Origin: Clostridiales bacterium
GTDB taxonomy: Bacteria; Bacillota; Clostridia; Oscillospirales; Oscillospiraceae
Length of the DNA stretch: 47,215 bases
Assembly: GCA_022785125.1 (NCBI GenBank)
Contig: JALFRA010000025.1
Location: 1 to 47,215, forward strand
Direction of reading: 5' to 3'
Program-made: the position numbers and the translations under genes
The notes under the pieces: generated by a model
What the model saw: the letters and a program-made list of their open reading frames with translations, nothing else
Database searches by the model: none
Told to the model about the DNA's origin: nothing
Part shown: piece by piece, positions 1 through 47,215 of the stretch
Numbering within the stretch: the first letter of the stretch is position 1
Layout: each line of letters starts with the position of its first letter

Positions 1-15
1 AAAGCCCTCGGCAGA

Positions 16-232
16 GTTTTGCCGCCCGCAGGCGGCAAAACAGAGTCAGAATCTGTTTTTTCCAAGGACATGAGCCTTGGAAAAAACACTTCTCAGCCCG
101 CAAGCGTGCGCGCTTTGCGCGTGCGACGCAGCGGGCTGCATCCCTTCTCAAAAATGCTTGCATTTTTGAGAAGCGTGTCGAGCTTTCTCGACACGCTGAA
201 GCGGAGCGCAGTCAAACGACTGCGCTCCGCTT
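16..232. repeat. Train of consecutive perfect hairpins (left edge)
   Basis: A non-coding stretch made almost wholly of back-to-back inverted repeats. Arms are 16-26/31-41 (11 bp), 56-67/75-86 (12 bp, TTTTTTCCAAGG), 94-101/131-138 enclosing a GC-rich inner hairpin at 104-129, 144-156/161-173 (13 bp, loop CTTG), 174-182/187-195 (9 bp, loop CTTT) and 199-213/218-232 (15 bp, loop AAAC). It lies just past the stop of the minus-strand GNAT gene and may continue beyond the left edge. The last hairpin could act as a terminator, but one terminator does not need six hairpins. It is not alignable by eye with elements A and B. Its nature (mobile repeat or structured RNA) is unknown. Confidence 0.75.
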
Positions 233-243
233 GTTTTATTTCA

Positions 244-651
244 TTACAGCTCTTTGACATAGAAATAGTGGCCGTAGCTTCCGGTCCCCTGCTCCACCGC
301 GCCGAAGCGGCGGTAGCCCATCTTTTCATAGAAGTCAGGGGCCTGAAAACCGAAGGTATTCAGCTCCAGCCGTTTCGCGCCCTGCCGGGCGGCGTTCTCC
401 TCCAGCTGTTCCAGAATACAGGCACCCAGACCTGCTCCCCGGTGCTCCTCAGACACCCACAGTACATCCAGCATGGCCAGCTCTCCCATTCGGAATGCGT
501 CGCAGCCGCCGATGATCTGTCCGTCCTGATTGGTGACCACCAGGGACAGATCCGCCGTATCCGGCACAAATGTTCGGTTGTAGGCCCGCAGTCCGGCGTG
601 GATGGCCTCGCCAGTCCCCTCGTCCCCGGGACGGATCACAAACGGTTCCAT
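244..651 (-). CDS. GNAT family N-acetyltransferase
   Basis: Predicted acetyl-CoA-dependent N-acetyltransferase of 135 residues; the substrate cannot be told. The acetyl-CoA pyrophosphate loop is visible as VSEEHRGAGLGACILEQLE in the middle of the protein, and the C-terminal NTFGFQAPDFYEKMGYRRFG is the usual GNAT end (an aromatic residue plus E/K-x-GF-like segment). It is the last gene of uppP-ftsK-GNAT. The ftsK stop overlaps its possible upstream starts (GTG 660, ATG 657). I prefer the ATG at 651 because a GGAG inside the ftsK stop region is then about 8 nt away. The fold assignment is firm and the function is open. Confidence 0.85.
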   Translation of the reverse strand: MEPFVIRPGDEGTGEAIHAGLRAYNRTFVPDTADLSLVVTNQDGQIIGGCDAFRMGELAMLDVLWVSEEHRGAGLGACILEQLEENAARQGAKRLELNTFGFQAPDFYEKMGYRRFGAVEQGTGSYGHYFYVKEL

Positions 652-656
652 TCTCA

Positions 657-3344
657 TCACTCCATATCAAAGGGGGGCATATCCCGGCTCTGGGGAATGG
701 CGTCCCCCTCGAACTCCAGCTCGTCGGGCACCGGCTCCGGTGCGCCGCCAGCCATATTCTGCTTGAACTGCATCTCCTGCCACTGTTCCTTGGTGATGAG
801 CACCTGGCGGGGCTTGGAGCCCTCAAAGGGTCCAACGACGCCCTTCTCCTCCATCTGGTCCACCAGACGGGCGGCCCGGGAGTAGCCCAGCTTGAGCCGC
901 CGCTGGAGCATGGACACAGAAGCCATGCCGGTCTCCACCACCACTTCGATGGCGGCGGGCAGCAGCTCGTCGTAGTCGTCTCCCACATCCTCGGGTGCGG
1001 AGCCGCCCACGCCCTTGGAGCCCTTCTCCTTCTCGGCGGCGTGCTTTTCGATGTCGTGCATGATCTCCTGATCGTACTCGGCCCCGCCGCTGTTCTGCTT
1101 GATGAAGCCCACCACGGCGGCCACCTCCTCATCGGAAATGAGGCAGCCCTGGACACGCTGGGGCTTGCCGGAACCCAGGGGGAAGTACAGCATATCGCCC
1201 CGGCCCACCAGCTTTTCCGCGCCGGTGGTGTCCAGAATGATGCGGGATTCCAGGGAGGAGGCCACGGCGAAGGCGATACGGCTGGGGATGTTGGCCTTCA
1301 TCAGACCGGTGATTACGTCGGCGGAGGGACGCTGGGTGGCGATAATCAGGTGCATACCAGCGGCACGGCCCATCTGGGCCACCCGGCAGATGGATTCCTC
1401 CACCTCCTTGGCGGCCACCAGCATCAGGTCGGCCAGCTCGTCGATGACCACCACGATCTGGGGCATCTTCTCCATGTCGTCGGTCTTGGAGGCATGGGCG
1501 TTGTAGGAGGCCAGATCCCGGACGCCGATCTCGGAAAAAGCTCGGTACCGCTTCATCATCTCCACCACCGCCCACTGGAGGGCGCCTGCCGCCTTCTTGG
1601 GGTCGGTGACCACCGGGATGAGCAGATGGGGGATGCCGTTGTAGATGCCCAGCTCCACCATCTTGGGATCCACCATGATGAGGCGGACCTCCTCAGGCGT
1701 GGCCTTATACAGCAGAGAGATGATGAGGGAGTTGGTACACACCGACTTACCGGAGCCGGTGGTACCGGCAATCAGCAGGTGGGGCAGCTTGGCAATATTG
1801 CCCACAATATTGTTGCCGCCAATGTCCTTGCCCACGGCGAAGGACACCTTGGAGGGGTTGTCCCTGAATTCCCGGGAGTCGATGACGTCATGGATGTACA
1901 CCGGGGACACCAGGCGGTTGGGCACCTCAATACCCACCATGGAAATCTTGTTGGGGATGGGCGCGATCCGCACGCCGGTAGCGCCCAGGGCCAGAGCGAT
2001 ATCGTCGGCCAGATTGGTCAGCTTGTTGAGCCGCACGCCCTGGTCCAGCTCCAGTTCATATCGGGTCACCGAGGGGCCCCGTGTCACATTGGAGATGTTG
2101 GCGTCGATGCCGAAGGAGCGGATGGTATCGGACAGCCGGGCCTGATTGGCCCGCAGTTCTCCCGCCACATCGGAGCTGGATACCCCCTCCCCTTCCGTCA
2201 GCAGAGAAACGGGGGGATACTGGTAAGCCATAGGCTCCTCCTCCAGGCTGCGGGCGATGTCCTGGGCCACCTCGGCGGCAGCCTGGGCAGCCTCCTCCTT
2301 CTGGCGGGCCTTGGCAGAGGTGGGAGGCACGGCAGGTTCCCGCACGATCTCGGGCACAGGCATCGGCTGAGGCACAGGCTGAGGCTCCGGAGCGGGTTCG
2401 GGCTCTGGCTGGACCACAGGCTGGGACTGGACGACCTCATGCCGGATCTCCGCCGGGGCGGCAAAGGGCAGGGCCTCCTCCTCCGGTACCTCTGTCTCCT
2501 CGGTCTGGGACTGGGTGGTGCCGGTCAGCACCTGGTCGGGGGTGGGCACCGAAGGCTTGCGGTTAAAGAAGCGCTCCTTCTTCTCGATGGGCTTGGGCTC
2601 CCGGCGCTTACCCACCAGAGGTCCGTCATCCACCGGGATATCGATCTGAGGCTGCTGCTTGCGGCCTTCCCGGACAGGTTCCGGCTCCGTCTCTGCCTTC
2701 TTGCGGCGAGGCCGGGGCTCGGGGATCTCCTCCTCCTCGTACTCCGGACGGCTGCGGAGCCTGTCCACCACATCGGTGGGAGAAATATGGAAGCACACCA
2801 TGACCAGGATCACAGTCAGCAGTACAAAGATGATGCCGGCTCCGATCTTACTGAATACAGCGGTAAGACCCAGGGCGGCCACACCGCTGATCACACCGCC
2901 GCTGGCCAGGGCCTCGCCCTGCTTCCAGAGCAGTTCAGGCAGCTTCATATCCCAGGCATAGGCGCCCTTGGCCAGAAGCAGGTGGAAGAACCCGCCGGCC
3001 AACACCGGCAGCAACAGGGCACACCACACCCGCAGCCGCACCGGGCGGCCCCGGTGGAAGGCAAGGATTCCGCTGGCCACCAACAGCATGGGAGGTAGCA
3101 GCAGATAGCCGTAGCCGATCAGGCCCTTCACCAATCCACAGAAAAAGTCGATGAAGATGGCCTGGATGTGGAAGTAGCCCAGCGCGGCAAAGATGGCCAG
3201 CAGCAGGCACACCACAGCCCCCACCTCCCGCCGGACCGGGCGGGGGGCGGGCTTTTTCCGGCTGGTTGTGGTGCGGGAAGAGGAGGACCGGCTGGAAGAG
3301 GCGGTCCGCTTCCCTCCGGCACTTTTCTTCTTTGCGGTGGCCAT
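657..3344 (-). CDS. ftsK: FtsK/SpoIIIE family DNA translocase
   Basis: Membrane-anchored hexameric ATPase that pumps chromosomal DNA through the division or sporulation septum (family knowledge). It has 895 residues: a basic Ser/Arg-rich N-terminus, about four hydrophobic segments in the first 200 residues, a long acidic Pro/Glu-rich linker (about 215-380), then the motor domain with Walker A GTTGSGKS (Lys533) and Walker B-like IVVVIDELADLM. The C-terminal gamma winged helix (DELLPAAIEVVVETGMASVS onward) reads KOPS-type polar sequences. The ATG at 3344 (MATAKKKS) is preferred over an upstream in-frame start at 3401 because AAAGGA lies about 12 nt upstream and the extra 19 residues look non-native. 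It follows uppP by 57 nt. The sequence does not separate FtsK from SpoIIIE. Confidence 0.96.
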   Translation of the reverse strand: MATAKKKSAGGKRTASSSRSSSSRTTTSRKKPAPRPVRREVGAVVCLLLAIFAALGYFHIQAIFIDFFCGLVKGLIGYGYLLLPPMLLVASGILAFHRGRPVRLRVWCALLLPVLAGGFFHLLLAKGAYAWDMKLPELLWKQGEALASGGVISGVAALGLTAVFSKIGAGIIFVLLTVILVMVCFHISPTDVVDRLRSRPEYEEEEIPEPRPRRKKAETEPEPVREGRKQQPQIDIPVDDGPLVGKRREPKPIEKKERFFNRKPSVPTPDQVLTGTTQSQTEETEVPEEEALPFAAPAEIRHEVVQSQPVVQPEPEPAPEPQPVPQPMPVPEIVREPAVPPTSAKARQKEEAAQAAAEVAQDIARSLEEEPMAYQYPPVSLLTEGEGVSSSDVAGELRANQARLSDTIRSFGIDANISNVTRGPSVTRYELELDQGVRLNKLTNLADDIALALGATGVRIAPIPNKISMVGIEVPNRLVSPVYIHDVIDSREFRDNPSKVSFAVGKDIGGNNIVGNIAKLPHLLIAGTTGSGKSVCTNSLIISLLYKATPEEVRLIMVDPKMVELGIYNGIPHLLIPVVTDPKKAAGALQWAVVEMMKRYRAFSEIGVRDLASYNAHASKTDDMEKMPQIVVVIDELADLMLVAAKEVEESICRVAQMGRAAGMHLIIATQRPSADVITGLMKANIPSRIAFAVASSLESRIILDTTGAEKLVGRGDMLYFPLGSGKPQRVQGCLISDEEVAAVVGFIKQNSGGAEYDQEIMHDIEKHAAEKEKGSKGVGGSAPEDVGDDYDELLPAAIEVVVETGMASVSMLQRRLKLGYSRAARLVDQMEEKGVVGPFEGSKPRQVLITKEQWQEMQFKQNMAGGAPEPVPDELEFEGDAIPQSRDMPPFDME

Positions 3345-3401
3345 GGTATCATCAAGTCCTTTCAGGGTCGGGTTTCCCGCCCACAGGCGGGCGGTGCTCA
3401 A

Positions 3402-4247
3402 TTACATCATTACGGTTTTTACAATACCGGCGATCAGGCTGCCGAGGCCAACCGCCCAGCAATAATAGGCGAACTTACCGAACTTGCCCTTGTCGGACAG
3501 GCTCTTGACCAGTCGGATGGCAAAGTAGCCCACCACGGCGGCCACAGCCACGCCCACCAGATACATGGGCAGCTCAGTCATGTTAAAGCCGCTGCTCACC
3601 GCGTCCTTCAGTTCCAGGATGTTGGCGCCCACGATGGCGGGCAGGGACATGAGGAAGGAAAAGCGGACGGCAAAGGAGCGGTCGAAGCCCCGCATCATGC
3701 CCACGGAGATGGTGGTACCGGAGCGGGACAGGCCGGGGATCACCGCCAGCGCCTGGCCGCAGCCTACGATCAGGGCGTCCACCACGGTGGCATTTTTGGC
3801 GGTCTTGCGGCCATGAGCCAGCCGGTCGGAGAAGAACAGGATGCAGCCGGTGACCAGCAGCGCGATGGATACCATAATAGAGCTGGCAAACAGGGCGTTC
3901 ACCGCGTCCTGAAGCAGTACCATGACAAACAGGGGCAGGGTGGCAATGATGATGAGCATCACCATCCGCCGGGCCGGAGGCGGCGGAGTGCCGGTATCCT
4001 TCCCCGCCAGGGCGGCGATACCCAGGAAGAACTCCCGGATCATCTCCACCACATCCCGCCAATAGACGATCAGCACCGAGATCAGGGTGCCGAAGTGGAG
4101 CATCACCGTAAACATCATGTACTTTTCTTCCACGTTCTCCATACCGAAGAACTGCTGGAACAGGGCCAGGTGGCCGGAGCTGGAGATGGGCAGAAACTCC
4201 GCCACACCCTGAATGATCCCCATGAGGATGGCCATCAAATAGCTCAA
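3402..4247 (-). CDS. uppP: Undecaprenyl-diphosphatase (bacitracin resistance type)
   Basis: Integral membrane phosphatase that recycles undecaprenyl pyrophosphate to the monophosphate carrier used in peptidoglycan synthesis; it raises bacitracin tolerance when abundant (family knowledge). Family signatures seen are GIIQGVAEFLPISSSGHLAL near the N-terminus and VIPGLSRSGTTIS in the second half, with about eight hydrophobic segments. An ATG at 4262 is in frame, but the GGAGGAAG that looks like the ribosome binding site overlaps that codon. A TTG at 4247 (MSYLMAILMG...) sits 8 nt after GGAGG and fits better, giving about 281 residues. It is first in an operon with ftsK. No clear promoter was recognised in the 250 nt upstream. 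Confidence 0.94.
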   Translation of the reverse strand: MSYLMAILMGIIQGVAEFLPISSSGHLALFQQFFGMENVEEKYMMFTVMLHFGTLISVLIVYWRDVVEMIREFFLGIAALAGKDTGTPPPPARRMVMLIIIATLPLFVMVLLQDAVNALFASSIMVSIALLVTGCILFFSDRLAHGRKTAKNATVVDALIVGCGQALAVIPGLSRSGTTISVGMMRGFDRSFAVRFSFLMSLPAIVGANILELKDAVSSGFNMTELPMYLVGVAVAAVVGYFAIRLVKSLSDKGKFGKFAYYCWAVGLGSLIAGIVKTVMM

Positions 4248-4455
4248 AACGACTTCCTCCATTCACGATTTTTGGGGAACGAAACCTGTTTGAAAGCAAG
4301 GTCATCCCCGATACAGCACCCCTACACAATTCAAGCTGCGTCAGGGCGGTTAGTTTTTATCATATCATATCCGGCGGGATTTTTCCATCCTTTTTCCTGA
4401 CCCTTAAAAAATCTCTGCTCATAACAAGCCGCCTGCAAACCATTCATTTGATGCA

Positions 4456-4491
4456 AAAAGAGAGTCCGGCGGATCACCCGGACTCTCTTTT
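4456..4491 (-). terminator. Rho-independent terminator after the M18 aminopeptidase
   Basis: The inverted repeat AAAAGAGAGTCCGG ... CCGGACTCTCTTTT has a GC-rich core and a T-run on the minus strand, directly downstream of the aminopeptidase stop at 4510. From here to the uppP start (about 210 nt) I see no gene. Confidence 0.8.
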
Positions 4492-4509
4492 GCTGAAGTC
4501 AGATCAAAA

Positions 4510-5919
4510 TCACTGAGCCTCGTAGACCGCCTTCATGCCCTTGTAGGTCATATAGCAGTCCAGCTTGGACACGGTCTCGAAGGGGGCGTGCATGGACAGA
4601 ACAGGCACGCCGGCGTCGATGGTATCGATGTCACGCTCAGCCATATAGCAGGCCACGGTGCCGCCGCCGCCGGCGTCCACCTTGCCCAGCTCGGCCATCT
4701 GCCACACCACACCGTTCTGGTCCAGCACACGGCGGACATAGGCCACCAGCTCGGCGGAGGCATCGGAGGCCCCCGCCTTGCCACGGGCGCCGGTGTACTT
4801 GCACAGGCCCATGCCGTAGTTGACCCGGGCGCTGTTGCGCTTCTCGTACACGTCGGCAAAGTTGGGGTCGAAGGCGGCGGTCACGTCGGCAGACAGGCAG
4901 AAGGACTTCTCATAGCAGGCCTTCAAAGTCACCCGCTGAGCGTCGCACAGATCGCTCATGAAGGTATCGAAGGCGGCGGACTGCATACCGGACACGCCCT
5001 CGGAGCCAATCTCCTCTTTGTCTGCCAGCATGCACACGGCAGTGCGGGCGGGGGTGCCCAGGGTGAACAGAGCGGCCAGGGCGGCAAAGCCGCACACCCG
5101 GTCGTCATGGCCGTAGGCGCCGATGAGGGAGCGGTCAAAGCCGATGTCCATAGCCCTGAAAGCGGGCACGGCGGACAGCTCCGCGGAGATGAAGTCCTCC
5201 TCCGTAATGCCGTACTTCTGGTTGAGCAGGTCCATAATGGCCAGCTTCACCCGATCAGCGCCCTCGTCGCCGGCAAAGGGACGGCTGCCAATGAGCAGGT
5301 TCAGGCTCTCGCCGGGGATGGCCTCGCCCAGCGGCTTCTTGGACTGCTCCACACCCAGGTGGGGCAGCAGGTCGTCAATGGTGAAGCGGGGCTCGCCCTC
5401 AGAGGAGCCGATGGACACCTTCACAGCGGAGCCGTCCTTCAGGGCGATGACGCCGTGGAGTTCCAGAGGAATGGTGACCCACTGATACTTGCGAATGCCT
5501 CCGTAGTAGTGGGTCTTGAAGAAGGCCAGCTCAGCGTCCTCATAGAGGGGGTTGGGCTTCAGGTCCAGACGTGGGGAGTCGATGTGAGCGGCGCCGATGT
5601 TGACGCCCTCGCTGAGGGGCTTGCTGCCGATAACGGCCAGCATCACCGCCTTGCCCCGGTTCACCCGGTACAGCTTGTCGCCGGGATTAAGGGCCATGCC
5701 GCGGACAAAGGGCTTGAAGCCGTGATACTCGGCCAGGCGGACGGTCTCGTCCACGCACTCCCGCTCGGTCTTGCCGGCGTCCAGAAACTTCTTGTAATCC
5801 TCACAATATGCGTTCAGATCCGCCTCCTCCGCGGGATTCAGGCGGTCATAGCCGTTCTTGGGCTGATAGAGCAGGGCTTCCCGCCGCAGCTCACCGGGGG
5901 TTTTCTGTTTCTCTTCCAT
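4510..5919 (-). CDS. M18 family aminopeptidase
   Basis: Predicted zinc-dependent cytosolic exopeptidase that removes N-terminal (often acidic or neutral) residues from peptides. Its 469 residues match the M18 family. Metal and active-site signatures are visible: GAAHIDSPRLDLKP (His-x-Asp), LADKEEIGSEGVSG (catalytic/metal Glu pair) and VLSMHAPFETVSK near the C-terminus (metal His). The start has AAAGGAGG about 8 nt upstream. It is separated from coaE upstream by repeat element A, which ends about 15 nt before this gene's start, so the element supplies its immediate upstream DNA. A good terminator follows. Confidence 0.94.
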   Translation of the reverse strand: MEEKQKTPGELRREALLYQPKNGYDRLNPAEEADLNAYCEDYKKFLDAGKTERECVDETVRLAEYHGFKPFVRGMALNPGDKLYRVNRGKAVMLAVIGSKPLSEGVNIGAAHIDSPRLDLKPNPLYEDAELAFFKTHYYGGIRKYQWVTIPLELHGVIALKDGSAVKVSIGSSEGEPRFTIDDLLPHLGVEQSKKPLGEAIPGESLNLLIGSRPFAGDEGADRVKLAIMDLLNQKYGITEEDFISAELSAVPAFRAMDIGFDRSLIGAYGHDDRVCGFAALAALFTLGTPARTAVCMLADKEEIGSEGVSGMQSAAFDTFMSDLCDAQRVTLKACYEKSFCLSADVTAAFDPNFADVYEKRNSARVNYGMGLCKYTGARGKAGASDASAELVAYVRRVLDQNGVVWQMAELGKVDAGGGGTVACYMAERDIDTIDAGVPVLSMHAPFETVSKLDCYMTYKGMKAVYEAQ

Positions 5920-5934
5920 GTGAGAGTCCTCCTT

Positions 5935-6205
5935 TATGATAATATCTGCTGAATAAACCGAAAATCGGTTTATTCACGCGGCGGTAGCCGCGCAATTCCA
6001 CAAAAACGGCTCAAAGGAGCCGCTTTTATGGAATTCAGCCATTGTTACAATGGGTATTTCCACTGGCGCGTTGAAACGCGCCAGTGGAAGGTGCAAGGCT
6101 TTTTGGACGAAATCGTCCCAAAACCTTGCACTTGAACAAAGCCATTTGACCTTGAAAGCCTTGGTTTTCAAGGCTTGTGGCTTTGTTCAGTACACATTAT
6201 GATAA
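5935..6205 (+). repeat. Multi-hairpin repeat element, copy A
   Basis: About 270 bp with imperfect terminal inverted repeats (TATGATAATATCTGCTGAA at the left; the right end read on the minus strand is TATCATAATGTGTACTGAA). Between them are successive hairpins: an 11-bp AT-rich stem at 5951-5975; a GC stem near 5977-5993; a long stem at 5994-6035; an invariant linker with mini-hairpin CATTGTTACAATG; a 14-bp stem with TGAA loop at 6059-6090; a long GTGCAAGG stem at about 6090-6132; and a two-part TGAACAAAGCC stem to about 6189. It is homologous to copy B at 40280-40550 in reverse orientation, with paired base changes. There is no ORF inside. Confidence 0.88.
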
Positions 6206-6208
6206 ACG

Positions 6209-6802
6209 TTATGGGATCAGCGTCTGAAACAGAGCCAGTGCCTTTTGGGCGAATTCCTCCGCCGTGCCCTGATTCTCCAGAATGTGGGTACAGTGGGTAC
6301 GGAAAAAGCCGTCCCTCTGCTGGGCGTCCACCCGCTTGCGGGCGTAGTCCTCCGAAATGCCCTCCCGGGCCATGATGCGGCGGATACGGACCTCCCTGGG
6401 GGCCAGAATGCCCACCACCGCATCGCAGGTCTCCCCTACGCCGCTTTCGATGAGGGCGATGGCGTCGATGGCTGCCGCCGGTCGCCCCTCGGCCTCTGCC
6501 TGAGCGGCCTGCCGATCGATCTCTTCGATGATAAATCGATGGGTAATGGCATTCAGTTCGGACAAAGCCGTGGGATCGGCGAAGACCACACTGCCCAGCG
6601 CCTTCCGGTCCACCTGTCCCGTCTTATCCAGGATGGAAGAACCGAAACGGGCTGTCAGGGCTTCCCGCATGGGTTCGCTGTGGGCCAGCAGGTCATGGTA
6701 AACCTGATCGGCGTCAATGATATGGGCCCCCAGGCCGATCAATACGTTGAGGGCGGTGGTCTTGCCCGCCCCGGTGGGGCCGGTGATGCCGATGCGTTTC
6801 AT
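6209..6802 (-). CDS. coaE: Dephospho-CoA kinase
   Basis: Last step of coenzyme A synthesis: ATP-dependent phosphorylation of the ribose 3'-OH of dephospho-CoA in the cytosol. Its 197 residues match the family size of about 200. The P-loop GPTGAGKT is at residues 8-15, followed by the DADQVYHDLL motif that binds the acceptor, and the lid/CoA region contains an R-x-x-x-R-rich helix (REVRIRRIMAREGIS). The ribosome binding site GGAGGCGAAGG precedes ATG 6802. It lies 68 nt downstream of the Sua5-type gene in the same orientation. The stop is only a few bases from repeat element A, which may serve as its 3' end. Confidence 0.95.
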   Translation of the reverse strand: MKRIGITGPTGAGKTTALNVLIGLGAHIIDADQVYHDLLAHSEPMREALTARFGSSILDKTGQVDRKALGSVVFADPTALSELNAITHRFIIEEIDRQAAQAEAEGRPAAAIDAIALIESGVGETCDAVVGILAPREVRIRRIMAREGISEDYARKRVDAQQRDGFFRTHCTHILENQGTAEEFAQKALALFQTLIP

Positions 6803-6870
6803 GTCCTTCGCCTCCAGCAGTTAGTATACCACACTGCGGCCGCCGTGTGTGAGCGATTTGTAAATTGTCT

Positions 6871-7908
6871 TCAGGCCGACGGCGGCGGCCCATCCTCCAC
6901 CCGGATAATGTGGAATCCGGCCGCCTTGTTGAGCCGGTTGGCCACCGCCAGACCGATGCCGGTGGCATCGGGGCACTGAGCCCAGATATGAGTGACGCTG
7001 GTACCGTCAAACCACCGCAGGGCGTCAAACACCCGCCGGGCCTGCTCGGGCACGTCGGTGCTGGGGCCCAGCTGCTCCAGGGGGTGGTCCTCAAACAGGT
7101 GGGTATACTCATCAAAGCAGATCACCCCGTCGCCGGGGTCCATATGGGTCTGGATGTACCGGGCCGCCGTCTCGGGCGCACCCTGGACCACGGTGACCGG
7201 GGCCTTGGGGGCGTAGTGGCGATACTTCATACCGGGAGCCTTGGGCTGCTCCCCGGCACCCATGAGCCGGGTCACCGCCGGGTCCACCGTCACCTCACCC
7301 AGCACGCTTTCCAGCTGTTCCAGGGTAATGCCGCCGGGCCGCAGCAGCCGGGGCGGCTGTTCCGTCAGATCGATGATGGTGGACTCCACCCCCACGGAGC
7401 AGGGACCGCCATCCACAATGCCGTCGATCTTGCCGTCCATATCCTCCAGCATATCCGCCATATTGGTGGGGCTGGGCCGGCCGGAGGTATTGCCCGACGG
7501 GGCAGCCACCGGCACATCCGCGGCGGCGATGATGGCCCGGCACACCGAATGGGCCGGGCAGCGCATCCCCACCGTGTCCAGTCCGGCGGTGACGGCGGCG
7601 GGCACAATGGACTTGTGCTTTAAAATCATGGTCAGGGGTCCCGGCCAGAATTTGTCGGCAAGGGCGTAGGCACTCTCCGGAATGTCCTCACAGTACCGCT
7701 CCAGCCAGTCGGCGGAGGGGATGTGGAGGATCAGGGGGTTATCCTGGGGGCGGCCCTTGGCCTCAAAGATGCGGCCCACCGCCTCGCTGTTCAGCCCGTT
7801 GGCTCCCAGGCCGTACACCGTCTCGGTGGGGATGCCCAGCAGGCCGCCCCGGCGGAGGATGTCCGCCGCCTCCCCGATCTGCTTATCATTCAAACGCAGG
7901 GTATGCAT
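6871..7908 (-). CDS. tsaC: L-threonylcarbamoyladenylate synthase (Sua5/YwlC type)
   Basis: Makes threonylcarbamoyl-AMP from threonine, bicarbonate and ATP, the first step of t6A37 tRNA modification. At 345 residues it is the two-domain Sua5 form: an N-terminal YrdC domain with GGLLGIPTETVYGLGAN and the KGRPQDNPLILHI motif (the K-R-P substrate-binding signature), then a C-terminal Sua5 domain from about residue 210 (PGMKYRHYAPKAPV marks the linker). The start is preceded by GAGG. It sits between the 37-residue membrane peptide and coaE, in a run of minus-strand translation and cofactor genes that starts at the ABC-F gene. Confidence 0.95.
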   Translation of the reverse strand: MHTLRLNDKQIGEAADILRRGGLLGIPTETVYGLGANGLNSEAVGRIFEAKGRPQDNPLILHIPSADWLERYCEDIPESAYALADKFWPGPLTMILKHKSIVPAAVTAGLDTVGMRCPAHSVCRAIIAAADVPVAAPSGNTSGRPSPTNMADMLEDMDGKIDGIVDGGPCSVGVESTIIDLTEQPPRLLRPGGITLEQLESVLGEVTVDPAVTRLMGAGEQPKAPGMKYRHYAPKAPVTVVQGAPETAARYIQTHMDPGDGVICFDEYTHLFEDHPLEQLGPSTDVPEQARRVFDALRWFDGTSVTHIWAQCPDATGIGLAVANRLNKAAGFHIIRVEDGPPPSA

Positions 7909-7925
7909 CCTTCCTCACCGCTTTC

Positions 7926-8039
7926 TCAAAACCGATGACGACGGCGGCGACGGCGGTCCCTCTGTACCACCGTCAGGATACCTGCCGCCATCAGGGCGGC
8001 GCCGGACAGGATGTGCAGGATACCAATGGCCTTTTTCAT
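7926..8039 (-). CDS. Small predicted membrane peptide with Arg-rich tail (37 aa)
   Basis: A 37-codon ORF with a textbook ribosome binding site (AAAGGAGA, 7 nt before ATG). It starts MKKAIGILHILSGAALMAAG, has one hydrophobic segment (about residues 4-25), and ends in a run of basic residues (QRDRRRRRRHRF). This would place it as a single-span protein with a positively charged, presumably cytoplasmic C-terminus. It fits tightly between the 85-aa protein (16 nt upstream) and the Sua5 gene (17 nt downstream), so it is likely translated in the same operon. No family was recognised. The ribosome binding site and spacing support it; conservation is untested. Confidence 0.65.
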   Translation of the reverse strand: MKKAIGILHILSGAALMAAGILTVVQRDRRRRRRHRF

Positions 8040-8055
8040 ACCCAAGTCTCCTTTG

Positions 8056-8313
8056 TTATTCGTAGATGCCCACCGGCGTGCCCGCCAGTTCGATGGTGGT
8101 ATCGGGAGCGAACTTGGCCTTTTGCAGATAGCCCTTCACGGTGAGGATACCGTATTTTGGATTCACCTTCTCGTCCTCCAGCTCCAGCTCCAGATAGTTG
8201 GCTCCAGAGCCGGTGAGCCAGCCGTCGTCCTCCAGCAGGCCCGCCAGATCGTCCCGTACCAGATCCAGGGTCAGCCCCTCGGGCAGAGTATTAAAATGAA
8301 TGATCAGTTCCAT
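8056..8313 (-). CDS. Hypothetical 85-aa protein
   Basis: Acidic, soluble-looking 85-residue protein (MELIIHFNTLPEGLTLDLVR...) with no signal peptide or membrane segment. An AAAGGAGC ribosome binding site lies 8 nt from ATG. It follows prfA by 40 nt and precedes the 37-aa membrane peptide. Alternating hydrophobic and charged residues suggest a small alpha/beta fold, but I recognise no motif and assign no function. Confidence 0.75.
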   Translation of the reverse strand: MELIIHFNTLPEGLTLDLVRDDLAGLLEDDGWLTGSGANYLELELEDEKVNPKYGILTVKGYLQKAKFAPDTTIELAGTPVGIYE

Positions 8314-8353
8314 GGTTAATGCTCCTTTTCTAGGATTCCGGGATACCTCCCGT

Positions 8354-9424
8354 TTATTCCTCCTGGCTGTGTCTCAGCTTTTCCGCTTGATCTGCGGTGA
8401 TCAGCCCGTCGATGATCTCGTCCAGATCGCCGTTCATCACATTTTCCAGCTTGTACAGGGTCAGGCCGATGCGGTGATCGGTGAGCCGGCCCTGGGGGAA
8501 GTTGTAGGTACGGATACGCTCGTTGCGCATACCGGTGCCCACCTGGCTGCGGCGCTCGTCAGTGAGGGCCTGTTCCTGCTCCCGTACCTTCTCTTCATAC
8601 AGCCGGGAGCGCAGGATCTGCATGGCCTTGTCCCGGTTCTGGAACTGGCTGCGCTCCTGCTGGCACTCCACCACCGTACCGGTGGGCTTGTGGATGAGCC
8701 GCACGGCGGAGGAGGTTTTGTTGACGTGCTGTCCGCCGGCGCCGGAGGAGCGGAACACCTGCATCTCAATGTCGGCGGGGTTGAGCTCAAAGTCCACCTC
8801 GTCCACCTCGGGCAGCACCGCCACCGTAGCGGTGGAGGTGTGGATGCGCCCGCCCGACTCGGTCTCGGGCACCCGCTGGACCCGGTGGACCCCGCTTTCA
8901 AATTTCAGGCGGGAGTAGGCCCCGTCTCCCTCAATCGTAAAGCAGATCTCCTTGACACCTCCCAGCTCGGTCTCGCTGAGGGAGTCCACCTCCACCTTCC
9001 AGCGGCGGGCGTCGGCGTACATGGAGTACATCCGGTACAGAGAGTGGGCGAACAGGGCCGCCTCCTCCCCGCCCACACCGGCCCGGATCTCCACGATGAC
9101 GTTCTTGTCGTCGTTGGGGTCCCGGGGCAGCAGCAAGATACGGATCTCATCCTCCAGCTTGGCAATGTCCTCCTTGGCCTGCTGGTACTCCTCCTGGGCC
9201 AGCTCCTTCATGTCGGGGTCGCCCATCAACTCCTCCGCGTCCTTCAGGTCCTGCTGGCGGCGGGTATAGGCCCGCCAGGCGGACACCACCGGCTCCAGCT
9301 CCCGCTGCTCCTTGTTGAGCCTGGCCACCAGGGCCGGGTCGTTGTAGGTCTCCCCCGCCCCCAGCTGGGCCTCGATGCTGGCAAAACGCAGATCCAGGGC
9401 GCTTAATTTTTGCTGCATATCCAA
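8354..9424 (-). CDS. prfA: Peptide chain release factor 1
   Basis: Terminates translation at UAA and UAG. It has 356 residues, normal for RF1. The peptidyl-hydrolase GGQ motif is at residues 230-232 in [18 protein letters not shown]. The stop-codon-reading PxT tripeptide is present as PET in [15 protein letters not shown], which identifies RF1 rather than RF2 (SPF). It starts 6 nt after the stop of the YdcF-like gene, with AGGTGAT just before ATG. prmC, the GGQ methyltransferase often next to prfA, is not in this cluster. Confidence 0.97.
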
Positions 9425-9430
9425 ATCATA

Positions 9431-10066
9431 TCACCTGTCAAAGAAATAGGACTTGACCAGAGCCAGCGGCTCCCGGATGTACATCTTCAGCCGGGAAGGA
9501 ATGTGGGAGCTGGGGGCGGCCAGGGTGGACAGGGTGTAGTCCCCCTCCCATGCTCTGTCCCACAGCATCCGCACCCGGGTCAGGTGGAAGCCGTTGGATA
9601 CCACCAGCATCTCGCTGGTGTCCATCCCCTCCTGCTCCAGCAGCGCCTGGGTGAAGCGGATGTTTTCCCAGGTGTTGTGGGACTGGTCCTCCAGCAGGAT
9701 CTGATCTCCATCCACCCCGTGGTCGGTCAGATAATCGTACATACACTGGGCCTCGCTCTGGTGCTCGTCGGGGCCCTGTCCGCCGGAGGCCACGATGGTC
9801 AGGTCCGGGTGTTCCTCCAGGTAGTCCAGGGCTTTATCCAGCCGGTCCTGGAGCAGGATGGACGGTCCCCAGGACTCTACCTTGCAGCCCAGGATCACCA
9901 TGACCTTGGGTTCGCCGGTCATACTGTCGTGGGCGCCAGACAGCACCACGCCCAGCAGCACCGCGAAGCTCAGCAGAGCGGCCAGCACCGCCGTCAGCAG
10001 AGCCAGCAGCCACACCGGCTTTCTGCGCCCTCCGTAGGGACGGTAATACTGTTTTTTACGTCTCAT
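9431..10066 (-). CDS. YdcF/SanA (DUF218) family protein
   Basis: A 211-residue protein with a basic cytoplasmic N-terminus (MRRKKQYYRPYGGRRK), one transmembrane segment (about 18-42, LALLTAVLAALLSFAVLLGVV) and an extracytoplasmic DUF218 domain. Typical DUF218 segments are VMVILGCKVESWGPS, IVASGGQGPDEHQSEA, ILLEDQSHNTWENIRF and MLVVSNGFHLTRVRML. The family is linked to envelope integrity and vancomycin sensitivity (SanA/ElyC), but the activity is not settled. ATG 10066 overlaps the ABC-F stop as ATGA, so the two are translationally coupled; longer upstream starts lie inside the ABC-F gene and are unlikely. Confidence 0.88.
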   Translation of the reverse strand: MRRKKQYYRPYGGRRKPVWLLALLTAVLAALLSFAVLLGVVLSGAHDSMTGEPKVMVILGCKVESWGPSILLQDRLDKALDYLEEHPDLTIVASGGQGPDEHQSEAQCMYDYLTDHGVDGDQILLEDQSHNTWENIRFTQALLEQEGMDTSEMLVVSNGFHLTRVRMLWDRAWEGDYTLSTLAAPSSHIPSRLKMYIREPLALVKSYFFDR

Positions 10067-11964
10067 CCTCTGGCCTCTTCCAACTCCGCAGCCAGGGTCT
10101 CCCACTTGGTGTACAGGGCGGCGATCTCATCCTCCAGCGCCTTCTGCTCCTCGTAGACTTTCTGGAGCTCCAGGTAGTTGGAGGCCACCTCCTCAGCTTT
10201 CAGGGACAGCTCATACTGCCGCTCCTCCGCCTTGGCCACCGCCCGCTCCGCCGCGACCACCTGCTTCTCCAGCTCCTTGGTGCCGCCGGGGCGCTTGGGC
10301 TTCTCCTTTTTAGGCTTCTCCGGCTCCGCCTTCACCGGGGCCGCAGCCTGGGCCTTGGCCCGCTCCCGGGCGGCCCGGAACTCCTCAAAGGTGCCCCGGA
10401 AGTCGGTGATGTGCCCGTCCTCCAGCATCCAAATGCGGGTGGCAAACTGCTTGATGAAGTAGCGGTCATGGGATACGAAGAGCAGGTTGCCCTCGTAGTC
10501 GGCCACCGCCTCCTCGATCCACTCCCGGCTGGCGATGTCCAGGTGGTTGGTGGGCTCGTCCAGGATGAGCAGATTGATCTGCTCATCCATCAGCATACAC
10601 AGCCGCAGTCGGCTCTGCTCGCCGCCAGACAGGGCGGACACCGGCTTGAACACGTCCTCTCCCCGGAAATTGAAGGCGGCCAGCCGGTTACGGGCGGTCT
10701 GCGTGGAGCAGTCCTGATCGTAGATCATGGTGTCCACCAGGTTGCGCTCCGGGTGGGAGAAACGGATGATCTGGGGCAGGTAACCTACCTTTACAGTCGG
10801 TCCCATCTTCAGCTTTCCGGAGTCGGGCTCCTCCTCCTTCAGCAAAATCTTCAGCAGGGTGGATTTGCCGGTGCCGTTGTCTCCCAGCAGGGCGATGCGC
10901 TCGCCCCCCACCACCTCCAGATTGACGTGGTCGAAGAGGGTGCGCCCGTCAAAGGACTTCTTCAGTTCCTTGATGGTGAGCACCTCGTCCCCCCGGAACT
11001 CCCGCTCCCCGAACTTGATGTCCAGGCGGCGCTCCTTGGTGGGCTTGTCGGTGGTGCGCAGGCGCTCGATCCGCTTCTCCATGGACTGGGCCCGCTTGAA
11101 GGTCTTGTCGTTGCCCGAGTAAGCCCAGATCCGCAGCTGCTGGGAAGCCTTCTCCAGCTGCTCGATCTTGGCCTGTTCCTTCTCGTACTGCTTCAGCTTC
11201 TCCTGATAGCGGTGCTCTTTCTCCACCACATAGAAGGAGTAGTTGCCCTCGTAAAACTCCGCCTTGCCGTCCTGGATCTCGATGACCCGCTTGACCACCC
11301 GGTCCAGGAACCAGCGGTCATGGGAGATGGCAAGGACAGTACCTTTATAGCGGTCCAGATACTCCTCCAGCCACTCGGTAGCCCGCAGATCCAGGTGGTT
11401 GGTGGGCTCGTCCAGCAGGAGGATGTCAGTGTCCTCCAGAATAAGCCGGGCCAGATTGACCCGGGTCTTTTCGCCGCCGGACAGGGAGGAAAAAAGCTGA
11501 TTTCTCATATCCTGGGAAATTTCCAGGCCGTTGCATACCTTATTCAGGGGGGTAATGGTATCATAGCCGCCCCCCGCCTCAAAGGCGGCAGTGAGGGCAT
11601 CATACCGCCGCAGCAGAGCCGGGTCGCTGTCCTGGCCCATACGGACGGTAAGCTCCTCCATCTCCCGCTCCATGTCGTGAAGCCGCTGGAAAGCGGTCTG
11701 GAGCACGTCCTCCACCGTGTACTCCGGCGGATAGACGGGGATCTGGGAGATGAGCCCCACTCCCTTGCCGGGGGCGATGTGGACCTCGCCGTCGTCCCAG
11801 TCCAGCTCGCCGGTGAGGATTTTGAACACCGTGGTCTTGCCTGCGCCGTTTTTGCCCAGCAGGCCCACTCGCTCCCCCTGGTCGATCTGGAAGGTGAGGC
11901 CATCCAATATTTTTTTGCCTACCTCGAACTCTTTGGACAGGTTCGAGACGGAGATATCGATCAT
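10063..11964 (-). CDS. ABC-F family ATPase (ribosome-associated type)
   Basis: Soluble twin-ATPase of 633 residues with no membrane domain, as in the ABC-F translation-factor and ribosome-protection family. The first nucleotide-binding domain shows GKNGAGKTT, LSGGEKTR and LLLDEPTNHLD. A charged interdomain linker (about 240-310) follows, then the second domain with GDNGTGKST, LSGGEQSRLR and LLILDEPTNHLD. A C-terminal Lys/Glu-rich coiled coil (about 545-633) resembles Uup/YdiF. It may act in ribosome E-site quality control; a role in antibiotic resistance cannot be concluded. It is the first gene of the minus-strand run down to coaE and is divergent from mtnA. Confidence 0.93.
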   Translation of the reverse strand: MIDISVSNLSKEFEVGKKILDGLTFQIDQGERVGLLGKNGAGKTTVFKILTGELDWDDGEVHIAPGKGVGLISQIPVYPPEYTVEDVLQTAFQRLHDMEREMEELTVRMGQDSDPALLRRYDALTAAFEAGGGYDTITPLNKVCNGLEISQDMRNQLFSSLSGGEKTRVNLARLILEDTDILLLDEPTNHLDLRATEWLEEYLDRYKGTVLAISHDRWFLDRVVKRVIEIQDGKAEFYEGNYSFYVVEKEHRYQEKLKQYEKEQAKIEQLEKASQQLRIWAYSGNDKTFKRAQSMEKRIERLRTTDKPTKERRLDIKFGEREFRGDEVLTIKELKKSFDGRTLFDHVNLEVVGGERIALLGDNGTGKSTLLKILLKEEEPDSGKLKMGPTVKVGYLPQIIRFSHPERNLVDTMIYDQDCSTQTARNRLAAFNFRGEDVFKPVSALSGGEQSRLRLCMLMDEQINLLILDEPTNHLDIASREWIEEAVADYEGNLLFVSHDRYFIKQFATRIWMLEDGHITDFRGTFEEFRAARERAKAQAAAPVKAEPEKPKKEKPKRPGGTKELEKQVVAAERAVAKAEERQYELSLKAEEVASNYLELQKVYEEQKALEDEIAALYTKWETLAAELEEARG

Positions 11965-11967
11965 TGC

Positions 11968-11996
11968 TTGCCTCCAAATGGTGTGTGTGATACAAT
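11968..11996 (+). promoter_or_regulatory. Sigma-A promoter for mtnA
   Basis: TTGCCT, a 17-nt spacer, then TACAAT with an extended TGA immediately before it, ending 56 nt before the mtnA start. It lies in the 88-nt divergent gap; the opposing ABC-F promoter was not recognised. Confidence 0.6.
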
Positions 11997-12052
11997 CGTT
12001 AGGAACAAAACGCCCCGGTTTTCCAGGGCCGCATCACAAGGAGGAGTTCTCT

Positions 12053-13042
12053 ATGGACGCGATCCGTTGGGAAGGAAATACCCTTTACTTACTTGACCAG
12101 ACAAAGCTTCCGGTGGAAGAGACCTGGCTCCCCTACACCGATTACCGTCCGGTGGCTGATGCCATCCGCACCATGGTGGTGCGGGGTGCGCCCGCCATCG
12201 GCGTCACCGCCGCCTACGCCTACTGTCTGGCCGCTCTGGCCGGGGAGGACCTGACCGAGGCCAAGTCCGTTCTGTCCGCCAGCCGCCCTACGGCGGTCAA
12301 TCTCTTCTGGGCCCTGGACCGGATGGCCCGCAAGGCGAAAGCCTGCGGCGGAGACCCGGAAACTCTCATTGCCGAGGCCGTGGCTGTCCATCAGGAGGAC
12401 GTGGCTATGTGTAAGGTCATAGGCCTTTACGGCGCCTCTGTGGTGCCCGACCACGCCCACATCCTCACCCACTGCAACGCCGGAGCCCTGGCCACCGGCG
12501 GCTACGGTACCGCTCTGGGAGTCATTCGGGCCGCCCATGAACAGGGTAAAGTGGATATGGTTTACGCCGATGAGACCCGTCCCCTGCTTCAGGGCGCCCG
12601 GCTCACCGCTTACGAACTGGTCACCGACCACATTCCCGCCACCCTCATTGCCGACAACATGGCTGCCAGCCTGATGGCCAAGGGCAAGATCGATATGGTG
12701 GTGGTGGGCTGCGACCGGATGGCGGCCAACGGAGACTTCGCCAACAAGATCGGCACCTACTCGGTGGCGGTGAACGCCCACCATCATGGGGTGCCCTTCT
12801 ATGTGGCCCTCCCCTGCTCCACCATTGATCTCACCATTCCCGATGGCTCCGGTATCCCCATCGAGGAGCGGGACAAGAACGAGGTACGTACCCTGTACGG
12901 GGTCCAGACCGCGCCGGCCACGGTGGAGGTGTACAACCCAGCCTTTGACGTGACCCCTCACAGCCTGGTCACCGGCATCATCACCGAGAAGGGCGTCATC
13001 TATCCGCCCTTCAAGGAGAATCTGCAGAAGCTGTTCGGATAA
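12053..13042 (+). CDS. mtnA: S-methyl-5-thioribose-1-phosphate isomerase
   Basis: Converts methylthioribose-1-phosphate to methylthioribulose-1-phosphate in methionine salvage, or the equivalent 5-deoxyribose salvage reaction. At 329 residues it is slightly shorter than the usual 340-350. Substrate-phosphate and family motifs VVRGAPAIGVTAAY and LTHCNAGALATGGYGTALG are present. The catalytic pair is Cys141 (HCNAG) and Asp221 (GCDRMAANGD). GGAGGAG lies before the ATG. No other methionine-salvage gene is adjacent, so the pathway partner genes are elsewhere or the enzyme serves a shunt. It belongs to the eIF2B-like superfamily, but the motifs favour MtnA. Confidence 0.94.
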   Translation: MDAIRWEGNTLYLLDQTKLPVEETWLPYTDYRPVADAIRTMVVRGAPAIGVTAAYAYCLAALAGEDLTEAKSVLSASRPTAVNLFWALDRMARKAKACGGDPETLIAEAVAVHQEDVAMCKVIGLYGASVVPDHAHILTHCNAGALATGGYGTALGVIRAAHEQGKVDMVYADETRPLLQGARLTAYELVTDHIPATLIADNMAASLMAKGKIDMVVVGCDRMAANGDFANKIGTYSVAVNAHHHGVPFYVALPCSTIDLTIPDGSGIPIEERDKNEVRTLYGVQTAPATVEVYNPAFDVTPHSLVTGIITEKGVIYPPFKENLQKLFG

Positions 13043-13046
13043 CAGC

Positions 13047-13071
13047 GGGCGCGCACTGCGCGCCCCTACGG
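13047..13071. repeat. Short palindromic intergenic repeat (CCGTAGGGGCG type)
   Basis: GGGCGCGC-ACT-GCGCGCCC followed by CTACGG. Read on the minus strand it begins CCGTAGGGGCG, the same start as a hairpin at 24512. It sits just after the mtnA stop and before the shared terminator. Confidence 0.6.
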
Positions 13072-13102
13072 ACCGCCGGGCATTTGCCCGGCGGTCTTTT
13101 TT
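13071..13102. terminator. Bidirectional terminator between mtnA and murF
   Basis: GACCGCCGGGC-ATTT-GCCCGGCGGTC followed by TTTTTT on the plus strand. The T-run contains the murF stop codon (TAA, minus strand), so the two convergent genes share this site. Confidence 0.85.
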
Positions 13103-14492
13103 ATCCCTCGTTGGTGATGGTGAGCAGGTACTCCACCAGCTCCTCCAGGGCCATGCCACGGGAGGCCTTCACCAGAATGGTGGCGTGGGGGCGCACTACG
13201 CTGTCCAGCACCGGCTTGGCCTGCTCCTTATCGGTGCAGTGCCAGCACACCGGCACGCCCGCCGCTTTGGCGGCATCATAGATATGCTGGGACAGCTCGC
13301 CCACCGCCACCAGACAGTGGATGCCCGCCTTGGCCAGGTACTCGCCGATCCCGGCGTGGAGGGCGGGAGCCAGGGGGCCCAGCTCAAACATATCGCCCAG
13401 CACCGCAACCTTGTACTCCCCCTTGGCGTTGGCCAGCACCTCCACCGCCGCCCGCATGGACTGGGGATTGGCGTTGTAGGTATCGTTGAGGATGGTGATA
13501 TCATCCCCACGGGTGAGGATGTTCATCCGCATCTTGGTGGGGGCGAAGTGGAGCACCCCGTCTGCGATCTCCTGAGCGGTCAGGCCGAAGTGCTGGCCTA
13601 CCGCCGCCGCCATCAGGGTGGGATAGATCATATGGTCTCCCAGAGCCGGGATCTCCACCGGAAAATCGCCGTCAGGCGTTTCCACCTTACAGCTGATCCG
13701 GCTCTTGCCGTCGCTGGCCAGATCCACCGCCCGGTAGTCCAGGCACTGGGCGGAGCCCACCCGGATAAAGGGGTGGTCCAGCTTGCCGGGCAGGGTGTTC
13801 AGCAGCGGGTCGTCACCGTTGATGACGGCGGGCGCGTGGGGCTTGGCGTGGTGGAAAATCTCGCTCTTGGCCTCCAGGATCTTCTCCCGGGAGCCGAAAT
13901 GCTCGATGTGGGAGTCGCCGATGTTGGTCATGAGGATCATGTCGGGCTCCACAATGGCGGAGAGATAGTCGATCTCCCCTGCGTGGTTCATACCCAGCTC
14001 CAGCACGGCGATCTGGTGCTCCGGCTTGAGCCGCAGCAGGGTCATGGGCACCCCGATGTCGTTGTTCAGGTTGCCCTCGGTCTTGAGGACGCTGTACTTC
14101 TCCCCCAGCACCGCCGCCACCATGTCCTTGGTGGTGGTCTTGCCCACCGAGCCGGTAATGGCTACCACAGGGATGGCAAATTTCTGCTTGTAATACTTGG
14201 CCAGATCCCGGAGGGCCCGGTGGGTGGACTTCACCTTAATGTAGAACTTGCCGGGCAGATAGCTGTCCCGCTCCCGCTGGGTGAAACACCCGGCAGCGCC
14301 CCCCTCCAGGGCGGCGTTGATGTAGGCATGACCGTCAAAGCGCTCTCCCACCAGGGGGATGAACAGAGAACCGGGATGGATGGTACGGCTGTCGGTCTCC
14401 ACCCGGCTCACCGCCCGGTTCAGATCTCCGAACTCACCCAGCAGGCTGCCGCCCACCGCTTCCATGATCTCTCGTATGGTCATCGGCTCCAT
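13101..14492 (-). CDS. murF: UDP-N-acetylmuramoyl-tripeptide--D-alanyl-D-alanine ligase
   Basis: Adds D-Ala-D-Ala to the UDP-MurNAc-tripeptide in the cytoplasm, the last soluble step of the peptidoglycan precursor. It has 463 residues with the three Mur ligase domains. The ATP loop is VVAITGSVGKTTTKDMV (about residues 110-126), the central domain carries AVLELGMNHAGEI, and the C-terminal domain starts near ILNDTYNANPQSMRAA. The ATG at 14492 (MEPMTIREIM) has AAGGAGA 7 nt upstream and is preferred over an in-frame start at 14573 that overlaps ddl. It follows ddl by 40 nt, so the D-Ala-D-Ala made by Ddl is used by the next gene's product. Confidence 0.96.
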   Translation of the reverse strand: MEPMTIREIMEAVGGSLLGEFGDLNRAVSRVETDSRTIHPGSLFIPLVGERFDGHAYINAALEGGAAGCFTQRERDSYLPGKFYIKVKSTHRALRDLAKYYKQKFAIPVVAITGSVGKTTTKDMVAAVLGEKYSVLKTEGNLNNDIGVPMTLLRLKPEHQIAVLELGMNHAGEIDYLSAIVEPDMILMTNIGDSHIEHFGSREKILEAKSEIFHHAKPHAPAVINGDDPLLNTLPGKLDHPFIRVGSAQCLDYRAVDLASDGKSRISCKVETPDGDFPVEIPALGDHMIYPTLMAAAVGQHFGLTAQEIADGVLHFAPTKMRMNILTRGDDITILNDTYNANPQSMRAAVEVLANAKGEYKVAVLGDMFELGPLAPALHAGIGEYLAKAGIHCLVAVGELSQHIYDAAKAAGVPVCWHCTDKEQAKPVLDSVVRPHATILVKASRGMALEELVEYLLTITNEG

Positions 14493-14532
14493 GTTGTTGT
14501 CTCCTTCAATCTCTCTCGTTCCGGATGCCGGT

Positions 14533-15582
14533 TTACCGGCCCTGTCTTCTGGCCTCCAGGGAGGCCTCCACAATGCGCTGGCACAGGCTGTTGTAATCGA
14601 TGCCCACCGCGGCGGCCTCCTGGGGCAGCAGGCTGGTGGGGGTCATGCCGGGCAGGGTGTTGATCTCCAGGAACCAGGGCTGGCCGTCGCTGGTGACAAT
14701 GAAGTCGGCCCGGGAATAGACGGACAGGCCCAGGGTCTCATACACCCGCAGGGCGGCGGCGCGGAGCTTCTCCTCCCACTCCGCCGGGATCTCCGAGGGG
14801 CACACCTCCAGAGCCGCGCCGGGCTGATACTTGTTGGCGTAGTCGTAGAAGCCCTCCTTGGGGATGATCTCGATGGAGGGCAGGGCCTTGCCGTCCAGGA
14901 TGCCCACCTGGATCTCACGGCCCTTCACATACTCCTCCAGCACGGTGCGCCCTCCCAGGGTCAGGCCGTCGGTGAGGGCTTTGCGCAGCTCGTCGGCGGT
15001 ATAGGCGATGGACACGCCGATGGAGGACCCGCTGGCCACCGGCTTCACCACCAGAGGCAGCCGGGCAGAGCTGACCAGGCCGTCAATATCCTCCGCCTTA
15101 TACTCCACGGTCTTCCAGCCGGGGGTATTCACCACGTCGGCCACCATCCGCTTGGTCAGGTCCTTGTCCATGGCGATGGCGCTGGACAGGTAACCCGCCC
15201 CGGTGTAGGGGATGCCCATCAGGTCAAAGGCGGCCTGGACCTTGCCGTCCTCGCCGCAGGTGCCGTGGAGGGCAAGGAACACCAGATCGGCCATCTGGCA
15301 CAGCTCCAGCACACCGGGGCCAAACACGCTCTTGCTGTCGCCGGGACGGCTGGCCTTGATCTGCTCCAGGTCAGGGGCCTCCCGGCTGATCTTTTTAAAG
15401 GATTCGGGCACCGGCGCATCAAAGAAAGACTCGTCTGCCCGGCCCTCCTCCAGGCCGAAAAACATATCGATGAGTCCCGCCCGATGGCCCAGAGCCCGCA
15501 GGGCCTCGGTCACCATGGTGCCGGTGGAAAGGGACACGTTCCGCTCCGGGGAGAGTCCCCCGGCCAAAACTACGATCTTCAT
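14533..15582 (-). CDS. ddl: D-alanine--D-alanine ligase
   Basis: ATP-grasp enzyme joining two D-alanines for peptidoglycan. Its 349 residues match the family. Visible features: N-terminal VLAGGLSPERNVSLSTG, the catalytic ALHGTCGEDGKVQAAFDLMG, PYTGAGYLSSAIAMDK, ATP-grasp VVKPVASGSSIGV, and C-terminal FLEINTLPGMTPTSLLPQ with metal ligands. The residue after GYLSSAIAMDK that sets D-Ala versus D-Lac specificity cannot be settled by eye, and no vanH/vanX-like neighbours are present, so the housekeeping D-Ala-D-Ala role is most likely. It heads the ddl-murF operon; the promoter is probably in the AT-rich 15583-15660 segment but was not pinned down. Confidence 0.95.
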   Translation of the reverse strand: MKIVVLAGGLSPERNVSLSTGTMVTEALRALGHRAGLIDMFFGLEEGRADESFFDAPVPESFKKISREAPDLEQIKASRPGDSKSVFGPGVLELCQMADLVFLALHGTCGEDGKVQAAFDLMGIPYTGAGYLSSAIAMDKDLTKRMVADVVNTPGWKTVEYKAEDIDGLVSSARLPLVVKPVASGSSIGVSIAYTADELRKALTDGLTLGGRTVLEEYVKGREIQVGILDGKALPSIEIIPKEGFYDYANKYQPGAALEVCPSEIPAEWEEKLRAAALRVYETLGLSVYSRADFIVTSDGQPWFLEINTLPGMTPTSLLPQEAAAVGIDYNSLCQRIVEASLEARRQGR

Positions 15583-15708
15583 AATACACCTCAGTTGCCA
15601 GTTTGATACAATATGATACGCGCTAATGGTATATTATAGCACGCTTTACCGCTATACTCAACTCCCTTTCCACCTTCTGTGCATGAAATCTTTCTTTTTC
15701 TCTGTTCC

Positions 15709-15737
15709 TTGACATTCCTCCGCCATTCTGCTACATT
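15709..15737 (+). promoter_or_regulatory. Strong sigma-A promoter in front of a truncated MFS gene
   Basis: Consensus TTGACA, 17-nt spacer, TACATT. The pseudogene's open frame begins about 9 nt after the -10, so there is no room for a leader, ribosome binding site or start. This suggests a deletion brought the promoter next to the back half of the gene. Confidence 0.6.
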
Positions 15738-15745
15738 GAACCTGA

Positions 15746-16402
15746 AACTTCCTTGGCGCCGCCGCCCTGTGCGCCCTGGGGCTCACCGAGGTAAAGACCC
15801 CCGCCCCCTTCTCTCCCCGGCTGACCCTGGATATCCTGCGCCAGACGCTGACCAATGGACGGCTGCTCCTCTTTCTCCTGTCGGCGGCCCTTCTCTCCGA
15901 GGCCCACCAGACCATCACCACCTTTTTAAATCAGCTGCAATATGCCCGCGCCAGCCTTCCCGATTGGGCCATTGGTGTCCTCTATATCGCCGCCACGGTG
16001 CTGGGCATGGCGGGAATCTGGTCCGCCCGGCTCACCCGCCGGACGGGCATCGTGGGAACGGCGGTGCTGCTCTACGGCGGTGGGGTGCTGGCCTGTGCTG
16101 CCCTTGCCCTGACCGCTGCCCCTCTCCCCTCCATCTGGGCCATTCTCACCCTGCGGCTGTGCAATACCTTGTGCCAGCCCTTCCTGATGGAGCTGCAAAA
16201 CAAGCAGGTGACCACACCCCACCGGGCCACCGCCCTCAGCGTCCACGCCATGTTCATAGATGGGGTGGGGGTTGGTACCAACCTGGCGTTCGGTGCTCTG
16301 GCGGAAATCAATCTGGCCAGGTCCTTCTGGCTGGGCGGCGGAATCTGCCTTACTGGGTTACTTCTTTTTATCATATGGTATAAACTGCGTCCCCGTGCAT
16401 AA
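15746..16402 (+). pseudogene. MFS transporter, 5'-truncated remnant
   Basis: An open frame of about 218 codons reads as the C-terminal half of a major facilitator protein: hydrophobic helices such as LLLFLLSAALLSEAHQTITT, WAIGVLYIAATVLGMAGI, TAVLLYGGGVLACAALALT and FWLGGGICLTGLLLFIIWY, ending at 16402. The frame is closed upstream by a TGA at 15743-15745. There is no start codon or ribosome binding site before the first helix and the expected N-terminal six-helix half (about 200 residues) is absent. Internal ATGs (e.g. 15998) exist but would yield only four helices. The terminator is intact. I read it as a decayed gene rather than a half-size transporter. Confidence 0.75.
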
Positions 16403-16407
16403 AGGGA

Positions 16408-16433
16408 AACGGCCGCCGATGGCGGCCGTTTTT
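16408..16433. terminator. Bidirectional terminator
   Basis: AACGGCCGCC-GAT-GGCGGCCGTT followed by TTT, between the MFS remnant (+) and the SLH protein (-). Confidence 0.8.
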
Positions 16434-16445
16434 CTCATATTTCCC

Positions 16446-17708
16446 TTAAAACCACCCGGTGTCCCGGCTGTCCAGCAGATCCAGGGCGGCGCACAGCAGC
16501 TGTGCCGCCTCTCCACGGGTCAGCGTTTCCGTGAGGCCGGCCTCTGCCGGCAGTACCCCGCAGGTGGACAGGTTGGCCGCCGACTGGGCCGCCCAGGCGG
16601 GAGCGTCGGCGGCAAAGGTCTGGGCGTCCACGTCGGTGACGGAGAGCACCCGATCCAGCAGCACCGCCGCCTCGGCGGTAGTGATAGAGTCATCGGCCCG
16701 GAACACCACCCGGCCCTCCTGGTCGGTGGTCCCCTGGACCAGACCGCACTTCAGGGCGGAGGACACATAGGGCTTGGCCCAGGTGGGAATGCTCTCATCG
16801 TCGGCGAAGCCGGTGCGGGACACCCCCTCCAGAGACTCCACCCCGGCGGCATTCATGGCCATGGCTACAAACTCGCTGCGGGTGACAGCGGCGTCAGGCT
16901 GGAAGAAGTATTCCCCTCCCATGCACTCACCCACAAAGACACCCTTCTCCGCCAGGCGGATGGCCGCCTTGTGGGCCGGGTGGCCGCTGAGGTCGGCGTA
17001 GGTCACTTTGGTGTCCGGCTTTTCGATCTTTACCTTAACGGTAGCCGGGTCGGAGGCATTGCCCACTGTGTCCATGGCAATATAGGTGAAGGAGTCCTTG
17101 CCGGTCTTGTTTTCATAGGGGGTATAGACGAACTGGCCGTCCTCCCCCATGGTCACCGCGCCCCGGGCGGGCTTCTTCACCAGCCGGTAGGTCAGCAGGT
17201 CGCCCTCCGGGTCCACGGCGGAAAAGCGGTCGGTGACCGCCACATTTTTATAGGTGGACAGCTCCAGGTTCTCCGCCACCGGGGCGCCGTTGGCCTCGGT
17301 CAGCAGATGGACCTCCACCCCGGTCTCCTGTCCCGGCTCACCGCCGGCAAAGAGGGGCTGGAAGGTAAAGCTGGCCTCCAGGGCGATGGGGGCAACCGAG
17401 GGGGTGAAGCGCAGGCCGTCCACGGCAGTCATGGCGATCACGTCCCCCTCCCCCACCATCTGGCCCCCCACGGTGAGCACACCTTCCTGGGGCAGCTGGG
17501 TGATCACAATGGCGTCCAGAGCGCCCTCCCCCTCCACCACAAAGTCTGAGGACTGGAAGGCAATGGTCTCGGTGGTCATGCCGTTCTTCACCACGTCCAG
17601 CACCGTGGGGCTGGTCTCCTCCTGGTCCAGAAAGAGCGCCGAGGCAGGCAGGGCCGCCGTGAGCAGGGCGGCCGTCAGTGCCGCGGCCATCAGGATACGG
17701 GTTTTCAC
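16446..17708 (-). CDS. S-layer homology (SLH) domain cell-surface protein
   Basis: Secreted wall-associated protein of 420 residues. The start is a GTG at 17708 with an ideal AAAGGAGG 8 nt upstream; it gives a signal peptide (VKTRILMAAALTAALLTAAL... cut near ALPASA). Residues about 30-190 form an unrecognised beta-rich region, then a cadherin-like/VCBS-like module (SAVDPEGDLLTYRLVKKPAR through DSFTYIAMDTVGNASDPATV). The C-terminal half carries three SLH repeats (about 245-300, 312-370, 380-420) that normally bind pyruvylated wall polymers. It is divergent from ylxM-ffh. The ligand is unknown. Longer upstream in-frame extensions enter ylxM and are not coding. Confidence 0.85.
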   Translation of the reverse strand: MKTRILMAAALTAALLTAALPASALFLDQEETSPTVLDVVKNGMTTETIAFQSSDFVVEGEGALDAIVITQLPQEGVLTVGGQMVGEGDVIAMTAVDGLRFTPSVAPIALEASFTFQPLFAGGEPGQETGVEVHLLTEANGAPVAENLELSTYKNVAVTDRFSAVDPEGDLLTYRLVKKPARGAVTMGEDGQFVYTPYENKTGKDSFTYIAMDTVGNASDPATVKVKIEKPDTKVTYADLSGHPAHKAAIRLAEKGVFVGECMGGEYFFQPDAAVTRSEFVAMAMNAAGVESLEGVSRTGFADDESIPTWAKPYVSSALKCGLVQGTTDQEGRVVFRADDSITTAEAAVLLDRVLSVTDVDAQTFAADAPAWAAQSAANLSTCGVLPAEAGLTETLTRGEAAQLLCAALDLLDSRDTGWF

Positions 17709-17822
17709 TGGTGTAACCTCCTTTTCTTCGATACATCTAGTCTTTACCGGCAAGGGAAAAATATGCGTCTGTCCCCGGCCCGGCCCGGGGCGAAAAAAAG
17801 AAAAGAATTCCCCCGTTCCCCC

Positions 17823-17851
17823 TTGACAAACGGAGGAAAATCGTGTATCAT
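17823..17851 (+). promoter_or_regulatory. Sigma-A promoter of the ylxM-ffh operon
   Basis: TTGACA, 17-nt spacer, TATCAT. The following leader contains GTAAAG...CTTTAC, a possible weak hairpin, before AAGGAGGG and the ylxM ATG at 17919. Confidence 0.75.
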
Positions 17852-17918
17852 CACCTCTGTTGTAAAGCTTTGAAACTTTACTTCCTTTACAGAACGACTT
17901 CCTGAAGGAGGGTGTACC

Positions 17919-18287
17919 ATGAAGAACCAGGCCTACCGCATGGCTCTGCTCTATGATTTCTATGGAGATATGCTCACCGACCGACAGAAGGAATTCTACG
18001 ACCTCTACTACAATGAGGACCTCTCCCTGGCCGAGATCGCCGAGAACTACGGCATCACCCGCCAGGGCGTCCGGGACGTGATCGTCCGGGCCGAGGCCAT
18101 CCTCACCGAGCTGGAGGACAAGACCGGCATCATCAAGCGCTTCCACAAGATGCACCAGCAGTTCCTGGAGGTGGAAGCGGCGGTGAACGCCATTGCCCAG
18201 CGCAACGACCAGCGCTGGCAGGACGACGAGGTTGAGATCCAGTGCAACCGCATCCGCGGCGTGCTGGATCAGCTGAAACAGGAGTGA
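17919..18287 (+). CDS. ylxM: YlxM family helix-turn-helix protein
   Basis: A 122-residue protein that in Firmicutes is encoded in front of ffh and is thought to affect SRP function. The sigma-70 region 4-like helix-turn-helix is visible at about residues 19-60 (LTDRQKEFYDLYYNEDLSLAEIAENYGITRQGVRDVI, given here as the segment around DLSLAEIAENYGITRQGV). The C-terminal half is an amphipathic helix that may oligomerise. AAGGAGGG precedes ATG. ffh starts 4 nt after its stop, so the two are tightly coupled. Confidence 0.93.
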   Translation: MKNQAYRMALLYDFYGDMLTDRQKEFYDLYYNEDLSLAEIAENYGITRQGVRDVIVRAEAILTELEDKTGIIKRFHKMHQQFLEVEAAVNAIAQRNDQRWQDDEVEIQCNRIRGVLDQLKQE

Positions 18288-18291
18288 CCCC

Positions 18292-19650
18292 ATGGCATTT
18301 GAAGGACTGACCGAAAAGCTGTCCGCCGCCTTTAAGCGGCTGCGGGGCAAGGGCCGTCTCACCGAGGCCGACGTAAAGGAGGCCATGAAGGAGATCCGGA
18401 TGGCCCTGCTGGAGGCCGACGTAAACTTCAAGGTGGTCAAACAGTTTGTGGCCTCTGTCACCGAGCGGGCCGTGGGCTCCGATGTACTGGAGAGCCTGAC
18501 CCCCGCCCAGATGATCGTCAAGATCGTCAATGAAGAACTGACCAATCTGATGGGCGGCGAGAGCACCAAGCTGACCATCTCCCCCAAGCCCCCCACGGTG
18601 GTGATGCTGTGCGGCCTCAACGGCGCCGGCAAGACCACCAACGGCGCCAAACTGGCGGGCTTTCTGAAAAAGCAGGGCAAGCGGCCCCTTCTGGTGGCCT
18701 GTGACACTTTCCGCCCCGCCGCCATCACTCAGTTGGAGGTTGTGGGTTCTCAGGTTGACGTGCCCGTGTTCCAGATGGGGCAGATCGATCCCATCGACAT
18801 CGCCAAGGCGGGCATTGAGCACGCCAAGAAGCACGGCAACGACATCGTATTTATCGATACCGCCGGCCGTCTCCACGTGGACGAGGAGCTGATGGAACAG
18901 CTCAAGGACATGAAGGCGGCCATTGACCCCACCGAGATCCTGCTCATCGTGGACGCCATGATCGGTCAGGACGCGGTAAACGCCGCCAAGGCTTTTGACG
19001 AAGCCCTGGATATCACCGGCGTCATGCTTACCAAGCTGGACGGCGACGCCCGAGGCGGCGCGGCCCTCTCCATCAAGGCGGTTACCGGCAAGCCCATCAA
19101 GTTCGTGGGCCAGGGCGAGAAGCTGGACCAGGTGGACATCTTCTACCCCGACCGGATGGCCTCCCGTATCCTGGGCATGGGCGACGTGCTCTCCCTCATC
19201 GAGAAGGCCCAGCAGACCTTCGACGCCAAGAAGGCCGCCGAGCTGGAGCAGAAGCTGCGGAAAAACCGCTTTACTCTGGCTGATTTTTATGACCAGCTGG
19301 TGCAAATCAAGAGCATGGGCTCCCTGTCCGACATCGCCGGGATGCTCCCCGGCGTCAACGCCAAGGCCCTGGAAGGCGCCAACGTGGACGAGAAGTCCCT
19401 GGCCCGTACCGAGGCCATCATCCTGTCCATGACCCCTGCTGAGCGGGAGGACCCCTCCCTGCTGAACAACAGCCGGAAAAAGCGCATCGCCGCCGGTTCC
19501 GGCACCCAGGTGGTGGACATCAACCGTCTGCTCAAGCAGTTCGATATGATGCAGCAGATGAGCAAACAGTTCTCCGGCAAGCAGATGAAGCGTCTGGGCA
19601 AGCTGGGGAAACTGGGTAAGCTGGGCAAAATGCCCGGTCTGCCCTTCTAA
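18292..19650 (+). CDS. ffh: Signal recognition particle GTPase Ffh
   Basis: Binds signal sequences at the ribosome with SRP RNA and delivers them to FtsY for co-translational membrane insertion. It has 452 residues: N domain (about 1-90), G domain with G1 [34 protein letters not shown] and a closing [10 protein letters not shown], then a Met-rich M domain from about 300 that ends in a short Gly-Lys-Leu repeat ([17 protein letters not shown]). The neighbourhood ylxM-ffh-rpsP-khpA matches Bacillus. Confidence 0.98.
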
Positions 19651-19718
19651 ACGGTGGTAAACGCGCCACGCCGCGTTTCCATAGATATGCTTTACGATTA
19701 CATGGAGGTGAAGATACA

Positions 19719-19958
19719 ATGGTTAAGATCAGACTGCGTCGTATGGGCGCCAAGAAGGCTCCCTTCTACCGCATCGTGGTGGCTGACTCCCGCTATCCCC
19801 GTGATGGCCGTTTCATCGAGGAGATCGGCACTTACAATCCTCTGACCCAGCCCGCCGAGATCAAGGTGGACGCCGAGCGCGCCCAGGCTTGGATCAAGAC
19901 CGGCGCTCAGCCCACTGAGACCGTGAAGGCTCTGCTGAAAAAAGCTGGCGCCATCTGA
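19719..19958 (+). CDS. rpsP: 30S ribosomal protein S16
   Basis: Assembly protein of the small subunit, 79 residues. It starts [20 protein letters not shown] and continues [20 protein letters not shown], both invariant in bS16. GGAGGTGAAG precedes ATG. It lies 68 nt after ffh and 18 nt before khpA in the conserved operon order. Confidence 0.98.
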
Positions 19959-19976
19959 TAGGAGGGCACAGCTGGC

Positions 19977-20207
19977 ATGAAGGAACTGCTCACCTATATC
20001 GCCCGCAATCTGGTGGACCACCCCGACGCCGTGGAGGTCACCGAGCACGCAGGTGAGAGCGAGACCGTCCTGGAGCTTCGGGTGGCCCCCGAGGACATGG
20101 GCAAGGTGATCGGCCGCCAGGGCCGCATTGCCAAGGAGATCCGCACATTGATGCGCTCCGTGGCCCAGCGCCAGGGCACCAAGGTTTCCGTCGATATCGT
20201 CGACTAA
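19977..20207 (+). CDS. khpA: KH-domain RNA-binding protein KhpA
   Basis: Small KH protein of 76 residues that pairs with KhpB/EloR in other Firmicutes and binds many RNAs, influencing cell elongation. The RNA-binding GxxG loop is present as VIGRQGRIAKEIRTLMR (GRQG). GGAGGGCACA lies before the ATG. It comes between rpsP and the strong terminator at 20227; rimM-trmD resume after it. The ylqD gene found here in Bacillus is absent. Confidence 0.95.
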   Translation: MKELLTYIARNLVDHPDAVEVTEHAGESETVLELRVAPEDMGKVIGRQGRIAKEIRTLMRSVAQRQGTKVSVDIVD

Positions 20208-20209
20208 CT

Positions 20210-20274
20210 CCGGGGGCCTCCCCCCGGATATGAAAAAGCCGACCGACCCTGTGGTCGGTCGGCTTTTTCATATC
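20210..20274 (+). terminator. Double hairpin terminator inside the ribosomal operon
   Basis: First CCGGGGG-CCT-CCCCCCGG at 20210-20227, then a palindrome with 22-nt arms (20227-20248 and 20253-20274, loop CTGT) whose right arm holds the TTTTT run. It should stop most transcription after khpA and makes rimM-trmD a separate or read-through unit. Confidence 0.85.
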
Positions 20275-20306
20275 TTGCAGATTTTGTACTATTCGGGGTG
20301 ATACCG

Positions 20307-20807
20307 ATGAAAAATCAATTTTTAGAAGCAGGTCAGATCGTCAACACCCACGGCATCCAGGGCGAGGTCAAGATCGTACCCTGGTGTGATTCTCCGGAAT
20401 TTCTCTGCCAGTTTGATGTCTTGTATGTGGACGGCAAGCCGGTACGAGTCCGCTCCGCCCGCATCCACAAAGGTAATGTGCTTGCCTTCCTGGAGGGTGT
20501 CAACGACGTAAATGCCGCCATGTCCATGAAGGGCAAGACGGTGTTCATCGACCGCACCGGCGTGGAGCTGCCCGACGGCCGCCACTTTATTGCCGACCTG
20601 ATGGGGCTGGATGTCATCGACGCCGCCACCGGCGAGAAGATCGGCGTGGTGGCCGACGTGCTCACCCCCCCTGCCCACGAGGTCTATGTGGTCAAGGGCG
20701 AGCACGAGTATATGATCCCGGCCGTAGACGAGTTCCTGGCGGAGACCAACGTGGAGGGCGGCTATATCAAGGTCCGCCTTATTGAAGGGATGCGTACCGA
20801 TGTATAG
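20307..20807 (+). CDS. rimM: Ribosome maturation factor RimM
   Basis: Assists 30S head assembly by binding S19 and pre-16S. It has 166 residues: an N-terminal beta-barrel (FLEAGQIVNTHGIQGEVKIV) and a C-terminal PRC-barrel (IADLMGLDVIDAATGEKIGV ... HEYMIPAVDEFL). I use ATG 20307 (MKNQFLEAG) instead of a GTG 9 nt upstream. It overlaps trmD by 8 nt, a standard rimM-trmD coupling. It starts 33 nt after the terminator, leaving little space for a promoter, and no good promoter was recognised. Confidence 0.95.
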   Translation: MKNQFLEAGQIVNTHGIQGEVKIVPWCDSPEFLCQFDVLYVDGKPVRVRSARIHKGNVLAFLEGVNDVNAAMSMKGKTVFIDRTGVELPDGRHFIADLMGLDVIDAATGEKIGVVADVLTPPAHEVYVVKGEHEYMIPAVDEFLAETNVEGGYIKVRLIEGMRTDV

Positions 20808-21549
20808 CATTGATATCATGACCCTGTTCGATCTGACCGTGGGCGACATGATGAATGAGTCCATCCTGGGCCGGGCCCAGGAGCGGGACATCATCCGCAT
20901 TGAGGCCCACCAGATCCGGGACTACACCCTCAACAAGCAGAAGCAAGTGGACGACTACCCCTACGGCGGCGGCCGGGGAGCAGTAATGCAGGCCGATCCC
21001 CTCTACCAGTGCTGGAAGCACATCGTGGACACCCACGGCCCCGGCCACACCATCTATATGTCCCCCTGCGGGAAGACCTTTACCGAGTCCGACGCCCGCC
21101 GTCTCCGGGATGACTACGACCACCTGATCCTGGTGTGCGGCCACTACGAGGGCATCGACCAGCGCTTCATTGAAGAGTGCGTGGACGAGGAGATCTCCAT
21201 CGGGGATTTCGTGCTCACCGGCGGCGAGCTGGCCGCCATGGTGGTGGCCGACGCGGTGGCCCGGCTGGTGCCCGGTGTCTTGGCCGATCCCGAGTGCTTT
21301 GAAAACGAGAGCCACTGGAACGGGATGCTGGAGTATCCTCAGTACTCCCGACCCGAGGAGTGGCACGGCCGGAAGGTCCCCCCTATTCTCCGCTCTGGCG
21401 ATCACAAGAAGATCGCCCAGTGGCGGCGGAAGCAATCCATCCTCCGTACCCGCCAGCGGCGGCCCGACCTGTACGAGAAGCTGGACCTGTCCTCCAAAGA
21501 GGACCAGAAGCTGCTGCGCGAGCTGGAGGAAGAAGAAACACAATCTTAA
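20800..21549 (+). CDS. trmD: tRNA (guanine-37-N1)-methyltransferase
   Basis: Methylates G37 of tRNAs reading CNN and CGG codons, preventing +1 frameshifts; it uses SAM in a trefoil-knot fold. It has 249 residues. Motifs are YSIDIMTLFD, DYPYGGGRGAVMQADPLY, LVCGHYEGIDQRFIEE and IGDFVLTGGELAAMV (knot and SAM site). The ATG at 20800 lies inside the rimM end (ATGTATAG overlap). In Bacillus rplS (L19) follows; here a GH13 glycosidase comes 21 nt later. Confidence 0.97.
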   Translation: MYSIDIMTLFDLTVGDMMNESILGRAQERDIIRIEAHQIRDYTLNKQKQVDDYPYGGGRGAVMQADPLYQCWKHIVDTHGPGHTIYMSPCGKTFTESDARRLRDDYDHLILVCGHYEGIDQRFIEECVDEEISIGDFVLTGGELAAMVVADAVARLVPGVLADPECFENESHWNGMLEYPQYSRPEEWHGRKVPPILRSGDHKKIAQWRRKQSILRTRQRRPDLYEKLDLSSKEDQKLLRELEEEETQS

Positions 21550-21570
21550 TTAAGACTGGAGGAGTCAACC

Positions 21571-22929
21571 ATGAGTCATTGGGTCAATCAGTCCGTGTTC
21601 TACCACATCTACCCCCTCGGCTTCTGCGGTGCGCCGGAGTATAACCCCGGCGGCGCCCCGGTGCCCCGGCTGGACAAGCTGAAAGACTGGATTCCCCACC
21701 TGAAGGAACTGGGCGTCAACGCCCTCTACCTGGGTCCGGTGTTCCAGTCGGTGAAACACGGCTACGACACCACCGACTACTTCCAGATCGACTGCCGCCT
21801 GGGAGATAACGACTCCTTTGCCGCCCTGTGCGATCAGCTTCATGAAAACGGCATCCGTGTGGTGCTGGACGGGGTGTTCAACCATGTGGGCCGTGGCTTC
21901 TGGGCCTTCCGGGACGTGCAGGAGCACGGCCAGGGCTCTCCCTACTGCGGCTGGTTCCACGACCTGAACTTCGGCGGCCCCTCCCCTATGGGCGACCCCT
22001 TCTGGTATACCGCCTGGCAGGGCCACTATGAACTGGTAAAGCTTAACCTCCGCAACCCTGACGTGGTGCGCCACCTGCTGGACGCGGTGGGGATGTGGAT
22101 GGACAAATTCCACATCGACGGGCTGCGTCTGGACGCCGCCGACTGCGTGGACTTTGACTTCTTCCGTACCCTCAAAGGCTTTGTTAAGGGCAAGGACCCG
22201 GATTTCTGGCTCATGGGTGAGATCATCCACGGGGACTACGCCCGCTGGGCCAACCCGGAGATGCTGGACAGCGTCACCAACTACGAGTGCTGGAAGGGAC
22301 TGTGGTCCTCTCACAACGACAAGAACTACTTTGAGATCGCCCACTCCCTCCATCGCCAGTGCGGCCCCGGCGGCATCTACCGCAACATCACCCTCTATAA
22401 CTTCGCCGATAACCACGACGTGGACCGGCTGGCCTCCAAGCTGAGAGACACCGCCCACATCAACAACCTGTATACCCTGCTGTACACCATGCCCGGCGTC
22501 CCCTCCCTCTACTACGGCAGCGAATGGGCGATCCAGGGCCAGCGAACCGAAGATTCTGACACTCCCTTGCGCCCCTGCCTGGACCTGAAGGAGATGATGG
22601 CCCAGGATCAAAGTCTGTGCGGCCACCTGGCCAAACTGGCCGCCATCCGCTCCGCCTTCCCTGCTCTCCAGGAGGGGCAATATGAGAACGTGGTCATCAA
22701 GAACCAGCAGCTGGTGTTCCGCCGCTTCACCGACAGCCAGCGGGTCTATGTGGTCCTCAACCTGGAACCCCAGGAGGTCCACGTGGAGTTCCCCCATCAG
22801 GAGCCTGTACTCCAGGATGTGCTCAATGACAACGCCATCTTCAACAACGACGGCGGCCGCACCTGGCTGCCGGTATCTCCCTGCGGAGCCCGTATCCTGG
22901 TGGGCGCCCCCGACCGTTTTCCCTGGTAA
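21571..22929 (+). CDS. GH13 alpha-amylase family glycosidase
   Basis: Predicted cytosolic alpha-glucan hydrolase; no signal peptide. It has 452 residues with a (beta/alpha)8 barrel and a small C-terminal beta domain. The conserved GH13 regions are RVVLDGVFNHVG, GLRLDAADCV with nucleophile Asp188, LMGEIIHGD with acid/base Glu217, and FADNHDVDRL with Asp283. The start resembles maltogenic/neopullulanase-type enzymes (FYHIYPLGFCGAP) but it lacks their N-terminal domain, so it most likely acts on short maltodextrins. GGAGGAG before the ATG and a 21-nt gap from trmD suggest co-transcription with it. Confidence 0.92.
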   Translation: MSHWVNQSVFYHIYPLGFCGAPEYNPGGAPVPRLDKLKDWIPHLKELGVNALYLGPVFQSVKHGYDTTDYFQIDCRLGDNDSFAALCDQLHENGIRVVLDGVFNHVGRGFWAFRDVQEHGQGSPYCGWFHDLNFGGPSPMGDPFWYTAWQGHYELVKLNLRNPDVVRHLLDAVGMWMDKFHIDGLRLDAADCVDFDFFRTLKGFVKGKDPDFWLMGEIIHGDYARWANPEMLDSVTNYECWKGLWSSHNDKNYFEIAHSLHRQCGPGGIYRNITLYNFADNHDVDRLASKLRDTAHINNLYTLLYTMPGVPSLYYGSEWAIQGQRTEDSDTPLRPCLDLKEMMAQDQSLCGHLAKLAAIRSAFPALQEGQYENVVIKNQQLVFRRFTDSQRVYVVLNLEPQEVHVEFPHQEPVLQDVLNDNAIFNNDGGRTWLPVSPCGARILVGAPDRFPW

Positions 22930-22975
22930 TCCAATCCGGTTTTCTGCTCGTTTCAGAATATTTGCACTTTCTCCC

Positions 22976-23004
22976 TTTACTTTTCCCGCCAATGATGATA
23001 CAAT
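22976..23004 (+). promoter_or_regulatory. Sigma-A promoter for the DegV gene
   Basis: TTTACT, 17-nt spacer, TACAAT preceded by TGA (extended -10), 51 nt before the degV-like ATG. Confidence 0.6.
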
Positions 23005-23054
23005 AGCGGCGACGGCTAATATCATCTCCATAATTATATTTGAGGGTTTTTGTT

Positions 23055-23891
23055 ATGAGTTTTAAGATCATTGTTGACAGCTGCTGCGACCTTACCCCTG
23101 CCCAGCTGCGGGAGGACTGTTTTATCAAGGTCCCCCTTACCATTCGGGTGGGGGATGAGACCATCGTGGATGACGAATCCTTCGATCAAAAAGCCCTTCT
23201 GCAAAAGATGCGGGACTGTCCCACTGCTCCCCAGTCCGCCTGTCCCTCCCCCATTCAGTATATGGATGCCTTTGACTGCGGCGCTGACGACATCTATGTG
23301 GTCACCTTGTCCGCCCTGCTGTCCGGCTCCCACAACGCCGCGGCTCAGGCCCGCAATCTGTGGCTGGAGGATCACCCCGGGGCCAATATTCATATCTTCA
23401 ACTCCTGCTCCGCTTCCGCCGGCGAGGTGCTGGTGGCTTTGAAGCTTCAGGAGCTGGCCCAGGCCGGGCTGGACTTTACCACCGTGGTGAGCAAGACCTC
23501 CCAGTATATTGAGGAAATGAACACCCTCTTCGTACTGGAGACCCTGGATAATCTGCGGAAGAACGGGCGGCTCACCCGCACCCAGGCTCTGGTGACCAGC
23601 ACCCTGCACATCAAGCTGCTGATGGGGGCCACCCCCCAGGGCGAGATCTGTAAGAAGGGCCAGGCCCTGTCCATCAAGCAGGCCCTGAGCAAAATGGCTG
23701 CCATGATGGCGACCGACCCCAATCACGCCGGCCGACGGCTGTGCATTGTCCACTGCAACTGCCTGGACCGGGCCTTCCACCTGAAGGAGCTGGTACAGAA
23801 GCAGTGCAAATTCTCTGAAGTTCTCATCGGAGACACCGGCGGCATCTCCACAGTGTACGCCAACGACGGCGGTGTCATTGCCGCCTACTGA
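23055..23891 (+). CDS. DegV family fatty-acid-binding protein
   Basis: A 278-residue DegV (FakB-type) protein. In Gram-positives, FakB proteins hold a fatty acid for FakA to phosphorylate. The start MSFKIIVDSCCDLTPAQ carries the family's DSxxDL signature, followed by VPLTIRVGDETIVDDE, LSALLSGSHNAAAQA and DNLRKNGRLTRTQALV (the usual GR.s segment). ATG 23055 with GAGGGT upstream is chosen over a TTG at 23040. fakA is not in the window. Confidence 0.93.
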   Translation: MSFKIIVDSCCDLTPAQLREDCFIKVPLTIRVGDETIVDDESFDQKALLQKMRDCPTAPQSACPSPIQYMDAFDCGADDIYVVTLSALLSGSHNAAAQARNLWLEDHPGANIHIFNSCSASAGEVLVALKLQELAQAGLDFTTVVSKTSQYIEEMNTLFVLETLDNLRKNGRLTRTQALVTSTLHIKLLMGATPQGEICKKGQALSIKQALSKMAAMMATDPNHAGRRLCIVHCNCLDRAFHLKELVQKQCKFSEVLIGDTGGISTVYANDGGVIAAY

Positions 23892-23902
23892 ACCAGGCTT
23901 CC

Positions 23903-23937
23903 AACTGCCCGGGCCATGCGTCTGGGCGGTTGCTTTT
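23903..23937 (+). terminator. Terminator after the DegV gene
   Basis: AACTGCCC ... GGGCGGTT stem followed by GCTTTTTT. The downstream GNAT promoter begins inside its right arm. Confidence 0.7.
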
Positions 23938-23958
23938 TTCTCTCAAATGTGCTAACAT
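23930..23958 (+). promoter_or_regulatory. Putative promoter for GNAT gene 23987
   Basis: TTGCTT, 17-nt spacer, TAACAT, 29 nt before the ATG. The -35 overlaps the terminator's T-run. Confidence 0.5.
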
Positions 23959-23986
23959 AGTCCAAATTCTTTTGGGAGGTGTTATT

Positions 23987-24481
23987 ATGAACTACACCAT
24001 TCGTCCCACGGAACCCCGGGACGCCGCTGGCACCGCGGCCCTGCGCCGGATGCCCGGGGTCTTTGAGACTACCCTGGGACTTCCCTCCTGCCGCACCACG
24101 GACAGCGATACCTTTGTAGCCCATCTGGGTCCCAACGACCACCACTTTGTGGCAGTGCTGGAGGACGGTACCGTGATCGGTGCGGCAGGCCTCCATTTGG
24201 AGAGCAATCCCCGGATGCGCCACGTAGGCAGTGTGGGACTGATGGTCCATGCCGACTACCAGAACATGGGGGTGGGTTCCGCCCTTTTAAAGACGCTGCT
24301 GGATCTGGCGGATAACTGGCTCATGCTGGTGCGGGTGGAGCTCACTGTCTTTGCCGATAATGAACGGGCCATCCACCTGTATGAGAAGCTGGGCTTTGAA
24401 AAGGAAGGGCTCAAGCGCATGACCACCGTGCGGGACGGCAAGTATGCCGACGAATACATGATGGCCCGGCTGCGTCCCTGA
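23987..24481 (+). CDS. GNAT family N-acetyltransferase
   Basis: A 164-residue single-domain acetyltransferase. The acetyl-CoA loop lies in VHADYQNMGVGSALLKTLLD (QNMGVG), preceded by the beta strand HVGSVGLMV and followed by VELTVFADNERAIHLYEKLG with the GNAT motif-B tyrosine. The resemblance is to RimI/YhhY-like L-amino-acid or protein acetyltransferases; the substrate is unknown. GGGAGGT lies 8 nt before ATG 23987, and an upstream in-frame ATG at 23930 is in the terminator. Confidence 0.88.
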   Translation: MNYTIRPTEPRDAAGTAALRRMPGVFETTLGLPSCRTTDSDTFVAHLGPNDHHFVAVLEDGTVIGAAGLHLESNPRMRHVGSVGLMVHADYQNMGVGSALLKTLLDLADNWLMLVRVELTVFADNERAIHLYEKLGFEKEGLKRMTTVRDGKYADEYMMARLRP

Positions 24482-24511
24482 CACAGCCTGCGGGTTTACG
24501 CATATTTCTCT

Positions 24512-24608
24512 CCGTAGGGGCGCCCTTTATGGTCGCCCGCCTCAGGATTTCTATTCCTGTCGTAGAGGCCGACACCCCAGGGTGGCTTCTCTTGCCCCAT
24601 TGGGGCAA
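24512..24608. repeat. Hairpin-rich intergenic segment
   Basis: Non-coding stretch after the GNAT stop with successive small inverted repeats: CCGTAGGGGCG...CGCCC (24512-24538, same opening as the repeat at 13047), CAGGA...TCCTG (24543-24559), CACCC-CA-GGGTG (about 24573-24584) and TTGCCCC-ATT-GGGGCAA (24592-24608). No ORF with a ribosome binding site was found. It could hold the GNAT terminator, but none of the hairpins has a clear T-run. Confidence 0.55.
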
Positions 24609-24641
24609 TTCACCTTCTGCCCTCATCGGCCCGCACATCCG

Positions 24642-24687
24642 CGCAAAAACGCACCCCGGAAGGAATCTTCCGGGGTGCGTTTTTGCG
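24642..24687 (-). terminator. Strong terminator of the rubrerythrin operon
   Basis: An inverted repeat with 20-nt arms (24642-24661 and 24668-24687, loop GGAATC) whose outer part is CGCAAAAACG/CGTTTTTGCG, giving a T-run on either strand. It lies 7 bp from the duplicated rubrerythrin 3' end at 24694, so it was probably the original terminator of rbr. Confidence 0.8.
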
Positions 24688-24693
24688 TATAAA

Positions 24694-24757
24694 TCAATAG
24701 TTGACGGCGCGGATCTCGAAGTAGGCCTGGGGATGAGCGCACACGGGGCACACCTGG
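24694..24757 (-). pseudogene. Duplicated 3' end of rubrerythrin (64-bp direct repeat, copy 1)
   Basis: 62 of 64 bases match 24926-24989, the end of the intact rubrerythrin gene. The two differences are silent, and the fragment still reads QVCPVCAHPQAYFEIRAVNY and stop. It has no start or upstream gene and so is a leftover copy. Together with 24926-24989 it brackets the hairpin-rich insert at 24758-24925. Confidence 0.85.
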
Positions 24758-24925
24758 CGGGCCGCCCCACCCGGCCCAGGCCGGGCGGGGACCCCGTTCA
24801 TTGCAAAAGCCCGGGTGGAATGAATCCACCCGGGCGCAAGGTTTTTACGCGGTAAAAACGCTTGTACGGCGCAAGCGCCGCCCCATCTTCGATGGGACCC
24901 CAAAGAGGCCCCCCACGAAGTCAAG
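24758..24925. repeat. Hairpin-rich insert between the rubrerythrin repeats
   Basis: 168 bp of consecutive palindromes: CCCC/GGGG-bounded GC stem (24765-24790), an 11-bp stem GCCCGGGTGGA (24809-24835), CAAG-GTTTTTAC ... GTAAAAAC-CTTG (24837-24864), CGGCGC-AA-GCGCCG (24867-24880), CCCATC-TTC-GATGGG (24882-24896). There is no credible ORF. It separates the stop of intact rbr from the 64-bp copy and the old terminator, as expected for an insertion or a duplication event. Confidence 0.7.
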
Positions 24926-25459
24926 TCAATAGTTGACGGCGCGGATCTCGAAGTAGGCCTGAGGATGGGCGCACACGGGGCACACCTGGGGAGCCTCTTT
25001 GCCGAAGTGGATGTGGCCGCAGTTACGGCACTTCCACATATACTCATCGCCCCGCTTGAACACGACGCCCTCTTCCAGGTTCTTCAGGAGGGTCAGGTAG
25101 CGCTCCTCGTGCTCCTTCTCAATCTTCAGGACGCCCTCAAACAGGAAGGCCAGCTTCTCAAAGCCCTCCTCACGAGCGGTCTCGGCCATTTCCTTATACA
25201 TCTCAGTCCACTCTTCATGCTCACCAGCGGCGGCGGACTTCAGGTTGGCCATGGTGTCTCCGATGCCGCCCAGTTCCTTGAACCACAGCTTGGCGTGCTC
25301 CTTCTCGTTGCCGGCGGTCTCCTCAAAGATGGCCGCGATCTGCTCGTAACCCTCTTTCTTGGCCTTACTGGCAAAGTAGGTATACTTATTGCGGGCCATG
25401 CTCTCTCCCGCAAATGCCTTCCACAGATTGGCTTCGGTCTTGCTGCCCTTCAGTTCCAT
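24926..25459 (-). CDS. rbr: Rubrerythrin
   Basis: Non-haem di-iron peroxidase that reduces hydrogen peroxide in anaerobes. It has 177 residues. The ferritin-like four-helix domain carries metal Glu residues in AFAGESMARNKYTYF, FEETAGNEKEHAKLWF and FEGVLKIEKEHEERY. The C-terminal rubredoxin-like knuckle has two Cys pairs (MWKCRNCGHIH and VCPVCAHP). It is the third gene of perR-dfx-rbr, 50 nt after dfx. The gene is complete, and its last 64 bp are repeated downstream. Confidence 0.96.
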   Translation of the reverse strand: MELKGSKTEANLWKAFAGESMARNKYTYFASKAKKEGYEQIAAIFEETAGNEKEHAKLWFKELGGIGDTMANLKSAAAGEHEEWTEMYKEMAETAREEGFEKLAFLFEGVLKIEKEHEERYLTLLKNLEEGVVFKRGDEYMWKCRNCGHIHFGKEAPQVCPVCAHPQAYFEIRAVNY

Positions 25460-25509
25460 CGTGTCATACCATCCTTTCTAAAATCTAATTACTTTATACG
25501 AGCTGTTGA

Positions 25510-25896
25510 TTAGCCTTCGCCCTTCCAGAAGCCGTGGAGATTGCAGATCTCATAGGCCTCCACCTTATCGCTCCGGCAGAAGGTCTTCAGCTCAGGCGCG
25601 TCGCCGGGCTTGGGGAACTTCATGGTCACGGTGTCACCGTCCACCACAGCGATCAGAGAGATATAGTGTTCCGGCAACATGGGATGCTCCACACTACCCA
25701 CCTTGACGGTCACGGAGTTCCCGCTGCCATGAGCAGTCTTCTCCACCACAGGGACGTGCTTCTCCTGAGCCGCGTCGGTGGTATTGGGCACGATCTCTTC
25801 CATTTTCTGCCCGCAGCACATGACGGGCACGCCCTTGTCCACAACTTTGAAAATCACATTGCCGCAGTGCGCGCAGCGATACAGCTTGAACTCCAT
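25510..25896 (-). CDS. dfx: Desulfoferrodoxin / superoxide reductase (two-iron type)
   Basis: Reduces superoxide to peroxide without releasing oxygen, protecting strict anaerobes; rubrerythrin can then remove the peroxide. It has 128 residues. The N-terminal desulforedoxin Fe(Cys)4 site is visible as YRCAHCGNVIF and VPVMCCGQKM. The catalytic Fe(His)4Cys site is in EKHVPVVEK, VGSVEHPMLPEHYI and EICNLHGFWK. ATG 25896 is preceded by AAAGGATG. It sits in the perR operon, 73 nt after perR. Confidence 0.95.
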   Translation of the reverse strand: MEFKLYRCAHCGNVIFKVVDKGVPVMCCGQKMEEIVPNTTDAAQEKHVPVVEKTAHGSGNSVTVKVGSVEHPMLPEHYISLIAVVDGDTVTMKFPKPGDAPELKTFCRSDKVEAYEICNLHGFWKGEG

Positions 25897-25969
25897 GTTG
25901 TTACATCCTTTCTAATCACAGTATTGGCACTTCCGTGCAAAATAAACTTACCACATTACCAGAAAAAAC

Positions 25970-26353
25970 TCAATGTTTTGGTTTGCAATTTACACAAACC
26001 CCATGAAAAACCAACTCATGGGACCGAATATCATGGCCGCTGGCCAGCAGCGCCTTCTCGTCCAGCCCCTTGTCGTAGGGCAGATCCAGGTCAAAGACTC
26101 CGCCGCAGACCTCACACCGAAAATGTGAATGAGGCTCCACATTGGCGTCGTACCGCTCTACCGGAAAAGCCATCCGCACAGCAGCACCTTCGTCCACCAG
26201 CAAATTCAGGTTGCGGTATACCGTGCCCAAACTCAAATTGGGATTGGTTGGTTTGAGCCATTGATACACCATTTCAGCGGTGGGATGCTGGTCTGTGTGC
26301 ATCAGAGCTTCATAGATCAGCTCTCGCTGACGTGAGTATCGCTTTCCGTTCAT
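25970..26353 (-). CDS. perR: Fur family regulator, PerR-like
   Basis: Metal-dependent repressor of 127 residues. The winged helix (about 5-75, HPTAEMVYQWLKPTNPNLS and SLGTVYRNLNLLVDEG) is followed by the regulatory-metal site EPHSHFRCEVCGG (HxH plus CxxC) and a second CxxC (GVCVNCKPKH) for structural zinc. PerR rather than Fur is inferred from its operon with superoxide reductase and rubrerythrin. Its own promoter has a palindrome right after the -10, suggesting autorepression that would lift under peroxide. Confidence 0.9.
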   Translation of the reverse strand: MNGKRYSRQRELIYEALMHTDQHPTAEMVYQWLKPTNPNLSLGTVYRNLNLLVDEGAAVRMAFPVERYDANVEPHSHFRCEVCGGVFDLDLPYDKGLDEKALLASGHDIRSHELVFHGVCVNCKPKH

Positions 26354-26376
26354 ATGTCACCACTCTTTCTGTTGTA

Positions 26377-26395
26377 AACAGTAACTATTACTGTT
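26377..26395. promoter_or_regulatory. Putative PerR operator
   Basis: The 19-bp near-perfect palindrome AACAGTAACTATTACTGTT lies between the perR -10 and its ATG, so a bound dimer would block transcription. It differs from the Bacillus TTATAATNATTATAA box; assignment to PerR rests on position. Confidence 0.6.
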
Positions 26396-26401
26396 ATTGA
26401 T

Positions 26402-26430
26402 ATAATAGCAGACTCACCCAGTTCTTGCAA
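26402..26430 (-). promoter_or_regulatory. Sigma-A promoter of perR-dfx-rbr
   Basis: On the minus strand TTGCAA, 17-nt spacer, TATTAT, directly before the palindrome at 26377-26395. Confidence 0.7.
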
Positions 26431-26484
26431 GTCCTTTTTTTCATTTTCTCAAATTTTTTTCATCTCCTCTTCCCCGCAAACAAA

Positions 26485-26514
26485 ACGAGCCTGCCGCGCA
26501 GGCGGCAGACTCGT
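26485..26514 (-). terminator. Terminator after the phosphodiester glycosidase gene
   Basis: ACGAG-CCTGCC ... GGCAG-A-CTCGT stem-loop; on the minus strand it is followed by TTTTGTTTG. Confidence 0.75.
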
Positions 26515-26527
26515 TCTTTCCCGCGAT

Positions 26528-28081
26528 TTATTCGGACACAAAGACCTGAAGCGTAGACGTCAGATTACGTCCGGGGGTAGCCAGGGTCTGTCCCTTGTAG
26601 TACATAGCAGCGGAACCGCCGCCGTCCAGGTTAATGGCATCCACACAGCCCAGGGAAAGCATCAGATCCCGCATCTGCTCGATGCTGGCAGCCTTCACGT
26701 TGACCAGCAGCAGCTTACCATCCTTGGTGGTACCCACAGCGGTACGGGGCGTAACAGCGGTGGTGAAGCGTGCTTCCTTAAAGCCGTTGTCCAGACCGGT
26801 GAACTTCGCGCCGTCCTTCACCAGCCGGGGGGAACCGGACACCATCGTCTGCACACCGGTCAGGTCGAAGCCCTCCTCATCATCCCGCTGGAGGTAGGGC
26901 CGCAGAGCTACGGTGCGGCCCGCCTCAAACTGATTGAAGAAGTCGTAGTTGGTGACGGTGTCGCTGGAGTAGAGCACATAGCCGTTGGCGGGGATGGCTA
27001 CCGTCTGACCGGCGGACACCATCTGGAAGCTGGTGGTCACATTGTTGACCACGGTCAAAGCGGAACCGGGATAGGTGACCTGGAAAGAGGTCCCCCGGGC
27101 AGGGGTATAGAGTACCGCCTGGCCGCTGAACTGCTTCAGCATATTGACCTCGTAGGCGTCCCACCAGCGGTAGGCGCCGCCGTCTACCGTCTCAACGCGG
27201 ACAAAGACGGGGGGCCGGCCGTAGCGCATCTCGTTGGTATCGGTGATGCCCAGAGAGGACAGACCGGAGCTGGCATACATAAACTGGCCGTTCACCATCA
27301 GGTGGCCGATGGAGTCCTTGATAGCCTTTTCACTCTCAAAGAAGTTGGCATTGATCACCGCTGCCGCCCCGGAATTGGCAGCAATGGACTGGAAGCTGTT
27401 GGTGGTGTTAAGCTTGCCCCCCACCAGCGCCGACTTGACGCTCACCCGGGGGTCCTTCATATTGACGGTGATCACGTTGGCATTGACGGTGCCGGAGGCC
27501 AGCGTGTAACTCTTGGAGGTGAGGGTCACCGGGTCCTCTTTGGGGGTGGTCTTTTTCACCAGCTTCTGGACCTGGGGCAGGCTGGTGAGATCGTTCTTGT
27601 CCACCTCGCCGTTGGCGACCACCACGATCTGATTCTTGCCCTCCCATTCCACAGTCAGGCCCAGATTTTCGCTGACGAAGCGCACCGGCACGAAGGTGCG
27701 GTTGTTCTTGGCACGCATGGGCACATCCATGGTCACCTCTTTCCCGTTGACCAGGGCGGTGGTGGAGTCCAGCTCCAACTCCACCGAGGTGCCGTTCAGG
27801 GAGCAGCGCACACCATTGGTCTCCTGCACCCACTCCACGGTGCCGCCGAAGGCCTCGATCATCCGGCGGATGGGCAGCATGGTGCGGCCATTCTCCGCCA
27901 TCAGCACCACGGCGCTGCTGGTCTCGTCGATCTGAGTCACAGTTTCGCCGATCACGCACCAGGGGCTATTGTACCGCATGGTGATGACCAGATCGGGCTG
28001 TGCAGCGGAGGCGGCGGGGATCAGGCCCAGCATCAGCACCAGCGCGGCCAGCAGAGACAATACGCGTCTTTTCACAGGCAT
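26528..28081 (-). CDS. Secreted phosphodiester glycosidase (NAGPA domain) with stalk-type copper amine oxidase N-domain
   Basis: Exported protein of 517 residues. Signal peptide MPVKRRVLSLLAALVLMLGL with cleavage after about ASA. Residues about 45-170 form the copper amine oxidase N-terminal-like module seen in many Clostridia surface proteins (MLPIRRMIEAFGGTVEW and RTFVPVRFVSENLGLTVEW repeats). The C-terminal half is a NAGPA/phosphodiester glycosidase domain (AAVINANFFESEK early, DAINLDGGGSAAMYYKG near the end). The family cleaves GlcNAc-phosphodiesters; a wall-polymer substrate is inference. ATG 28081 follows GAGAGGATGT; an upstream ATG at 28177 overlaps the preceding terminator. Confidence 0.9.
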   Translation of the reverse strand: MPVKRRVLSLLAALVLMLGLIPAASAAQPDLVITMRYNSPWCVIGETVTQIDETSSAVVLMAENGRTMLPIRRMIEAFGGTVEWVQETNGVRCSLNGTSVELELDSTTALVNGKEVTMDVPMRAKNNRTFVPVRFVSENLGLTVEWEGKNQIVVVANGEVDKNDLTSLPQVQKLVKKTTPKEDPVTLTSKSYTLASGTVNANVITVNMKDPRVSVKSALVGGKLNTTNSFQSIAANSGAAAVINANFFESEKAIKDSIGHLMVNGQFMYASSGLSSLGITDTNEMRYGRPPVFVRVETVDGGAYRWWDAYEVNMLKQFSGQAVLYTPARGTSFQVTYPGSALTVVNNVTTSFQMVSAGQTVAIPANGYVLYSSDTVTNYDFFNQFEAGRTVALRPYLQRDDEEGFDLTGVQTMVSGSPRLVKDGAKFTGLDNGFKEARFTTAVTPRTAVGTTKDGKLLLVNVKAASIEQMRDLMLSLGCVDAINLDGGGSAAMYYKGQTLATPGRNLTSTLQVFVSE

Positions 28082-28175
28082 ACATCCTCTCTTTTCTCCC
28101 CAGCGGGAGTATTTAAGCTCAGTATACCAATTCTGAAAGGAAGCTTCAATGCTCTTGCCGCATAGTATTTCAGGC

Positions 28176-28206
28176 AAAAAGAAACCGGCAGAGCGCGCTC
28201 TGCCGG
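28176..28206 (-). terminator. Terminator after ygiQ
   Basis: A perfect 22-bp palindrome (28185-28206, arms CCGGCAGAGCG) followed on the minus strand by TTTCTTTTT. Confidence 0.8.
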
Positions 28207-28213
28207 CTGTTTG

Positions 28214-30178
28214 TTATCCCTTTCCCTTGCGGGGACGGGCATTCTTTTTGGGTTTGGCCACCGCCCAGCCCGCTTTACGGGTTGGTTTAGCCTGGGGCTT
28301 GGCGCCTTTCTGGGCCGCCGGTTTGCTCCCCTTGCCGGCTCTGCCTCGGTTAGATGTCTGTTTGCTCTCCTGAGGCTTGCCGTATTTCTCCGGCCGCAGC
28401 AGACAGTCTTTTCCGAAACCGATCAGGTCCTCCCGGTGGGCCCGATGGAGGGCCTCCCGTACCAGGATCCGTTTCTCAGGTCGCTTCCACTGCATCAGGG
28501 CCCGCTGCATAGCCTTCTCATGGGGATCCTTGGGCACATACACCGGCTTCATGGTCCGGGGATCAATGCCGGTATAGTACATACAGGTGGACAGGGTGCC
28601 CGGGGTGGGATAGAAGTCCTGGACCTGTTCGGGCTGACGGCCGGTGCGGTTGAGCCATTGGGCCAGCTCCACCGCATCATTCAGCGTACAGCCGGGGTGG
28701 GAGGACATGAGGTAGGGCACCAGGTACTGCTCCTTGCCGTACTTCTGGTTCAGGGACTCGTACTTCCGCTTGAATCTCTCGTATACCTCGATATGGGGCT
28801 TGCCCATGTAGTCCAGTACCGAATTGACGCAGTGCTCCGGGGCCACCTTCAGCTGGCCCGACACATGGTACTTCACCAGTTCGGCGAAGAACTCCCCGCT
28901 CTTATCCTTCTGCATAAAGTCGAAGCGGATGCCCGAGCGGATGAACACCTTTTTCACCCCCGGCACCGCCCGGATCTTCCGCAGCAGCATCAGGTAGTCG
29001 GTGTGGTCGGCGTCCAGGTTGGGACAGGCCTCTGGGGCCAGACAGGCCTTACCCCGGCACAGTCCGGCCTTCATCTGCTTCTTGCAGGCGGGACGCCGGA
29101 AGTTGGCGGTGGGCCCGCCCACGTCGTGGATGTAGCCCTTGAAGCCGGGGTGATGAGTCAGCCCTTCCACCTCTCTCAGCACACTCTCGTGGCTGCGGGA
29201 GGTGATGATCCGCCCCTGATGGAAGGCCAAAGAGCAGAAATTACAGGCGCCGAAGCATCCCCGGTTGTGAGCCACCGAGAAGCGCACCTCCTCAATGGCC
29301 GGCACGCCTCCCATATCATCGTACATGGGGTGGGGCTCCCGGACATAGGGCAGCTCGGCCACAAAGTCCAGCTCCGCCGTAGTAAGCGGCATGGCGGGGG
29401 GATTGACGATGAGCAACCGGTCCCCATGGCGCTGGAGGATGGCCTTCCCCCGCACCGGATCGTGCTCCTCATACTGGATCATATTGGCCACGGCATACTG
29501 CCGCTTATCGGTAGAAACCTGCTCATAGGAGGGGCACTCCACCTTGGGATAGGCGCAGGCGGAGGGATCTTTTGCAATAAAGGCAGTTCCCTTTACATCA
29601 GTGATCTCCCCCACCGGGGTACCGGAGGCCAAACGGGAGGCGATCTCCCGGGTGGCGGTCTCACCCATGCCGTACACCAGCAGATCAGCCTGGCTGTCAA
29701 AGAGCACCGAGCGGCGCACCTTGTCCTCCCAGTAGTCGTAATGGGCAAAGCGGCGGAGGGATGCTTCCAGCCCGCCGATGATCAGCGGGATGTCTCCAAA
29801 GGCCTCACGCACCTTATTGGCATACACGATGGAGGCCCGGTCGGGACGCAGTCCCGCCTGATTGCCCGGGGAATAGGCGTCGTCATGCCGGCGCTTCCGG
29901 GCGGCGGTATAGTGGGCCACCATGGAGTCCAGATTGCCGGCAGACAGCATCACCCCCAGCCTGGGCCGCCCCAGCACTGTAAAGGCCTCCGCCTTGCGCC
30001 AGTCCGGCTGGGCCAGGATGGCCACACGGTAGCCCTCGGCCTCCAGCACCCGGGAGATGATGGCGCAGCCAAAGGTGGGATGGTCCACATAGGCGTCGCC
30101 GGTGATAATGAGAAAGTCGTACCCGTCCCATCCACGCTCTTTCATATCCGCCATCGAGACGGGTAAAAATCCATTCAT
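28214..30178 (-). CDS. YgiQ family radical SAM protein
   Basis: Large radical SAM enzyme of unknown reaction (UPF0313), 654 residues. The SAM/[4Fe-4S] site is the CxxxCxxC in NRGCFGACNFCSLAFHQGR at about residue 300. The N-terminal half contains family segments FLIITGDAYVDHPTFG and LIIGGLEASLRRFAHYDYW. A second Cys cluster appears near CKKQMKAGLCRGKACLAPEA. The last about 60 residues are basic and low in complexity (Lys/Arg/Gly/Ala rich), suggesting nucleic acid contact. It is followed by a strong terminator and preceded by the phosphatase-GNAT fusion 12 nt upstream, likely the same transcript. Confidence 0.94.
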   Translation of the reverse strand: MNGFLPVSMADMKERGWDGYDFLIITGDAYVDHPTFGCAIISRVLEAEGYRVAILAQPDWRKAEAFTVLGRPRLGVMLSAGNLDSMVAHYTAARKRRHDDAYSPGNQAGLRPDRASIVYANKVREAFGDIPLIIGGLEASLRRFAHYDYWEDKVRRSVLFDSQADLLVYGMGETATREIASRLASGTPVGEITDVKGTAFIAKDPSACAYPKVECPSYEQVSTDKRQYAVANMIQYEEHDPVRGKAILQRHGDRLLIVNPPAMPLTTAELDFVAELPYVREPHPMYDDMGGVPAIEEVRFSVAHNRGCFGACNFCSLAFHQGRIITSRSHESVLREVEGLTHHPGFKGYIHDVGGPTANFRRPACKKQMKAGLCRGKACLAPEACPNLDADHTDYLMLLRKIRAVPGVKKVFIRSGIRFDFMQKDKSGEFFAELVKYHVSGQLKVAPEHCVNSVLDYMGKPHIEVYERFKRKYESLNQKYGKEQYLVPYLMSSHPGCTLNDAVELAQWLNRTGRQPEQVQDFYPTPGTLSTCMYYTGIDPRTMKPVYVPKDPHEKAMQRALMQWKRPEKRILVREALHRAHREDLIGFGKDCLLRPEKYGKPQESKQTSNRGRAGKGSKPAAQKGAKPQAKPTRKAGWAVAKPKKNARPRKGKG

Positions 30179-30190
30179 ATCGTTCCTCAG

Positions 30191-31351
30191 TTAGTCCTTG
30201 GTCTCATAACCAATGTATTTTTCCAGCAGATCCAGCTTCACACTGCCCTGCTCCTCCCCCGCCTTTTTAAAGCCGTACTTCTTGTAAAAGCGCTGAGCCA
30301 CGGCGTTCTCCGGAGCACAGCGCAGCCGCAGTCGGGTGCGGCCCAGGGGGCGGAATACCGACACCGCCTGGCCGATGAGCTGGACCCCCAGGCCCCGCTT
30401 CCGGTGCTGGGGATTCATGTACACAAAGGGGATGTAGCCGATGCCATCGTCGGCAAAGCGCTCCAGATCCAGCTGGAGCACGCCGGCCACCTCATCCCGC
30501 TGCATGGCAACTGTCAAGGCTTTTTCCTTGTCTTGTTCCCAACAGCGGCGGGCGTCCTTGCAGAAGCCGGCGCCGTCAAATGAGACCTCGCTGCCGTGGA
30601 TATCAATCCAGGCGTCGTGTCTGGCCGCCAGATAGAGTTTCTCTTCCCGTTCCAGGTCCAGCGAACGGAACCACATATTGGCGTCGGCAATGCTGCCCTC
30701 CCGGGACTTCCACCACTTCTGGCTGGCCAGGGTAGAGATCTCCTCCGGCAGGTGGGAGTTGTCGTTCTCATAGACAATGGAGATCTGGTCACCCTCTACC
30801 TCCAGGCAGGTGACGCCGGTATTATCGCTGTGACCCAGGCCATCCATCTCGCCGGGACCCAGGCCCCGGATGGCGCCCTGGAGACAGCGAATGGCAGAGC
30901 CATGGGAGAACAGAGCCACCGTCTGGCCGGGATGCCTGGCGGCGATATCCAGCACCGCGCCCTTCATCCGGGCCTGGACCTGGGCGAAGGTCTCGCCCCC
31001 CTCCACCTGGAACTCGGGGGAGGCATGGTTGAAGCGAATCAGCCGCATGGCATCGTGCCGCTCCAGCGCTCCCCAGGGCTTGTCCTCCCACTCCCCTACG
31101 CCGATCTCCCGCAGGGCGGGGGTGGTGTGGAGTTCCAGTCCATGGCTGGGGTAGATGGCCTTGGCGGTAGTCATGGTACGAAACAAATCGCTGGAATACA
31201 CCGCGTCGATATGCACGTTGGCGAACCGGCCCCGCAGGGCGGCAATCTGCCGGTAGCCGTTGTCGGTGATGAGGCTGTTGTACCAGCCGTGGACCCGGCG
31301 ATACAGGTTGCCCTCCGCCTCCGCGTGGCGGATGATGTATATCTTGGTCAT
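30191..31351 (-). CDS. Histidine phosphatase - GNAT acetyltransferase fusion
   Basis: A 386-residue two-domain protein. Residues 1 to about 200 are a histidine phosphatase/phosphoglycerate mutase-like domain: IYIIRHAEAEGN (RHG-type motif with RHA), SSDLFRTMTTAKAI, LREIGVGEWEDKPWG and VALFSHGSAIRCL with the second catalytic His. After a linker with MWFRSLDLEREEKLY, residues about 245-386 form a GNAT domain: YMNPQHRKRGLGVQLIGQA (acetyl-CoA loop) and APENAVAQRFYKKYGFKKAG. There is no frameshift between them. The substrates are unknown; the joining suggests phosphate removal and acetylation of one small molecule (inference). It lies between pyrD and ygiQ. Confidence 0.9.
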   Translation of the reverse strand: MTKIYIIRHAEAEGNLYRRVHGWYNSLITDNGYRQIAALRGRFANVHIDAVYSSDLFRTMTTAKAIYPSHGLELHTTPALREIGVGEWEDKPWGALERHDAMRLIRFNHASPEFQVEGGETFAQVQARMKGAVLDIAARHPGQTVALFSHGSAIRCLQGAIRGLGPGEMDGLGHSDNTGVTCLEVEGDQISIVYENDNSHLPEEISTLASQKWWKSREGSIADANMWFRSLDLEREEKLYLAARHDAWIDIHGSEVSFDGAGFCKDARRCWEQDKEKALTVAMQRDEVAGVLQLDLERFADDGIGYIPFVYMNPQHRKRGLGVQLIGQAVSVFRPLGRTRLRLRCAPENAVAQRFYKKYGFKKAGEEQGSVKLDLLEKYIGYETKD

Positions 31352-31382
31352 AAAACGAAACCTCTTTGGCTCAGGATAACAC

Positions 31383-32300
31383 TTACCAGGGGCGCACGCC
31401 GCCCGTCAGGTCGGAAACCTTGTCAAGGCCCTGGGCAGAAGCGATTGCCGCCAGGCCATCCCGCACCTTGATGGGGGCGTAGGGATCGGCGAAGCAGGCG
31501 GTGCCCACCGCCACGGCAGAGGCGCCCGCCAGCATCAGCTGGGCCGCATCCTCTCCCTTGGCCACGCCGCCCATGCCCAGGATGGGCAGATCCACGGCGC
31601 AGGCCACCTCCCACACCATCCGCACCGCCACGGGCAGCACGGCGGGGCCGGACAGGCCGCCGGTGTTCATCTTCAGAATGGGACGGCGGGTGTTCAGATC
31701 GATGCGCATACCCCGCAGGGTGTTGATGAGGGACAGGGCGTCGGCGCCGGCGTCAGCCACCGCACGGGCAATCTCGGTGATGTCGGTGACGTTGGGAGAC
31801 AGCTTCACCATCACGGGGACGGTGGAATGGCTCTTGGCCATTTTGGTGACTTCGGCGGCCAGCTCGGGCTTGGTGCCGTAGGCCAGACCGCCCGCCTTTA
31901 CGTTGGGGCAGGAGATGTTGACCTCGATCATGTCCACCCCCGCCGCCGACAGCTTCTCACACATGATGCCGTACTCCTCGGGGGTATTGCCCGAGATGTT
32001 GGCGATGATGGCCAGATCATGCTTCTTCAGCTCGGGCAGCTCGTGCTCGATAAAGGCGTCCACGCCGGGGTTCTGCAGGCCCACGGAGTTGAGGATACCC
32101 ATGGGGGTCTCGGCGATCCGGGGGGGCGGATTGCCCTCTCTTCTGTGAAGGGTAAGGCCCTTACAGCAAATACCGCCCAGCTCATTCAGGTTATAGAACT
32201 GGCCGTACTCCCTTCCAAAGCCGAAGGTACCGGAGGCCACCACCACCGGATTTTTCATCTTGACGCCCGCCAGATCGACGGACAGATCCACGTTAGACAT
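31383..32300 (-). CDS. pyrD: Dihydroorotate dehydrogenase, NAD-linked type 1B catalytic subunit
   Basis: FMN enzyme oxidising dihydroorotate to orotate in UMP synthesis; with PyrK it forms the heterotetramer that uses NAD. It has 305 residues. Motifs: NPVVVASGTFGFGREYG, NSVGLQNPGVDAF, EVNISCPNVKAGGLAYG with the active-site Cys, and C-terminal LPILGMGGVAKGEDAAQLMLAGASAV-type FMN phosphate site. ATG 32300 has AAGGAGGTGG upstream and overlaps the pyrK end by 8 nt. It is last in the pyr operon. Confidence 0.97.
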   Translation of the reverse strand: MSNVDLSVDLAGVKMKNPVVVASGTFGFGREYGQFYNLNELGGICCKGLTLHRREGNPPPRIAETPMGILNSVGLQNPGVDAFIEHELPELKKHDLAIIANISGNTPEEYGIMCEKLSAAGVDMIEVNISCPNVKAGGLAYGTKPELAAEVTKMAKSHSTVPVMVKLSPNVTDITEIARAVADAGADALSLINTLRGMRIDLNTRRPILKMNTGGLSGPAVLPVAVRMVWEVACAVDLPILGMGGVAKGEDAAQLMLAGASAVAVGTACFADPYAPIKVRDGLAAIASAQGLDKVSDLTGGVRPW

Positions 32301-33072
32301 TCCAGTCCACCTCCTTGGCGTCGAATACCGGACCATCCTTGCAGACGTGCTTCATGGTGCCGTCGGCCATCTGGACGGCGCAGCCCAGGCAGGCGCCCAC
32401 GCCGCAGGCCATCCGCTCCTCCAGGGAGACCTGGCAGGGCACACCGTACTCGGCCGCTACCTTGGCCACGTTCTTCAGCATGGGCTTGGGGCCGCAGGCC
32501 AGAACAGCTGTAAAGTTTTTATCCTTTTCAAGGATATCCTTCAGCTGGGCGTCCACAAAGCCGTGGCGGCCCAGGGAACCGTCGTCACTGCAGAGGTAAA
32601 CCGCCTCGCAGTAGTCCCGGTAATCCTCCACCAGCATGGCCCGGTCGGCAGACCGGAAGCCCAGCACGGCGGTGGAGTTCCTGGCGGTAAAGGCGGCCTG
32701 ACCCAGCAGCGGGGGCACGCCGATGCCGCCGCCCACCAGCAGCAGCCGGTCATTGGGGGTAACGGTGAAGCCGTTGCCCAAGGGGCCAAGCACATTCACC
32801 TTGTCCCCCACCTGGCGCTGAGCCAGCCACTTGGTACCCTCACCCCGCACCTCAAAGACCACGCGGGCAGTATCGTGGGGCTCGTCCTCCTGGACCATGC
32901 AAACCGAGATGGGCCGGCGGAGAAGCAGGCCCTCTCCGCAGGCGATATGGAGGAACTGACCGGCCATCAGGCCCTCCTTTTTCACCATGTCCCCCACTTC
33001 CAGGGTAAAGGACCAGGCGAAGTCGTTCAGCTTGGATACATCTACAATGGTACAGATCTGTTCAATGGGCAT
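32293..33072 (-). CDS. pyrK: Dihydroorotate dehydrogenase B electron-transfer subunit
   Basis: Passes electrons from PyrD to NAD through FAD and a [2Fe-2S] cluster. It has about 259 residues. The FAD domain shows GEGLLLRRPISVCMV, the NAD domain LLLVGGGIGVPPLLGQA, and the cluster Cys residues ERMACGVGACLGCAVQM plus HVCKDGPVF near the C-terminus. Start choice: ATG 33072 follows GAGGG by 5 nt; ATG 33084 or GTG 33090 are alternatives that abut the zinc-ribbon gene's stop. Confidence 0.95.
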   Translation of the reverse strand: MPIEQICTIVDVSKLNDFAWSFTLEVGDMVKKEGLMAGQFLHIACGEGLLLRRPISVCMVQEDEPHDTARVVFEVRGEGTKWLAQRQVGDKVNVLGPLGNGFTVTPNDRLLLVGGGIGVPPLLGQAAFTARNSTAVLGFRSADRAMLVEDYRDYCEAVYLCSDDGSLGRHGFVDAQLKDILEKDKNFTAVLACGPKPMLKNVAKVAAEYGVPCQVSLEERMACGVGACLGCAVQMADGTMKHVCKDGPVFDAKEVDWNV

Positions 33073-33090
33073 ACTATCCCTCATTTCCAC

Positions 33091-33345
33091 TTATTTGGCA
33101 GACTCGTCCCCGCGGACGGTCTCAGTCATGGTCTTCAGATCCATGATGCTGCCGCACACCGGACAGATCCGGTTGCGGCGCATGGTGCCGCAGGTGGGGC
33201 AGCGGAAGGGCTCCGCTGCCACCAGTCCCGCCGCGATCTGCTGCTGAAGGATCTCCTGCCAGTTCCATTCCCGGTGCTGGCCGATCTTCCATTTACTGAC
33301 CTCGTCCTCACGGACACCTTGTTTCTCTTTCTCTTGCTCTGACAT
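33091..33345 (-). CDS. Small zinc-ribbon protein in the pyr operon (84 aa)
   Basis: An 84-residue protein with a charged N-terminal half (WNWQEILQQQIAAGLVAAEP) and a compact two-knuckle zinc ribbon FRCPTCGTMRRNRICPVCGS. It has no signal or membrane segment. It lies between pyrF (12 nt upstream) and pyrK (18 nt downstream or overlapping its alternative starts), all in one orientation, so it is translated with the pyrimidine enzymes. I know of no pyrimidine enzyme subunit like it; a regulator, chaperone or metal carrier for the PyrK/PyrD complex are possibilities only. Confidence 0.8.
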   Translation of the reverse strand: MSEQEKEKQGVREDEVSKWKIGQHREWNWQEILQQQIAAGLVAAEPFRCPTCGTMRRNRICPVCGSIMDLKTMTETVRGDESAK

Positions 33346-33357
33346 AGGCCGCTCCGG

Positions 33358-34284
33358 TTACGCGATGGTAGTAAAGCGGGCAATGTCGTCCCGCATGGCA
33401 ATCGCGGCGCTGCGGGCGGCCTCCTGGTAGTCCATGCCGTCCTTTCCGGTCTTCTGCCAGGCGCAGATGATGCCGCGGGAGGAGTTGACGATGGCGCCAT
33501 GGCCATCCTTCTGGAAGGCATACTGCACATCCTCGGCAGTGCCGCCCTGGGCGCCGTAGCCGGGCACCAGCAGGAAGGTGTGGGGCATCCGGGCGCGCAG
33601 CTTCTGCAGCTCTTCCGGATAGGTGGCGCCTGCCACCGCACCGGCCATAGTGTAGCCGTACTTGCCCTCGGTGCCCGCGCCCCACTTCTCAATGAGGTCG
33701 GCCATCAGGCCGTACACGGTGTCGCCCTCACCGGCGGACACGTTCTGCAGCTCGCCGGAGCCGGGATTGGAGGTCTTGGCCAGGATGAAGGCGCACTTAT
33801 CCAGCTCCTTACAGGTCTTGAGGAAGGGGTTGACGCTGTCGGCCCCCATGTAGCCGTTGAGGGTGACGCAGTCGGCGTCGAAGGCGCTGAGGGTCTGCTC
33901 CCCTACCTTGGTCTTACCCAGCCAGCCGTCGGAATAGGCCTCGGCGGTGGAGCCGATGTCGCCCCGCTTGATGTCGGCGATAACATACAGCCCCTGCTCC
34001 TTGGCGTAGCGGATGGTGCGCTCCAGCACCTCCATGCCCCGCCAGCCCAGGCGCTCATAGTAAGCGGACTGAGGCTTGACGGCGGGCACGATGTCCTTCA
34101 GTGCGTCCATCAGGCCGCAGTTGAAGCGGTAAATGGCCTCGGCGGCACCCTCCAGGGTCTCGCCGTACTTGTCATAGCACTCCTTGCGGATGTGGGCGGG
34201 CACATACTCCGGCTTGGGGTCCAGACCCGCCACGGTGGGGTTTTTCTTGGCAATGATGGCTTCCTGCAGACGATCGAAGGACAT
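33358..34284 (-). CDS. pyrF: Orotidine-5'-phosphate decarboxylase (long, type 2)
   Basis: Final step of UMP synthesis: decarboxylates OMP. At 308 residues it is the longer PyrF subfamily. The catalytic Asp-Lys-Asp array is in VIADIKRGDIGSTAEAYSDG. N-terminal VAGLDPKPEYVP and C-terminal LLVPGYGAQGGTAEDVQ (phosphate-binding loop) support it. TGTCCTT/AAAGGAGAA-like sequence precedes ATG 34284. It follows pyrC by 30 nt. Confidence 0.96.
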   Translation of the reverse strand: MSFDRLQEAIIAKKNPTVAGLDPKPEYVPAHIRKECYDKYGETLEGAAEAIYRFNCGLMDALKDIVPAVKPQSAYYERLGWRGMEVLERTIRYAKEQGLYVIADIKRGDIGSTAEAYSDGWLGKTKVGEQTLSAFDADCVTLNGYMGADSVNPFLKTCKELDKCAFILAKTSNPGSGELQNVSAGEGDTVYGLMADLIEKWGAGTEGKYGYTMAGAVAGATYPEELQKLRARMPHTFLLVPGYGAQGGTAEDVQYAFQKDGHGAIVNSSRGIICAWQKTGKDGMDYQEAARSAAIAMRDDIARFTTIA

Positions 34285-34314
34285 AGTTCATTCTCCTTTA
34301 TCTCTTAAAATCTC

Positions 34315-35598
34315 TTATTTCTCATCCTGATAAATGATCTTTCCGCCCACGATGGTGTATTTGATCTTTCCCTTCAGCTCCTTACCGGCGAAGGGGGTGT
34401 TGCGGCCCTTGGAGGCAAACTGCTCCGGGTCCACCGTCCACACCTCGTCCGGGTCAAAGATAACCACGTCGGCGTCAGCGCCGATGGCCAGCCGGCCCTT
34501 GGTGGGCAGACGGAGGATGCAGGCGGGATTGATGGTCATTTTCCGCAGAATATCGGACAGGGGCAGCTCCCCGGTGTGGTACAGATAGGTCAGGGTGACG
34601 CCCAGGGCGGTCTCCAGACCCACCATGCCGCTGGGGGCCTCGGTGAGGGGCCGGGCCTTCTCCTCGGCGGAGTGGGGAGCGTGGTCGGTAGCGATGGCGT
34701 CGATGGTGCCGTCCTTCAGGCCCTCGATGATGGCCTCCACATCGGACCAGGTCCGCAGAGGCGGGTTGACACGGGCCATGGTGCCCTGGGCCAAAATCTC
34801 ATCCTCGGTGAGGGAGAAATACTGGGGGCAGGTCTCACAGGTGATCTGCACGCCCTTGCGCTTATACCGCCGGACGATGGCCACCGATTTTGCGGTGGAG
34901 ATGTGGCAGATGTGGACCGCCGCGCCGGTCTCTTCGGCCAGCATGGCGTCCCGGGCCACCATCAGCTCCTCGGCGATGGCGGGCCGTCCGTCCAGACGCA
35001 GCTGGCGGGATACCCGCCCCTCGTTGACGGCATAGTTCTTCACCATGTCCGCGTCCTCACAGTGTGACAGGATGGTGAGATCCTGCCGGTGGGCCATGAT
35101 GAGACCGTCCCGCATCAGATTGGCGTTCTGGACGGGCACACCGTCGTCGGACAGGGCCACTGCTCCCGCCCCCTTCAGGGCCTCAAAATCAGTGAGTTCC
35201 TGGCCTCTCTGCCCCTTGGATACCGAGCCGATGGGCCAGACATGGACCCCGCAGGCCTCCGCCGCCTTTCTGCGGACAAAGTCCACCTGCTCGGGGCAGT
35301 CCACCGTGGGCCTGGTGTTGGGCATACAGGCGATGGAGGTAAAGCCGCCCCGGGCGGCGGCCGCCGCGCCGGTCTCGATGGTCTCCTTGTACTCAAATCC
35401 GGGCTCCCGCAGGTGGACGTGCATATCCACCAGTCCGGCGCACACGGTAAGTCCCGCCGCGTCGATGACCTGAGCGCCCGGCTCATTGATGTTGCTGCCG
35501 ATGACAGTCACCTTTCCGTCTTCCATCAGGATATCCATGACACCGCCGATGCCCCCCACAGGGTCCACCAGGCGTCCCTGACGAATCAACAGTTTCAC
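34315..35598 (-). CDS. pyrC: Dihydroorotase
   Basis: Zinc amidohydrolase closing carbamoyl-aspartate to dihydroorotate. It has 427 residues, type I. Metal ligands: CAGLVDMHVHLREPGFEYKE (HxH), the His in HICHISTAKS and the catalytic Asp in AIATDHAPHSAEEK. Translation is predicted to start at GTG 35598 (VKLLIRQGR) with GGAGTG just upstream; the longer frame to 35817 crosses the promoter and is not coding. First gene of pyrC-pyrF-ZnR-pyrK-pyrD. pyrB and pyrE are elsewhere. Confidence 0.96.
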   Translation of the reverse strand: MKLLIRQGRLVDPVGGIGGVMDILMEDGKVTVIGSNINEPGAQVIDAAGLTVCAGLVDMHVHLREPGFEYKETIETGAAAAARGGFTSIACMPNTRPTVDCPEQVDFVRRKAAEACGVHVWPIGSVSKGQRGQELTDFEALKGAGAVALSDDGVPVQNANLMRDGLIMAHRQDLTILSHCEDADMVKNYAVNEGRVSRQLRLDGRPAIAEELMVARDAMLAEETGAAVHICHISTAKSVAIVRRYKRKGVQITCETCPQYFSLTEDEILAQGTMARVNPPLRTWSDVEAIIEGLKDGTIDAIATDHAPHSAEEKARPLTEAPSGMVGLETALGVTLTYLYHTGELPLSDILRKMTINPACILRLPTKGRLAIGADADVVIFDPDEVWTVDPEQFASKGRNTPFAGKELKGKIKYTIVGGKIIYQDEK

Positions 35599-35719
35599 TG
35601 GATCACTCCTTTCCGTTTCGCGGGCCGGCTTTCGAGCCCAAACCCGCATTTGCACAGCAAAAAAGGGTACAGGTCCTTCCCCCGTCCCCTCCTGCAAGCC
35701 ACTGTGTTCTTCGTCCTTC

Positions 35720-35748
35720 ATTATAACTTGAATCGCATATTTTAGCAA
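35720..35748 (-). promoter_or_regulatory. Sigma-A promoter of the pyr operon and its leader
   Basis: On the minus strand TTGCTA, 17-nt spacer, TATAAT. Transcription would start near 35712, giving a leader of about 115 nt. It contains a possible hairpin around GGGCT-CGAA-AGCC (about 35618-35645), but no clear PyrR-type terminator/antiterminator was recognised. Confidence 0.75.
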
Positions 35749-35809
35749 TGGATTTTTCAGCATTCCGGGCAATAATAAATGCGGACATCCAAGGAAGGGA
35801 GCTGAGCAA

Positions 35810-35986
35810 ATGACCAATCACACCTTTTTAGGCGGCATGGGCCTTGGCATTCTGGCCGGGGCCGCTATGGGCATGGCGGTGGCCGCCAAGGGGATGCAGA
35901 ATCCCAAAATGCGCCGCATGGCCAAAAAGGCCACCCGGAAGATGGACCAGATGAAGGACGATCTGGCCGATACCATGGGCTTTTAA
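35810..35986 (+). CDS. Small glycine-zipper protein (58 aa)
   Basis: A 58-codon ORF with GGAAGGGAG upstream of ATG. Residues about 7-27 (LGGMGLGILAGAAMGMAVAA) form a Gly/Ala-rich hydrophobic helix of the YtxH/glycine-zipper type. The rest is charged and helical (MRRMAKKATRKMDQMKDDLA). It is likely membrane-associated. Its terminator directly follows. Function unknown; similar short proteins are common next to envelope or sporulation genes in Clostridia (general knowledge). Confidence 0.8.
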   Translation: MTNHTFLGGMGLGILAGAAMGMAVAAKGMQNPKMRRMAKKATRKMDQMKDDLADTMGF

Positions 35987-35993
35987 GCCAGAA

Positions 35994-36032
35994 GCAGCAA
36001 AAAAGACCGCCGTTGGCGGTCTTTTTTGCTGC
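35994..36032. terminator. Bidirectional terminator
   Basis: GCAGCAAAAAAGACCGCC-GTT-GGCGGTCTTTTTTGCTGC, an 18-bp stem with A/T-runs, between the 58-aa gene (+) and the cytidylate kinase-like gene (-). Confidence 0.9.
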
Positions 36033-36038
36033 AATTAC

Positions 36039-36617
36039 TCAGTAGAGCTGCCGGATCAGCTCCGCGCAGCGGTCAATGCCCAGGGTTCCGCTGTTGAGGG
36101 TAAGGTCATAGTTCTGGGCGTGGCCCCATTTCATATCGGTATAGAACCGGTGGTAAGCCGCCCGGCGCTTATCCTTCTCCTTCAGCCGTTGCTCCGGGGA
36201 TGCCTCCCGCTCACCGTATACCTCCACGATCCGTTTGGCCCGGAAGGCCATATCCGCGTGGATAAATACCCGCAGGCAGTCGGCCTTATCCCGAAGGATA
36301 TAGTCAGCACACCGGCCCACAATGACGCAGGATTCCTTCTCCGCCAGTTCAGTAATGATCCTGCACTGGATCTTCCAGATATAGTCCTCGTTAGTGGGGG
36401 CCGCAGTACCGTGGGCAAAAGCGGAGGCCAGTATCCCACCAGGGGCATACTCCCCCGCCTCCTTGATATAGTCTTTGTGAAGCCCGCTCTCCGCCGCAAT
36501 TTTCTCAATCAACTCGCTGTCATAGCAAGCAATACCCAGAGTTTCCGCCACCTTTTTGCCAATGGTACGGCCACCGCTGCCAAATTCGCGGCTGATGGTG
36601 ATAATCCTGTTTTTCAT
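36039..36617 (-). CDS. Cytidylate kinase-like family protein
   Basis: A 192-residue P-loop kinase-like protein. The N-terminal ITISREFGSGGRTIGKKVAE is the nucleotide-binding loop typical of the cytidylate kinase-like family, which is distinct from CmK proper. SCVIVGRCADYILRDKADCL and the R-x-x-x-x-R-rich lid (EKDKRRAAYHRFY) follow. The natural substrate is uncertain. ATG 36617 has GGAGAG about 8 nt upstream, and the MATE stop is about 17 nt upstream, so both may share a transcript. Confidence 0.88.
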   Translation of the reverse strand: MKNRIITISREFGSGGRTIGKKVAETLGIACYDSELIEKIAAESGLHKDYIKEAGEYAPGGILASAFAHGTAAPTNEDYIWKIQCRIITELAEKESCVIVGRCADYILRDKADCLRVFIHADMAFRAKRIVEVYGEREASPEQRLKEKDKRRAAYHRFYTDMKWGHAQNYDLTLNSGTLGIDRCAELIRQLY

Positions 36618-36634
36618 ACTCCATTCTCTCCTTT

Positions 36635-38038
36635 TCAAGCGATGTCAGGCGCTTTGGACTGTAACCGATGCTCCCGTTTCAGGTGGTCATGCTCATGGAT
36701 CAGCAGGCCAAGAGAGAGCAGGAAGGCCAGACCGTCGGCCACGGGGCCAGTCCACAGCACGCCGTCCACCCCCAACGCCAGGGGCAGGAGCAGAGCCGCA
36801 GGGATAAAGAAGATGATCTGCCGGGCCAGAGAGAGGATAGCGGACTGCACAGGCTTGCCAACTGCCTGGAGATAGACCGCCGCCACCGTCTGGAAACCAG
36901 TGAGGGGACAGAGCATCAGGAAGATGCGGAAGGCCTTCACGGCAAACTCATTGTAAAGTCCTTCCTCCGAGCCGAACAGAATAACCACGCTCATGGGGGC
37001 GAACTGGAAGATCAGGAAGGCCACGATAGACACCACCTCAGAGGCAATGAGAGAGATCTCCAGGGCCTTTTTCACCCGCTTGAAGTTCTTGGCTCCGTAG
37101 TTGAAGCCGATGATGGGCTGAGTGCCGGTGGCAATGCCCAGCAGGATGGAGATCATGATCTGGTTGACCTTCATCACGATGCCGGTGGCGGTCAGCGGGA
37201 TCTCAGAGCCATAAATGGAGGCAGCACCGTAAACCGCCAGCAGGTTATTGGTCAGCGCCATAACAATGGTGATGGCAAACTGGGTGATAAAGCTGCTCAG
37301 GCCGAAGGTCAGGATATTGCCGCAGGTCCGGCCGTTCAGGCGGAAGGAGGCGGCATCAGGATGGACGGTCTTGAACCGGGGCAGATAGACCGCCGACACC
37401 ACAAAGGAGGCCACCTGTCCGATCACCGTAGCGATGGCGGCACCCTGTACCCCCATATGAAAAACAAAGATAAAGACCGGGTCCAGAATCACGTTGAGGA
37501 CCGCACCGATGATCATGGAAAACATGGCATATTGGGGGCTTCCGTCTGCCCGGATCATGGAATTGATGGCGGCGGAGATCATCATGAAGGGCAAACCGAT
37601 ACCGATGATAAAGCCATAATCGATGGCATAATCACGCAGCGCATCCGTTGCGCCGAACAGGGTCAGAATCGGGTTGATAAACACCAGAAAAACCACCGCC
37701 AGAACAATACTGACAATAGTCACCAGAGCAACCGCATTGCCCACGCCCTTTTTGGCCACGTCCACCTTGCCCTCGCCCAGTTTCAGGCTCAGAAAGGCCG
37801 CGCCGCCGTTGCCGATCATCATCGCCAGGGCCAGGGCCACGATGGTGATGGGAAACACCACATTAGTGGCGCCGTTGCCCAGGTAGCCCACGCCCCAGCC
37901 GATAAAGATCTGGTCCACGATGTTGTACAGGGAATTGACCAGCAGGGCAATGACGCTGGGAACGGCAAATTTCAGGATCAACCGGCCAACGGGCTCCGTG
38001 GCAAAGGGACTCTCGCGCTCTGGTACTTCTTTTTCCAT
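36635..38038 (-). CDS. MATE family efflux transporter
   Basis: Membrane antiporter of 467 residues with about twelve hydrophobic helices. MATE features: N-terminal LILKFAVPSVIALLVNSLYN and IVDQIFIGWGVGYLGNGATN, the mid-protein repeat, and GIATGTQPIIGFNYGAKNFKR. The family exports cationic drugs using Na+ or H+; the substrate here is unknown. AAAAGGAGTG precedes ATG. A 20-bp copy of the MarR-site palindrome lies 20 nt upstream of the start, and a terminator hairpin separates it from marR. Confidence 0.93.
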   Translation of the reverse strand: MEKEVPERESPFATEPVGRLILKFAVPSVIALLVNSLYNIVDQIFIGWGVGYLGNGATNVVFPITIVALALAMMIGNGGAAFLSLKLGEGKVDVAKKGVGNAVALVTIVSIVLAVVFLVFINPILTLFGATDALRDYAIDYGFIIGIGLPFMMISAAINSMIRADGSPQYAMFSMIIGAVLNVILDPVFIFVFHMGVQGAAIATVIGQVASFVVSAVYLPRFKTVHPDAASFRLNGRTCGNILTFGLSSFITQFAITIVMALTNNLLAVYGAASIYGSEIPLTATGIVMKVNQIMISILLGIATGTQPIIGFNYGAKNFKRVKKALEISLIASEVVSIVAFLIFQFAPMSVVILFGSEEGLYNEFAVKAFRIFLMLCPLTGFQTVAAVYLQAVGKPVQSAILSLARQIIFFIPAALLLPLALGVDGVLWTGPVADGLAFLLSLGLLIHEHDHLKREHRLQSKAPDIA

Positions 38039-38057
38039 CTTGATTTACACTCCTTTT

Positions 38058-38077
38058 AGGTAACTAGTTACTTATTT
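38058..38077. promoter_or_regulatory. Putative MarR operator at the MATE gene
   Basis: Contains the perfect 12-bp palindrome GTAACTAGTTAC (38060-38071). On the minus strand the 20-nt site AAATAAGTAACTAGTTACCT differs at only one base from the site at 38613-38632. It lies just before the MATE ribosome binding site. Confidence 0.75.
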
Positions 38078-38083
38078 AGCGAT

Positions 38084-38130
38084 AAAAAAGCAGGCAGCGC
38101 GCTTGAGTTATCTCCTCAGCACACTGCCTG
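38084..38130 (-). terminator. Terminator or attenuator between marR and the MATE gene
   Basis: On the minus strand CAGGCAG ... CTGCCTG with an inner TGAG/CTCA pairing, then TTTTTT. It follows the marR stop by about 27 nt and ends before the MATE operator. Confidence 0.7.
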
Positions 38131-38156
38131 GGAATTTACTTTTTTTACAGAAAGGG

Positions 38157-38597
38157 TCACTCCAAATCGATATTGCTCAAGATCAGATCAATGGCCTCCT
38201 CCAGCATTTCCTTTTGCCGGAACGTAAAATCCCGGCATAGCTCCTCCAGTACCTCCCTGTCCTGCTCCAGAATGGTCTCATGGATTCCCGCAGAGCGCTC
38301 GGTACAGGTAATTTTCTTATATCGCCGGTCCTTCTCACTGGGCACACACCGGACCAATCCCTTGCTCTCCAGCCGCTGGAGCATCTTGGTCATGGCCGGA
38401 TGGGTCACGTGCTCAATGTGTTCCAGATCGTTTTGGTGGATCTCCTCTTTCCCGGCCACCTCCAGGCGGCTCACAGATCCCAGCACCCGCAGCTGGGCCC
38501 AGGTCAAACCCATATCAGCGGCCTTCTCATCCATCCGCCTGCGAAATTCCCGGCTGATGACTGCGATCTTCAGGCCAAAGGGCATCCTTCCCGTCAT
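38157..38597 (-). CDS. MarR family transcriptional regulator
   Basis: A 146-residue winged-helix regulator. The DNA-binding region is visible as DLEHIEHVTHPAMTKMLQRLESKGLVRCVPSEKDRRYKKITCTE around residues 58-95 (key pieces: VTHPAMTKMLQRLESKGL and the DRRYKKI wing). It most likely represses the neighbouring MATE pump and itself: both promoters carry GTAACTAGTTAC. GAGGTGGAAGT precedes ATG. The ligand is unknown. Confidence 0.92.
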   Translation of the reverse strand: MTGRMPFGLKIAVISREFRRRMDEKAADMGLTWAQLRVLGSVSRLEVAGKEEIHQNDLEHIEHVTHPAMTKMLQRLESKGLVRCVPSEKDRRYKKITCTERSAGIHETILEQDREVLEELCRDFTFRQKEMLEEAIDLILSNIDLE

Positions 38598-38612
38598 ACT
38601 TCCACCTCATCC

Positions 38613-38632
38613 AAATAAGTAACTAGTTACAT
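38613..38632. promoter_or_regulatory. Putative MarR autoregulatory operator
   Basis: AAATAAGTAACTAGTTACAT with perfect 12-bp core GTAACTAGTTAC (38619-38630), directly abutting the marR -10, so binding would block transcription start. Confidence 0.75.
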
Positions 38633-38659
38633 AGTATACTTCTTCCCGCGGTTTGTCAA
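38631..38659 (-). promoter_or_regulatory. Sigma-A promoter of marR
   Basis: On the minus strand TTGACA, 17-nt spacer, TACTAT, followed at once by the operator palindrome. Confidence 0.75.
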
Positions 38660-38668
38660 GGCGGTCGG

Positions 38669-39391
38669 TCACATCAGTCGTAAAATCTCCCGCTTGAGCC
38701 GGGCGATAATCCGCTTTTCCAGCCGGGAGATGTAGGACTGGGAGATGCCCAGGCTGTCGGCCACCTCCTTCTGTGTGCGCTCCGGCTTGCCGTCCAGTCC
38801 GAAGCGAAGGGTGATGATATGCCGCTCCCGCTCCTCCAGCCGCTCCAGAGCGTCCGAGAGCAGCTTGCGGTCCACATCCTCCTCGATGGGCTTCATCACC
38901 AGATCGCTGTCGGTGCCCAAAATGTCGGAGAGCAGCAGCTCATTGCCGTCCCAGTCGGTATTTAACGGCTCGTCAAAGGACACTTCGCTTTTCAGGTTGG
39001 TGGTCTTGCGCAGGTGCATCAAAATCTCATTTTCGATACACCTGGAGGCATAGGTGGCCAGCTTGATATTTTTGGCGGGCTGGTAGGTGTTGATGGCCTT
39101 GATGAGCCCGATGGTACCGATGGAGATGAGGTCCTCAATGCCTACCCCGGTATTTTCAAACCGGCGGGCGATATACACCACCAGCCGCAGGTTGCGCTCG
39201 ATGAGCTGGGATTTTACCCCCTCGTCCCCCTCGTCCAGGCGGCGGATGAGCTCCGCCTCCTCATCCCGGGACAGTGGGGGCGGCAGGGTATCGCTCCCCC
39301 CGATGTACATAATTTTGCCCGGCAGCCTCAGCCCCAGCCGCGCCAGCAGCTTTTGTATGCGCCCATACCAGCGCGTCTTCCAGCTCTTCAT
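38669..39391 (-). CDS. sigE: Sporulation sigma factor SigE
   Basis: Mother-cell sigma factor of early sporulation, made as inactive pro-SigE. It has 240 residues with an N-terminal pro-sequence ([27 protein letters not shown]) that the SpoIIGA protease removes. Region 2 ([20 protein letters not shown] and [20 protein letters not shown]) and region 4 ([37 protein letters not shown]) are clear. ATG 39391 is preferred because AAAGGAGG is 6 nt away; an ATG at 39397 abuts it. It follows spoIIGA. sigG, usually next in Bacillus, is not adjacent here. Confidence 0.97.
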
Positions 39392-39403
39392 AGCCATCCT
39401 CCT

Positions 39404-40252
39404 TTATGCTCCGATGAGGGCGCAATAGCCGCCCCCGTCGGTGAGCCCGGTGGGCGACAGCGCTACCAGCAGGGGACCGTAGTCCTCCCCGCCCACCTTT
39501 ACCTTATCACTGCGCAGGGCCAGCAGCAGCCCGCACTCCACCCCCACGGCCTGATAGGGCAGCAGCCGGCACCGCAGGCCTGCGTTGCTCAGCCGCTCCA
39601 GAGCGGCGGAAGGGTCGCGGAGCTCTGCCTGACAGGGGGCGGTCCCCGGTGGAAACAGGGTCTTTACCTTCTCCCCCTCCGCCACCAATACCGGCCTGCC
39701 GGTGGCCGGATCGGTGAGGGTGTTGCCCGTATCCACCAATGCGGTGAGCACCGCCCGCCGTCCCCCCAGCTCCACCACCGCCGGGGCCAGCTCCCGCCGG
39801 GAGCTGTGGCGGGCGGCACGCTGAAAGAGCAGGGTAATGAGCCCATAGCACCCTGCCGCCGACAGCAGCACCAGCTTCAGGTCAAGAGGAGATGCCAACA
39901 CCCCATTGGCCATGGTAAGGCTGCGGCTGCCCAGCATCTGAAGGGCAAAGATGCCCCCGCCGAAGGCGGCGGACACCACAAAGAACACCAAGCACACCCG
40001 CAGCAGCCGCCGGCTGCCGCCGTAGCCGATCAGTACCGTCAGCACCCCCACCCCCACCTTGCACAGGGGATGGACCAGAAAGCCCAGCCCCGGCAGGAAC
40101 ACCGCCCCGGCGTAAGCCGCCCCCAGGGCGGCCCCCAGGGCCAAATGCCCCCGGCGGAGTATCTCCCCCGACAGCCGTCCGGCGGAGAGCAGCAGCAGAT
40201 AGTCCACCACAAAATTCAGCAAAAACACCTCGTCCAGATAGACCACTGTCAT
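39404..40252 (-). CDS. spoIIGA: Sigma-E processing peptidase SpoIIGA
   Basis: Membrane aspartic protease that activates pro-SigE after a signal from the forespore. It has 282 residues. The N-terminal half has five hydrophobic segments (VVYLDEVFLLNFVVDYLLLL first). The C-terminal protease domain carries the catalytic Asp174 in TALVDTGNTLTDPATGRPVL (family DTGN motif). ATG 40252 follows GGGGGAG; an upstream ATG at 40324 runs into repeat B and is not used. The stop is 12 nt before sigE, so one transcript is likely. No Spo0A box was recognised upstream, where repeat B begins about 28 nt away. Confidence 0.94.
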   Translation of the reverse strand: MTVVYLDEVFLLNFVVDYLLLLSAGRLSGEILRRGHLALGAALGAAYAGAVFLPGLGFLVHPLCKVGVGVLTVLIGYGGSRRLLRVCLVFFVVSAAFGGGIFALQMLGSRSLTMANGVLASPLDLKLVLLSAAGCYGLITLLFQRAARHSSRRELAPAVVELGGRRAVLTALVDTGNTLTDPATGRPVLVAEGEKVKTLFPPGTAPCQAELRDPSAALERLSNAGLRCRLLPYQAVGVECGLLLALRSDKVKVGGEDYGPLLVALSPTGLTDGGGYCALIGA

Positions 40253-40279
40253 GCCGCTCCCCCCTTCCGGCGTGCAAAC

Positions 40280-40550
40280 ATTATTATAATGCGTACCGAA
40301 CAAGGCCAAATGCCTTGAAAACACCGACTCTCAAGATCAGTTGGCTTTGTTCAAGTGCAAGGTTTTTGGAGGATCTCGTCCAAAAACCTTGCACCTTCTG
40401 TTGGTGTGTTGAGACGCACCAACAGAAATACGCATTGTAACAATGGCTGAATTTCATAGAAACAGCCAATTCGAGCTGTTTTTATGAAATTGCGCGGCTC
40501 CCTCCGCGCGAATAAACCGCATCGCGGTTTATTCAGCAGGCATTATTATA
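40280..40550 (-). repeat. Multi-hairpin repeat element, copy B
   Basis: Reverse-oriented homologue of copy A (5935-6205), about 270 bp. Read on the minus strand: terminal TATAATAATGCCTGCTGAA, an 11-bp stem GAATAAACCGC/GCGGTTTATTC, a GC stem, a long AATTTCATA stem, the invariant CAGCCATTGTTACAATG linker, a TTCTGTTGGTG stem, a 16-bp GTGCAAGGTTTTTGGA stem, a GAACAAAGCC stem and a terminal CATTATAATAATG. Stem bases that differ from A usually change on both sides. It lies between hisC and spoIIGA; its right end supplies TATAAT 36 nt before the spoIIGA start. Confidence 0.88.
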
Positions 40551-40591
40551 CCTGCCTGTCTCCATAAAAAAGGTCAGATTCCGGTCAGGGC

Positions 40592-40631
40592 AAAAAAATG
40601 CCCCGGCGCAAACCATCGTTCGCGTCGAGGC
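40592..40631 (-). terminator. Terminator after hisC
   Basis: On the minus strand GCCTCGACGC ... GCGCCGGGGC (one mismatch, one G-T pair) followed by ATTTTTTT. It lies 20 nt past the hisC stop. Confidence 0.75.
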
Positions 40632-40650
40632 GTTTTTACAAAAATGGTTC

Positions 40651-41709
40651 TTATCCCACCAGCTCCGCCATGGCGGCGCACAGAGCCTGCATCTCCTGGT
40701 CAGTTCCTATGGTGATCCGCAGGTAATCCCGAATGCGGGGCTTGTCCCACCAGCGGACCAGGATGCCCTGCTGACGCAGGCCGTCCAGCAGCTCCTTGGC
40801 GGGCACATCGGGATGGGAGACAAAGAGGAAATTGGCGGCGGAGTCGGTGACAAGAAAGCCCAGCTTCTTCAGGTGGGCGGCAGTACACTCCCGGGTGTTC
40901 TGGATCTTCATGGAGGTGGCCCGCAGATAATCCCGATCCCGCAGGGCTCCCTCGGCTCCCGCCAGGGCCAGACGATCCAGGGTATAGGAGTTAAAGGAAT
41001 TCTTCACGCAGTTGAGGGCGGCGATCAGCTCCGCGTTGCCCATGGCAAAGCCCACCCGCAGCCCGGCCAGGGAGCGGGATTTAGACATGGTCTGCACCAC
41101 CACCAGGTTGGGATAGCGGTCAATGAGCTCCACAGCGGAGTGGGCTCCGAAGTCCACATAGGCCTCGTCCACCACCACCACAGCGTCCGGGTTGGCCTCC
41201 AGCACCGCCCGGATGCCGCACAGGGACAGCTCCCGTCCGGTGGGGGCGTTGGGATTGGCAATGACTACGCCGCCGTTGGGCTCCAGGAAGGGCTCCAGCG
41301 GCAGAGCGAAATGCTCGTCCAGCGGCACTTCCCGGTAGGTCAGGCCGTACAGATCGGCATAGACGGGATAAAAGCTGTATGTAATGTCCGCAAAAAGGAT
41401 GGGCCGGTCCGGATCAAAGAAGGCCTGGAAGCACATAGCCAGCACTTCGTCGGAGCCGTTGCCCACAAAGACCTGGGAGGGCTTCAGGCCGTAGGTGGCC
41501 CCCAGCAGCTCCCGCAGGGTGGTGCAATCCGGGTCGGGATAGAGCCGCAGGGTATCACAGGCCGCTTCCCGGATGGCCGCCAGGGCCATGGGAGAGGGCG
41601 GATAGGGGTTCTCATTGGTGTTCAGCTTAATGAATTTCCGGTCCCGGGGCTGCTCCCCCGGCACATAGGGGGTCAGTGCCCTGGCCCGCGCGCTCCAATA
41701 CTGGTTCAT
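40651..41709 (-). CDS. hisC: Histidinol-phosphate aminotransferase
   Basis: PLP enzyme of histidine synthesis making histidinol phosphate from imidazole-acetol phosphate and glutamate. It has 352 residues, fold type I. The start shows KLNTNENPYPPSP, the PLP-phosphate region VFVGNGSDEVLAM, VVVDEAYVDFG with the PLP Asp, and the Schiff-base Lys210 in TMSKSRSLAGLRVGFAMG. DUF951 upstream overlaps its start (ATGA). No other his gene is in the window, so broader aromatic or amino acid transaminase activity is possible. Confidence 0.92.
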   Translation of the reverse strand: MNQYWSARARALTPYVPGEQPRDRKFIKLNTNENPYPPSPMALAAIREAACDTLRLYPDPDCTTLRELLGATYGLKPSQVFVGNGSDEVLAMCFQAFFDPDRPILFADITYSFYPVYADLYGLTYREVPLDEHFALPLEPFLEPNGGVVIANPNAPTGRELSLCGIRAVLEANPDAVVVVDEAYVDFGAHSAVELIDRYPNLVVVQTMSKSRSLAGLRVGFAMGNAELIAALNCVKNSFNSYTLDRLALAGAEGALRDRDYLRATSMKIQNTRECTAAHLKKLGFLVTDSAANFLFVSHPDVPAKELLDGLRQQGILVRWWDKPRIRDYLRITIGTDQEMQALCAAMAELVG

Positions 41710-41900
41710 GTCTCGTCCTCCCCCGGCCGAATGATCTTTTTAATGCTTTTTTCCGCTTTGCTCCGGGGGATCATCAGCTCATGGCCGCATCCCGCACACC
41801 GCAGACGGAAATCCATCCCTACCCGCAGCACCTGCCACCGTCGGCTGCCGCAGGGATGCTCCTTCTTCAGCTCCAGCACGTCGCCCACATGGATGTCCAT
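41706..41900 (-). CDS. DUF951 family protein
   Basis: Short 64-residue protein. It starts MDIHVGDVLELKKEHPCGS and has RLRCAGCGHELMIPRSK, matching the DUF951 zinc-knuckle-like family found across Firmicutes, of unknown role. ATG 41900 follows GGGGGAGG by 4 nt; an ATG at 41924 upstream lies in the leader. Its stop overlaps the hisC start (ATGA). Confidence 0.9.
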   Translation of the reverse strand: MDIHVGDVLELKKEHPCGSRRWQVLRVGMDFRLRCAGCGHELMIPRSKAEKSIKKIIRPGEDET

Positions 41901-41942
41901 GGGTCCTCCCCCTTTTTGCTTCACTTTATCCGTGTAAAGAAT

Positions 41943-41971
41943 ATTATAAATTCCCGGTCCCCCTCTGTCAA
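41943..41971 (-). promoter_or_regulatory. Consensus sigma-A promoter of DUF951-hisC
   Basis: On the minus strand TTGACA, exactly 17 nt, TATAAT, the best promoter in the window. It lies 43 nt before the DUF951 start and faces away from the S1-domain gene. Confidence 0.85.
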
Positions 41972-42044
41972 TTCAAGGTTCCCCATTGCATATCATTGTC
42001 TGGTAAGAAAAAAATCACCCCAACGCAGAAAGGATTTGGTCAGA

Positions 42045-42980
42045 TTGACGAACCGTTTTCCACCCGAGGGGCGGCTGCTCCACACCCCGGAAAATCAGGC
42101 TGCCTGCGTCGACGCCCAAGGGCTCAGGCAGGCCATGGAGTCGGAGGCGGTGCTGGAGGGGACCGCCCTGCTGTGTACGCCGGAGCACGATCTCGTCGTG
42201 GCCGTAGGCCCCTATCGGGGGCTCATCCCCCGAACAGAGGCCGCCCTGGGCATTGCCGAGGGGGTCACCCGGGACATTGCCATCCTCTCCAGAGTTGGCA
42301 AGCCGGTTTGCTTTACAGTCACTTCCATGGAGGAATCCGACGGGGAGCCCCGCCCCCTGCTCTCCCGGCGGCGGGCCCAGCAGAAGGCACTGTCCTACCT
42401 GCTGGAGCACTGGAAGTCCGGTCAGGTCATTTCCGCCCGGGTCACCCATCTGGAACCCTTCGGCGCCTTTGTGGACATAGGCTGCGGGATACCCTCCCTC
42501 ATCGGGGTGGAAAACATCTCGGTGTCCCGCATCCCCCACCCCGCCGTCCGCTTCCGGGTGGGGCAGGACATTTTGGCGGCGGTGCTGGACCTGGACCCGG
42601 CCCTGGGCCGGATCTACCTGACCCACAAGGAGCTGCTGGGTACCTGGGCGGAGAACGCCGCCCCCTTCCAGCCGGGCATGACGGTGCCTGGGGTGGTGCG
42701 CGGGGTCAAGGACTATGGCGTGTTCGTGGAGTTGACCCCCAACCTGTCCGGGCTGGCGGAGCAGGACTGCCGCCTCACCGAGGGCGCCCGGGTGTCGGTG
42801 TACATCAAGGCCATTCTGCCCGAGCGGATGAAGATCAAGCTGCTGGCCATTGAGCCCCTGCCTCCTTTGGGAGATCTCCAGCCCCTCCACTATTTCATTC
42901 GGGAGGGGCGGCTGGACCACTGGAAATATGCGCCCCCCGGCTGTGTGAAGGTGGGTGCGGAGACCATCTTTGCCGACTGA
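42045..42980 (+). CDS. S1 RNA-binding domain protein
   Basis: Cytosolic RNA-binding protein of about 311 residues. An unrecognised N-terminal region (about 1-120) is followed by two S1 OB-folds: GQVISARVTHLEPFGAFVDI (from about 130) and GMTVPGVVRGVKDYGVFVEL (from about 215). It resembles the short S1-like proteins of Clostridia, not full-length ribosomal S1. No ATG fits: the predicted start is TTG 42045, with AAAGGA about 10 nt upstream. It is divergent from DUF951-hisC and ends at a strong terminator. Confidence 0.8.
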   Translation: MTNRFPPEGRLLHTPENQAACVDAQGLRQAMESEAVLEGTALLCTPEHDLVVAVGPYRGLIPRTEAALGIAEGVTRDIAILSRVGKPVCFTVTSMEESDGEPRPLLSRRRAQQKALSYLLEHWKSGQVISARVTHLEPFGAFVDIGCGIPSLIGVENISVSRIPHPAVRFRVGQDILAAVLDLDPALGRIYLTHKELLGTWAENAAPFQPGMTVPGVVRGVKDYGVFVELTPNLSGLAEQDCRLTEGARVSVYIKAILPERMKIKLLAIEPLPPLGDLQPLHYFIREGRLDHWKYAPPGCVKVGAETIFAD

Positions 42981-42983
42981 GCA

Positions 42984-43016
42984 AGCCCCCGGACAGCTTT
43001 TGCTGTCCGGGGGTTT
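42984..43016 (+). terminator. Terminator after the S1 gene
   Basis: CCCCCGGACAGC-TTTT-GCTGTCCGGGGG followed by TTTCTGTT. Confidence 0.85.
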
Positions 43017-43127
43017 CTGTTATTGCCCATCCCTCATTGGGTATGATAAAATCGTAAGAAACACGAAAGGTTTCCTCCCCGACTTTGAAAGAAACCTCTG
43101 CTATGCTGTACCCATGGAGGGATCAAT

Positions 43128-43826
43128 ATGAATGAAGCCATTCTTGTGGTGGACGACGACGCCGAGATCGTCCGCGCCATCGCGATTTTGCTGGAAAAAG
43201 AGGGCTACCGGGTGCTGAAGGCCTATAATGGCCTCCAGGCCCTGGATCTGGCTATGGACCCGTCTCTGCGGCTCATCCTGATGGACGTGATGATGCCCAA
43301 GCTGGACGGGTTGTCCGCCGTGCTCAAGATCCGGGAGCAGCGCAACCTGCCCATTCTCATCCTCAGCGCCAAGGGAGAGGACACTGACAAGATCCTGGGC
43401 CTGTCCATGGGGGCGGACGATTATATTGCCAAGCCCTTCCACCCCCAAGAGCTGGTGGCCCGGGTACGCAGCCACCTGCGGCGGTACACCCAGCTGGGGG
43501 ATGTGAACGCTCCCAGCCAGAAGGCGGAGCTGGTCACCGGGCGGCTGTGCTACCTGCCCGACCAAAAGACACTGCTGGCCGACGGCGCGCCGGTGCGGCT
43601 CACCGCCACCGAGCTGAAGATCGTGGACCTGCTGATGCGCAACCTGGGCCGGGTGTTCCCCGCCGAAGAGATCTATCGCCGGGTGTGGAATGAGGAGCCC
43701 TATTCTGCGGAAAACACAGTGATGGTGCATATCCGCCGCATTCGGGAAAAAATTGAGCTCAATCCCAAAGAGCCGGAGTATTTAAAGGTGGTGTGGGGCA
43801 TTGGATACAAAATTGAGAAGCATTAA
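43128..43826 (+). CDS. OmpR/PhoB family response regulator
   Basis: DNA-binding regulator of 232 residues. The receiver domain has acidic pocket VVDDDAEIV, phospho-acceptor Asp53 in LILMDVMMPKLDG and Lys in DDYIAKPFHPQELV. The C-terminal winged helix (about 135-232) has LTATELKIVDLLMRNLGRVF and YSAENTVMVHIRRIREKIE. GGAGGGATCAAT precedes ATG. Upstream is an AGGTTTC ... GAAACCT inverted repeat (about 43068-43093) that could be its binding site. It overlaps the kinase by 26 nt. Confidence 0.95.
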   Translation: MNEAILVVDDDAEIVRAIAILLEKEGYRVLKAYNGLQALDLAMDPSLRLILMDVMMPKLDGLSAVLKIREQRNLPILILSAKGEDTDKILGLSMGADDYIAKPFHPQELVARVRSHLRRYTQLGDVNAPSQKAELVTGRLCYLPDQKTLLADGAPVRLTATELKIVDLLMRNLGRVFPAEEIYRRVWNEEPYSAENTVMVHIRRIREKIELNPKEPEYLKVVWGIGYKIEKH

Positions 43827-45846
43827 GCCCGCTCTGGCCTTTCTGGCCCTGGTCTGCGGCATCAATCTGCTCATACTGGCTCTTGCCGCCGGCTATTCAG
43901 CGGTCCACACTCTGGGCTGGCACGGCATCAGCGACGCTTTCCAGTCCGACTATCAGAATACCGCCGACTTTCGGCGCACCATCTCACAGTGGTTTTACAG
44001 CTTTGCCGACCCGTCCTGGCAGGAGCAGTACCAGCTGAGCGACAAAAATCTGCTCTACAAGGTGACCCAGGACGGCAAGACGGTGGCCACCAACGCCGAT
44101 GACCTCTCCCCCGACGCTTTGCCGGAGGGATACAACTTCCTGCTCCATTTCGACGGGAAGACCGTCACCATTCAGAAGGACGGGCAGACGGTGGATTTAT
44201 ACGGGGACGGCTACTATCGGGGGGAAGATCAGTGGAACCTGCCCGGCTACCGCAATATGCCGGTCCCACAGTCCTACGCCGGACTCACCATCACCATGGC
44301 TGCCGCCAAGGAACCGGTGGCCTATATTGCGGACACCGCCGCTTTGACCGGTGATATCATAACCGACAGCGGCCTCTACTCCACCATGGATTATGCTTCC
44401 CGCCTGCAGCTGCCCCTGATCCTGTTCGTGGTGGTCCCGCTGGCGGTTGGAACGGTGCTGCTGCTCTGGTCCATTCTGTGGCACAAACACAAGGTACGGG
44501 CAGACCAGGCCATCGCATGGTTTACCGGGAAGATCTGGCTGGAGGTCAAGCTGGTGCTGCTCATTCCCTTCTTTCTGATGTGCATCGCCGCCTTTTTCTG
44601 CCTGGTGAGCCTGTATGTGACCCGGTACTACAACGTCTTGCTCTATCTGTCGGTGCCGGTGGCCCTGTGGTGGGCCTACCTCTACCTCAACGACCTGCGG
44701 TACAACTTCGGCCGCATCAGCGCCAACAGCCTGTGCGCCCTCCTGGCCCGGCTGTACCGGGGCGGAGAGTTGTCCTGGCCCGCCGGGAAGCGGATGATGC
44801 GTCGCTCTGCCCTCCAGTTCCTGGCGGCGGTGCCCTTTATCCTGGGCTGCATCGTGGTCTTTTTTCTTCTGTTCGGCCCCACCATGTCCCGCCTGCCTAT
44901 TTTCTTTCTTCTGATGCTGCTGGCCCTGGCGGGGCTCTTCCTCATTGCCGCCCAGCTGTGGCTCATGAGCCAGAACCGCCGTACTGCCGCCGACGTGGAC
45001 ACCCTGCTCACCCGTATCCAGGCCGCCGGGACTGGTCAGACCACTGCCGCGCCCCTGCCTCAGGACTCTGACCTGCGGGCCGCGGTGGAGGGGCTGGACC
45101 AGATGGAGGTACGGTTGAAGGACGCCCTGTCCGAGCAGATGAAGAGCGAAAAGCTAAAGCTGGAGCTCATCACCAATGTGTCCCACGATCTCAAGACCCC
45201 CCTCACCTCCATGGTGAGCTACACCGAGCTGCTGCGGCAGGAGGAGGACCTGCCCGACCATGTCCGGGACTATATTCTGGTGCTCTATCAAAAGACTCTG
45301 CGGCTCCAGGCCATGGTGCAGGACGTGTTTGACGTAAGCAAGGCGGCCACCGGCAATCTGCCGGTCACCATACGGCCGCTGGACTTCGCCAAGCTGCTCC
45401 GCCAGACTCTGGCCGACCTGGACGAGGATATTCAGGCCTCCGGCCTTGTGCTCCGCTCCACCCTGCCCGACGAGCCGGTGTGGATCATGGCTGACGGGGA
45501 CCGGCTGTACCGGGTATTCCAGAACCTCATCAGCAACGCCCTAAAATATGCGCTGGACGGCTCCCGGGTCTACCTCACCCTCTCCGTGGAGGGAGACAGG
45601 GCCGCCGCTGTCATTCAGAACACCTCCCGGGAGGAGCTGCCCTACGGTGTGGACTTCACCGAGCGCTTTGTTCGAGGGGACCAGAGCCGCACCGACGGCG
45701 GCAGCGGCCTGGGCCTGTCCATTGCCCGTACCTTTACCGAGGCCTGCGGCGGTTCCTTTGCCATCCGCACTCAGGCCGATCTGTTCACCTCGTCGGTAAC
45801 CTTCCCCCTGACCCAAACCAGACCCCAACCGGAGGTGGCCCCATGA
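43801..45846 (+). CDS. Sensor histidine kinase with multi-span membrane region
   Basis: Partner of the preceding regulator, 681 residues. One N-terminal helix (about 9-35), an extracytoplasmic domain (about 36-200), then about six further hydrophobic helices (about 205-400: LILFVVVPLAVGTVLLLWSI, LVLLIPFFLMCIAAFFCLVS, FILGCIVVFFLLFG and others). The cytosolic kinase has TNVSHDLKTPLTSMVSYTEL with His462 and an ATPase domain with NLISNALKYALDGS and GGSGLGLSIARTF. It starts at TTG 43801 within the regulator gene (alternative TTG 43813). The seven-span layout is unusual for an OmpR partner; the signal is unknown. Confidence 0.93.
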   Translation: MDTKLRSIKPALAFLALVCGINLLILALAAGYSAVHTLGWHGISDAFQSDYQNTADFRRTISQWFYSFADPSWQEQYQLSDKNLLYKVTQDGKTVATNADDLSPDALPEGYNFLLHFDGKTVTIQKDGQTVDLYGDGYYRGEDQWNLPGYRNMPVPQSYAGLTITMAAAKEPVAYIADTAALTGDIITDSGLYSTMDYASRLQLPLILFVVVPLAVGTVLLLWSILWHKHKVRADQAIAWFTGKIWLEVKLVLLIPFFLMCIAAFFCLVSLYVTRYYNVLLYLSVPVALWWAYLYLNDLRYNFGRISANSLCALLARLYRGGELSWPAGKRMMRRSALQFLAAVPFILGCIVVFFLLFGPTMSRLPIFFLLMLLALAGLFLIAAQLWLMSQNRRTAADVDTLLTRIQAAGTGQTTAAPLPQDSDLRAAVEGLDQMEVRLKDALSEQMKSEKLKLELITNVSHDLKTPLTSMVSYTELLRQEEDLPDHVRDYILVLYQKTLRLQAMVQDVFDVSKAATGNLPVTIRPLDFAKLLRQTLADLDEDIQASGLVLRSTLPDEPVWIMADGDRLYRVFQNLISNALKYALDGSRVYLTLSVEGDRAAAVIQNTSREELPYGVDFTERFVRGDQSRTDGGSGLGLSIARTFTEACGGSFAIRTQADLFTSSVTFPLTQTRPQPEVAP

Positions 45847-47003
45847 AACGAGTGACCTTGCTTCTGCTGTCCCTTCTGCTGCTGGCAGGCTGCGCCCCCA
45901 AGGAACCCACCACAGACGCCTCCGCCATCGATCTGGGAGGTGTGGTAGCGGAGTCCCAGCCGGAGGAATTCTCCAATGGCCTGACGCCCCTCTCCGGCGA
46001 ACTGGACCCAGAGGGGCTGGAGGCCTATCTGACGGCGGCCTACGGCCTGGACCGGGAGGACTGGGTGGATGCCGTAGCCGCCTATTCCGAAGGGCTCCAG
46101 GCCTATGAACTGGCGGTGATCCAGCTGGCTGACGGCGTGGACGCCGGGGCTGCGCAGGAGCTGCTGCTGGCCTATCTGGAGGGCCGCCAGGCCGACTTTA
46201 CCGGCTACGCCCCCGACCAGGCCGCCCTGGTGGAGGATGCCCTGCTGCTCCGGCAGGGCCGCTGGCTTCTGCTGGCCATCTGCCCCGATCCCGAGGCCGC
46301 CAAGGACGCCTTCCTGAACTGTTTTGACGGCGGGACCGCCCAGACGGTGGCCCGTCCCTATACGGTGGAGCGGGACAGCCGGGGCTATGTGGTCTTTGAT
46401 CCCCCCAACGAGGAGGAGATGCCCCTCTACGACACCGCACCGGTGGTGGAGGCCTACCGCACCGGGGACACCTCCGCCCTGTCGGAGGAGGACGCCGCCA
46501 TTCTGGAGGTATGCCGGCAGGTGCTGGAAAAGGAGATCGACAACGATATGTCCCCTGCGGAGCAGGAACTGGCGGTCCACGACTGGATCATTGACCACGC
46601 CGCCTATGACGAGACCCATTCCTCCCCCAACCGCAGCCATCCTTATGGCCTGCTGGTGGAGGGGCAGGCCATCTGCATGGGGTACGCCAACACCTTCCAG
46701 CTGTTTATGGACCTGCTGGATATCCCCTGCGTCACGGCGATCGGGGCCTCCAGCAACTCCCGGGAGGACCACGCCTGGAACCTGGTACATCTGGATGGGG
46801 ACTGGTACGCCGTGGACACCACCTGGGACGACCCGCTGGGCGGCTTTGTGGATGTACCCGCCGCCAACGAGTCGGCCCACCATACCTATTTTAATGTGAC
46901 CAGCGATTTTCTCCGGCAGACCGATCACCAATGGGACTACGACGCCGTCCAGGAGGCGGAGGGCACTGACTGGACCTGGCGGCGCCTCCACCGGAACCGC
47001 TGA
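45843..47003 (+). CDS. Lipoprotein with transglutaminase-like domain
   Basis: Membrane-anchored extracytoplasmic protein of 386 residues. Signal peptide MKRVTLLLLSLLLLAGC ends in the lipobox LAGC (lipidated Cys17). An unrecognised region (about 60-210, Glu/Asp rich, DUF4358-like in feel but not claimed) precedes a transglutaminase core with Cys278 (GQAICMGYANTFQLFMDLLD), His310 (SREDHAWNLVHLDGDW) and Asp325 (YAVDTTWDDP). The ATGA overlap with the kinase stop makes it the third gene of the operon. It may process or crosslink wall peptides or serve as a sensor (inference). Confidence 0.9.
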   Translation: MKRVTLLLLSLLLLAGCAPKEPTTDASAIDLGGVVAESQPEEFSNGLTPLSGELDPEGLEAYLTAAYGLDREDWVDAVAAYSEGLQAYELAVIQLADGVDAGAAQELLLAYLEGRQADFTGYAPDQAALVEDALLLRQGRWLLLAICPDPEAAKDAFLNCFDGGTAQTVARPYTVERDSRGYVVFDPPNEEEMPLYDTAPVVEAYRTGDTSALSEEDAAILEVCRQVLEKEIDNDMSPAEQELAVHDWIIDHAAYDETHSSPNRSHPYGLLVEGQAICMGYANTFQLFMDLLDIPCVTAIGASSNSREDHAWNLVHLDGDWYAVDTTWDDPLGGFVDVPAANESAHHTYFNVTSDFLRQTDHQWDYDAVQEAEGTDWTWRRLHRNR

Positions 47004-47020
47004 GCCTACCCGTACATGAA

Positions 47021-47062
47021 CCGAGGGGCTGTTGCAAAAGACTTGCAACAGCCCCTCTTCGG
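47021..47062 (+). terminator. Hairpin after the lipoprotein gene
   Basis: GAGGGGCTGTTGCAA-AAGAC-TTGCAACAGCCCCTC with extra flanking CCGA/TCGG. It sits 18 nt after the stop. A T-run is lacking, so termination strength is uncertain. Confidence 0.6.
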
Positions 47063-47063
47063 A

Positions 47064-47215
47064 TGTTACCAAGGAATGAACACATCCACCAGCGAAGCTG
47101 GTGGTTGTCACTATGCGGGCATAGCCCTTTGTTCCTCGCGGACGCGTGCAACGCGTAATACGATCTGCCAACTGCGTGAGGACTGCTACTTGCCGCCCGT
47201 AAACGGGCTGTTAGA
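47064..47215 (+). other. Structured non-coding segment cut by the right edge
   Basis: After ATGTTAC come nested inverted repeats: AGGAA-TG-AACA (47071-47081) can pair with TGTTCCT (47130-47136), enclosing CCACCAGC-GAA-GCTGGTGG (47086-47104) and CTATG-CGG-GCATAG (47111-47124). Then ACGCGT-GCA-ACGCGT (47142-47156) and GCCCG-TAAA-CGGGC (47195-47208). The layout is like the end of an IS200/IS605-type element or a HEARO-like structured RNA, but I see no transposase in the window and cannot confirm either. Confidence 0.45.

Follow-up and report, generated by a model that had tools for sequence, protein, structure and literature searches.

A palindromic MITE of Oscillospiraceae, probably mobilised by an IS5-family element at T-ATNAT-A targets, with hairpin pairing most likely renewed by template switching

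The window, a stretch of 47,215 nucleotides from a Clostridiales bacterium of the Oscillospiraceae, contains two inverted copies of one element of about 255 bp, A (5935-6204) and B (40282-40550, minus strand). These align end to end, and the complementarity of the two arms of the inverted pair is 79% and 84%. The inverted pair had been recognized in a first-pass annotation of the letters alone, and it is confirmed here with slightly corrected edges. Copy A is located between coaE and a gene for an M18 aminopeptidase and adjoins a ribosome-binding-like AGGAGG, an arrangement that is not promoter-like. Copy B lies inside a conserved TATAAT box upstream of spoIIGA, which is followed by sigE. The SpoIIGA product scores 193.6 bits with PF03419 (cutoff 28.4), and 143.5 bits with the NCBIfam model, which is under the cutoff of 209.55. 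Position and conservation suggest that the box holding B is the spoIIGA promoter. Elsewhere in the window, a 73-nt direct repeat (24691-24763 and 24923-24995; 93% identity, 232 bases apart) covers the 3' end of a 177-aa open reading frame (24926-25459, minus strand), which we take to be rubrerythrin-like.

The body of the element is a chain of seven palindromes; it is non-coding and consists almost wholly of hairpins (Table 1). Copy A folds at -145.1 kcal/mol (z -14.8 against dinucleotide shuffles) and copy B at -141.9 kcal/mol (z -15.5). The ends had been described as inverted repeats and indeed carry AATGYSTRCTGAAYAAA-like terminal repeats on both sides. The linker CAGCCATTGTTACAATG, thought at first to be invariant, is identical in A and B, but across 76 aligned copies it is strongly conserved rather than invariant. 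Its form, CAT-7mer-ATG (CAT-TGTTACA-ATG), would resemble the outer junctions of the element. One locus of the own genome, L012 (C20:247912-248074), consists of the second half of the element alone, flanked by TATTATA and AATTATA. Taken with the form of the linker, this locus offers a lead, and only a lead, that the full element might be a fusion of two smaller elements joined at the linker.

Table 1. Coordinates of the two copies and their parts in the window, with the basis of each assignment
Feature	Position	Strand	Basis
Left flanking 7-mer TATGATA of A, target duplication (mirrored part probably the inner 5 bp)	5935..5941	+	sequence, flank statistics, empty-site comparison
MITE copy A	5942..6197	+	alignment, copy set
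Hairpin 1 of A, adjoins left terminal repeat; apex in both orientations among copies	5951..5975	+	
Hairpin 2 of A	5977..5993	+	fold, consensus fold, apex comparison
Hairpin 3 of A	5994..6035	+	fold, consensus fold, apex comparison
Conserved linker CAGCCATTGTTACAATG; small palindrome inside counted as hairpin 4	6036..6052	+	
Hairpin 5 of A; apex orientation varies among copies	6058..6089	+	
Hairpin 6 of A; 3' arm in family consensus carries CAAAAACCTTGCACTTG, as the IS leader does	6090..6132	+	
Hairpin 7 of A, adjoins right terminal repeat; absent from RNAalifold consensus fold	6134..6188	+	
Right flanking 7-mer TATGATA of A	6198..6204	+	sequence, flank statistics, empty sites
Right flanking 7-mer of B (TATAATA on minus strand)	40282..40288	-	
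MITE copy B, inside conserved -10-like box upstream of spoIIGA	40289..40543	-	
Left flanking 7-mer of B (TATAATA); empty relatives show single TATAAT here	40544..40550	-	

The element is dispersed. In its own genome (G000) it occupies 13 places, 11 with both ends and 2 partial (L012 and L013); these places were derived from 31 match rows, the remaining 18 short rows being 16 internal palindromic matches and 2 short separate stretches. Matches are present in 13 of the 20 genomes of the genus, the own genome included. At the level of the family (Flavonifractor/Pseudoflavonifractor type), where the best two candidates per genome were scored, 41 of 400 genomes matched, and these represent 20 of the 106 genera. 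A 26-base linker pattern was found in 53 stretches of named genome contigs, with the names Flavonifractor, Pseudoflavonifractor, Intestinimonas, Galloscillospira, Oscillospiraceae, Clostridiales, uncultured Clostridia and uncultured bacterium among them, and in no viral contig. A short end pattern did occur in 24 stretches of viral contigs, which were taken as chance. The statistics below rest on 77 full-length copies with flanks, drawn from among the matches listed (at least 154 loci) with identical cores counted once, and set apart from 156 partial profile hits and from full hits with fewer than 12 bases of flank; leaving out one near-duplicate gives the 76 aligned rows. In the open-licence literature of PMC, no paper naming the element was found.

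The flanks bear the marks of transposition. The 7-mers on both sides have the consensus TATNATA and are identical left and right in 49 of the 77 copies; in 5000 random re-pairings, identical pairs numbered 17.3 on average and 27 at most. Even among the 48 copies that do not have TATAATA on both sides, 20 show an exact match, with variants such as TATGATA, TATCATA, TACAATA and TACAGCA. A deviation at position 1 or 7 of one flank does not recur in the other, so the duplicated target is probably ATNAT, the 5 bp inside a framing T and A. Site A was read in 19 loci, of which the own is filled and 17 of the 18 others are empty; the locus gave no match in one of the 20 genus genomes. At their unoccupied site, two close relatives retain one TATCATA, read on the other strand. 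The exception, L245 (G017:C20) from a distant species, holds a partial element over model positions 1-94; either this site was hit more than once, or an old insertion was later lost from the other genomes. Site B was read in 20 loci: the own is filled, 17 of the 19 others are empty, L248 has a 48-bp remnant of the left end, and L265 lies at a contig edge where occupation cannot be judged. A profile search of the empty A and B loci gave no match to the element. In G001 (L247), however, the sequence following the B target is similar to the start of the element, and a near-precise loss may have occurred there.

A and B are thus copies of a MITE: the copies are many, short and dispersed and have no transposase gene, and there are terminal inverted repeats, target duplications, empty sites and an insertion sequence (IS) with shared ends. 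This bears out one option of the first-pass annotation, a MITE-like element moved in trans. An origin by a tyrosine recombinase, with a 7-mer shared by both ends, was considered and rejected: variant 7-mers match left and right, and it is an IS of the DDE type that has near-identical ends.

The best candidate for the mobilising element would be an IS5-family insertion sequence of the relatives, or a close relative of it. In G005, a member of the genus, a search with the end pattern found seven contigs that break off 107-108 bases into an IS end of this kind, which points to several IS copies in this genome. Starting from these ends, an IS of about 1.55 kb was reached in relatives from the family. 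Its transposase of 477 aa belongs to the IS5 family (NF033578, 414.8 bits, cutoff 275), and the Pfam models DDE_Tnp_1_2 and DUF772 are also over cutoff. The IS ends vary around AATGTCTRCTGAAYAA and are near-identical to those of the MITE; L283 has AATGTCTACTGAACAA at both ends, while L281 has AATGTATCCTGAATAA and AATGATTACTGAACAA. Three of the four two-ended IS copies have duplications bracketed by T and A (AACGT, AAAT and ATAT), each of which, at 4-5 bp, is weak evidence singly; the fourth, interrupted by another IS, has none. Furthermore, the IS leader and hairpin 6 of the MITE consensus have 17 nt, CAAAAACCTTGCACTTG, exactly in common. The match scores 34 in L281, and for each of the four leaders tested the score was reached by none of 300 shuffles. 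Within the first 150 bases of the IS, which were those compared, nothing beyond the leader stretch matched the MITE.

Against this partnership count the IS duplications, which are AANT-like and of 4-5 bp, whereas those of the MITE are mostly ATNAT. At the search thresholds applied, the own genome gave no hit to the transposase, and only one of the 20 genus genomes gave any, a 45% partial hit; the partner is therefore an inferred one. Across the family, 13 of 400 genomes passed 1e-60, and 293 plasmid records carry transposase relatives, 292 of them under 60% identity. As judged from sequence, the link between IS and MITE appears good but indirect. In the leaders of L281 and L283, the palindrome GTGCAAG...CTTGCAC is situated between TATAAT and the start codon, followed by TTGGAGG or TTGGGGG; this hairpin could mask the ribosome-binding site of the IS.

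The MITE is often inserted at -10-like boxes and in a preferred orientation. At the middle position of the left 7-mer, 60 of the 77 copies have A and 10 have T. A -35-like box, defined as at least five of six matches to TTGACA at 15-19 bp, lies to the left in 13 of 77 copies (1.5 expected from shuffles) and to the right in 4 (1.6 expected). The right-flank gene points the same way as the element in 52 copies and the opposite way in 10; in 11 copies no decision could be made, and in 4 the flank was too short. Gene direction was called approximately, by a simple codon-usage score from 22 chosen window ORFs. The opposite orientation of A and B relative to their neighbouring genes had been held against a riboswitch or leader role, an argument that fails for the family as a whole. 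No outward -35 box was seen by eye in the right end of the element. The orientation bias may originate in target choice or in the loss of harmful insertions. That it represents targeting, with a transposase that reads the asymmetric -10 box or the opened promoter complex, would agree with the excess of central A and of -35-like boxes on the left. We nevertheless regard this as rather doubtful: surviving copies have passed through the filter of selection, vertically inherited copies are not independent, and two of the three IS duplications (TAACGTA and TAAATA with their brackets) are not -10-like.

More at issue is what maintains the pairing of the stems. It had been claimed that the stem differences between A and B are paired and that the folded form must therefore be selected. 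Over hairpins 1-6, 14 of 65 stem pairs differ; seven are paired double changes, and the other seven are one-sided and make or remove a mismatch, an A-C or a G-T pair, so that the observation holds for one half of the differences only. In the RNAalifold consensus fold, which comprises 66 pairs and excludes hairpin 7, as many as 46 pairs show a double change. Such a score is what one would expect of a structured RNA or a mobile 5' leader, transcribed from the host promoter and kept in its fold by selection on the RNA. This reading also gains from the right-flank gene being codirectional in 52 of the 62 called copies, and from an orthologous locus that four genomes have retained and whose most diverged comparison shows 5 double changes. 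An RNA under selection is, however, expected to pass through G-U rather than A-C intermediates, and in the 76 copies the two are about equal: 59 events from a Watson-Crick pair to G-T versus 56 to A-C (77 versus 68 cells), excluding pairs whose commonest state is not Watson-Crick and with another 46 Watson-Crick-to-mismatch events outside these counts. The RNase P RNAs of the genus have 13 G-U versus 0 A-C cells (14 sequences from 18 rows, 26 pairs), and a control enlarged to 43 sequences, with 29 of 30 loci (L319 left out), has 73 versus 31. The contrast with RNase P is thus present but modest, being softer in the wider control than in the genus control. Both strands of the MITE fold almost equally well (means of -146.4 kcal/mol for plus and -144.8 for minus; plus is lower in 46 of 76), whereas in 39 of 43 RNase P RNAs the native strand folds better (-164.0 versus -148.5 kcal/mol).

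Stem changes were also counted between orthologous copies. The count used folds of both strands and of both copies and is therefore strand-fair; seven of 11 ortholog pairs were included, leaving out L046/L050 (77% identical) and three redundant comparisons. Single changes gave 19 A-C, 7 G-T and 2 other mismatches, next to 6 double Watson-Crick changes. This 19:7 excess is the wrong way for a plus-strand RNA; unlike the split over all copies it is not even, so that it also counts against the preferred, strand-symmetric reading, and alone it would favour the minus strand. It is a small count in which three comparisons share one copy and are not independent. Five of the six double changes come from L010/L272, against three single ones there, a pattern that selection could also give. 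Concerning known families, the first impression that none was recognisable is upheld by Rfam, which gave no hit at gathering score in the whole window; at lax settings, 8 matches with E no higher than 1 were obtained for copy A, all of them under cutoff, the best being MIR8008 with 32.2 bits against a cutoff of 66. For a free structured RNA, no positive evidence was obtained. With the loops inverted among copies, as described next, selection on an RNA seems quite improbable, and the step from paired changes to a selected fold is not supported in the form in which it was made.

Loops flip in this element. The apex of hairpin 5 of B has 2 differences from the reverse complement of that of A and 4 from that of A itself. 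The copies display 328 distinct hairpin apices, and for 24 of these the exact reverse complement also occurs among the others; controls with the stem kept gave 6 for reversed and 2 for complemented loops. The inverted apices are distributed over hairpins 1, 2, 3, 5 and 6 as 6, 2, 4, 10 and 2; none of the 73 apex variants of hairpin 7 is inverted, which counts against the preferred explanation. In orthologous copies, the loop of hairpin 6 is exactly inverted in L004/L036, where a 22-base inverted match spans 2 differences, and that of hairpin 5 in L010/L269, where 31 bases span 5; the remaining three of the 5 ortholog loci (8 comparisons) showed no such inversion. Template switching has been described as a cause of both compensatory changes and loop inversions in RNA genes (PMC8794818). 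Near-equal intermediates, almost equal folding of both strands and inverted loops together point to template switching at palindromes, and the same process presumably makes the stem changes. Alternatively, template switching might do no more than flip the loops, and the pairing might be preserved because DNA hairpins or cruciforms are themselves under selection, for instance as binding sites of a transposase or a host protein. Near strand symmetry fits any cause at the DNA level, and the occurrence in 20 of 106 genera would be in keeping with such selection. On the other hand, hairpin modules have been lost with both ends kept, in shortened elements of about 50, 118 and 200 bp, so no inner hairpin seems to be needed for having moved or persisted, and we judge this selection to be unlikely. 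Two elements of about 46-50 bp, L181 (G008:C5:2265-2314) and L182 (G002:C8:328162-328207), consist of only two terminal repeats forming one hairpin.

The reading preferred here is that of a MITE of gut bacteria of the Oscillospiraceae type, probably mobilised by an IS5-family element at T-ATNAT-A targets, with palindrome pairing most likely renewed by template switching, to which we assign a probability of roughly three in four. The MITE would have spread in trans, probably by the transposase of an IS5-family IS with matching ends, into T-ATNAT-A targets that often are -10-like boxes of promoters. Its pairing would then be renewed at the level of DNA: during replication one arm, or the whole hairpin, may be copied from the other by template switching, which would produce 'compensatory' changes and flip loops without any selection on RNA. 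As a more speculative and tentative extension, a palindromic mobile element may come to mimic a structured RNA via template switching, with oriented insertion at a -10 box duplicating this box and turning the element into the 5' leader of the gene. Many regard covariation as the strongest indication that an RNA is functional, and this MITE scores very well on it. Since its intermediates and flipped loops nevertheless suggest copying of DNA, the family constitutes a natural test set for separating RNA from DNA causes. The family is absent from every listing found and now has a candidate IS partner. Many of its insertions are at -10-like boxes, one of them upstream of the sporulation gene spoIIGA.

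BOX and REP/BIME are intergenic palindromic repeats with stem loops. So is CIR, and bacterial MITEs are known to be mobilised in trans by an IS, for example RUP by IS630-Spn1 (PMC2229807 for both). CIR, BOX and REP/BIME resemble the present MITE in this general description, and their hosts differ. With the RUP type the present MITE has in common that it is short, non-coding and intergenic, with terminal inverted repeats, a target duplication and ends shared with an IS; it differs in being longer (about 255 bp), in its seven palindromes, in a candidate partner of the IS5 type and in a T-ATNAT-A instead of a TA target. The IS5 family (NF033578) shares near-identical ends, a 4-5-bp duplication bracketed by T and A and the leader stretch with the MITE, but it contains a transposase gene, and its interior beyond the leader is unmatched over the first 150 bases compared. 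Finally, the hairpins treated in PMC8794818 likewise combine compensatory changes with loop inversions, in RNA genes including bacterial rRNA, whereas here it is a non-coding mobile element that has many inverted apices among its copies. The MITE can be read as an extreme case of this template-switch evolution of hairpins, in mobile DNA.
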